DNA from: an uncultured Neomegalonema sp.
GTDB lineage: Bacteria; Pseudomonadota; Alphaproteobacteria; Rhodobacterales; Rhodobacteraceae
Reading direction: 5' to 3'
Assembly (NCBI GenBank): GCA_937995735.1
Contig: CALKIZ010000039.1
Location: 1-37,950, forward strand
Length of the DNA: 37,950 nucleotides
Numbering within the stretch: the first letter of the stretch is position 1; the number at the start of each line of letters is the position of its first letter. Positions 1 to 37,950 of this stretch are shown here, in pieces. Under the pieces are notes generated by a model, which had not been told where the DNA came from, made no database searches, and saw nothing but the letters and a program-made list of their open reading frames with translations. Made by a program: the position numbers and the translations under genes.

Positions 1-82
1 TTTCAACACTGCGACCGGCTCGCGCCAGCGCAACCAATTGTTCCCTGAATTCCGTCGGGTACGGGTTCCTCGTTCTCGGCAT
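1..82 (-). CDS. IS3-family transposase orfA, N-terminal fragment
   Basis: Reading leftward from an ATG at 82-80, the frame gives MPRTRNPYPTEFREQLVALA followed by RAGRSVE, and stays open to the window edge. This is the typical start of IS3-family OrfA, the helix-turn-helix protein that binds the element's ends. A GGAGAG ribosome-binding site lies about 7 bases upstream. The longer leftward frame that runs through this stretch from 287 is a different reading frame and only overlaps it by chance. Confidence 0.7.
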   Translation of the reverse strand, partial: MPRTRNPYPTEFREQLVALARAGRSVE

Positions 83-137
83 GAAAAACACTCTCCTTCA
101 TCAATGAAAAAGTGTCCACCAAACCGGGGGAACTCCA
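1..137 (-). mobile_element. Left-edge fragment of an IS3-family element (5' end)
   Basis: The terminal inverted repeat of an IS3-type element ends at 137, where the plus strand ends in CA (TG on the minus strand). Read leftward it begins TGGAGTTCCCCCGGTTTGG. It matches the right-edge IS end at 37561 (TGAGCCGCCCCGGGTTTACC) at about 15 of 25 positions, as expected for the two ends of one element type. It holds a short leader and the first 27 codons of orfA, then runs off the window. It interrupts the GemA-like remnant at 138. Whether left and right copies are identical cannot be seen because they cover different parts of the element. Confidence 0.75.
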
Positions 138-277
138 CATGAGACGCTTTACGCCTGCTTGTGTCAGATCCTTCGAAGATGAGACGCCGCAGTGTAATTG
201 TAGGATATCGCGGTAAGTATCATCATCCAAACCGAGCTGTTTTTTGGCGACATGGATGATGCTCGTTTGCTTGCGGC
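138..277 (-). pseudogene. GemA/Mu Gp16-like phage regulatory protein remnant
   Basis: The leftward frame encodes a segment containing IIHVAKKQLGLDDDTYRDIL and, further on, SSKDLTQAGVKRLM. This is the diagnostic AKKxLGLDDDTYR block of the GemA/Gp16 family (DUF1018) of Mu-like phages, whose members are usually about 150-200 residues and affect host gyrase or late-gene control. Only about 46 codons remain: the IS630 element at 280 cuts off the N-terminal side and the IS3-type element at 137 cuts off the C-terminal side. No other phage genes are in view, so this is a prophage scrap. The assignment rests on the motif alone. Confidence 0.6.
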
Positions 278-279
278 TA

Positions 280-1405
280 GTACCCACTATCGCTGGATGT
301 TGCGTCGTGATTCAGTGTTGGGATGTCAAAAAGCATTTCTGAAGCCACTCCGATACATCTGACGGAGTTGGAGCGCGTTGAACTGGAAGGTCTGGCGCGT
401 TCGAGGAAGACGGAGCACCGTCTGCGGCAACGAGCACGGATTGTGCTTCTTGCGGCATCCGGTGTTGCGACGCGCGCCATCGGTCGCGAGGTGGGTTGCA
501 CGACAGGTACGGCGTCGAAGTGGCGGGTACGCTATGCGGCGGATCGGCTGGCGGGTTTGGGCGAAAGCGGCAATCGCGGTGCGGCACCGAAATACACTGA
601 GGAAACGACGCGGCGCATTCTGCGAGTGCTCGATCTCGCACCGCCACCGGGTCACGGTCGCTGGACGGGGCCGCTGATCGCCAAAGCCCTCGGCGATGTC
701 GATGTACAGCATGTGTGGCGGGTGCTGCGGGCACAGAAAGTCGATCTTGCAGGCCGCAAAAGCTGGTGCGAAAGCAACGATCCGGAGTTCGCCTCCAAGG
801 CGGCACAGATTGTTGGGCTCTATATGGGTCCGCCGGAGAACGCGCTGGTCATCTGTGTCGATGAGAACCCTCGATCCAGGCGCTCGAACGCAGGCAGGGT
901 TACCTGAAACTGCCCGACGGACGCGCCCTGACCGGACAGTCGCATACCTACACCCGTCACGGAACCAGCACGCTGTTTGCTGCGCTCAATATTGCCACCG
1001 GCGAGGTCACTGGCAAACAATACAAGCGCCGCCGCCGTATAGAATTTCTCGATTTCATGAACCGTATTGTCAAGGCCAATCCGGGGCGTGAAATCCACAT
1101 CATTCTCGATAATCTCAACACCCACAAGCCAAAGAACGACCGCTGGTTGGCGCGAAACAGAAATGTTCATTTCCATTTCACGCCCACACGGGCCTCATGG
1201 CTCAATCAGGTCGAAATCTGGTTCTCCATCCTCTCGGCAAAAGCCCTCGCAGGGGCATCGTTCTCATCGCGAAAACAGCTCATCGCCCATATCGACGATT
1301 TCATCAAAATCTACAACGAAGACGCCGCGCCCTTCGTCTGGACAACGTCAGAAGTCCATCAGACACGACTCAAACCATGTTTCGCTGAACAATGATTCCG
1401 GGTAC
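280..1405 (+). mobile_element. IS630-family insertion sequence with TA target duplication
   Basis: The element is bounded by GTACCC at 280-285 and GGGTAC at 1400-1405, with TA dinucleotides outside at 278-279 and 1406-1407. TA target duplication is the hallmark of the IS630/Tc1-mariner group. Beyond the perfect outer six bases the inverted repeats match only partly. It holds a single frameshifted transposase gene. The flanks do not belong to one gene: a leftward GemA remnant lies left and a rightward nnrU remnant right. A simple insertion into one gene therefore does not explain the junction. Confidence 0.8.
323..1395 (+). pseudogene. IS630-family transposase, disrupted by a one-base frameshift
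   Basis: The first frame (323-907) has the N-terminal helix-turn-helix region and reaches the first catalytic Asp in CVDEN. At about 866-868 the frame breaks, and the homologous sequence continues from 868 in the -1 frame (PSIQALERRQGYLKLPDG) to 1395. That part contains the second Asp (IILDNLNTH) and the catalytic Glu (SWLNQVEIWF). Family members normally read VDEKPSIQ, so one base of the Lys codon appears to be missing. Joined, the product would be about 357 residues, normal for the family. No A6G-type slippery run is present at the break, so a real mutation (or an assembly error) is more likely than programmed frameshifting. Inactive as written. Confidence 0.85.
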
Positions 1406-1407
1406 TA

Positions 1408-1602
1408 GTGTTGTTTGGTGGATTATTGGCATGGTCTGTGGTTGAGGTAGTTGTTCTCAATCGTGCTTCTGGAAAACCGGATTTGCCGCTTGCATCCGAA
1501 AATGCTGTGATCGCTTGGGCGGCAATTCCCATCGGATTGGGGGCTTGGATTTTGTTTTTCGCCGGTCACGCCTGGTTAATTGGAGTATCACCGCTGGGAT
1601 GA
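1408..1602 (+). pseudogene. NnrU-family membrane protein, C-terminal remnant
   Basis: The frame directly after the IS630 end encodes LLFGGLLAWSVVEVVVLN and later FFAGHAWLIGVSPLG before a stop at 1600-1602. This matches the C-terminal third of NnrU-family integral membrane proteins, which are linked to nitrite/nitric oxide metabolism and usually run near 190-230 residues. Only about 64 codons remain. The apparent GTG start at 1408 lies at the IS junction and has no ribosome-binding site. The stop codon overlaps the mobA start (ATGA), so nnrU was probably the first gene of the molybdenum cofactor operon before the IS630-associated rearrangement. Family assignment is from remembered motifs and is moderate. 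Confidence 0.6.
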
Positions 1603-2204
1603 AAATTTACGGAGTAATACTAGCGGGTGGTTTAGCGCGGCGCATGGGTGGAGGTGCGGAAGCTCCGGGTGATAAAGCATTGATCATGCTTGATGGACAG
1701 ACTTTGCTTGATCGCGTGATTGAGCGTTTGGCTCCCCAGATAAGTGCTATTGTCATTAATGCGAATGGAGATGGTGGGCGGTTTGGCACAAAATTACCGG
1801 TTATTCCTGACCTTAATGACAGCAGATCCGGGCCGTTGGCGGGAGTGTTAGCGGGGCTAGAATACGCAAAACGCGAAGGTGCAAGCCATATTGTAACGGT
1901 TGCAGTCGATACCCCATTTTTCCCAAGCAATCTCGTCTCACGATTAGAAGAATCTGCTAACACACAGGGTACTCCTCTTGCTTGTGCGAAAACGGGTGAC
2001 CGGACCCATCCGGTGTTCGGATTTTGGCCGGTCACTTTGTTCGATGACCTGCGGGTGGCAATGGACGATGGGATGCGAAAGGTAGATCGTTGGACGGCAA
2101 AGCATGGATGTGCCGAGGCAGTGTTTGAGGCAGAACCGTTCGATCCTTTTTTCAATGTCAACACGCCGGAAGATTTGATTGAAGCGGAAAGGTTGCTGCT
2201 GTGA
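1599..2204 (+). CDS. mobA: Molybdenum cofactor guanylyltransferase
   Basis: MobA joins GMP from GTP to molybdopterin-Mo, making the bis-MGD cofactor used by DMSO-reductase-family enzymes in the cytoplasm. The 201-residue product begins MKIYGVILAGGLARRMGG, the glycine-rich nucleotide-binding signature, and has a K in GDKALIMLDGQ, SGPLAGVLAGLE, and the metal-site DTPFF motif. The family's C-terminal NVNTPEDL is present. An in-frame GTG/ATG extension back to 1515 exists, but the family signature starts at 1599, where ATGA overlaps the stop of the upstream nnrU remnant. The gene overlaps mobB by 4 bp. Its native promoter may have been lost with the front of nnrU. Confidence 0.93.
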   Translation: MKIYGVILAGGLARRMGGGAEAPGDKALIMLDGQTLLDRVIERLAPQISAIVINANGDGGRFGTKLPVIPDLNDSRSGPLAGVLAGLEYAKREGASHIVTVAVDTPFFPSNLVSRLEESANTQGTPLACAKTGDRTHPVFGFWPVTLFDDLRVAMDDGMRKVDRWTAKHGCAEAVFEAEPFDPFFNVNTPEDLIEAERLLL

Positions 2205-2695
2205 AACTCTACGGCGTGACAGGCTGGAAGAACAACGGCAAGACGACTTTAGTTGAACGGCTGGTAACCGAGATTTCCAGCCGAGGGTTCTCTGTATCAA
2301 CAATCAAGCACGCCCATCATGCGTTTGATGTCGACCATAAAGGCAGGGATAGCTATCGCCATCGGGAAGCGGGCGCTCATGAAGTGCTTGTCGGGTCCGG
2401 CGCTCGCTGGGCGTTGATACACGAATTACGAGATGAGCCGGAACCAACCTTGGAGGCGTTGATTAGCAAATTATCACCATGTGACCTCGTTTTGATAGAA
2501 GGCTATAAACGTGACACTCACCCGAAAATCGAGGCGTACCGGCTGGAGGCAGGTAAAGAATTGATCGCCACTGACGACAACTCGATTAAATTGATTGCAA
2601 CTGATACGCCGCTCGACATTGATCGTCCTCAAAGGGACTTGAATGATGTTTCCGGGATTGCCGATTTCATCCTATGCGAAGTAGGGCTGGCCTAG
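2201..2695 (+). CDS. mobB: Molybdopterin-guanine dinucleotide biosynthesis adaptor protein
   Basis: MobB is a GTP-binding partner of MobA and MoeA, thought to supply GTP or bridge the two steps. The 164-residue protein starts MKLYGVTGWKNNGKTTL; GWKNNGKTT is its P-loop. STIKHAHHAFDVDHKGRDS with a following HREAGA, and DLVLIEGYK, are the family's conserved blocks. It starts with GTG at 2201, overlapping the mobA stop by 4 bp (GTGA), and its TAG stop abuts the moeA start with no gap. This points to translational coupling throughout mobA-mobB-moeA. Confidence 0.93.
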   Translation: MKLYGVTGWKNNGKTTLVERLVTEISSRGFSVSTIKHAHHAFDVDHKGRDSYRHREAGAHEVLVGSGARWALIHELRDEPEPTLEALISKLSPCDLVLIEGYKRDTHPKIEAYRLEAGKELIATDDNSIKLIATDTPLDIDRPQRDLNDVSGIADFILCEVGLA

Positions 2696-3943
2696 ATGCT
2701 CAAGAATGATTGTTTTGCTCTGCCGCCGGGAGTCGATTGGACACCTGTTCCTGACGCACTGGAAACTTTGCGCCAACGGATTGATCCCATTGCAAAGGCC
2801 GAAACTGTTTCGCTTGACGCTTCATTGGGCCGTATTCTTGCCGCCGATGCTATTGCGAAACGAAGCACACCACCTCACGATAACGCTGCCGTCGATGGTT
2901 ACGCCGTCGCTCATGCCGCGCTGACCCCTGAGGGGGATCAAGTCTTAAAGTTGTTGGGTGGTCGTGCCGCCGCCGGAGCGCCCTTTATCGGAAATGTTGC
3001 GATTGGAGGTGCGGTGCGGACTTTGACTGGTGCAGTAATGCCTGACGGGACAGACTCTGTGGTCATGCAAGAAGATGTCGAAACCGGAAATGGTACGATT
3101 ACTTTTGGGTCGGGCCTGAAAGCAGGGGCCAATCGGAGGAAGATGGGTGAAGATGTCAGTGCGGGCGATATTGCAATAATTAAAGGTCGCAGACTGATTG
3201 GGACTGACCTTGCTCAGGCCGCGTCGGTCGGCGTTTCGGCATTATCCGTGTATCGACCGTTACGGGTTGCGATTTTTTCGACCGGTGACGAATTATGCGA
3301 ACCGACCGAGATACCGAAATCGGGCGAAATTTACGATGCCAATAGGCCCATGCTTTCAGGACTGGCGCGCGCTCAAGGCTTTGCTGTTGTCGATATGGGG
3401 CGGGTCCCTGATCGACCCGAAGCTGTTCGGGCCGCATTGATCGACGCTTCGACGAAGGCTGATGCAATTGTGACCTCTGGGGGTGCGTCGGGGGGGGATG
3501 AAGATCATATTGCGCGTGAGCTAACCGCTTTAGGAGCGATGACGGAATGGCGCATTGCCATGAAACCCGGACGCCCCATCGCGATGGGGCAATTAGATGG
3601 TGTGCCGGTCTTCGGGTTGCCCGGCAATCCTGTGGCTGCCTTTGTTTGTTTTTTGATATTTGCGCGCCCGGCATTATTGCGCCTTGCGGGAGGGGATTGG
3701 CCGGAACTGCCGAGATTTCCTGTCAAAATCACAGGCCCCGCTAAAAAACGATCAGGCAGAACAGAATACTTGCGTGGTCGCTATATCGGCGATGGCAAAG
3801 TGGAAAAATTTCGCTCCGAAGGATCAGGACTTATTTCCGGTTTGCGGTGGTCTGACGGTCTTATTGAACTCTCACATAATCGGGATCGCGTAGAAGCGGG
3901 AGAGACGGTAGACTACATCCCGTATTCTTCTTTCGGATTGTGA
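2696..3943 (+). CDS. moeA: Molybdopterin molybdenumtransferase
   Basis: MoeA inserts molybdate into adenylylated molybdopterin, the step before MobA. At 415 residues it has normal family length. Visible signatures are PPHDNAAVDGYAV near residue 60, the central MoCF-type domain with FSTGDELCEP, and IVTSGGASGGDEDHIARE followed by KPGRPIAMGQLDGVPVFGLP and the PGNPVA loop. The C-terminal beta domain ends at IPYSSFGL. The start ATG directly follows the mobB stop, so expression is presumably coupled. No partner moaABCDE or molybdate transporter genes are in the window. Confidence 0.95.
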   Translation: MLKNDCFALPPGVDWTPVPDALETLRQRIDPIAKAETVSLDASLGRILAADAIAKRSTPPHDNAAVDGYAVAHAALTPEGDQVLKLLGGRAAAGAPFIGNVAIGGAVRTLTGAVMPDGTDSVVMQEDVETGNGTITFGSGLKAGANRRKMGEDVSAGDIAIIKGRRLIGTDLAQAASVGVSALSVYRPLRVAIFSTGDELCEPTEIPKSGEIYDANRPMLSGLARAQGFAVVDMGRVPDRPEAVRAALIDASTKADAIVTSGGASGGDEDHIARELTALGAMTEWRIAMKPGRPIAMGQLDGVPVFGLPGNPVAAFVCFLIFARPALLRLAGGDWPELPRFPVKITGPAKKRSGRTEYLRGRYIGDGKVEKFRSEGSGLISGLRWSDGLIELSHNRDRVEAGETVDYIPYSSFGL

Positions 3944-3950
3944 GATCAAC

Positions 3951-4715
3951 ATGACCCAAGCTGATAAAGCCAATGCCTTTCGTGCTCTCCATGTCAAAGG
4001 CGACCCTGTTATCTTGTTCAATGTCTGGGATGCTGGGAGTGCAAAGACTGTTGCAGCGCAAGGCGCAAAAGCGCTTGCGACGGGATCAGCGCCGGTTGCA
4101 ATGGCGTTCGGGTTTACCGATGGTGAGAAAATTCCACTCAAACTCGCTTGTGAAAACTTCGAGCGTATAATTTCTGTCACAGACCTGCCGGTCACCATGG
4201 ACCTTGAGGGCGGATATGGTGTGGATGAAGTCACTATTATGGCATCTGTCACGGCCGGCTTAAAGGCAGGTGCGGTTGGCTTCAATTTTGAAGATCAGAT
4301 TGTTGGCGGCGAAGGACTTCACACCATTAATGTTCAAGAAAAGCGTGTGGCAGCAGTTCGCAAAGCATCGGATGATTTTGGGATTCCTGCATTCATAAAC
4401 GCGCGAACCGATATTTTCTTGAAGGCCAAGCCGGATACGCACTCTAGTGCGATGTTAGATGATGCGATTATTAGAGCTAAAGCCTATGCGGGTGCAGGTG
4501 CGGATGGCTTTTTTGCTCCGGGTTTGAACGACGAAACGATGATCGAGCGTTTGTGCCGCGAAGTGTCCATACCCGTCAATATTATCGCTTTGCCGGGGAC
4601 GCCGCCGAATGACAGGCTTGCGGAGTTAGGTGTTGGCCGGATTAGCTACGGTCCTGTGCCATACAAAAAAATGATGTCGGCTCTCGGTGAAGCCGCAAAG
4701 TCGGCATTTGGATAA
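3951..4715 (+). CDS. Isocitrate lyase/PEP mutase-family protein
   Basis: The 254-residue protein belongs to the PEP mutase/isocitrate lyase superfamily of TIM-barrel enzymes that break or rearrange C-C or C-P bonds next to a carboxylate with Mg2+. Recognisable pieces are FNVWDAGSAKTVAAQGAKAL, the metal-binding TMDLEGGYG, GAVGFNFEDQ and INARTDIFL, with IALPGTPPNDRLAELGVGRI near the end. It lacks the active-site KKCGH(L) segment of true isocitrate lyase and is close to the short uncharacterised oxaloacetate-decarboxylase-like members. The exact substrate cannot be read. It starts 7 bp after moeA, so it probably rides on the molybdenum cofactor operon, though a functional link is not evident. 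Confidence 0.85.
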   Translation: MTQADKANAFRALHVKGDPVILFNVWDAGSAKTVAAQGAKALATGSAPVAMAFGFTDGEKIPLKLACENFERIISVTDLPVTMDLEGGYGVDEVTIMASVTAGLKAGAVGFNFEDQIVGGEGLHTINVQEKRVAAVRKASDDFGIPAFINARTDIFLKAKPDTHSSAMLDDAIIRAKAYAGAGADGFFAPGLNDETMIERLCREVSIPVNIIALPGTPPNDRLAELGVGRISYGPVPYKKMMSALGEAAKSAFG

Positions 4716-4727
4716 TTCGTCTATGAT

Positions 4728-4754
4728 CCGCTGGTCCAAAGTGTCTGACAGCGG
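4728..4754. terminator. Possible weak hairpin between convergent genes
   Basis: CCGCTG at 4728-4733 and CAGCGG at 4749-4754 form a 6-bp GC-rich stem in the 73-bp gap between two converging genes. There is no proper U-run on either side, so a role as a terminator is weakly supported. A second small palindrome, CCTAAATTTAGG at 4782-4793, overlaps the gpt stop codon. Confidence 0.25.
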
Positions 4755-4788
4755 CTTTGCAAACTAGGCGGAAAGCATAATCCTAAAT

Positions 4789-5292
4789 TTAGGCATCCCC
4801 TCTGAGGGGTTTTGCGTAGGCCAGCTCTAAGTCCCAAGGGAAATAAATCCATGTGTCTTGGGAAACCTCAGTGATGAAGGTTTGAACCAGCGGGCGGCCT
4901 TTTGGTTTTGCGTAGACGGTGGCAAAATGTGCCGCCGGATAAAGTTTGCGTACAGCATCAAGCGTCTTTCCACTGTCCACGAGGTCGTCGACGATCAAGA
5001 TACCCTCACCATCGCCAACAATTTCGGGGTCCGGCGATTTGAGAATTTGTGCGCTGTCAGCCTGATCTTGATGCGAGTATGATTTTACGCTAATCGTATC
5101 GACAACACGGATGTTTAATTCGCGCGCGACGATGCATCCGGGAACCATACCGCCACGGGTGATTGCGACGACAGCTTTCCATGTCCCGTCCCCACTTGGT
5201 CCTTGTCCGTCGAGACGCCAAGCCAAGGCTCTGGCGTCTCGATGCATTTGATCCCATGAGACATGAAATGCTTTTTCAGCCGAGTTTGTCAC
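4789..5292 (-). CDS. gpt: Xanthine-guanine phosphoribosyltransferase
   Basis: Gpt salvages guanine and xanthine by transferring them to PRPP, giving GMP and XMP. The 167-residue protein has the type I PRPP-binding loop [14 protein letters not shown], the N-terminal [18 protein letters not shown] and the C-terminal WIYFPWDLE base-pocket segment, all diagnostic for the Gpt subfamily rather than Hpt. The GTG start at 5292 overlaps the upstream FKBP gene's stop by 4 bp (GTGA), so the two genes form a leftward operon. Length and motifs are complete. Confidence 0.93.
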
Positions 5293-5789
5293 TTGACTGC
5301 AATCAACTCTACATCAAAAATTAATGTTGCATTTGGCGGGATAACGCCACCCGCGCCACGCGCCCCGTAGCCAAGCTCCGAGGGTATTGTGAATTCGTAT
5401 CGAGCGCCTTCTTTCATAAGCTGAACGCCTTCGGTCCAGCCCGCTATGACGCCATTAAGAGGGAATTCGATTGTTTGGCCCCGATCACGGGAACTGTCGA
5501 ATTTTGTGCCGTCCGTCAATGTCCCTGTGTAATGGACCTCGACGGTATCCGTGGCGACGGGTTGACGTCCTGTGCCTTCTTCCAGAACTTTGTATTGAAG
5601 GCCACTCGCCGTTACGGTGACGCCCTCTTTTTTCGCGTTCTCGTCCAAATATTCCATCGGAGTCAGTGTCCTTGTTGTGTTTTGTTCCTGCGCTAATGCA
5701 GAAAAGCCTTGGTTTTCAGAGGCATATTGCCAGTAAATTACCGCCCCGGCAGCTATTGCAAGAAAGGGTGCTATGGTCATGAAACGCAT
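5289..5789 (-). CDS. FKBP-type peptidyl-prolyl isomerase, membrane-anchored or exported
   Basis: The protein is a 166-residue prolyl isomerase that would speed folding of proteins outside the inner membrane. A short basic start and one hydrophobic segment (about residues 5-20) form a signal anchor. A short linker and a single complete FKBP domain follow, with [45 protein letters not shown] and [15 protein letters not shown] chose the ATG at 5789 because AGGAG sits 6 bases upstream. An open frame extends to 5843 but adds a non-homologous stretch without a ribosome-binding site. It overlaps gpt by 4 bp. The signal lacks a clear cleavage site, so anchoring is more likely than release. Confidence 0.9.
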
Positions 5790-5990
5790 CCGTATCTCCT
5801 GTATTGGGTGGTCCATTGTTCCGGCGCGACCATAACGATGCAAACGATCTGCGCAAGCGGTGTTGAGCGGCTTTAATCATGCAAAATATGTCTTCGTACA
5901 GCGCATTCTTACGCCACAGCTGTACAAACCTGTAGATACAGCATAAACGCGGGCAAAGAGCGTTTTCGCTCCTCCTCCGAAAGTGATCAC
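5790..5990. promoter_or_regulatory. Divergent control region with a GCTGTA/TACAGC inverted repeat
   Basis: This 201-bp spacer lies between the leftward FKBP-gpt operon and the rightward helicase gene, so it must carry promoters for both. The only clear structure is a perfect 6-bp inverted repeat, GCTGTA at 5919-5924 and TACAGC at 5937-5942, separated by 12 bases. It could be an operator or a hairpin in the helicase leader. I could not assign convincing -35/-10 boxes. Confidence 0.4.
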
Positions 5991-7901
5991 ATGAGCGATT
6001 TCGACGGCGTGGTTCCCGCGTTGCAAATAGCGTTGTCAAAACGCGGATATGACAAATTAACGCCGGTACAAAACGCTGTCCTTGCGCCAGAGCTGGCCGA
6101 TGCTGACTTACTGGTTTCCGCACAGACAGGTTCAGGGAAAACTGTGGCGTTCGGACTGGCGATTGCGCCTACCCTTCTTGAGAAAGAAGAGCGATTGCCT
6201 GTGATTTCTCCACCTATGGCCTTAGCAATCGCCCCGACGCGCGAACTTGCAATGCAGGTGAAAGGCGAGCTTGATTGGCTTTATAAAGAAACCGGCGCTC
6301 AGATCGCGTCATGCGTTGGCGGCATGGACGCACGCGCTGAACGCCGTTCCTTGCAGCGCGGCGCTCATATCGTTGTCGGGACGCCGGGTCGGTTACGTGA
6401 TCATATTGAGCGCAATGCGCTGGACTTGAGTGGGATACGCGCAACCGTATTGGATGAAGCCGACGAGATGCTCGACCTTGGCTTTCGCGAAGACCTTGAA
6501 TTTATTCTCGGTGAAGCCCCGGAAGATCGCAGGAGCTTGATGTTTTCCGCAACTGTTCCACGCGGTATTGCAAGTCTTGCAAAGAAATTTCAACGCAATG
6601 CTGTCCGCGTAGAGACGGTCGCCGAAAAATCTCAGCATGGTGATATTGAATACCGGGCGCTGCATGTTGCTTCAAACGACCGCGACAATGCCATTGTAAA
6701 TATGTTGCGGTACTATGAACCTAAGAACGCTCTGGTGTTTTGCGGAACGCGGGCAATGGTCAACCATATGACCGCGCGCTTTAATAATCGTGGATTCTCC
6801 GTCGTCGCACTGTCTGGTGAGTTGAGTCAAAACGAGAGAACCCATGCTTTACAGGCGATGCGGGACGGGCGCGCACAAGTCTGTATTGCAACTGATGTTG
6901 CGGCGCGGGGCATTGATTTGCCTGATCTTGAATTGGTTATCCACGCCGAGTTGCCAAAAACGTCTGAGACTTTGCTTCACCGTTCAGGTCGAACTGGAAG
7001 GGCGGGGCGAAAAGGTGTTTCTGCACTTATAGTGCCCGGTAATATGCGGCGTAAGGCGGAGCGCCTGCTTCAGAACGCGAAGATCACCGCTGAATGGGCG
7101 CGGCCTCCTTCTGCAGACGATGTGCTGCGCAAAGACGATGAGCGGTTGCTTGCGATGCCTTGGCTTCAAAATGAAGTCGAGGAAGAAGAACGTGAGTTCG
7201 CAAATGCACTGCTCGCTAAGTTCGGCGGTGAAAGGATTGCTGCGGCACTTGTGCGTCAATACCGCGCCGGGCGTTCAGCACCAGAAGAACTTCATGAAAC
7301 CGCGATACGGGAAGATCGAAAGCCTGCGCGACCTCGTGCCGATTTCGACGGTGGCGTTTGGGTTTCTTTGTCGGTCGGGCGTAAGCAACAGGCGGAACCG
7401 CGATGGTTAATCCCAATGCTGTGCAAGACGACGACGTTGACAAGCAAAGAAATTGGCGCAATCCGCGCTCAATATACGGAAACATTCGTCGAAATTCATA
7501 AAGATGCCATTGAAGGATTCATGGGGTCGCTTGAAAATTCGATGTTAGAAAAAACGGTTACGGTCAAACGATTAAATGGCTTACCGGATTTAAACGCCAC
7601 TGAGCCATCACCGGACGCTCAATTTAAAAAGCACCCCCGTAAGGGAAAAGTGAAAAAAGAGGGATATCCGAAGAAGGAAGAGGGCGGTGGCAAAAAGCCT
7701 GCTTATAAGAAGAAGTCTGCGAGCGATAAACCGAAGTCAACTCCGCCAGACAGACAGAAAAAGAAAGACATCGAGGCAGAAAAACCTTCGACAAGCAAAA
7801 AATCTTTCAAAGCGAAAGGTGGGCGTGGTGCTGATGACGTTATGCGCCGTGCTCCAAGCAAACCGAAGAAAAAGAAACACAAGAAGCAAGCTGATTCATA
7901 A
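5991..7901 (+). CDS. DEAD-box RNA helicase with DbpA-type RNA-binding domain and basic tail
   Basis: The 636-residue protein is an ATP-dependent RNA helicase of the DeaD/CsdA/DbpA type, acting on ribosome assembly or cold-induced RNA structure. The two RecA domains show the Q motif (DKLTPVQ, about residue 21), AQTGSGKT (44-51), APTRELA, TPGR, DEAD (155-158), SAT (186-188), CIATDVAARGIDLPDLE and HRSGRTGRAGRKG. Residues about 455-535 (WVSLSVGRKQQAEPRWLIPM onward) fit the DbpA RRM-like RNA-binding domain. Residues about 550-636 are a very Lys/Pro/Ser-rich, probably disordered tail, as often found in alphaproteobacterial homologues. The gene ends at a strong hairpin terminator and has its own upstream spacer, so it is likely monocistronic. 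Confidence 0.93.
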   Translation: MSDFDGVVPALQIALSKRGYDKLTPVQNAVLAPELADADLLVSAQTGSGKTVAFGLAIAPTLLEKEERLPVISPPMALAIAPTRELAMQVKGELDWLYKETGAQIASCVGGMDARAERRSLQRGAHIVVGTPGRLRDHIERNALDLSGIRATVLDEADEMLDLGFREDLEFILGEAPEDRRSLMFSATVPRGIASLAKKFQRNAVRVETVAEKSQHGDIEYRALHVASNDRDNAIVNMLRYYEPKNALVFCGTRAMVNHMTARFNNRGFSVVALSGELSQNERTHALQAMRDGRAQVCIATDVAARGIDLPDLELVIHAELPKTSETLLHRSGRTGRAGRKGVSALIVPGNMRRKAERLLQNAKITAEWARPPSADDVLRKDDERLLAMPWLQNEVEEEEREFANALLAKFGGERIAAALVRQYRAGRSAPEELHETAIREDRKPARPRADFDGGVWVSLSVGRKQQAEPRWLIPMLCKTTTLTSKEIGAIRAQYTETFVEIHKDAIEGFMGSLENSMLEKTVTVKRLNGLPDLNATEPSPDAQFKKHPRKGKVKKEGYPKKEEGGGKKPAYKKKSASDKPKSTPPDRQKKKDIEAEKPSTSKKSFKAKGGRGADDVMRRAPSKPKKKKHKKQADS

Positions 7902-7902
7902 A

Positions 7903-7930
7903 AAAACACCCCGGATGAACGGGGTGTTTT
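7903..7930. terminator. Bidirectional rho-independent terminator
   Basis: AAAACACCCCG (7903-7913) and CGGGGTGTTTT (7920-7930) form a perfect 11-bp stem with a 6-base GATGAA loop. It starts one base after the helicase stop codon. The stem ends in T residues on both strands, so it can end the rightward helicase transcript and the leftward transcript of the gene at 7961-8629. Confidence 0.9.
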
Positions 7931-7960
7931 AAACGTCTTCAAAAGCTAGAGACTGCTTGT

Positions 7961-8629
7961 TTAATTCGTTGTAGTTGTAGCAGATACGTTATTGTCATCA
8001 TCGTCATCTGAAAGGGCAATTGCCGCGATGCCGATAACTGCTGCCGCACCAATACCCGCTGCGATCAGACCTGCATTACCCAAACCTGATGAGGCAATTG
8101 CCACGGGAGCAGCAACAGGGGGAATAGGAGGCAGTGGAGGAGGAACGACCGGAGCTACCGGCACAGGTGCTGGTGGCGGTGGTGGTGTGTAGACCACCTG
8201 CGGAGGTGGCGGTGGAGCCGGAGTGGGAGCCGGAGCCGGCGGGGCTGTCGTGCCGTAAAATGGCATCAACTCCCCCAGTTCAGCAGAGGTCAACGGCGTT
8301 CCGCAGTCTTCGATAAGAAGAGTGCCGCCTCCCAAACCTTGGCCAGCAGAGTTAAGCTCACGACACTCGTACGTTTGGCCAAGTGTAGACGTGTCTAATG
8401 GGCGAAACCGCGAACTGCCGTCTGCATCAAATGAAACATTTGAAATTCTGTTAGGGTCAAGAGGCGTTAATTCGACGCACGGCTGACCGTTAATGCCAAG
8501 TCCTGTAGCTGGATCACATCCTGACAGGGCCGTCTGAGCATTCGCTGTAGTCGGCATCGCACCAAACGCAATCATGCTGACTGCGTAGCCAGCGATTGCA
8601 AGCGATGCCACTATGGGACGTTGGGTCAT
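7961..8629 (-). CDS. Unrecognised proline-rich exported protein with C-terminal hydrophobic helix
   Basis: I do not recognise this 222-residue protein. It opens with a probable Sec signal peptide (residues 1-31, cleavage after PTTANA). A globular part of about 95 residues follows with four cysteines (C38, C51, C89, C109), which could form two disulphides. Residues about 129-173 are a Pro/Ala/Val-rich spacer, and residues about 186-206 a Gly/Ala-rich hydrophobic helix. The end is a run of five Asp, two Asn and a Thr-rich tail. The layout suggests a protein that spans or anchors in the envelope through its C-terminus. The start has AGGTGAAG just upstream. It ends at the shared bidirectional terminator, so it is transcribed alone. 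Confidence 0.8.
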   Translation of the reverse strand: MTQRPIVASLAIAGYAVSMIAFGAMPTTANAQTALSGCDPATGLGINGQPCVELTPLDPNRISNVSFDADGSSRFRPLDTSTLGQTYECRELNSAGQGLGGGTLLIEDCGTPLTSAELGELMPFYGTTAPPAPAPTPAPPPPPQVVYTPPPPPAPVPVAPVVPPPLPPIPPVAAPVAIASSGLGNAGLIAAGIGAAAVIGIAAIALSDDDDDNNVSATTTTN

Positions 8630-8703
8630 TCTTCACCTATGTACTATTTAATTGCGGGCACTAGCATACATGCATTCACCCTGTTGTGATAGCCCCCAAA
8701 ATG

Positions 8704-8718
8704 ACTTCATAATGAAGT
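8704..8718. repeat. 15-bp palindrome ACTTCAT-A-ATGAAGT
   Basis: A perfect 7-1-7 inverted repeat lies about 75-90 bp upstream of the start of the leftward gene at 8629. Its position fits a repressor or activator operator for that gene. It is unrelated in sequence to the other palindromes nearby. Confidence 0.5.
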
Positions 8719-8928
8719 ATGGCGGCATGAGGGCATCGTACCAACTCATAGGGTTTTTTCAATTTGTACGATAGTTAAATGCGCTCCCTGTACCTTAAGA
8801 ATAAGTTAAAATAATTTTTTAGTTGAATTATATAAATCTTTTTCGCTGAAACAGCATTCAAATTCGGAGCGAACCATCAGCATTGAAATTGTTTTCTTCA
8901 AACTGATTGATAAAATTATTTTTTGAGC

Positions 8929-8947
8929 AAAATCGCATTGCGATTTT
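8929..8947. repeat. 19-bp palindrome AAAATCGCA-T-TGCGATTTT
   Basis: This is a perfect 9-1-9 inverted repeat. As RNA it would be a stem of 8 bp with a 3-base loop ending in UUUU on either strand, so it could work as a small terminator in both directions or as a protein-binding site. Its centre (8938) is 53 bp from that of the next palindrome (8991), close to five helical turns. Confidence 0.55.
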
Positions 8948-8981
8948 ATAAATTATCCTTTGAAATCAATAATTTAATTTG

Positions 8982-9000
8982 GCCTGAATGCCATTCAGGC
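8982..9000 (+). terminator. Palindromic hairpin GCCTGAATG-C-CATTCAGGC followed by AATTTTT
   Basis: A perfect 9-1-9 inverted repeat can fold to a 7-bp stem with a 5-base loop, followed on the plus strand by AATTTTT. This is a plausible rho-independent terminator, but no gene ends upstream of it on this strand. It would have to end an unannotated RNA starting in the spacer, or act as an attenuator far upstream of serC. Confidence 0.45.
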
Positions 9001-9060
9001 AATTTTTGGTTCGGGGTAAGTAATTTGGGATCACTAAACTGAAATAAAGAATCGCTGTCT

Positions 9061-9073
9061 GAATATGATATTC
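9061..9073. repeat. 13-bp palindrome GAATAT-G-ATATTC
   Basis: A perfect 6-1-6 inverted repeat lies about 140 bp before the serC start. It could be an operator for the serCAB operon. Short enough that chance cannot be excluded. Confidence 0.35.
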
Positions 9074-9164
9074 GAATGCGTGGAGGCGACAGTGCCTGAT
9101 ATCTGAGATTTCGCGCGACTCTTTTTCTTTCATTTCCGACCTGCCTCAGTTACCAAGCTCATGT

Positions 9165-9205
9165 GCCCGGTGTCACAACACGCCGACGACTAGAGGTTGG
9201 AGATA
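9165..9205 (+). ncRNA. serC leader RNA candidate (overlaps the serC ribosome-binding site)
   Basis: Two small hairpins lie immediately before serC. The first is GTGT (9170-9173) pairing with ACAC (9178-9181) over a CACA loop. The second is CCGAC (9183-9187) pairing with GTTGG (9196-9200) over an 8-base loop. The second stem covers the GTTGGAG ribosome-binding site. The known alphaproteobacterial serC leader motif lies upstream of serC-serA with its last stem overlapping the ribosome-binding site, which is what is seen here. An alternative pairing of CGG (9168-9170) with CCG (9183-9185) would exclude the second hairpin, so switching is conceivable. Identity with the Rfam family was not tested. 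Confidence 0.6.
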
Positions 9206-9210
9206 CGACG

Positions 9211-10395
9211 ATGAAAACTACGATTGCAGGCGATAAGCCTGTGTCGCGTCCTGCGGACGCGCGCTTTTCCCCTGGTCCTACCAGAAAATTCGAAGGTTGG
9301 ACGCTCGAGTCACTAGCTGGCGCAGAACTGGGACGATCTCACCGTTCAAAACCGGGAAAAGCAAAAATTAAAGACGTGATTGATCGCTCTAAGACGATTT
9401 TAGAAATGCCTGACAATTGGCGCCTCGGGATTGTCCCCGGTTCGGACACGGGAGCCGTTGAGATCGCATTATGGAATTTGTTTGGCGCAAGGCCTGCAGA
9501 ATTTCTCGTTTGGGAAAGTTTTGGCAAAGATTGGGCAACTGATGCTGTGGAACAGCTGAAAATAGATGCCACTGTCACTAAAACACCTTATGGCGAATTA
9601 CCTGACCTAGCTGCCGTCGACTGGAACAAAGACGTCTGCCTCACGTGGAACGGGACGACATCAGGTGTAAAAATGCCTTCTGGTGAGGCGATCCCGTCGG
9701 ATCGAGGAGGATTGGTACTCGCAGACGCGACCTCTGCAGCTTTTGCAATGGATATACCTTGGGACAAAGTTGATATTGTCACCTGGTCTTGGCAGAAAGT
9801 TCTTGGCGGCGAAGCGGCGCATGGAATGTTGGCGCTTTCGCCTCAAGCTGTTGCTCGCATGGCAGAGTATAAACCCTCATGGCCCATTCCAAAAATTTAC
9901 CGCATTCGCAAGGGCGATGGTGTGAATGAAGGTGTCTTTGAGGGCGCTACCTTAAATACGCCATCTCTTCTTGCCGTCGAGGATCAACTTTCCGCACTGG
10001 GTTGGGCGGAGAGCATAGGTGGTTTACCCGCTCTAAAGGCGCGTTCTTTGGCGAATCTTTCGACGGTAGAAGAGTGGATAAATCGAACGTCGTGGGCGGA
10101 GTTCATGTGCGCTGATCCCGCAAACCGTTCTTCGACTGCGATTTGTGTGAAAATCTCAGACCCTGAGTTTGATGCACTACCGGACGATAAGGCTAAATGG
10201 GCATTCGTGAAGCGGATGACTGCCATGCTCGATGCCGAAGGTGTCGCTTATGACATTGATGGGTATCGCGATGCACCGCCTTCTATTCGTATATGGGGCG
10301 GTGGGACAGTCGAATCGTCAGATATCGCTGCATTACTTCTGTGGCTCGATTGGGCATTTGCCAGTGTGAAGGCCGAACAATCCCACGCTGCCTGA
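9211..10395 (+). CDS. serC: Phosphoserine aminotransferase
   Basis: SerC moves an amino group from glutamate to 3-phosphohydroxypyruvate, the second step of serine synthesis, using PLP. The 394-residue protein is of the alphaproteobacterial type: RFSPGPTRKFEGWTLESL near the start, GSDTGAVEIALWNLFG, LTWNGTTSGVKMP, LADATSAAFAMDIPW and the PLP-lysine segment WSWQKVLGGE. The frame can be extended to a GTG at 9163, but that codon lies within the leader hairpins. The ATG at 9211 has GGAG 8 bases upstream and starts a normal N-terminus. serA and serB follow on the same strand, so the window holds the whole serine branch from 3-phosphoglycerate. Confidence 0.95.
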   Translation: MKTTIAGDKPVSRPADARFSPGPTRKFEGWTLESLAGAELGRSHRSKPGKAKIKDVIDRSKTILEMPDNWRLGIVPGSDTGAVEIALWNLFGARPAEFLVWESFGKDWATDAVEQLKIDATVTKTPYGELPDLAAVDWNKDVCLTWNGTTSGVKMPSGEAIPSDRGGLVLADATSAAFAMDIPWDKVDIVTWSWQKVLGGEAAHGMLALSPQAVARMAEYKPSWPIPKIYRIRKGDGVNEGVFEGATLNTPSLLAVEDQLSALGWAESIGGLPALKARSLANLSTVEEWINRTSWAEFMCADPANRSSTAICVKISDPEFDALPDDKAKWAFVKRMTAMLDAEGVAYDIDGYRDAPPSIRIWGGGTVESSDIAALLLWLDWAFASVKAEQSHAA

Positions 10396-10491
10396 AATTG
10401 ATCTTCGCGTCCCTTGCTGAAAGTGACGCTTTTTCCCGCATGACGCCTGAGCTGATCGGTAGCGGGTATACAAAATTTAAGGATTGAACTT

Positions 10492-12075
10492 ATGACCGCA
10501 CCAAAAGTGCTGATCTCTGACTCTATGTCTTCCAAAGCTGCTGATATTTTCCGGGATCGCGGAATCGACGTGACCGTTTCGCCAAAAATGTCACCGGATG
10601 AGCTAAAAGACGCAATTGGCGAATACCATGGACTTGCAATCCGGTCTTCGACGAAAGCAACGGCTGATCTTTTGCAATCCGCAACAAATCTGAAAGTCAT
10701 TGGTCGCGCTGGTATCGGCGTAGATAATGTCGACGTTCCTTTCGCCACCAAGCAAGGCGTGATCGTCATGAACACACCTTTCGGCAATGCCATTACGACT
10801 GCGGAACATGCGCTGGCTATGCTGTTCGCCGTTGCCCGTCAAATCCCTGCAGCTTCTGCATCCACACATGCGGGCAAATGGGAAAAATCCAAGTTTATGG
10901 GAGCGGAGATTACAGGCAAGACCCTGGGACTTATTGGTGCAGGAAATATCGGATCGATTGTCGCGGCGCGCGCCCATGGTTTACGGATGCGGGTTATCGC
11001 GTTTGACCCGTTCCTCTCGCAAGAACGTGCAGAACGCCTCGGCATGGAAAAGGTCGAGTTGAACGACCTGCTCGCGCGGGCAGATTTCATCACGATGCAT
11101 GTGCCGAAGACAAAAGAGACCGTAAACATGCTCGATGTCGATGCGATTGCCCGCATGAAAAAAGGCGCGTTCCTGATTAACTGTGCGCGTGGTGGTTTGG
11201 TTGATGAAGAGGCTCTGCGCGTGGCTCTGGATGAAGGTAGGGTCGGTGGTGCTGCGTTCGATGTCTTTGCAGAGGAACCCGCAAAGGAGAACCCATTATT
11301 CGGGCATCCGAATGTTGTGGTGACCCCTCACCTCGGTGCGGCGACGACTGAAGCACAAGAGAAAGTGGCACTTCAGGTTGCCGAACAAATGTCAGACTAT
11401 TTACTGGATGGTGCTGTTGCCAATGCGATTAATGCACCGTCTTTGACGGCTGAAGAGGCGAAGACGCTTGATCCGTATATTACACTCGTGAAGCAAATCT
11501 CCAGTTTCGCCGGTCAGGTTACGGATGAGGAGGTCCAATCAATCCAACTGACATTTGAGGGTGATGCGAAAAATTTACCCCATGCACCATTACTGCAAAC
11601 TGCTGTACAAGCAGTGCTCGCACCGCGTCTCAGTAGTATCAATATGGTCAATGCATTGGAGATAGCGAAAGAGCGGGGTATAGAAATCTCGCATACAAAG
11701 AATGAAGCAGATAGTGACTATCACACACGGATTTCGGTTTCGCTAAAAACGCCGACAATGACCCGCGATATTAAAGGAACTCTGATTGCCGGTAAGTTGC
11801 CCCGCATTATCGAGGTGAAAGGGATTGCCGTCGAAAGTGACCTCGAAGGCGATATGCTATACGTAACCAACCAAGATAAACCGGGCTTGATTGGTGCAGT
11901 CGGGACGATCTTCGCAACAAAAGGCATCAATATTGCGACGTTTCACTTGGGCAGAACCGTACCGGGTGGCGATGCAATAGCATTGGTGAAGGTTGATGCT
12001 CCAGTTCCTGAAGAGGTTGTCGCAGAACTGAGAACGCTTGATTACCTTGATAGGGTCGTTCCGCTTAAGTTTTGA
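10492..12075 (+). CDS. serA: D-3-phosphoglycerate dehydrogenase
   Basis: SerA oxidises 3-phosphoglycerate with NAD+, the first committed step to serine. The 527-residue protein is the long form. It has a catalytic/NAD domain with GRAGIGVDNVDV, the Rossmann GLIGAGNIGSIVAARA, LINCARGGLVDEEAL and VVTPHLGAATTEAQ. An intervening ASB-type domain follows, then a C-terminal ACT domain (from about residue 455: LYVTNQDKPGLIGAVGTIFA) that typically binds serine or another effector for feedback control. AAGGA lies 8 bases before the ATG. The 96-bp gap from serC has no obvious terminator, so co-transcription with serC under the leader is likely. Confidence 0.96.
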   Translation: MTAPKVLISDSMSSKAADIFRDRGIDVTVSPKMSPDELKDAIGEYHGLAIRSSTKATADLLQSATNLKVIGRAGIGVDNVDVPFATKQGVIVMNTPFGNAITTAEHALAMLFAVARQIPAASASTHAGKWEKSKFMGAEITGKTLGLIGAGNIGSIVAARAHGLRMRVIAFDPFLSQERAERLGMEKVELNDLLARADFITMHVPKTKETVNMLDVDAIARMKKGAFLINCARGGLVDEEALRVALDEGRVGGAAFDVFAEEPAKENPLFGHPNVVVTPHLGAATTEAQEKVALQVAEQMSDYLLDGAVANAINAPSLTAEEAKTLDPYITLVKQISSFAGQVTDEEVQSIQLTFEGDAKNLPHAPLLQTAVQAVLAPRLSSINMVNALEIAKERGIEISHTKNEADSDYHTRISVSLKTPTMTRDIKGTLIAGKLPRIIEVKGIAVESDLEGDMLYVTNQDKPGLIGAVGTIFATKGINIATFHLGRTVPGGDAIALVKVDAPVPEEVVAELRTLDYLDRVVPLKF

Positions 12076-12141
12076 CGCCAGCACAGTAAGTCTTGCCGCC
12101 TTGCATATTTTGCAGCGCGGCTTACAGCGGAGCATCCTACT

Positions 12142-13035
12142 ATGACACATACACTTGTTCTCGTCGGACAGCCTTTGCCGGAAGGCACTGAAGCGAGCGC
12201 GACAACAATATTATCAGCACTGGACGTTTCGCCGGTTGACGGGCGGGTTCTCTCCGTTGGGCGAGCTTCCGAGTTGATTATAGAGGGTGTCGGGGATCGC
12301 GAGTCAAATATCATTGCTGCGCTACGTGAGGCTCTACCTGAAATCGACATTGCTTTGATGCCTAGTGAAAACAGGTGCAAAAAGCTCTTATGTGCCGATA
12401 TGGATGCCACTATGGTCGTCGGAGAAACCATCGACGAACTGGCGGATGCAGCCGGGATAAAAGATAAAGTTGCTACAATTACCGAACGTGCGATGCGCGG
12501 CGAACTCGACTTCGAACAAGCTCTTGACGCTCGGGTGGAGATGATGACGGGGTTGGTCGCTACTGAGGTTGACAGGATTGCCTCCTCTTTAATGTACATG
12601 CCCGGAGCAGCGGCTTTGGTCGCAACAATGAGAAAGCACGGAGCCGAGTGTATTCTTGTGTCTGGCGGTTTCAACAGAGTAACGAGTGTTGTTCGGGATC
12701 ACCTCGGATTTAATTACGATAAATCAAACATTCTTGAAATTGATAGCGATGGGAAATTGACCGGGCGTGTGCAAAAACCAGTTGTTGACGCTGAAACGAA
12801 ACGGGCAACGTTGTGTGAGCGTGCCGAAATGTTGGGAATAGCATTGTCCGAATGTCTCGTTATTGGAGACGGAGCCAATGATTGTCTCATGGTAGAACAG
12901 GCAGGGATGGGCATAGCATATCAAGCAAAGCCCGCTCTCAAAACCGTTACTAACCTGCACATCAACCATACAGGTCTGAGAACGGCACTGTATTTTCAGG
13001 GGTATTCGGACGCATTAATTTCTGAGAAACTATGA
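12142..13035 (+). CDS. serB: Phosphoserine phosphatase
   Basis: SerB removes phosphate from O-phosphoserine, the last step of serine synthesis. It is a HAD-superfamily enzyme of 297 residues, with the nucleophile motif CADMDATMV (D86 and D88), LVSGGFNRVTSVV for motif II and VIGDGANDCLMVEQAGMGIA for motif IV. About 75 residues precede the HAD core, as in the ACT-like N-terminal extension of many proteobacterial SerB proteins. It follows serA by 66 bp on the same strand. All three serine genes together in order C-A-B is compact and probably one operon. Confidence 0.95.
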   Translation: MTHTLVLVGQPLPEGTEASATTILSALDVSPVDGRVLSVGRASELIIEGVGDRESNIIAALREALPEIDIALMPSENRCKKLLCADMDATMVVGETIDELADAAGIKDKVATITERAMRGELDFEQALDARVEMMTGLVATEVDRIASSLMYMPGAAALVATMRKHGAECILVSGGFNRVTSVVRDHLGFNYDKSNILEIDSDGKLTGRVQKPVVDAETKRATLCERAEMLGIALSECLVIGDGANDCLMVEQAGMGIAYQAKPALKTVTNLHINHTGLRTALYFQGYSDALISEKL

Positions 13036-13056
13036 TTGAAATACTTCAATAATTTT
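13035..13056 (+). terminator. Weak AT-rich hairpin after serB
   Basis: ATTGAA (13035-13040) and TTCAAT (13045-13050) pair over ATAC, followed by AATTTT. It sits right at the serB stop codon, as a terminator would, but the stem is short and AT-rich, so its strength is doubtful. Confidence 0.3.
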
Positions 13057-13153
13057 GGAATTAGGCTGATTTTCGAATCGGTCTGAAACTTGAACCCGTC
13101 TCTGTCAACCGCAATGGCGCATCAGCCGCAGCGTTAGATATAGGAGATGGATC

Positions 13154-14452
13154 ATGAATTTGCTCAAAAGAATCCACAAGACAACTGAGGTATTCCGGAA
13201 TTTCAAAGCTGACCGTAAGGGAGGCATTGCCCTTATGACGGGATTGGCATTTCCAATCGTTTTCGTGGGTATGGGTGGTGCGGTTGATTATAACAACGCG
13301 ATCACGACCACGCAAAAAGCGCAACGTGCGTTAGATTCTACAGTGTTAGCGCTCGCAGGCCGTGACTTGGAAACTATTGATATTCAGGCAGAGGGTGAAC
13401 GTCTGTTCCGATCAGTCCTCGAGAGTCAAGCGATAGGTTCGGATCCGTCGGGTGTGGTATTTACGCTGGACGACGATGTTATTACTGGCAGTGGTTTTGT
13501 TGAGAGTCAGACGTTTTTTCTTGGTTTAATCGGTATGAATAATTTTAGAGGCAGAGTTGAGTCTGTTGCTGTTCCGGCGACCGTTGAGCCGATTGAAATT
13601 GCGCTGGTTCTTGATGTCAGTGGTTCGATGGGAAATCCTCTGAATGGTACACCCAAGATTGACCTTTTGAAAAATAGCGTGAACGCAATGTTCGACACGC
13701 TTGATAGGGTTTTACCAGACGATGCAGAACTTTCGACTGCTCTGGTTCCGTATTCTTCATCGGTGAATCTGGGAAATTATCCTCAAGTACTTCAATCCGT
13801 TTCGTTGACAGGCCAACCTTTGCCGCCTGCTGGTGCAAACGCTTGGGTAGCTGAGCGGCCTCAGACCCAAAGTGGTACCAACTTCACGCTCACAGATGCG
13901 TCGCCGATTGGAAGCCCAATTCCGCTCGTTACCCAGGATCACTTCGATCTTTCACCTCCGTTTCCGGAAGCGCCAACTTTTCCGCGTCTAACAGCATTAA
14001 CGGATGATATTCCCAGTGTACGTACTGCCGTGAATGCATTGACGCCTAATGGATTCACTGCCGGCCATCTTGGAATGGAATGGGGCGTCTATACATTATC
14101 CGAGCGTTGGGGAAATGTTTGGCCACAAGATCCACTGCCAGCTAATCAGGCGAACAAGATTATCGTTATGCTGAGTGATGGGCAATTTAACCGGACATTT
14201 GATATTGGCAATCGTACCAAAATTGATGGAGCTCATTCTGACGCTTACTTTCAGGAAGTATGTGAGTTTGCTCAAGACCGCAATATTACGATCTATACAA
14301 TTGCCCTCGATCTTGATGTTGTAAATGCTTCAAAACTACAAAATTGTGTTGGAGGAAATGGTGCTTTCTTCCCGGCCAATAACGCGAGTGACCTGATCGA
14401 AGCATTTGAAAGTATTGCCCGCCGCTTGGGTGCGATCCGTCTGACAGGGTAA
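13154..14452 (+). CDS. TadG-like protein with TadE-type N-terminus and von Willebrand A domain
   Basis: The 432-residue protein begins with a basic stretch and DRKGGIALMTGLAFPIVFVG, a single N-terminal membrane segment like that of TadE/TadG pseudopilin-related proteins. A vWA domain follows, with MIDAS residues in DVSGS (D154, S156, S158), a Thr in NGFTAGH (T302) and VMLSDGQFN (D342). Two cysteines (C370, C398) near the end are matched in the paralogue at 29026-30504. Such proteins are usually exported and linked to Tad/Flp pili or surface adhesion, but no other tad genes are nearby. AGGAG lies 8 bases before the ATG. It appears to be transcribed alone. Confidence 0.85.
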   Translation: MNLLKRIHKTTEVFRNFKADRKGGIALMTGLAFPIVFVGMGGAVDYNNAITTTQKAQRALDSTVLALAGRDLETIDIQAEGERLFRSVLESQAIGSDPSGVVFTLDDDVITGSGFVESQTFFLGLIGMNNFRGRVESVAVPATVEPIEIALVLDVSGSMGNPLNGTPKIDLLKNSVNAMFDTLDRVLPDDAELSTALVPYSSSVNLGNYPQVLQSVSLTGQPLPPAGANAWVAERPQTQSGTNFTLTDASPIGSPIPLVTQDHFDLSPPFPEAPTFPRLTALTDDIPSVRTAVNALTPNGFTAGHLGMEWGVYTLSERWGNVWPQDPLPANQANKIIVMLSDGQFNRTFDIGNRTKIDGAHSDAYFQEVCEFAQDRNITIYTIALDLDVVNASKLQNCVGGNGAFFPANNASDLIEAFESIARRLGAIRLTG

Positions 14453-14464
14453 TAATTGTTGGAG

Positions 14465-14495
14465 TTTCCGGAGAGTGATGCCTCCTTTCCGGAAA
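14465..14495 (+). terminator. Possible hairpin after the vWA gene
   Basis: TTTCCGG (14465-14471) and CCGGAAA (14489-14495) form a 7-bp stem 13 bases after the stop codon. The loop is long (17 bases, with a possible inner GGAG/CTCC pairing) and no U-run follows, so it may only protect the 3' end. Confidence 0.3.
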
Positions 14496-14585
14496 TATCG
14501 TTTCAAGGTTGGTTCTGCACGTTGTATTCTTTAAATGTTACATAGAGCATTGATCAGAATATAACGGATCGAGAAACGATAGTTG

Positions 14586-14622
14586 CGGCGCGCTGACCTT
14601 TGGTCCAGTGCGCCGTCTTTTA
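14586..14622 (+). terminator. Rho-independent terminator between the vWA gene and carB
   Basis: CGGCGC (14586-14591) pairs with GCGCCG (14610-14615). The pairing continues inward with G-T, C-G, T-A and G-C pairs, a single bulged C, then ACC/GGT closing a 3-base loop. TCTTTTA follows. This is a strong stem with a U-rich tail about 130 bp past the vWA gene's stop. It could instead be an attenuator in a carB leader. Confidence 0.7.
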
Positions 14623-14737
14623 TTTGCGGACTTTACCACGAGCTATTTTCTAAAGAACGGATATCACGGCTTCCCTAGATGCGCGCCATGTCATAGAACG
14701 CGGACGTTTACCTAAAAGCAGAGTCGGGACGCCACAA

Positions 14738-17700
14738 ATGCCGAAACGCGAAGATATCGCTTCTATCCTCATTATCGGGGCCGGGCCAATCGTTATCGGC
14801 CAAGCATGTGAGTTCGATTATTCCGGGGCGCAAGCGGTCAAAGCCCTTCGTGAAGAAGGGTATAGAGTTATTCTCGTAAACTCTAACCCTGCGACGATTA
14901 TGACCGATCCTGATTTGGCCGATGCGACCTATATTGAGCCAATCACTCCCGACTTTGTTCGTAAAATCATCGAAAAAGAAAAACCTGATGCGTTGTTGCC
15001 TACTATGGGCGGACAGACTGCGCTTAATACCGCACTGGCTCTCGATGAAGACGGGTCACTGGAACGACTGGGCGTCGAGTTGATCGGTGCGAATGGTAAG
15101 TCGATTGCCAAGGCGGAAGACCGGAAGTTGTTTGCTGAGGCAATGGAGAAAATTGGCCTCGAAAACCCGAAATCGGCCATTGCTACAACACTGGACGAGG
15201 CGTGGGCCGCCTTTGATACGCTTGGTTTGCCTGCGATTATTCGTCCGGCTTTTACGCTCGGCGGCACGGGTGGCGGGGTTGCCTATAATAAAGAAGATTA
15301 CGAACGCATCTGCTTATCCGGCTTGGATGCGTCGCCGATGAGCCAAATTCTGATCGACGAAAGCCTTCTCGGTTGGAAAGAATACGAGATGGAGGTTGTC
15401 CGCGACAAAGCGGATAACGCAATCATCGTCTGTGCGATTGAAAACGTTGATCCAATGGGTGTGCATACAGGCGACTCTATAACTGTCGCGCCTGCATTAA
15501 CGTTGACGGATAAAGAATATCAACGGATGCGGGATGCTTCTATTGCTGTGTTGCGTGAGATAGGCGTCGAGACGGGCGGTTCCAACGTTCAATGGGCTAT
15601 CAATCCTGCTGATGGACGCATGGTCGTGATCGAGATGAACCCGCGCGTATCGCGATCTTCGGCACTCGCATCTAAAGCGACCGGATTTCCGATTGCGAAA
15701 ATCGCTGCAAAACTGGCGGTTGGCTATACGCTGGATGAACTTGATAATGACATCACTAAGGCCACTCCTGCGAGCTTTGAGCCGACGATTGATTATGTTG
15801 TCACGAAAATTCCCCGGTTTGCATTCGAGAAATTTCCGGGCGCAAAACCGGAACTGACAACCGCTATGAAGTCAGTGGGCGAAGCGATGGCAATCGGGCG
15901 CTCGTTTCAGGAAAGTTTGCAAAAAGCTCTGCGCTCGCTGGAAACCGGATTATCCGGTCTCGATGAAATTTCCATTCCTGATGTCGAGAAGGCAGAATCT
16001 CCTTCTGATCGTAAGGCGGCTATGCTGCGGGCATTGGGCGAGGCATCGCCGGACAGATTGCGCGTCATTGCCCAAGCCATGCGTGAAGGGCTGACTTTAG
16101 ATGAAATCCAGCGGGTCACCATGTTTGACCCTTGGTTCCTGCGACAGATGGCAGAAATTGTAGATGTTGAACGCAGGTTGCTGAACGATGAGATTGATGA
16201 CGTTATTACGGAACTTCCTAAACTGAAGCGCATGGGTTTCTCTGACCTCCGTATTGCAAAACTTACCGGCACGGCTGAGGCCGAAGTGACTATTGCCCGG
16301 CGTAAACTGAATATACGACCGGTTTATAAGCGCATTGATACCTGTGCTGCCGAATTTAAAGCGATTACGCCATACATGTACTCGACTTACGAAACCGATC
16401 ATATGGGTTTTGCCGAATGCGAATCCGAGCCGACTGATCGCAAGAAGGTCGCGATCTTAGGTGGCGGCCCCAACAGGATTGGCCAAGGAATCGAGTTTGA
16501 TTATTGCTGTTGTCACGCTGCCTTTGCGCTTGAGGCACAGGGTTACGAAACAATCATGGTGAATTGTAACCCCGAGACTGTATCGACGGATTATGACACC
16601 TCAGATCGTTTGTATTTTGAACCGATGACGGGCGAGGACGTCGTAGAAGTTCTCTTGAAAGAACAAGAAAACGGAACTCTGCTTGGGGCGATTGTGCAGT
16701 TCGGCGGGCAAACACCATTGAAACTAGCCCCGGCTTTGGAGAAGGCGGGCATCCCTATCCTCGGGACATCACCTGATGCAATTGATCTGGCTGAAGACAG
16801 GGACAGATTCAAAAAACTGCTCCAGAATTTGGGACTGAAACAGCCTGTCAACGACACGGCACTAACGCATGAAGAAGCGCGGGCTAAAGCTGCAACAATT
16901 GGCTATCCTGTTGTGTTACGTCCATCGAATGTTCTTGGTGGCCGCGCGATGGAAATTGTTCGTGATGAGGCGCATCTCGATCGCTTTATTGATGAGGCGA
17001 TGAAAGTTTCTGCCGGTAAAGCGCTGTTGCTCGACAGCTATTTGACAGGTGCTGTCGAAGTTGATGTCGATGCAATCTCTGACGGAGATGAAGTCTTTGT
17101 TGCGGGGATAATGGAACATATTGAACAAGCGGGAATTCATTCCGGCGACTCTGCCTGTTCTATCCCGCCCTATACTCTCGATGAGGTGACCATTGCAGAA
17201 TTAACGAGACAAACTGAGTTGTTGGCGCATGGCCTCAATGTTCGCGGCCTCATGAATGTGCAATTCGCGATCAAGGGCGAGGATATTTATATCCTTGAAG
17301 TTAATCCTCGCGCTTCCCGTACAGTGCCTTTTGTTGCAAAAGCGATTGGCCAACCCATTGCCAAATTTGCAGCGCGGGTGATGGCGGGCGAAAAGCTGGC
17401 GGACCTTCCGATTTCGCGCGCTCAGATCAAGCATATCGCCGTTAAAGAAGCTGTGTTCCCGTTTGCGCGCTTTCCGGGGGTTGATACTTTGCTTGGCCCT
17501 GAAATGCGTTCGACTGGCGAGGTCATGGGATTGGACCGAGATTTCAACCGTGCTTTCCTTAAAAGTCAAATTGCAGCAAGTGCGACCCCGCCTACGCATG
17601 GAACCGCCTTTGTTTCCGTCCGTGACGCGGATAAAAATACGATAGTGGAGGCCGCACGAAATCTGTCTGACAACGGCTTTTCATTGGTTGCGACCGGCGG

Positions 17701-17989
17701 CACGGCAGATTTTCTGACAGGGCAAGGAATTTCAGTTGAGCGTGTCAACAAGGTTTACGAAGGGCGTCCGCACATCGTCGATCTCATGAAAGACGGCGGC
17801 GTTCAGATGGTCATCAATACAACCGATGGCGCTCAGGCAATACAGGATAGTTTTGAAATCCGTGCTACTGCACTGAAAATGAAGATTTCTTATTATACCA
17901 CTGCGGCAGGTGCTCTCGCGTCAACTCGCGCCATTGATGGTCTTCGTACTGGGGATCTCACGGTAACCCCTTTGCAAGATTACTTTTAA
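14738..17989 (+). CDS. carB: Carbamoyl-phosphate synthase large subunit
   Basis: CarB makes carbamoyl phosphate from bicarbonate, ATP and ammonia delivered by CarA, feeding arginine and pyrimidine synthesis. At 1083 residues it is full length, with two homologous ATP-grasp halves. The first half opens with [20 protein letters not shown] and has [20 protein letters not shown]. The second half starts near residue 569 with [20 protein letters not shown] and has [20 protein letters not shown]. The C-terminal allosteric MGS-like domain contains [16 protein letters not shown]. The small subunit carA is not in the window. A terminator-like hairpin at 14586 separates it from the upstream vWA gene, so it has its own promoter. 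Confidence 0.97.
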
Positions 17990-18110
17990 TCAACTCAGAT
18001 TGCAGGCCGACATAAAGATTTGCACTCTATATTGTAAGCCCGTCGCAAGAGTCTGGACGAAGCTCTGACAAATCCTTTACTGCTATTAAGGGCAGTAATG
18101 GGGGAACGCT

Positions 18111-18977
18111 ATGCTTTTCGACACTAAAACCGCTTTTCGCTCTCAGAGTAACCGTTCGATTGCTCTGTTCGGAATGTCGGGGGTTGGCAAGACACGTATT
18201 GCCTCGATGGTTCGCGAAGATGGATGGTTCCATTACTCGGTCGATTATCGCATTGGCACACGTTATATGGGCGAGCATATCGTCGACAATTTCAAACGTG
18301 AAGCAATGAAGTCGCCTTTGCTGCGTGAATTACTAATGAGCGACTCGATTTACATTGGCAGCAATATTACTTTTCACAACCTTGCACCGCTTTCGACGTA
18401 TCTCGGTAAACCCGGTAATCCCGAAAAAGGCGGGATTCCATTTGGCGAATACCTTCGCCGGCAATCTGAACACCGTGCGGCAGAAACTGCCGCGATGTTG
18501 GATACGAATGACTTCATCGACCGTGCCAAGCGGGTCTACGGTTATAATCATTTTTTATGCGATACATCCGGTTCTCTATGTGAGGTTGTTGAGCCGAATG
18601 ATCCTGACGATGCGGTTATGAGCGCGTTGTCTGAGAAATCCATGATCCTTTATATTCGTGAGGAAGCGGACCACTCCGATGAATTAGCACGACGCTTTGA
18701 TAGTGATCCAAAACCGATGTATTACAATGCCGGTTTCCTGCAAGGCGTCTGGCATAGGTATCTTTGCGAAGCTGCCGTTGAACCTGATGAAGTCGATCCC
18801 GATGCGTTCATTCGATGGGCATACCGCGAATTGTTGGCATGGCGCGGTCCACGCTATCGTAAGATTGCTGAACGTTGGGGATATACGGCGACAATGGCCG
18901 AAATTACGGCGGTGCGCGACGAAGCAGATTTCCTTGACCTGACAGAAGTGGTGATTGCGCGACGTTTGGCGCAGTAA
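18111..18977 (+). CDS. P-loop ATPase of unknown role
   Basis: The 288-residue protein has one clear motif, the Walker A loop GMSGVGKTRIA (residues 21-31), near the N-terminus. DGWFHYSVDYRIGTRYMGEH follows, which resembles the substrate-binding start of small-molecule kinases. I also see FLCDTSGSLCEVVEPND (about residues 147-163), a possible Walker B-like segment, and the strand MILYIREE. No signal peptide or membrane helix is present, so it should be cytoplasmic. Uncharacterised ATPases of this look occur in alphaproteobacteria. It is 121 bp after carB and 37 bp before the dehydrogenase at 19015, so it may share a transcript with the latter. No specific function is claimed. Confidence 0.75.
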   Translation: MLFDTKTAFRSQSNRSIALFGMSGVGKTRIASMVREDGWFHYSVDYRIGTRYMGEHIVDNFKREAMKSPLLRELLMSDSIYIGSNITFHNLAPLSTYLGKPGNPEKGGIPFGEYLRRQSEHRAAETAAMLDTNDFIDRAKRVYGYNHFLCDTSGSLCEVVEPNDPDDAVMSALSEKSMILYIREEADHSDELARRFDSDPKPMYYNAGFLQGVWHRYLCEAAVEPDEVDPDAFIRWAYRELLAWRGPRYRKIAERWGYTATMAEITAVRDEADFLDLTEVVIARRLAQ

Positions 18978-19014
18978 ATCGAGTGAATTTCATCTCTGGA
19001 ACTCAGAGCATTAT

Positions 19015-20118
19015 ATGACGAACGCAACGGCAAAAATTGCTTCGATCCCCGGCGATGGCATTGGCCCAGATGTGATCGACTCTGCTTTTGCGGTTATGGA
19101 TGCAGCGCGGATCAAGACCGGCGGGTTTGAGATCGAAGTAGATCATATCGACGCAGGCGCTGCGTATTTCGAAAAGACCAAGTTTGACATTGAACCCGGC
19201 GGCGAGGAACGGGCAGGGGAGGCCGATGCTATCTTGCTTGGTGCAATCGGATTACCCTCCATACGGCATGATGACGGGACAGAGATTTCACCGCATTTGC
19301 GCTTGCGGGATCGCTATGGGCTTTATGCAGGAGTCCGGCCTGTAAAGGCTTATCCGAATGCTCCACAGCGGCTTTCTGATCCGAGAGCGGCGACACTCGA
19401 TCTCGTTATTTTGCGCGAGTCTACCGAAGGATTGTTTTTTACGGCTGCTGCAAATGGCGGTGGTGAATTGATCGGTGACGACGAGGCTCGCGATACGATG
19501 CGTATCACGCGCAAAACCACCGAGAAGCTGCACGATTTTGCTTTCAAGCTGGCTCAAAAACGCAAATCGCGCGGCGGAAAAGGGCACGTAACCTGTGTGG
19601 ATAAAGCCAACGTTTTTGTATCCATGGCTTTCTTCCGAAAAATATTTGATGAGCGTCGCAGCGCATTCCCAGACATCGATCATGGATATAACTACGTCGA
19701 TGCAATGGCGCTGGATTTGGTAAGGAAACCTTGGGAGTTTGACGTCCTCGTGATGGAAAACATGTTCGGTGACATTCTGTCTGATCTTGCGGGCGGGTTG
19801 GTCGGCGGCATGGGCATGGCAAGTTGCGGTGAGATTGGTGACAATCACGGCTTATTCCAAGGCGCTCACGGGTCGGCCCCTGACATTATGGGACAAGACA
19901 AAGCTAACCCGCTCGCGGCAATCTTGTCCGGGGCGTTGATGTTGGATTACCTGTCCGAGAAACTTAGCGTTTCTCAGATGGCGGAGGCGGCTCAAGCAAT
20001 TCATACCGCAGTCGATGACGGTTTTCGTGATAACCGACTGCGCCCCATGGAGTTTGGCGGCGATATGGGCACAACAGCCATAACCAACGAGCTTACGACT
20101 ATTCTCAAGGGTATATAA
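19015..20118 (+). CDS. Isopropylmalate/isocitrate dehydrogenase-family enzyme
   Basis: The 367-residue protein belongs to the NAD(P)-dependent beta-decarboxylating hydroxyacid dehydrogenases. It shows ASIPGDGIGPDVI, the catalytic VDKANVFVSM and MENMFGDILSDLAGG metal-site block, and GAHGSAPDIMGQDKANPLAA for cofactor binding. The substrate-deciding loop reads LRESTEGLFF. LeuB normally has ELTGG and tartrate/D-malate dehydrogenases ENTEG, so this is probably not the leucine enzyme. The ATG at 19015 begins the family N-terminus; an in-frame ATG at 18955 lies inside the upstream ATPase gene. No leuC or leuD gene is nearby. It could serve the oxidative cluster that converges on it from 20143 on, but the strand is opposite. 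Confidence 0.88.
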   Translation: MTNATAKIASIPGDGIGPDVIDSAFAVMDAARIKTGGFEIEVDHIDAGAAYFEKTKFDIEPGGEERAGEADAILLGAIGLPSIRHDDGTEISPHLRLRDRYGLYAGVRPVKAYPNAPQRLSDPRAATLDLVILRESTEGLFFTAAANGGGELIGDDEARDTMRITRKTTEKLHDFAFKLAQKRKSRGGKGHVTCVDKANVFVSMAFFRKIFDERRSAFPDIDHGYNYVDAMALDLVRKPWEFDVLVMENMFGDILSDLAGGLVGGMGMASCGEIGDNHGLFQGAHGSAPDIMGQDKANPLAAILSGALMLDYLSEKLSVSQMAEAAQAIHTAVDDGFRDNRLRPMEFGGDMGTTAITNELTTILKGI

Positions 20119-20142
20119 AAAGCCCCGCCGCGTCCTCAATCG

Positions 20143-21177
20143 TTATTTAAAGGCTGGCATGACCTCATTGATAAAAAGCTGTAGCGAGCGTTTTTGGGCG
20201 TCCATGTCGAGGCCCATGCTGGCGTAGTAGATGTATTCGTCCACGCCGAGGTTCTCGTAAATACGTAGTTTTTCGATCACCGTATCAGGTGAACCAAACA
20301 TGAGATTTTCTTCCAGCATCACGGGGTCGTATTGCTCACGTCCTTCCAATTCGGCGAGCGGGATTTCTTTTGGGAAGCCGTTCTTCACGTCACCAAGATT
20401 GCGGTAGAGATTCTCAAATTGACCAAGCACGCGCGTAATCGCTCCAATCGCCTGATCTCGCCCTGCCGCGTTTTCATACAACGCAGTATGGCGCATCAAG
20501 GCAAAGATAGGCCGGAAATCGCCGCCGAATTTCTCGATGGAGGCTTCGAGGTGGCTTTTATATAGCTCTGCTTCCGCATGAGGGCGGGTGAAGGGCCAAC
20601 ACATCACGTTGGCCTTCGATTTTACCGCATAATCATACGTGATCGGAGAGCGGGCCGCGACCCAGACAGGGACATTTTCTTGCACGGGTTTAGGAACCGA
20701 TGTTGAAGTTGGGAATTGCCAGAACTCGCCATCATGCGCGTAATCACCCGCCCAAAGCGCATGGAGCGCAGGCAGCATTTCCTGCATATAACGCCAACCA
20801 TCGGTTTGCTTGACACCCGGAGCCATTCGGTCGAACTCGCGCTGATACGCACCTGATCCAATGCCAAATTCTAATCGTCCTCCGCTGATGAGGTCGAAGA
20901 ATGCGGCTTCTCCGGCAAGTTTGATCGGATGCCAATAGGCGGCGTTGACCACCGCTGGCCCCATGCGGATGCGGTCTGTTTCACCCGCCCACCATGCGAG
21001 TATAGAAAACGGGTTCGGCGCGATGGTCATTTCGAGCGCGTGATGCTCAGCAGCCCAGACAATATCGAACCCGCCTTGATCCGCCATCTGAACCATATCG
21101 AGAGTATGGCGTGCGACTTTCTCCATCGGAATGGAATCGTCGAGGCGTTCGAGATTGACGGCGAGTTGAAACTTCAT
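20143..21177 (-). CDS. Luciferase-like flavin-dependent monooxygenase
   Basis: The 344-residue protein belongs to the bacterial luciferase-like (LLM) class, which uses reduced FMN (or F420) and oxygen to oxidise small molecules. Visible features are the N-terminal MVQMADQGGFDIVWAAEHHA, APNPFSILAWWAGETDRIRM, DLISGGRLEFGIGSGAY and the late FGSPDTVIEKLRIYENLGVD. It is the last gene of a leftward operon and starts 4 bp inside the Rieske gene's end (ATGA). Reduced flavin could come from the flavin reductase domain encoded in the divergent operon at 24342, as RutF serves RutA. The substrate is unknown. The gene converges with the dehydrogenase ending at 20118, and I see no clear terminator in the 24-bp gap. 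Confidence 0.88.
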   Translation of the reverse strand: MKFQLAVNLERLDDSIPMEKVARHTLDMVQMADQGGFDIVWAAEHHALEMTIAPNPFSILAWWAGETDRIRMGPAVVNAAYWHPIKLAGEAAFFDLISGGRLEFGIGSGAYQREFDRMAPGVKQTDGWRYMQEMLPALHALWAGDYAHDGEFWQFPTSTSVPKPVQENVPVWVAARSPITYDYAVKSKANVMCWPFTRPHAEAELYKSHLEASIEKFGGDFRPIFALMRHTALYENAAGRDQAIGAITRVLGQFENLYRNLGDVKNGFPKEIPLAELEGREQYDPVMLEENLMFGSPDTVIEKLRIYENLGVDEYIYYASMGLDMDAQKRSLQLFINEVMPAFK

Positions 21178-22325
21178 GTGGTGGCCTTTCCGCCGCGCAT
21201 TTGCTCTGCATACCAGCAGGCAAAGGCGGCGACATTTGGTTCGAGATCAGGTTGAAAGCGCCCTTGTCGAGCGTCAGGACAGGACAACCCGCGTTGTTGA
21301 TTGATAAGGGCGGGAATATCTTCGGCAAGAGCTGCATCAAGGCGCTCATAATAAGCGCTAACTCGAGTGTCAAAATCCGGTAGAGCGACTGTTTCCGGTG
21401 GAAAGCAAGCGGTTTGAAAAACCTGACAACGATTTGCCCCGAGCGGATATGCTTCATAAACCCATACCGCATCGGTTCCGGCGGCGAAGGTCATATTCGG
21501 AAAAACCCACGTGTAACGGACACCCGCCGCCTCACGCCCCGTTAGATTTGGCATCGGGGGTAAAGCACGATCCTGTTCGGTTTGTAGCACAGCGCCGGTT
21601 CCCTCCGTGCTGCCAAATTGAGTGGCAAATGCGCCTTTGGCGGAATCCGGTGTATCAGGGCGGTTGTAGATCGCATCAACGGAATCAGGATGAACGAAGG
21701 GTAAGTGGTAATATTCGTTGAAGACCTCGATAAAGGCTTTCCAGTTGCAGTCGACTGTTATCGCTGTCCGCCGTGTCGAGACTAGCGAGTCCATTGGCCA
21801 CGGCGAATGGATGGCGTTGAAATCGCCTAAAGTCTCGTCCAGATCGGGGGCAATGGGATCGAGGCAGATAAAAGCAAAGCCGAGGCGTTCTTCCGCGCGA
21901 TAAGCGATCAGACCATTGTCAGCACGGTTAAAGCCCTGCACATCTTGCATATGTGGAGCAGCGGCTAGTGAACCATCGAGTTTGTAAGCCCATGAATGAA
22001 ACGGACAACGGATACCCCGACAGTTTCCATCACCGTCCAGCAACCTCGCGCCGCGATGACGGCAAGTATTGGCAAAGGCACGCAAGATACCTTCATGATC
22101 GCGCAGTAGAATGATGGATTGTCCAGCAATATCCAGTGCCGCAAAATCTCCCGGCTCCGCCACATGGTCTGCGCGGCCCACACCGATCCAACCTGAGCGG
22201 AATAAAGTGTTTATCTCCGCAGACGCGATACCATCATCCGTGTAGCAGACAGGCGGGATTGACCATCCCTTCTCCTTCGGGGCGACGCAAAGCGATAGCC
22301 AAGAATCAAGCGCGTTCATACTCAA
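21174..22325 (-). CDS. Rieske-type aromatic-ring-hydroxylating/N-demethylating oxygenase, alpha subunit
   Basis: The 383-residue protein has a Rieske [2Fe-2S] site, C88-R-H90 and C107-P-F-H110 (CRHRGARLL ... CPFHSW). It also has a mononuclear iron site with NEYYHLPFVHP (H207, H212) and a probable third ligand Asp in AEDIPAL. The short single-subunit form resembles quaternary-amine demethylases of the GbcA/CntA/stachydrine type as well as other orphan Rieske oxygenases, so ring hydroxylation should not be assumed. No dedicated ferredoxin or reductase gene is adjacent. It overlaps the aldehyde dehydrogenase upstream and the luciferase-like gene downstream by 4 bp each, so all three are translationally coupled. 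Confidence 0.9.
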   Translation of the reverse strand: MSMNALDSWLSLCVAPKEKGWSIPPVCYTDDGIASAEINTLFRSGWIGVGRADHVAEPGDFAALDIAGQSIILLRDHEGILRAFANTCRHRGARLLDGDGNCRGIRCPFHSWAYKLDGSLAAAPHMQDVQGFNRADNGLIAYRAEERLGFAFICLDPIAPDLDETLGDFNAIHSPWPMDSLVSTRRTAITVDCNWKAFIEVFNEYYHLPFVHPDSVDAIYNRPDTPDSAKGAFATQFGSTEGTGAVLQTEQDRALPPMPNLTGREAAGVRYTWVFPNMTFAAGTDAVWVYEAYPLGANRCQVFQTACFPPETVALPDFDTRVSAYYERLDAALAEDIPALINQQRGLSCPDARQGRFQPDLEPNVAAFACWYAEQMRGGKATT

Positions 22326-23803
22326 CGCATCACAAAGGGATTAGCCATTGGCTCGTCGGACGTGTTCATCCAAATCGTCTTAGGGCGGGTGTAGTCATAC
22401 ATTGCCTGAAACCCGCTTTCACGGCCATAACCGGACCCTTTGACACCGCCGAACTCTGCAATCGGCGAGACGACTCGGTAAGTGTTGACCCAGACGATAC
22501 CAGCGCGCACAGCATTTGCCATCCGCAGCGAGCGAGCGCTGTCGCGGGTGAAGATGCCTGCCGCCAATCCGTGTTCTGTATCATTGGCGAGCGCAATGAC
22601 TTCATCCTCGGTTTTGAAACGTTGAACACAAAGGACAGGGCCGAAGAGTTCCGTATCGACAATCCGTAAATCCTGATGCGGGCACGCTAGGATCGTCGGT
22701 TCAAAAAATAACCCATCCATTCCATCGGGGCGCTTGCCACCCGTCAGCACTTCTGCGCCTTCAGAAACAGCATGGTCGATTTCACGTTCGATTGCGTCGC
22801 GCTGCCTCGCCGTGCAGAGCGGCCCCATCTGAGTCTCGTCAGCCAGTGGATCACCAATGCAAATTTCTTTGGCAAGTCGCGTCATGCGGCCCAAAAATTC
22901 ATCGGCAATGTCTTCATGTAAATAAAGGCGCGAACCGGCGACGCAACTTTGACCCGTTGCCCCGAAGATACCGGCAATGGAGGCATTAACAGCGCTCTCG
23001 ATATTGGCATCGTCGAACACAATAAAGGGCGATTTACCACCGAGTTCGAGAGAGACTTCGGCGAAATTATTCTTGGAGTTTTCCAAGACATGCCGCGCCG
23101 CGCCCGGACCACCCGTGAAAGAGATGCGCGCGACCAGCGGATGTGCCGTCAGCACTTTGCCACATGGATCACCGTGGCCTGTGACGATATTGACGACACC
23201 CGGCGGAAAACCGGCTTTCTCGATCAAACGCCCGAAAGCAAGCATGGCGGCGGAGGCGTGCTCGCTGGCCTTTAGGACCACCGTATTTCCGGCGGCAAGC
23301 GCGGGTCCAAGTTTTACAGCGACAAGGAAAAGTTGCGAGTTCCACGGCACAACCGCCGCGACGACGCCCAGTGGTTCACGCTTGGTGAAAACGAACATAT
23401 CAGGCTTGTCGATGGGCAAAGTCTCGCCGGAGATTTTATCGGCACAGCCTGCGTAGAACTGGAAAAATTCAGCGATGTATTTCGCCTGCCATTTCGTTTC
23501 TTTGAGCATCTTACCGGTATCGACGCTCTCTATCCGGCCCAATTCTTCAGATTGATCCGCCAGTAATTCAGCGAGGCGGCGCAGGCATTTCCCGCGTTCA
23601 GTCGGTGTCATGCTTGCCCATGGACCCGTCGTAAAGGCGCGATGAGCAGCCTCTACAGCGCGGTTTACATCTTCGGCAGTGGCTTCCGGAATTTGGCTCC
23701 AAACCTTACCTGTGGTTGGATTGATGCTGTCGAACACTTTTCCATCGGACGCTCCCGTCCAATCACCGTCTATCAGCATTGTGTAATGTTCGATCTCAGC
23801 CAT
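22322..23803 (-). CDS. NAD(P)-dependent aldehyde dehydrogenase
   Basis: The 493-residue enzyme belongs to the ALDH superfamily and should oxidise an aldehyde to its acid. All key residues are visible: N155 in VVPWNSQ, K178 in VVLKASEHAS, E253 in VSLELGGKSP and the nucleophile C287 in GQSCVAGSR. ISFTGGPGAARHV is the cofactor loop; its GGPGAAR differs slightly from the usual GSTxxG. It is the first gene of the leftward operon, with AAGGA in front of the ATG. In context it may process an aldehyde freed by Rieske N-dealkylation or by ring opening. It resembles the betaine/hydroxymuconic semialdehyde group, but the substrate is not readable. Confidence 0.93.
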   Translation of the reverse strand: MAEIEHYTMLIDGDWTGASDGKVFDSINPTTGKVWSQIPEATAEDVNRAVEAAHRAFTTGPWASMTPTERGKCLRRLAELLADQSEELGRIESVDTGKMLKETKWQAKYIAEFFQFYAGCADKISGETLPIDKPDMFVFTKREPLGVVAAVVPWNSQLFLVAVKLGPALAAGNTVVLKASEHASAAMLAFGRLIEKAGFPPGVVNIVTGHGDPCGKVLTAHPLVARISFTGGPGAARHVLENSKNNFAEVSLELGGKSPFIVFDDANIESAVNASIAGIFGATGQSCVAGSRLYLHEDIADEFLGRMTRLAKEICIGDPLADETQMGPLCTARQRDAIEREIDHAVSEGAEVLTGGKRPDGMDGLFFEPTILACPHQDLRIVDTELFGPVLCVQRFKTEDEVIALANDTEHGLAAGIFTRDSARSLRMANAVRAGIVWVNTYRVVSPIAEFGGVKGSGYGRESGFQAMYDYTRPKTIWMNTSDEPMANPFVMR

Positions 23804-23943
23804 GACGGGTCCTTCTTTTGTCGGAATTTATTCTGTTCCTGATTTTAGCGTGGTGTTTGCGATTATCCGACAATTCATGTCGCAAAATACCGAATTCCAT
23901 CGTCTATTCTGTGCATTCATGCGTCAGCTTTGGGAGAAACGCG
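23804..23943. promoter_or_regulatory. Divergent control region of the oxidative gene cluster with two inverted repeats
   Basis: All six cluster genes are read outward from this 140-bp spacer. Two perfect inverted repeats interlock here. TTGTCGGA (23818-23825) is mirrored by TCCGACAA (23866-23873). TTTGCGA (23856-23862) is mirrored by TCGCAAA (23880-23886). Such nested dyads suggest a binding site for a regulator that controls both directions. No regulator gene is adjacent. TATTCT at 23905-23910 could be a -10 box for the rightward operon, but no good -35 pairs with it. Confidence 0.45.
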
Positions 23944-24342
23944 ATGGGTAATAGAAAAACCGTTATCGGAGGGCCGCTGGAAATTGGTGGCCGTGTCCTG
24001 TCGCTGTCGAAAGCCATTCGAGCAGGTGATTTCGTGTTTCTCACGGGACAGATCCCCATGAAAGACGGCGCGCCTCTAACGACTGGAACTATTGAGGATC
24101 AGACTCGAGCCGTACTGGATGACATCACGGTTACATTATCGGAGGCCGGATGCGAGCGGGCCGATGTGATCAAGGCAATGGTTTGGTTGCGCGATAGGGC
24201 CGATTTTCCGGGGTTTAACGCTGTCTATGCCGAATATTTTCCGTCTGAACCTCCTACACGTTCGGCTGTTGTGAGTGACCTTTTGGTTGATTGCCGCGTC
24301 GAAGTCGAAGTCGTTGCTTATCGTCCTGAGAGCGACAACTGA
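23944..24342 (+). CDS. RidA/YjgF-family (RutC-like) protein
   Basis: The 132-residue protein is a RidA-family imine/enamine deaminase or aminoacrylate hydrolase; trimeric in known members. It shows LSLSKAIRAGDFVFLTGQIP, a loop with DDITVTLSEAGCERADVIK, and PTRSAVVSDLLVDCRVEVEV with the conserved Arg and Glu of the active site. The ATG at 23944 has GGGAG 8 bases upstream; the open frame back to 23818 covers the control region and is not used. It is the first gene of the rightward operon, and its stop overlaps the next start by one base (TGATG). In the Rut pathway the RutC member has a matching place, releasing ammonia from an unstable enamine. Confidence 0.9.
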   Translation: MGNRKTVIGGPLEIGGRVLSLSKAIRAGDFVFLTGQIPMKDGAPLTTGTIEDQTRAVLDDITVTLSEAGCERADVIKAMVWLRDRADFPGFNAVYAEYFPSEPPTRSAVVSDLLVDCRVEVEVVAYRPESDN

Positions 24343-26099
24343 TGCGTGGTACAATAGCCGATGGCACGGTTTACGAGACATATGGGGTTGAGGACGGCCC
24401 GGTTGTCGTCCTGATTCACGGCCTTGGACTCAACCGTGAATGCTGGGAATGGACGGTTCCTGCGCTGGCGGATCGCTATCGCATCGTCACCTATGATCTT
24501 TATGGTCATGGCGAGAGCGCCAATCCACCGGAGACGCCTTCGCTTTCTTTGTTCGCGCGTCAGCTTTCAGGTCTGTTGGCATCTTTGGAGATCGAGAAAG
24601 CCGCCATTGTCGGGTTTTCATTGGGTGGAATGATCGCGCGGCGGTTTGCACAGGATTTCCCTTCCCACGCGAGCGCTCTTGCGATTCTACATTCTCCGCA
24701 CCGGCGTAGCTCCGATGCTCAAGCAGCAATCCTCGCCCGTGTGGAGCAAGCCCGTAGTGAAGGCAGTGCTGCGACGGTTGAGGCCGCATTGGAACGTTGG
24801 TTCACGACTGACTATCGCAGAGAAAATCCTGCGATTATGGACAGAGTGCGCGATTGGGTCTTGGCTAATGACATCACTGTCTATCACACGATCTATTCTG
24901 TGCTGGCAGAGGGTGTAGAGGAAATCATCCAACCCGATCCGCCGCTTGCTTTGCCCGTACTGGCGTTGACCGGCGATGAAGATTACGGCAATGGTCCTGA
25001 GATGACGGAGGCAATCGCCGCTGAAGTAGAAGGAGCGGAGACTGTCATTCTGCAGGGGTTAAGGCATATGGCGCTTGCGGAAAATCCCAATGCGGTGAAT
25101 GCGCCGCTCCGCGCTTTTCTGGATCGTCATCATCCGTCAAGCACCGCAACTTTATCCAAGCCGATGTCTGATGCCGACCGCCGTGCATTGCGTGATGCCT
25201 TTGGTTGTTTTGCAACGGGAGTGACGGTTGTTACCACTCGGCAGGAGGACGGAACACCGCGGGGGTTTACAGCCAATTCTTTCACGTCTGTTTCGCTTGA
25301 TCCGCCCATGCTTTTGGTCTGTGTGGCCAAGACTGCGCATAGCTGCCCTGTCTTTACTGAGGCACCGCATTTTGCGGTGAATATTCTGGAGCAGGGACAA
25401 AAAGAACTGTCCGGCATTTTTGCTTCGCGGGTCGCTGATAAGTTCGAACAAACGCAATGGCGATCCGGTATGGCTGAGATGCCGGTCTTTGATGATGCGC
25501 TGGCACATCTCGTTTGCTCACGGGAAAAAGTCATTGATGCGGGTGATCATGTCATTCTATTGGGCCGCGTCATTGATCATACGATAGGGCATGGCCAACC
25601 TCTCGGATATTTTCGTGGGACATATTTCTCTGCCGGCACAGAGCAAGAATTGATCGATGCCGCGTCGCAAGGGGGCGATATCGAGATCGGCGCTTTGATT
25701 GCTTCGGAAGGGTCGCTGTTGCTCGCTGACTCTGATGATGGAGGATTGGAAGTCCCCAAAGCGCCGCATGAAACACCTGACATTGATGTGTTAACGCGCC
25801 GATTGAGGCAAGCTGGTATGAGTGTGGATTTAGATTTTCTTTATGCCGTCTTTCGTGACACTGCGACGGGTCAGCATGGCATTTTTTATCATGGAAGCGC
25901 CGCTGGCGCGTTACCGCAAGGTCATCAGTTTTATCCGCTTGACGATCTGCCTCTAAGCCGGGTTCGGAGTGCTACTGAACGTAGTATGTTGACCCGTTAC
26001 GCCGCTGAACATCGCGAAGGCGCGTTCGGTATTTATCAAGGGGATGAAACACGCGGGACCGTTAATCGCATCGCATCCCGTGAACCATCGACCTATTAG
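24342..26099 (+). CDS. Fusion of alpha/beta hydrolase, flavin reductase and an extra C-terminal domain
   Basis: The 585-residue protein joins activities that are separate proteins in the Rut system. Residues about 1-265 are an alpha/beta hydrolase (RutD-like): IHGLGLNRECW oxyanion loop, nucleophile S93 in GFSLGG, acid D212 or D214 in TGDEDYG and H242 in GLRHMALAENP. Residues about 275-430 are a flavin reductase (RutF/HpaC-like): RDAFGCFATGVTVVTTR, GFTANSFTSVSLDPPMLLVC and YFRGTYFSAG. Residues about 440-585 form a third part I cannot name; EIGALIASEGSLLLADSDDG is loosely Nudix-like but without a Nudix box. The fusion would keep reduced FMN supply and hydrolysis together. There is no sign of a frameshift or internal stop. 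Confidence 0.88.
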   Translation: MRGTIADGTVYETYGVEDGPVVVLIHGLGLNRECWEWTVPALADRYRIVTYDLYGHGESANPPETPSLSLFARQLSGLLASLEIEKAAIVGFSLGGMIARRFAQDFPSHASALAILHSPHRRSSDAQAAILARVEQARSEGSAATVEAALERWFTTDYRRENPAIMDRVRDWVLANDITVYHTIYSVLAEGVEEIIQPDPPLALPVLALTGDEDYGNGPEMTEAIAAEVEGAETVILQGLRHMALAENPNAVNAPLRAFLDRHHPSSTATLSKPMSDADRRALRDAFGCFATGVTVVTTRQEDGTPRGFTANSFTSVSLDPPMLLVCVAKTAHSCPVFTEAPHFAVNILEQGQKELSGIFASRVADKFEQTQWRSGMAEMPVFDDALAHLVCSREKVIDAGDHVILLGRVIDHTIGHGQPLGYFRGTYFSAGTEQELIDAASQGGDIEIGALIASEGSLLLADSDDGGLEVPKAPHETPDIDVLTRRLRQAGMSVDLDFLYAVFRDTATGQHGIFYHGSAAGALPQGHQFYPLDDLPLSRVRSATERSMLTRYAAEHREGAFGIYQGDETRGTVNRIASREPSTY

Positions 26100-26108
26100 G
26101 AGAATCCC

Positions 26109-26711
26109 ATGGAACCTGAACTGCGCAAAATCGTGACCTTCGACGAAGATATTCACCGTGAGGGCGCGAAGGCCGCCAATCCCGCATTGCGCATGATTGG
26201 GGTTGCCGCAGTTGTCAAAAATCCGTGGTACGGGAAAGGTCACGTCGAAGATTTGCAGCCGGATATTCGCCGTCTTGCTCCACCGTTGGGCAAAATGCTG
26301 ACCGAACGTTTGATTGCTTTGGCAGGGTCGGGGGATGCTATCGAAGCCTATGGCAAGGCGTGTATTTCAGGAACGGATTGCGAGATCGAGCACGCCTCCG
26401 CCTTGATCCACACATTGCAATTCGGGAACTTTTACCGCGAAGCCGTGGGTGCGAAAAGCTATCTTGGTTTCACTAATACGCGCGGTCCTGCGAATACGCA
26501 GATACAGATTCCTTTGATGGATAAGCACGACACCGGGCGGCGTTCGCATTACCTGACCGTGCAGTTCTCGATTTATGATGCCCCCGCACATGACGAGTTG
26601 GTAGTTGCTCTTGGCGCAGCGACGGGCGGACGGCCTCACCACCGTATCGGTGATCGTTATTCCGACCTTGCCGCTCTTGGCCATGATCTTGAAAACCCTG
26701 CCGGGGTTTGA
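26109..26711 (+). CDS. DUF1185 'amino acid synthesis' family protein
   Basis: The 200-residue protein looks like the DUF1185 family, annotated as amino acid synthesis proteins but without an established function. Recognisable parts are RKIVTFDEDIHREGAK, AAVVKNPWYG, GKACISGTDCEIEHASALIH and GGRPHHRIGD. No signal or membrane segment is seen. It follows the fusion gene by 9 bp in the same operon, with AGGAG before the ATG. The family often sits beside luciferase-like oxygenases and flavin reductases, so a step in the same pathway, perhaps ring hydrolysis or amide cleavage, is a fair inference. The gene converges on the SGNH gene ending at 26721. Confidence 0.75.
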   Translation: MEPELRKIVTFDEDIHREGAKAANPALRMIGVAAVVKNPWYGKGHVEDLQPDIRRLAPPLGKMLTERLIALAGSGDAIEAYGKACISGTDCEIEHASALIHTLQFGNFYREAVGAKSYLGFTNTRGPANTQIQIPLMDKHDTGRRSHYLTVQFSIYDAPAHDELVVALGAATGGRPHHRIGDRYSDLAALGHDLENPAGV

Positions 26712-26720
26712 AGGGGATCG

Positions 26721-27689
26721 TTAGGGAAAGAAGCCTGCTATTTCTTCTGAATGAGTGGGCGGACGTTTCATCTCTGTCCAATAAGCCGGTAAAAGCCCCT
26801 GTAGATCGGTCTCGTTGACCTGCAGAATGACGAGATCAGCGCGGGTGTCCTGTGTCGCTTTTTTGAGGATTTCATGTTGACGAAGGATAGAGATGCCCCC
26901 AACGCCCGCATTAAATACCTGATACTCTGGCAAACGACTTTGTAATAACGCGGGCCATGTATCCTGATCGGCGAGCGATGTTCCGTAGGTGAAAGAGTCG
27001 CCGATGAGCAGGATTGACGGAGCCGTCTCGCTTTCCGTCTGTATTCCTGTTGCACGGAATCCGAATGCGTCGCTGGTAAAGCGGAAAGCCAGACCCTTCG
27101 CTGTTTCGCGAATTTCTGATAGGTTTTTGACCCACGGTCCAACAAGGGATTTTTCTGCGGAATTGTTGCCTTCACAGGAATCCGTTCCAGTAGTTCTGAC
27201 ATGCTCTGCAACCACATTGGCGGTAAGGTGAGCAAGCAACCGGGACGGATGAGTATCACCCGGCGTCAAATATAATAATTCAGGGCCGAAATTCTGTTTA
27301 ACCGGTTCCATATCAATGAATGGAATGTCGGCGTGTTCCGCGAGGCCGGCATAAAAGTCCCGTGCAACCTCAAAAGTCGGATCTGTAGGAATATAGAGCA
27401 TTGCCACATTACAAGCCCGCTCTCGCGCCGTCTGCATAAAGGCATCAAATTCCGCCGTGTAGCTTTTTTCCAAAACCTGCCGCAAAGCAGTAGAGCGCGG
27501 TTCGTAAACTGCACTCATTGCAATTACACGTGGGTCCGGTTTATGCATCTGGCTCTGCACACGATCCGCGAGCCATGCCAGACCAAATCCTCTCTCGCTG
27601 CCACGTTGAAAATTGAGATACCCCGCACCGATCTCGGCAGCGAAAACGAGTCCCAGACAAATACCAGAGATTTTGAGCAGTTTTGCCAT
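26721..27689 (-). CDS. AlgX/AlgJ-type SGNH O-acetyltransferase-like protein
   Basis: The 322-residue protein has an N-terminal hydrophobic signal or anchor (about residues 3-20) and a catalytic set in the order D145-T-H147 then G230-D231-S232 (LLIGDSFTYG), with NAGVGG and QVNETD after it. In ordinary SGNH esterases the Ser block comes before Asp-His; Asp-x-His first is the arrangement of AlgX and AlgJ, which acetylate exopolysaccharide in the periplasm. It starts 2 bp after the membrane acyltransferase-3 gene, the kind of partner that passes acetyl groups across the membrane. I infer O-acetylation of a surface glycan. Which glycan is not visible, since no polysaccharide genes are adjacent. 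Confidence 0.78.
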   Translation of the reverse strand: MAKLLKISGICLGLVFAAEIGAGYLNFQRGSERGFGLAWLADRVQSQMHKPDPRVIAMSAVYEPRSTALRQVLEKSYTAEFDAFMQTARERACNVAMLYIPTDPTFEVARDFYAGLAEHADIPFIDMEPVKQNFGPELLYLTPGDTHPSRLLAHLTANVVAEHVRTTGTDSCEGNNSAEKSLVGPWVKNLSEIRETAKGLAFRFTSDAFGFRATGIQTESETAPSILLIGDSFTYGTSLADQDTWPALLQSRLPEYQVFNAGVGGISILRQHEILKKATQDTRADLVILQVNETDLQGLLPAYWTEMKRPPTHSEEIAGFFP

Positions 27690-27691
27690 GG

Positions 27692-28756
27692 CTATACTGT
27701 GGTTGGTGCGTTGCTGTGCCCTTTAGCAGGGCGCGGTTTAAAGCATTTTTGCAAGGGCCGCTCTATGCATAATCCTACAATAATGCCGAATATTAATCCT
27801 GAAGCTGAGAGTAAAAGAAGTTTGCTTTCGCTACTTAAGAAAGAATTTAGTCCCAGCACACCAATAAATTGATTGCCAAACCCAATCCCGAATAAATGCA
27901 TCAAGTAAATCGAATAGGATAACGACCCGAGAAAAACGCCCATTTTTACAGGTTTGATCGCGTGATTACGATCAAGTTGCGCTGACCCTAGAATTATTAG
28001 TGCGGCGGGAAGGCCGTAATATATGCGCGCGTTGCTGCCATAGCCGTCCAAAACTCCGGTATTCTCAAGAACGCCAACTCCCATGAAAAGACCAATACCC
28101 AAAAGCAATGTTATAACAGAGGCTTGCTTCGAAAATGCGTGTTTCAGCGCTATATAGGCGACCGCTGTGCCCATTAAGAATTGCAGGTTATAACTGTCGA
28201 GAATGATTGGAGCTTTGCCATTACCAAAAAGTAAAAACGCGATAATGGCACTGCTCCATACGGCCCAGAGGATAAAGCCGGTTCTTTGCCCGACCAAGAA
28301 AAGCAGGGCAAAGAGCGCATAAAACATCATTTCAAAACGCAACGTCCAAGATACCCCGACAAGGCTTTCCCCCGGAAGGAGTAGAGCGTCGATTGATAAT
28401 GCTTGGCTTGTCGGCAGCACTTCTCCTTTGAGCAGGATTAGGAGAGCAGAAAAGAGCAAAGCAACCCAAAACAATGGATAAATCCGGCTAATGCGGCGCA
28501 TCAGGTATCGCGGAAGGCGCGAGGGCTGTCCTATATGGGCATGGTGGACGTAACAGATGATGAAGCCACTGATAACGAAAAAGAAATCGACGCCTGCGTG
28601 ACCAAAGAGAAAAGCCGAGGAGAACGGCATCTCTCCCGTTTCTTTCTTCATATGCACACTTGCGTGATAGAGGACGACCAAGATTGCTGCAACGCCGCGT
28701 CCCGTTTCGATGGAACTTAACGTCTGACGAGGAGCAGATGCATGTGAAGCTGACAT
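27692..28756 (-). CDS. Membrane acyltransferase, acyltransferase-3 family
   Basis: The 354-residue protein is an integral membrane acyltransferase of the OafA/ExoZ type. It has the N-terminal IETGRGVAAILVVLYHASVH with the conserved Arg and His, FGHAGVDFFFVISGFIICYV, YLMRRISRIYPLFWVAL and about ten hydrophobic segments, ending with the usual SYSIYLMHL histidine motif. Such proteins move acyl groups, often acetyl, onto sugars of lipopolysaccharide or exopolysaccharide. The AlgX-like gene follows at 2 bp spacing, so the two probably form one acetylation unit. The 5' spacer to the terminator at 28987 holds no other gene. Confidence 0.9.
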   Translation of the reverse strand: MSASHASAPRQTLSSIETGRGVAAILVVLYHASVHMKKETGEMPFSSAFLFGHAGVDFFFVISGFIICYVHHAHIGQPSRLPRYLMRRISRIYPLFWVALLFSALLILLKGEVLPTSQALSIDALLLPGESLVGVSWTLRFEMMFYALFALLFLVGQRTGFILWAVWSSAIIAFLLFGNGKAPIILDSYNLQFLMGTAVAYIALKHAFSKQASVITLLLGIGLFMGVGVLENTGVLDGYGSNARIYYGLPAALIILGSAQLDRNHAIKPVKMGVFLGSLSYSIYLMHLFGIGFGNQFIGVLGLNSFLSSESKLLLLSASGLIFGIIVGLCIERPLQKCFKPRPAKGHSNAPTTV

Positions 28757-28986
28757 GAGAAAATCAAATCCGTTATCTAGCGGGCTGCAATAATCCTGAT
28801 TTGTCAGGGCTTTCGAACCTTCTCGATAAGCGGACTAAGTTAATTTTTTCTCATGAATGCAGCGCGGCGCTTAGGTTAAATTCAATTCTGTCGCGTATCT
28901 CGTTCATCTGGTGTTGAGCTACATGCCAGTGACGCACATGATCGTAATGAATGATGAAGAAAAATTACTGCATATCCAGGCAAAAA

Positions 28987-29012
28987 ATGCGCCGCCCAAA
29001 GGGGCGGCGCAT
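28987..29012 (-). terminator. Strong rho-independent terminator of the second vWA gene
   Basis: ATGCGCCGCCC (28987-28997) pairs with GGGCGGCGCAT (29002-29012) as a perfect 11-bp stem over a 4-base loop. On the minus strand a run of six T residues follows. It lies 13 bases past the stop of the leftward gene at 29026. The 230 bases from here to 28757 hold no credible gene and presumably the promoter of the acyltransferase pair. Confidence 0.92.
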
Positions 29013-29025
29013 AGTATACTTTAAA

Positions 29026-30504
29026 TTAACTGCTGAGGCGAAGTTCGCCGGTTTCTCGACCAATTGAACGGAATGCGTCTATAAGCTGCAAGCGATCATC
29101 AGCTGGATAATACGATCCGGAGTCACCAGAACAACGGCTTAATTGAGAATCTGTATTTTTATCGACAAGCAAGCCCACTGTGAATACACGAACACCTCTA
29201 CCTCGCGCTCTTGCGCAAACTGATTGAAAGTATGCGTACATATCTTCCGTCGTCATTCCCTCAGTCTTTTGCGAGTTAAACTGACCGTCCGTCATAATCA
29301 CGAGGTATTTTTCGGTCGTATCTTTAAATCGTTGCGGTGGTCCCGCTGGATGATCAAAAATATCTGCCCAATGCGGGGAAAGCGCGTAAAGTCCCCAAGC
29401 CGCTCCGATATGCCCCGCAGTGCCGCCGCCAGGCGTAAAGCTCTTAACGTACTTGCGAACGTCATCAATGTTCTTTGTCATTGGAAGAACACCCATATAT
29501 GGACGTTCATAACCGCCAAGTCGCGGACGAGAAATTCCGAACCGGTCACGATAAAACGAGACTTTACGAGTGCCGACATTAAACGAATAGAGCCCGGATC
29601 TCGTCTCTGTGTAAATTGGAAGCTGGTTATTTGAGTCCGGAGCTCTGAGAGATACTTGATATCCGTTGGTATTTTTGCGAACAAAACGCTCTGCAGGATA
29701 AATCGCCATTGTATTTGCATGGTCGCGTTCAGTCACATCATCAGAGGTTACTGATAGCAAAGTTGGACCATTATTCCGCATCCCTACATCGTCAAGACGA
29801 AGATTGCCTGCATTATTGCCCAAAAGGCCGGTATCATGAACTGTGTAACCTTGGATCCGATCATCTTGCGAGGTCGCAGCATAAAGATCAGTAATGTCAA
29901 CTGACGTTGCGTAAGGGATAACCGCTACGGACGGTGATGCGGTGGGGTTTTGATCAATTACGTCGAACATACCCTCGGCCGCCTCAAACAATCCGTCAAT
30001 TCGGCGTTCCCCAATGGCAGCGTTATCTTCACTGTTAAACGACCAGTTCATTGACCCGGAAACATCCAAGACCATAGCGATTTCGACTGTCCCGGATGTC
30101 TTTGGCGTAGCCATGGCTTCCAAAGATTGCTCGCGCTCTGGCACTAAACCGCCGGTCAGAAGGCTTCTTAGTTTGAAGCGAACATTTGCATTCACTGCAC
30201 CGGTGGCGTTGTCATATTCAAATTTTGGTACCATTGAAACTATATCAAGATCGGTCAGGCCAACCGTGTTTCTAAAATATGCTTCGCCAGCTTCCTGCGG
30301 TGACGTTACATAATCTGAATTCCCGAGATAGAGAACGGCAGCATCAAGCCGATCTTGCATAATACTACGTGCTTTTTGTAGACGCCCAATTTCAATTGAG
30401 CCAATCGTAGCGCCGATGAGCATTGTAAATACGAGACTAAGGCTGATTGACGTAGAGCCTCTCTTATCCTTTGAAAACCTCTTCAATAAAGAACGTAGCT
30501 TCAT
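29026..30504 (-). CDS. Second TadG-like protein with TadE-type N-terminus and vWA domain
   Basis: The 492-residue protein starts with a basic segment and KRGSTSISLSLVFTMLIGAT, one membrane helix of the TadE/TadG kind. A vWA domain has DVSGS (D147, S149, S151), GGGTAGHIG and IMTDGQFN. The C-terminal VCARARGRGVRVFTVGL and RCSGDSG cysteines, and the IGRETGELRLSS ending, line up with C370, C398 and IARRLGAIRLTG of the protein at 13154-14452, so the two are paralogues. The ATG at 30504 has GAGGT about 7 bases upstream; the frame back to 30576 lacks a site. A strong terminator follows. Likely surface or pilus-associated; no tad secretion genes are near. Confidence 0.85.
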   Translation of the reverse strand: MKLRSLLKRFSKDKRGSTSISLSLVFTMLIGATIGSIEIGRLQKARSIMQDRLDAAVLYLGNSDYVTSPQEAGEAYFRNTVGLTDLDIVSMVPKFEYDNATGAVNANVRFKLRSLLTGGLVPEREQSLEAMATPKTSGTVEIAMVLDVSGSMNWSFNSEDNAAIGERRIDGLFEAAEGMFDVIDQNPTASPSVAVIPYATSVDITDLYAATSQDDRIQGYTVHDTGLLGNNAGNLRLDDVGMRNNGPTLLSVTSDDVTERDHANTMAIYPAERFVRKNTNGYQVSLRAPDSNNQLPIYTETRSGLYSFNVGTRKVSFYRDRFGISRPRLGGYERPYMGVLPMTKNIDDVRKYVKSFTPGGGTAGHIGAAWGLYALSPHWADIFDHPAGPPQRFKDTTEKYLVIMTDGQFNSQKTEGMTTEDMYAYFQSVCARARGRGVRVFTVGLLVDKNTDSQLSRCSGDSGSYYPADDRLQLIDAFRSIGRETGELRLSS

Positions 30505-30625
30505 AATATTACCTCTATTTTGATTGCCGCAGTAAACGGGCATCAACCTATTTAGAGTTGGAATAATACTACTCAATTTACTAAAAAAAATAAAAATACT
30601 AAATAAAATAAATAGGTAATCTTTT

Positions 30626-31426
30626 TTACTTGATAATGTTTATAGTTCCGCCGGATGCATTGAATAATTTTAAATTTTTTACTTTGTCAAATCTAATGAA
30701 TGCAAGGCCAACCCCGTTTTTTGTAGAATGAAGAGTCCCAACAGGTTTTTTCTCGGATGTGAGTATTTGCTCTCCCGGTTGTGTCGTGCCGGAGACTGAA
30801 ACCAAAACATAGCCTTTGCGCAGTTCGGTTTTATGCTTCATCCGCGCAACGATTTCTTGGCCGACGTAACAGCCTTTTTTGAAATCCACACCGTTCATTT
30901 TCTCAAAGCCGGCTTCGAGAATGTATGTATCGTTGGGGATGAGATCGGTTTCGCTTTCCGGAATTGCGAGTTTAAGGCGATGAAAGTCATAATCGCTTGA
31001 TTCAACTGAAGCTATGATTGTTTCTGCATCATCATAAACCCGCCAACCTAGTTTCGGGTCTCTGGGGTCGATTAATCCGCTTTTTGGAATATCTTCGCCC
31101 CAAATCACTGCGACTGTTAGAGGTTCGCGAGTGATCCTGATTGGGCGACGAAGTTTGTACATCGCCAGCCGCTTTACGAGCGCTTCGGCTTGAGATGGCA
31201 CGACATCTAAAACGAAATTATCTTTTGCATCTAGGCGAACAAAAAAATCACTGAGATACTTGCCTTGCGGGGTCAGTAGCGCAGCGTAGATCAAAGTATC
31301 AGCGGTTGCCGCCGCCACGTCATTTGTGACAAGCGATTGCAGGAACTCTTTTTGCTCCTCTTGGGGGCCGTCAAATATGACGCTTTCACGTTGGATTATA
31401 GCGCCGAAGGTTTGCTGGCTCGCCAT
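30626..31426 (-). CDS. ygfZ: YgfZ/GcvT-domain protein (iron-sulfur cluster maintenance)
   Basis: The 266-residue protein is a folate-binding YgfZ/IBA57 relative of the glycine cleavage T protein that helps mature certain [4Fe-4S] enzymes. The diagnostic motif KGCYVGQE occupies residues 184-191, including the conserved Cys. LVTNDV near residue 34 and ALLTPQGKYLSDFFV near residue 50 are the other family blocks. It is a short member, as is common in alphaproteobacteria. It is transcribed leftward, divergent from the dihydroorotase-like gene across 47 bp, with GGAGA before the ATG. The 121 bp after it, up to the second vWA gene's start, is AT-rich and holds no gene. Confidence 0.9.
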   Translation of the reverse strand: MASQQTFGAIIQRESVIFDGPQEEQKEFLQSLVTNDVAAATADTLIYAALLTPQGKYLSDFFVRLDAKDNFVLDVVPSQAEALVKRLAMYKLRRPIRITREPLTVAVIWGEDIPKSGLIDPRDPKLGWRVYDDAETIIASVESSDYDFHRLKLAIPESETDLIPNDTYILEAGFEKMNGVDFKKGCYVGQEIVARMKHKTELRKGYVLVSVSGTTQPGEQILTSEKKPVGTLHSTKNGVGLAFIRFDKVKNLKLFNASGGTINIIK

Positions 31427-31473
31427 GGTCGTTTCTCCGTGTTACGCGGGTGTGGCTTACGAGAGGACCTCAC

Positions 31474-32805
31474 ATGACCGCACCCTTTGATCTGTTGATA
31501 CAGAACGGCACTATCGTCAATCAGGATGGAACCGGCAAAGCCGATATTGGCGTCTTAGATGGCAATATAGTCGAGATTGGCGATCTTTCGACCCGCGATG
31601 CGGGAGAGACGATAGATGCGACCGGCTTGCATGTTTTACCGGGAGTGATTGATTCTCAAGTTCATTTTCGTGAACCGGGCATGGAGCACAAAGAAGACCT
31701 TGCCAGCGGCTCTCTTGCGGCGGTGATGGGTGGTGTGACGGCTGTTTTTGAAATGCCGAACACGAAACCGCTGACGACGGATGCGAACGCTCTGGCCGAT
31801 AAGATCAACCGTGCAACAGGGCGTATGTTCTGCGATTTCGCGTTTTACTTTGGTGCGACGGCAGAAAATATCGATCAACTGCCCGATGCTGAACGCTTGC
31901 TAGGTTCGGCAGGGATCAAAATGTTCATGGGGTCTTCAACAGGGGATTTGTTGGTTGATCAAACCGAGCATGTGCGGCGGGTGCTGGCCTCGGGTCGGCG
32001 GCGGGTTGCTGTGCATTCTGAAGAAGAGAGCCGTCTTATTGAACGGATGGATATTCGGCGTGTTGGTGATCCGTCTTCCCATCCTGAGTGGCGGGATGTT
32101 GAAGCGGCTGTGCTTTGTACCAAACGCTTAATCGGCTTGGCGCGCGAGACAAACAGACGTGTACATGTGCTGCATATCTCGACGGGCGACGAGATACCAA
32201 TCCTTGCGGAGAATAAGGATTTAATCACAGCAGAGGCAACACCGCATCATTTGACGCTGAGTTCAGATGATTACGAAAGGCTCGGGACATATATACAGAT
32301 GAATCCGCCAGTGCGTGATGCGTCGCATCGTGATCGGATATGGGCGGGGATTTCTGACAGTACGATTGATGTGCTTGGCTCTGACCACGCGCCCCATACC
32401 CGCGAAGAAAAAGATCAACCATATCCTGACTCTCCGTCTGGGATGACAGGTGTGCAGACGCTGGTTCCGATTATGTTGGATCATGTGAACGCTGGACGGC
32501 TGAGCCTTGAGCGGTTTGTTGACCTGACATCGCATGGCCCGAACCGAATTTTTGGCATTGCTGGAAAAGGACGGATTGCGAATGGATATGATGCGGATTT
32601 CACCATAGTAGACCTGAAGGCTAAGCGTGAAATCAAGGATAACTGGATCGAATCTAAACCCGGATGGACGCCTTACAACGGCAAGCATGTGATGGGTTGG
32701 CCGAGAGGCACAATTATCCGTGGACGCCGAGTCATGTGGGATGATGAAATTCTCGGCGAAGCTGCCGGAGCGCCCGTGCGCTTTCAAGAAGGATGGGTTG
32801 GGTGA
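31474..32805 (+). CDS. Dihydroorotase-like amidohydrolase
   Basis: The 443-residue protein is a class I dihydroorotase relative, which would close carbamoyl-aspartate to dihydroorotate in pyrimidine synthesis. It has the metal ligands expected: K149 (GIKMFMG), H181 (AVHSEEE), H234 (VLHISTGDE) and D304 (GSDHAPH). The usual HxH pair at the front, however, reads Q62-V-H64 (DSQVHFREPG), so the first His is a Gln. I recall alphaproteobacterial homologues sharing this. The enzyme may still act on dihydroorotate or on another cyclic amide. The ATG at 31474 has AGGA 7 bases upstream; the frame back to 31450 is not needed. carB elsewhere in the window is the other pyrimidine enzyme. Confidence 0.88.
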   Translation: MTAPFDLLIQNGTIVNQDGTGKADIGVLDGNIVEIGDLSTRDAGETIDATGLHVLPGVIDSQVHFREPGMEHKEDLASGSLAAVMGGVTAVFEMPNTKPLTTDANALADKINRATGRMFCDFAFYFGATAENIDQLPDAERLLGSAGIKMFMGSSTGDLLVDQTEHVRRVLASGRRRVAVHSEEESRLIERMDIRRVGDPSSHPEWRDVEAAVLCTKRLIGLARETNRRVHVLHISTGDEIPILAENKDLITAEATPHHLTLSSDDYERLGTYIQMNPPVRDASHRDRIWAGISDSTIDVLGSDHAPHTREEKDQPYPDSPSGMTGVQTLVPIMLDHVNAGRLSLERFVDLTSHGPNRIFGIAGKGRIANGYDADFTIVDLKAKREIKDNWIESKPGWTPYNGKHVMGWPRGTIIRGRRVMWDDEILGEAAGAPVRFQEGWVG

Positions 32806-32854
32806 CAGCGCCTCATTCTCTTGATGGAGTTAATAATGGTGCGGCGGAGTTTTT

Positions 32855-34090
32855 GTGACAGAACGCACAACCGGCATTGGTTTTCGGGAGTTTGTCGCGC
32901 TGATGGCATCCTTGATTGCAATGGTTGCCCTCAGCATTGACGCCATGTTGCCCGCTCTGACGAGTATCGGCGAAGACCTTGGTGCGGTGAATCCAAATGA
33001 TCCTCAGCTTGTTATCGGTTTGTTTTTTCTCGGCATGGCCGTGGCGCAGTTGGTGTATGGACCGCTATCCGACAGCTTTGGGCGTAAGCCTACGATCTTT
33101 TTGGGCTTGATCATTTACCTGATCGGAAGCGCGCTTTGCTTATTCTCGGAGTCATTGCCTGCTTTGATCACCGGTCGCATCGTTCAAGGAATCGGTGCTG
33201 CAGGGCCGCGAATTGTTGCTAATGCGATTATCAGAGATCGCTATGAGGGCAGGCCGATGGCGAGCGTCACGTCGCTGGTCATGAGTGTGTTTATTGTTGT
33301 GCCTGTTTTTGCTCCATTAGTGGGGCAGGGGATTATGGCGCTGTCAAACTGGCGTATGATCTTTTGGTTCTTGGCGGCATTGGCGGCAGGATTGTGCGTG
33401 TGGTCACAACTACGTCTGAGTGAGACTTTACCCGTAGAAGCGCGCAAGCCGTTTCGGATCGTGCCGATTTTTCGAGCGATGCGCGAGGTCGTGAACAACA
33501 GGCTGTCGCTCGGCTGTACAGTATGCATGGGTTTGATCTTTGCTTCTTTCCTCGCATTTCTGAGTTCGGCGCAACAAATCTTAGGCGAGGCGTATCAACT
33601 CGGAGACTGGTTCCCTATAACATTCAGTTGCCTTGCCACGGTCGTTGGGATCAGTTCAGCGTTTAATTCAAAGCTGGTGTTGCGATACGGAATGCAACGA
33701 ATGGCAACGATTGGCATTTGGATGGTGATTGGCGCGTCGAGCCTGTTTACACTTTGGTCGGTGCTGTTTGGCTTCCCTCCGTTGCCAATTGCACTGATAT
33801 GGCTGGCGTGTTCGGTTGGCAGCATCGGAGTTGTTTTTGGCAATCTCAATGCGATGGCGATGGAACCGCTTGGGCACATTGCAGGGGTAGGAGCCGCGGT
33901 TGTCGGTGCTTTATCATCTTTGATTTCTGTAACGGTCGGTTCGCAGATCGCGCGGTCTTATGATGGGACGGCACAACCTGTTGCGTTGGGGTATGTCATA
34001 TGCGGCGCTTGTGCGCTGATCGCGCTTCGTTGGGGCGCGAAAGAACGTGTGCGAAAAGTTCGTAGCGTGGTGGATGGGCAGGTTAAATGA
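32855..34090 (+). CDS. MFS exporter of the Bcr/CflA family
   Basis: The 411-residue protein is a major facilitator with about 12 hydrophobic segments. LSIDAMLPALTSIGEDLG and YGPLSDSFGRKPTIFLGL (the loop 2-3 motif) and RIVQGIGAAGPRIVANAIIR are typical of the Bcr/CflA drug-efflux group. The start is a GTG at 32855 with GGAG 5 bases upstream. Its end overlaps the following glycosyltransferase by 4 bp (ATGA). Leading an operon with methyltransferase and arsenosugar-type glycosyltransferases, it may export their product or a toxic precursor. The substrate cannot be read. Confidence 0.9.
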   Translation: MTERTTGIGFREFVALMASLIAMVALSIDAMLPALTSIGEDLGAVNPNDPQLVIGLFFLGMAVAQLVYGPLSDSFGRKPTIFLGLIIYLIGSALCLFSESLPALITGRIVQGIGAAGPRIVANAIIRDRYEGRPMASVTSLVMSVFIVVPVFAPLVGQGIMALSNWRMIFWFLAALAAGLCVWSQLRLSETLPVEARKPFRIVPIFRAMREVVNNRLSLGCTVCMGLIFASFLAFLSSAQQILGEAYQLGDWFPITFSCLATVVGISSAFNSKLVLRYGMQRMATIGIWMVIGASSLFTLWSVLFGFPPLPIALIWLACSVGSIGVVFGNLNAMAMEPLGHIAGVGAAVVGALSSLISVTVGSQIARSYDGTAQPVALGYVICGACALIALRWGAKERVRKVRSVVDGQVK

Positions 34091-34773
34091 ACGCGCCTGT
34101 CTCCGTTGTTATTCCGACTTTGAACGCGGCTGATACCATAATGCCAACGCTTGCTTGTCTCGTTGAAGGGGCGGCGGATGGTTTAATCGGTCAGCTTATC
34201 ATTGCCGATGCTGGCTCAAACGATGGAATTGCGGCGATAGCAGACGAGGTTGGTGCGGAGCTTATCACTGCAAAACAAGGACGCGGGCCTCAGTTGCGCG
34301 CGGGTGCAAAAGCAGCGCGCGGAGAGTGGCTGTTGTTTCTTCATGCAGACACCGTTCTTGATGGGGATTGGATCAGGGCCGCGCGGCGGCACATCGAATT
34401 GCATCGATCAAAGGCCGGGTATTTTCGCATTCGGTTTGATAGCGAGCGACCCTATGCGCGGTGGACGGAGGGCTGGACAAATATTCGCGCTGATTGGTTT
34501 AAGCTGCCATTCGGTGATCAGGGCTTGCTAATATCACGCACGCTTTATGATCAAATCGGCGGCTTTGAAGACATTCCATTGATGGAAGATGTTGCTATTA
34601 TTCTGGCCATCGGTCGGCGGCGTTTGAGAAAATTACCGGCGGTCGCCATAACCGATGCGGTACGTTACGAGCGCGACGGGTACTGGAAACGGGGTTGGCG
34701 AAATTGGGGATACTTGACCGCTTATCGTTTAGGCGTGTCACCGCATGTCTTGGCTGAGCGTTACCGTCGGTAG
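34087..34773 (+). CDS. Family 2 glycosyltransferase, arsenosugar-type (TIGR04283-like)
   Basis: The 228-residue enzyme is a small GT-A fold glycosyltransferase: SVVIPTLNAADTIMPTL, IIADAGSNDG, the metal-binding LFLHADT and FGDQGLLISRTLYDQIGGF with PLMEDVAI. These blocks and the short length fit the TIGR04283 family, named for its occurrence in arsenosugar gene sets, where the sugar acceptor step is still unclear. It has no membrane helices. It is coupled to the exporter upstream by a 4-bp overlap and lies 9 bp before tpm. A second family of the same gene set closes the operon at 36913. Confidence 0.85.
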   Translation: MNAPVSVVIPTLNAADTIMPTLACLVEGAADGLIGQLIIADAGSNDGIAAIADEVGAELITAKQGRGPQLRAGAKAARGEWLLFLHADTVLDGDWIRAARRHIELHRSKAGYFRIRFDSERPYARWTEGWTNIRADWFKLPFGDQGLLISRTLYDQIGGFEDIPLMEDVAIILAIGRRRLRKLPAVAITDAVRYERDGYWKRGWRNWGYLTAYRLGVSPHVLAERYRR

Positions 34774-34782
34774 GAGGAAAAC

Positions 34783-35421
34783 TTGGACCATCAATTTTGG
34801 CGCGATAAATGGCACAAGAACGAAATCGGTTTTCACAAAAGCGAAGCACATCCGATGCTGGTTGCTCATTTGGATGATGTGTCACTAACAAAGGGCGCAC
34901 GGATTTTTCTGCCGCTATGTGGAAAAACGCTTGATATTGCGTGGCTACATGAGCGCGGGTATCACGTTCTCGGCGCTGAATTAAGTGAGATTGCGGTTGA
35001 GGCGCTGTTTCAGTCAATGGGTATATCGCCTGAGAAGACACAAATTGGGCAGCTTACGCGCTATAGCGCAGAGAGACTTGATATTTATGCGGGCGATGTT
35101 TTCGAGCTTTCGCAAGAGATGCTTGGCGCGGTGGACGCTATTTATGATCGTGCCGCATTGGTTGCGTTGCCTGAAGATATGCGGACGCGGTATGCGGCGC
35201 ATTTGCCGGAACTAACCAAGACAGCACCGCAACTGTTGATCACATTTGATTATATTCAAACCGAGATGCAAGGCCCGCCATTTTCTGTACCGCTCCGTGA
35301 AGTGCGCCGGTTGTATGATGCGAAATATGATATTGCACCTTTGACAAGTGGTTCCGTTGAAGGTGGCTTAAAAGGACTTTGCCCGGCAATGGAAGAGGTT
35401 TGGTTGTTGCGCGAACTTTAG
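34783..35421 (+). CDS. tpm: Thiopurine S-methyltransferase
   Basis: The 212-residue SAM-dependent methyltransferase matches bacterial TPMT: FWRDKWHKNEIGFHKSEAHP at the start, FLPLCGKTLDIAWLHERGYH as the SAM site, GAELSEIAVEALF and YDRAALVALPEDMR. Bacterial relatives methylate selenium and tellurium oxyanions and thiols. It starts with TTG at 34783 behind a strong AGGAGG five bases upstream, the only sensible start. In an operon with two arsenosugar-type glycosyltransferases it could methylate a metalloid intermediate, but that is inference; TPMT is not the known arsenite methyltransferase. Confidence 0.92.
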   Translation: MDHQFWRDKWHKNEIGFHKSEAHPMLVAHLDDVSLTKGARIFLPLCGKTLDIAWLHERGYHVLGAELSEIAVEALFQSMGISPEKTQIGQLTRYSAERLDIYAGDVFELSQEMLGAVDAIYDRAALVALPEDMRTRYAAHLPELTKTAPQLLITFDYIQTEMQGPPFSVPLREVRRLYDAKYDIAPLTSGSVEGGLKGLCPAMEEVWLLREL

Positions 35422-35498
35422 AGGCTTTACCGTGCGGATGCTTTGCAGATCACGCACAATAGTCTATAAATGACGCAAGATATTTCAGGGAAAACGCC

Positions 35499-36272
35499 AT
35501 GGATGCTATCGTAGAAGAAGACCTGATCATTGACCGTTCAGGAGATCCGCACTGGGAAGCGCGCTGTGATCTTGCGGCGGCGTTTCGCTGGGCAGAGCGC
35601 TATGACCTGCATGAAGGCGTCGCGAACCATTTTTCCTTTGCGGTGTCGGATGATGGAAAACAGTTCCTTTGCAATCCTAATCAGCGTCATTTCAGTCGGA
35701 TATGTGCGTCGGAATTGCTTTTGCTTGACGCCGATGATCCTGATGTTTTGAAAGGACCGAATGCACCGGACCCGACGACATGGGGTTTGCATGGCGCGCT
35801 GCACCGGCGCGTGCCTCATGCAAAATGTGCGATGCATATCCACTCGCATTACGCCACTGTGTTGGCGTGCCTCGAAAATCCTGTCCTTCCGCCTCTCGAT
35901 CAAAATGCCTGCATGTTTTTCGACCGTCAAATCATTGATGGTGAATATGGCGGCCTCGCGTTTGAAGATGAGGGAGAACGCTGCGCCGCGATGTTTTCGG
36001 ACCCCCGCAAAAAAGTAATGGTCATGGGCAATCACGGTATCATGGTTATTGGCGAAACCGTGGGTGACACTTTCAACAGACTGTATTTGTTTGAGCGTGC
36101 TTGCCGTAATTATATTACGGCACTCTCGACGGGCCAACCCCTTAAGATGTTAACGGATGCAGTCGCGGAGAAAGTTGCGAAAGAGATCGAGAGCTATCCT
36201 GTCTCGCACGATATGCACCTTGCCGAATTACGGATGATCCTTGATGAAGAAGGCTCGGATTACGCAGAATGA
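35499..36272 (+). CDS. Class II aldolase/adducin-family protein
   Basis: The 257-residue protein belongs to the zinc-dependent class II aldolase/adducin group. It has DLHEGVANHFSFAV, FLCNPNQRHFSRI, LHGALHRRVPHAKCAMHIHS with the HxH zinc ligands, and MGNHGIMVIG supplying a third His region. Many family members of this length are uncharacterised and act on phosphorylated or free sugars and hydroxyacids. AGGGA lies about 9 bases before the ATG. The 77-bp gap from tpm is the longest within this operon and could hold a second promoter. Its stop overlaps the following gene by 4 bp (ATGA). Confidence 0.88.
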   Translation: MDAIVEEDLIIDRSGDPHWEARCDLAAAFRWAERYDLHEGVANHFSFAVSDDGKQFLCNPNQRHFSRICASELLLLDADDPDVLKGPNAPDPTTWGLHGALHRRVPHAKCAMHIHSHYATVLACLENPVLPPLDQNACMFFDRQIIDGEYGGLAFEDEGERCAAMFSDPRKKVMVMGNHGIMVIGETVGDTFNRLYLFERACRNYITALSTGQPLKMLTDAVAEKVAKEIESYPVSHDMHLAELRMILDEEGSDYAE

Positions 36273-36916
36273 AAACCCGATTCTCGCTTGGAAGCGTCAA
36301 TGGTATAGAAGAATTTGGGCGCTACCGATTGTCGGAAACGTTTTTTGTCCGGGACTTTCTATACAGTACGATAGCTACCCATCATGGTTTCAGGAATTTA
36401 CCGGATGATCCTGAAACCTTTATTGAGGCTGGCAGTAAGTTCTGCAAAACAATTCTTGAACCGCTTCAAAAGACGTTTGGACGCATCGTAATTCGGTCTG
36501 CTTACCGTTCGCCGGAAGTCAATGATTACGGACGTGTACGGTATGGAACCTGTGCCGCAAACGAGAAGAATTACGCTGCCCATATTTGGGATTATCGTAC
36601 CGTGGATGAAGGATTGTTGGGCGCTTCAGCAACTATCGTCATTCCCGCTTACTTGGAACATTACGAACAAACAGGTGAGTGGAAACCATTAGCATGGTGG
36701 TTACATGACCACGTTGATTATCATGAAATGTGTTTTTTCATGCAGCTGTGCGCTTTTAATATTGGGTGGCGGGACAAACCGACTCGTAGAATTGAAAACT
36801 GGATTGACCGAAAACGCCTTTTGACGAAGCCCGGCATGGATAATCATTCCGGTTTACATCATAGCAATTATGCTCATGTCCCTATGCTGTCTGAACAAGG
36901 CTTGGCAGTCGAGTGA
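36269..36916 (+). CDS. Uncharacterised protein with a peptidase M15/Hedgehog-like motif pattern
   Basis: I do not firmly recognise this 215-residue protein. Residues 71-85 read GRIVIRSAYRSPEVN, the strand and RSxYRSPEVN turn found in M15-type D-Ala-D-Ala peptidases, and H105-x2-D108 (AAHIWDYR) could be the first His/Asp zinc pair. LHDHVDYHEMCFF (from about residue 145) offers several His for the second site. The usual S-x-H-x2-G-x-A-x-D box is not intact, so peptidase activity is unsure; a repurposed binding or cyclising role is possible. No signal peptide is present, unusual for a wall peptidase. It is overlapped by 4 bp on both sides (ATGA, GTGA), so it is tightly coupled to the aldolase and glycosyltransferase genes. 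Confidence 0.7.
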   Translation: MKTRFSLGSVNGIEEFGRYRLSETFFVRDFLYSTIATHHGFRNLPDDPETFIEAGSKFCKTILEPLQKTFGRIVIRSAYRSPEVNDYGRVRYGTCAANEKNYAAHIWDYRTVDEGLLGASATIVIPAYLEHYEQTGEWKPLAWWLHDHVDYHEMCFFMQLCAFNIGWRDKPTRRIENWIDRKRLLTKPGMDNHSGLHHSNYAHVPMLSEQGLAVE

Positions 36917-37482
36917 AACCAACGCTCGTTATCTTTGTGAAGGACCCCCGTCCGGGGCGTGTGAAAACGCGGTTGGGCGCGGGGATTGGGATGGCTGCTG
37001 CTGCCCAATGGTTTCGGATGCAAAGTGGGGCGTTGATCCGTCGGTTGTCTCGTGATCCCCGCTGGCGAACCGTCCTCGCCGTTGCGCCCGACAACGCTGT
37101 AAACAGCCGTGTATGGCCGGAGAATGCCGTTTGCTGGCCGCAGGGTTCGGGCGATCTCGGTGCGAGAATGGCGCGTGCGCTGAAGCAATTCGGCCCAGCA
37201 CCGGTACTGATAATCGGCGCGGATATACCGGCAATCGAGACCCGTCATATTGCCGAGGCGATAGAGAGTTTGCGCTCTCACGATGCGGTATTTGGTCCAG
37301 CGCCGGATGGCGGGTATTGGCTCGTTGGCTTGAAAGGCCCGCGCGTGCCGATTTCATTCATGCAAAACGTGCGCTGGTCCAGTAAACATGCCCTCAATGA
37401 TACGATGGCAACATTACCAAATGATACCCGTATCGGCTTGTTAGAAGCTCTTCGCGATGTCGATACAGCTGATGACCTTTGA
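36913..37482 (+). CDS. TIGR04282-like (DUF2064) arsenosugar-type glycosyltransferase
   Basis: The 189-residue protein matches the DUF2064/TIGR04282 family: LVIFVKDPRPGRVKTRLG at the start, LIIGADIPAIETRHIAEAIE in the middle and VFGPAPDGGYWLVGLKGPRV, then the terminal LRDVDTADDL. The family has a nucleotidyltransferase-like GT-A fold and is named from arsenosugar gene sets, where it accompanies TIGR04283. It begins with GTG at 36913, sharing GTGA with the previous stop. It is the last gene of the operon that starts at 32855; the next 78 bp lead to an IS element. Confidence 0.88.
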   Translation: MKPTLVIFVKDPRPGRVKTRLGAGIGMAAAAQWFRMQSGALIRRLSRDPRWRTVLAVAPDNAVNSRVWPENAVCWPQGSGDLGARMARALKQFGPAPVLIIGADIPAIETRHIAEAIESLRSHDAVFGPAPDGGYWLVGLKGPRVPISFMQNVRWSSKHALNDTMATLPNDTRIGLLEALRDVDTADDL

Positions 37483-37541
37483 GGCTTTTTTAAGATTCTA
37501 CAATCCAAAAGACCTTTGCATGATGAGATGAAATGAACACC

Positions 37542-37584
37542 CTCCGGTAAACCCGTAGACTGAGCCGCCCCGGGTTTACCGGAG
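37542..37584. repeat. 14-bp perfect inverted repeat straddling the IS edge
   Basis: CTCCGGTAAACCCG (37542-37555) lies outside the IS element; its exact reverse complement CGGGTTTACCGGAG (37571-37584) is part of the element's terminal repeat. The 15-base spacer contains the IS boundary at 37561. The stem could fold in RNA, but neither strand has a U-run after it, so it is probably not a standard terminator. See findings. Confidence 0.7.
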
Positions 37585-37950
37585 AGTGATTGGATCAAAA
37601 GTCATGCTGCTTTTTCATTTTGCTTCAAGGTATCATAGAATGCGATCTCCGCTTCATTTGGTGTGATATAACCGATAGGCTCGAGAAGACGAGTGTTGTT
37701 GTACCAATCGATCCATTTCATGGTTTCCCATTCGACGGCGCAGGTTGATTTCCAAGGACCGAGCCGCTTGATGACTTCGGTCTTGAATAATCCAATGATG
37801 CTTTCGGCGAGCGCATTGTCATAGGAATCTCCGACGCTGCCGACCGAGCCGTCGATACCTGCATCCGCCAATCTCTCAGTGTATTTTATAGACAGATATT
37901 GGCTGCCGCGATCACTATGATGGATCAATTCATCCGCCTCAGTTGGACAT
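37561..37950 (-). mobile_element. Right-edge fragment of an IS3-family element (3' end)
   Basis: The terminal repeat begins TGAGCCGCCCCGGGTTTACC at 37561 and matches the IS end at position 137 in the opposite sense at about 15 of 25 positions. It encloses the end of a leftward transposase gene whose stop is at 37602 and continues past the window. The left-edge copy shows the other end of what is likely the same element type in the same orientation. Confidence 0.75.
37602..37950 (-). CDS. IS3-family transposase orfB, C-terminal part
   Basis: The frame is open from the window edge (CPTEADELIHHSDRGSQY) to the stop at 37602, so only the last 115 residues are in view. HHSDRGSQY carries the second Asp of the DDE triad, and DNALAESIIGLFKTEVI carries the catalytic Glu. 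YNNTRLLEPIGYITPNEAE is the family's usual end. The first Asp lies beyond the window. It reads as an intact retroviral-integrase-type IS3 transposase as far as visible. The methionine at 37928 is internal and not the start. Confidence 0.92.
   Translation of the reverse strand, partial: CPTEADELIHHSDRGSQYLSIKYTERLADAGIDGSVGSVGDSYDNALAESIIGLFKTEVIKRLGPWKSTCAVEWETMKWIDWYNNTRLLEPIGYITPNEAEIAFYDTLKQNEKAA

Follow-up and report, generated by a model that had tools for sequence, protein, structure and literature searches.

A six-gene divergent cluster occupies positions 20143-26711 of the window, the whole 37,950-nucleotide stretch of DNA analysed here, and looks, from its protein sequences, like a relative of the trigonelline ring-opening pathway and not like a Rut offshoot. 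We consider it rather probable that this cluster is a Tgn-like variant directed at an N-methylpyridinium carboxylate that is not trigonelline, with homarine as the leading candidate; that homarine (N-methylpicolinate) itself is the substrate is a more tentative proposal. All six open reading frames are intact, and each was assigned to its family by matches above the Pfam cut-offs:

20143-21177, minus strand: luciferase-like FMNH2-dependent monooxygenase (LLM), TgnB-type (Bac_luciferase PF00296, E 4e-53)
21174-22325, minus strand: non-haem iron oxygenase, optional member (Rieske PF00355 and Ring_hydroxyl_A PF00848)
22322-23803, minus strand: aldehyde dehydrogenase (ALDH), TgnC-type (Aldedh PF00171, E 2.3e-164)
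23804-23943: divergent spacer of 140 bp, from the ALDH start to the RidA ATG
23868-23882, within the spacer: palindrome CGACA-N5-TGTCG, candidate operator
23944-24342, plus strand: member of the RidA enamine/imine deaminase family (Ribonuc_L-PSP/RidA PF01042)
24342-26099, plus strand: alpha/beta hydrolase (Abhydrolase PF00561) fused to a flavin reductase (Flavin_Reduct PF01613)
26109-26711, plus strand: DUF1185 protein, TgnF-type (AA_synth/DUF1185 PF06684, E 2.9e-68)

The layout is as an earlier sequence-only reading had described it: the 4-bp overlaps between the LLM and Rieske genes (21174-21177) and between the Rieske and ALDH genes (22322-22325) are real, and RidA, the hydrolase-reductase fusion and DUF1185 diverge from the shared spacer. 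The RidA reading frame opens with a TTG at 23818, and its likely start is the ATG at 23944, where residue 1 of the Parasedimentitalea RidA aligns. The fusion protein comprises the hydrolase (residues ~1-265), the flavin reductase (~275-430) and a C-terminal domain (~440-585), and aligns over nearly its whole length with the solved structure 3rh7 (S. meliloti SMa0793; E 5.5e-70). Its C-terminal domain of about 145 residues, which had gone unmentioned, is common to the tgn-type reductase. The predicted structure of the reductase is only fair (mean pLDDT 75.3, pTM 0.52; best fold match 3rh7, TM 0.44) and adds nothing beyond the sequence. Solved structures related to the DUF1185 protein are 2qtp and 3byq.

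We compared the cluster with 80 fetched loci (L008-L087), to which all counts out of 60 and 80 refer; a locus was considered comparable if it held the four core genes LLM, ALDH, hydrolase and DUF1185. This arrangement is beyond chance, because the core is held by 60 of the 80 loci, and gene order and divergent strands are identical in all 60. The earlier reading had staked itself on the neighbourhood being conserved in other genomes, as this shared order shows it to be. Among the remaining 20 loci, the contig ends at, or at most 358 bases from, the first matched gene in 16; three (L037, L045, L056) have ALDH, hydrolase, CoA-transferase-reductase and DUF1185, with no LLM in the 3.4 kb past ALDH; and L050 has DUF1185 alone. 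RidA is a usual member (48 of 60). A RidA match is absent from 12 comparable loci and a reductase match from 18, which, together with the three loci lacking the LLM, means that some steps are not always encoded there. According to the record titles, the loci belong to Roseobacters, Planktomarina and other Alphaproteobacteria, many of them marine. Some loci are duplicates (L008 = L161 = L179; L028 = L117; L129 = L171). The genes flanking the cluster (18111-20118 and 26721-27689) have matches in L008 only, among L008-L087, and were therefore excluded as cluster parts.

Perchat et al. reportedly described in 2018 a trigonelline degradation operon, tgn, in Acinetobacter. On the basis of its composition, a published passage on TgnF and this reported description, we take as this operon an Acinetobacter cluster encoding GntR, DUF1185, hydrolase, reductase, LLM, ALDH, an NCS1-type permease, an unidentified ORF and SSADH. 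Identity to it is 63% for DUF1185, 55% for ALDH (490 columns), 40% for the reductase with its C-terminal domain against the TgnA-type protein (314 columns; 50% in the reductase domain) and 38% for the LLM (full 344 residues, 258 bits), the hydrolase being the weakest of the five (27% over 245 columns of the TgnD-type protein, 109 bits). The LLM and hydrolase, which should see the substrate, diverge most, and the proteins with chemistry in common are the best conserved, a pattern to be expected if the substrate is an isomer. The same core is found in S. meliloti pSymA, R. etli p42c, B. multivorans, Leisingera and M. amorphae. In M. amorphae the hydrolase and reductase are fused as in the window. 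ALDH and DUF1185, previously considered additions to a Rut-like set, are both ordinary members of the tgn-type cluster.

That five of the proteins have homologues in the tgn-type cluster could also mean a second trigonelline pathway. We find this improbable, as the LLM and hydrolase reach only 38% and 27%, SSADH is missing, RidA has been added, and a marine plasmid of Leisingera carries a nearer tgn-type cluster, with ALDH split in two pieces and no SSADH within reach. No TgnE-like SSADH (at least 50% identity) was found in any of the 60 loci, nor in the window cluster, so a 2-carboxylate fits better than trigonelline. One paper identifies DUF1185 as TgnF, a protein stimulating TgnE-dependent succinate-semialdehyde oxidation in trigonelline breakdown; its authors could not demonstrate such stimulation with the DUF1185 protein that they themselves studied (PMC7913881, consulted in part).

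The cluster had initially been regarded as a Rut-like system rebuilt around the Rieske oxygenase, which would first demethylate or hydroxylate the substrate. The broad functional classes are indeed the same, and in six loci, spread over separate branches of the LLM tree, the Rieske gene likewise lies between the ALDH and LLM genes. Yet the LLM matches E. coli RutA with just 38.9 bits over 152 residues, no TIGR03612 (RutA) match occurs anywhere in the genome, and the Rut equivalog models score far under their cut-offs (RutC 52.4/169.1, RutD 64.4/238.5, RutF 87.1/254.75 bits). RutB and RutE are missing, as had been noted: among the nine window proteins compared, RutB has no match and RutE one of 14 residues only. 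Based on the RutA comparison, the equivalog scores and the genome search, we rejected Rut orthology. In the LLM tree, the extreme length of the RutA branch came with a long-branch warning from the program, so we trust neither the root of the tree nor the grouping of tgn-type with Agrobacterium-type proteins.

The Rieske gene is an optional extra. It is present in three of the 60 comparable loci, and so can hardly encode an obligatory first step; 57 loci have no match to this Rieske family, and in L008, the closest relative, only the two ends of the gene are left in an otherwise intact operon. A Rut-like system with a Rieske enzyme acting first is therefore very improbable. What stands of the initial description is that the operon is conserved and catabolic, that it probably serves to use a nitrogen compound, that ring opening may be the task of its flavin enzyme, and that RidA and the hydrolase may handle the products; the Rut kinship and the centrality of the Rieske enzyme are not supported. 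In the window, the Rieske motif C-x-H...C-x2-H and the iron motif NEYYHxxxxH are both intact. The protein has eight relatives at 53-68% identity, and the genome's other six Rieske proteins lie at 27-31%. Its nearest solved chain by sequence is the carnitine monooxygenase CntA (6y9c; E 1.5e-38, 136 bits), a distant match, and it scores 141.7 of 670 bits against the GbcA equivalog; equivalence to either was rejected.

From the computed proteins, kinship, conserved order and optional Rieske gene, we infer a substrate and a set of reactions in which the ring would be opened and the product hydrolysed to a central metabolite, methylamine and formate. The flavin-reductase domain would supply FMNH2, with which the LLM (20143-21177), the proposed ring-cleaving oxygenase, and O2 would cleave the ring C-C bond beside the nitrogen, giving an N-formyl-N-methyl enamine with a free aldehyde. 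ALDH would then oxidize the aldehyde to the acid and the alpha/beta hydrolase would take off the formyl group. Finally, RidA would hydrolyse the enamine/imine, turning homarine into 2-oxoglutarate and methylamine; alternatively, the imine may be reduced to N-methylglutamate. DUF1185 may act as a helper, in the manner ascribed to TgnF, and the Rieske protein, where kept, may allow a wider set of substrates, for instance through N-demethylation.

Homarine and other methylated nitrogen heterocycles are phytoplankton metabolites. In R. pomeroyi, for which one genome was searched, that of strain SZCCDBG043, the only LLM of this kind (E 1e-20 or better) lies inside this cluster. According to a passage of PMC12817926, R. 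pomeroyi draws down homarine within hours, possibly in a strain other than SZCCDBG043. None of the cluster genes obviously makes N-methylglutamate, for which we take the abbreviation Mgd to stand, and this counts against homarine, as do the hydratase- and dehydrogenase-like neighbours present in most loci, which would be superfluous in a plain homarine route. Mgd takes part in the published homarine route, as far as the consulted part of PMC13390433 describes it.

These neighbours are carnitine-type CoA genes. A crotonobetainyl-CoA-hydratase-like gene occurs in 52 of the 60 loci, a carnitine-dehydrogenase-like gene in 49, a CoA-transferase in 34 and a BKACE (beta-keto acid cleavage enzyme) in 20; relatives also carry an acyl-CoA dehydrogenase and a CoA-transferase fused to the reductase, and Aminobacter additionally an acetoacetate-CoA ligase. 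That they adjoin the core at such frequencies would agree with a carnitine-like route, in which the module prepares a C4 amino/ammonio acid (gamma-butyrobetaine-like, or 4-(N-methylamido)butenoate from the ring) for CoA activation, hydration and oxidation, and BKACE releases a betaine or sarcosine unit and acetoacetate. We regard this route as unlikely. For the hydratase-like proteins (296.8 and 310.5 bits) and the L-carnitine-dehydrogenase-like proteins (311.7 and 288.3 bits) these models are the best-scoring ones, but the scores lie under the equivalog cut-offs of 500 and 414, and the hydratase is unseen in eight loci, in three of which the contig ends at the LLM. The window has no match to hydratase, dehydrogenase, CoA-transferase or BKACE, and its genome lacks close orthologues of the three that were searched, the best matches (dehydrogenase 39%, CoA-transferase 40%, BKACE 55%) all lying on other contigs. 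The kinship of the LLM with the tgn type would also be left unexplained. With the same low probability, marine Alphaproteobacteria may have joined a trigonelline-type ring-cleaving module to carnitine-type CoA enzymes, the CoA-transferase being fused to the flavin reductase, in an undescribed route. The opened N-methyl heterocycle would be treated as a carnitine analogue yielding acetoacetate and a methylated glycine unit, and the organism of the window would have a shorter form with the Rieske gene added. R. pomeroyi has a carnitine transporter, cntTUVW, at SPO2995-2998 (PMC10130141, in the part consulted). In strain SZCCDBG043, BKACE has no match in the 15 kb past the GlxA-type regulator, a stretch that encodes other ABC transporters.

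A usable spacer was obtained from 73 of 89 loci, window included, and measures 130-213 bp. CGACA-N5-TGTCG, another feature missing from the earlier description, has its sole exact match in the window at 23868-23882. A relaxed form of this palindrome is found in 18 of the 73 spacers, two of the 18 being from the same contig, against 0.9% after shuffling in two-base blocks.

The titles, abstract openings and passages covered by our literature searches (gene set, homarine, trigonelline, DUF1185, R. pomeroyi carnitine), with subscription papers mostly outside them, showed no description of this gene set. To our knowledge, the naming of enzymes that return heterocycle nitrogen to the food web is only now under way. 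A widespread operon with a five-gene signature and a relative of worked-out chemistry means that the substrate can be tested directly in a marine model organism. Its assignment would help to find functions for DUF1185 and the CoA-transferase-reductase fusion.

Among known systems, the Rut pyrimidine pathway is alike at the superfamily level (LLM, RidA, hydrolase, reductase), but we found no orthologues of it, and RutB and RutE lack a counterpart among the nine window proteins. CntA and GbcA are the best PDB and NCBIfam relatives of the Rieske protein by sequence, although it reaches neither the equivalog score nor close identity. Ferrer-Gonzalez et al. are said to have published homarine catabolism in Nature Microbiology in 2026, and the substrate of the cluster may thus already be known; that work shares with ours the marine bacteria and the N-methylpyridinium carboxylate favoured here. 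The tgn operon likewise clusters LLM, flavin reductase with C-terminal domain, ALDH, alpha/beta hydrolase and DUF1185, whereas the cluster described here has no SSADH, a divergent layout, an added RidA, a hydrolase fused to the reductase, an optional Rieske gene, and a strongly diverged LLM and hydrolase.

The cluster lies on a contig of 37,950 bases from a 3.69 Mb genome that is 99.5% complete. The six genes, strands, overlaps and spacer described in the sequence-only reading were all confirmed, and the genes are intact:

20143-26711, divergent: the cluster overall, six intact genes
Minus strand: aldehyde dehydrogenase (ALDH), Rieske oxygenase and luciferase-like monooxygenase (LLM), each overlapping the next by 4 bp
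Plus strand: RidA, hydrolase-flavin reductase fusion and DUF1185 protein
Between the divergent arms: spacer of 140 bp

This cluster is a real, well-conserved operon. A DUF1185 scan confirmed 150 relatives, the best 80 of which were taken as loci (L008-L087); by record title these 80 are mostly Rhodobacterales and other Alphaproteobacteria, many of them marine, with one labelled Gammaproteobacteria. The LLM, ALDH, hydrolase and DUF1185 genes occur together in 60 of the 80, and gene order and divergent strands are as in the window in all 60, so the neighbourhood is conserved. The closest named relatives among these best 80 of 150 are uncultured Neomegalonema metagenome bins, one of which (L008) also has the window's flanking genes. 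RidA was matched in 48 of the 60 loci and the reductase in 42; a hydratase (52), a carnitine-dehydrogenase-like gene (49), a CoA-transferase (34) and a beta-keto acid cleavage enzyme, BKACE (20), were also found, counts of outer genes being lower bounds because flank lengths differ among loci. Among the remaining 20 loci, 16 are truncated by a contig end, three (L037, L045, L056 (1-3450)) have ALDH, hydrolase, CoA-transferase-reductase and DUF1185 with no LLM found in the 3.4 kb past the ALDH, and L050 shows only DUF1185. The LLM was detected at E 1e-90 or better in 27 of 390 genomes evenly sampled from the order, and at 1e-60 or better in 7 of 14 genomes of the genus, one of these at merely 37% identity.

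Other LLM clusters were also observed. A second operon type within the order (L137-L141, L143-L151, L154, L155, L170, L172) contains ALDH, LLM (62-66%), DUF1185 (50-55%) and hydrolase, followed by a thiamine-diphosphate enzyme in L170 and L172 and by a TauD-type dioxygenase in L172; a LysR regulator goes with this type. Because the first and second types coexist in some genomes (G134, G110, G255), their substrates should differ. A third LLM cluster type (L109, L108, L123, L174) has an LLM 45-49% alike to the window's; in Agrobacterium C58 and Azospirillum, at 46-49%, it adjoins a ProXVW-type glycine betaine/proline transporter.

The sequence-only reading saw a cluster rebuilt around the Rieske oxygenase and the ALDH; we find instead that the Rieske gene is an optional part of the operon, present in 3 of the 60 loci and at 3 of 30 LLM loci from the 27 genomes (L127, L129, L148; 1.5 kb viewed on each side). 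Across the class, 5 of 385 genomes carry it at E 1e-90 or better; at 1e-100 it was detected in 3 of 101 relatives, and in none of the 13 congeners among these. Both the Rieske and the mononuclear-iron motif are intact in the window protein, and members 53-68% alike occur at eight distinct places besides the window:

Between ALDH and LLM: L016, L028, L058, L171, L148
Adjoining a 69% ALDH, without LLM: L169
At other places: L168, L191

Two members depart from the iron motif: L028 has tyrosine for the second histidine, and L148 has Asp for Glu as the acidic residue preceding the first histidine. At L008:3951-4300 (the contig of L161 and L179) the two ends of the gene alone are left, 72 and 84 bases, with the middle gone, among otherwise intact operon genes and an LLM 99% alike to the window's; in the congeners L162 and L163, 13 bases separate the aligned ALDH and LLM ends. 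Most simply, the Rieske gene would predate the split and have then been lost in L008. Separately, several consecutive Rieske oxygenase matches, 35-44% alike to the window protein, stand at L192:5400-14900 with an adjoining CoA-transferase match.

A Rut-like (uracil pathway) origin, also proposed earlier, was not borne out. Against E. coli RutA the LLM reached 38.9 bits, over 152 residues; RidA scored 47 bits against RutC, the hydrolase 60 against RutD and the reductase 86 against RutF, and no cluster protein of the window reached the threshold of the Rut models. A profile search matched no RutA in the source genome, the control being 7 of 14 named genomes matched, 2 above cut-off.

The spacer contains one exact copy of the palindrome CGACA-N5-TGTCG (23868-23882), a suggestive candidate regulatory site. 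With one mismatch it has three matches in the window, no excess over chance; in a relaxed form it was present in 18 of 73 spacers (17 of 72 once a doubled contig is set aside), compared with 0.9% after shuffling by two-base blocks. The shared history of related loci makes this enrichment no more than suggestive. A GlxA-type regulator accompanies 32 of the 60 loci, and no regulator gene was recognised adjoining the cluster in the window.

As to substrate, homarine is a phytoplankton metabolite and positional isomer of trigonelline, and R. pomeroyi takes it up quickly according to PMC12817926. In the one R. pomeroyi genome searched (SZCCDBG043), the single LLM of the window kind lies inside this cluster. 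For a 2-carboxylate substrate, the ring-opened product would be taken to 2-oxoglutarate or N-methylglutamate without need for a succinate-semialdehyde dehydrogenase (SSADH), which agrees with the finding of none in the 60 comparable loci. Homarine degradation reportedly involves a hom operon of five genes plus a regulator, with N-methylglutamate as a product. The published homarine route, as cited in PMC13390433, involves Mgd, which we count against this reading. A pathway of trigonelline (Tgn) type for some N-methylpyridinium-type compound is what we somewhat favour, with homarine itself a tentative candidate; the substrate is inferred, and may have been published already.

What chiefly weakens the Tgn-like, homarine reading is a set of CoA genes that a plain homarine route leaves unexplained; on them rests the most novel, though less likely, alternative, in which carnitine-type CoA enzymes would be joined to a ring-cleavage module. 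Most of the 60 loci flank the core with crotonobetainyl-CoA hydratase-like and L-carnitine dehydrogenase-like genes (best NCBIfam models, below cut-off, in two loci tested), followed in some by BKACE and an acyl-CoA dehydrogenase; the CoA-transferase is of family III, and reductase-fused in R. pomeroyi and Parasedimentitalea. No CoA-type genes adjoin the core in the window, and the nearest homologues elsewhere in the source genome reach 39% (dehydrogenase), 40% (CoA-transferase) and 55% (BKACE). Two further loci were noted. L122:4141-5661 encodes a family III CoA-transferase remnant (about 116 of 366 positions, roughly a third) fused to flavin reductase, with no hydratase, dehydrogenase or RidA match within reach. 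Contig C21 of the source genome (L126) bears a separate carnitine-like cluster, with a dehydrogenase 38-39% identical to the marine one within a 518-residue ORF, an acyl-CoA dehydrogenase, CoA-transferase, hydratase and ABC ATPase match.

For the favoured Tgn-like ring opening, six related loci were found in a plasmid collection (Acinetobacter, Sinorhizobium, Leisingera, Burkholderia, Rhizobium, Mesorhizobium), whose genes encode a GntR regulator, DUF1185, hydrolase, reductase, LLM and ALDH (the last matched as two pieces in Leisingera), with SSADH within reach in three. The Acinetobacter record is unannotated and its genes were assigned by similarity, GntR and an NCS1-type permease by Pfam and SSADH by NCBIfam, above the subfamily cut-off; identities to the window are 63% (DUF1185), 55% (ALDH), 38% (LLM), 27% (hydrolase), and 50% and 31% for the reductase domain and C-terminal domain of the reductase. 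The reductase match to S. meliloti SMa0793 (3rh7) spans residues 9-311 of 315, and Mesorhizobium amorphae has one 1788-base gene at the hydrolase and reductase position, like the window's fusion. We take this composition to agree with the trigonelline operon of Perchat et al. 2018. There, the pyridinium ring is reportedly opened between C5 and C6 by a two-component flavin oxygenase, the aldehyde is then oxidised, and a last hydrolase step is said to yield methylamine, formate, CO2 and succinate semialdehyde. PMC7913881 names DUF1185 a homologue of TgnF, which stimulates succinate-semialdehyde oxidation by the SSADH TgnE. This naming, together with the composition, leads us to identify the six clusters as the trigonelline operon. 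A helper role of DUF1185 is tentative, because the authors of PMC7913881 did not see the effect for their own protein and PMC2954203 proposes a role of the family in amino-acid metabolism. Five proteins (DUF1185, ALDH, reductase, LLM, hydrolase) are common to the tgn-type clusters and the window, whose operon, judged from its predicted proteins, appears to encode a variant ring-cleavage system of trigonelline type.
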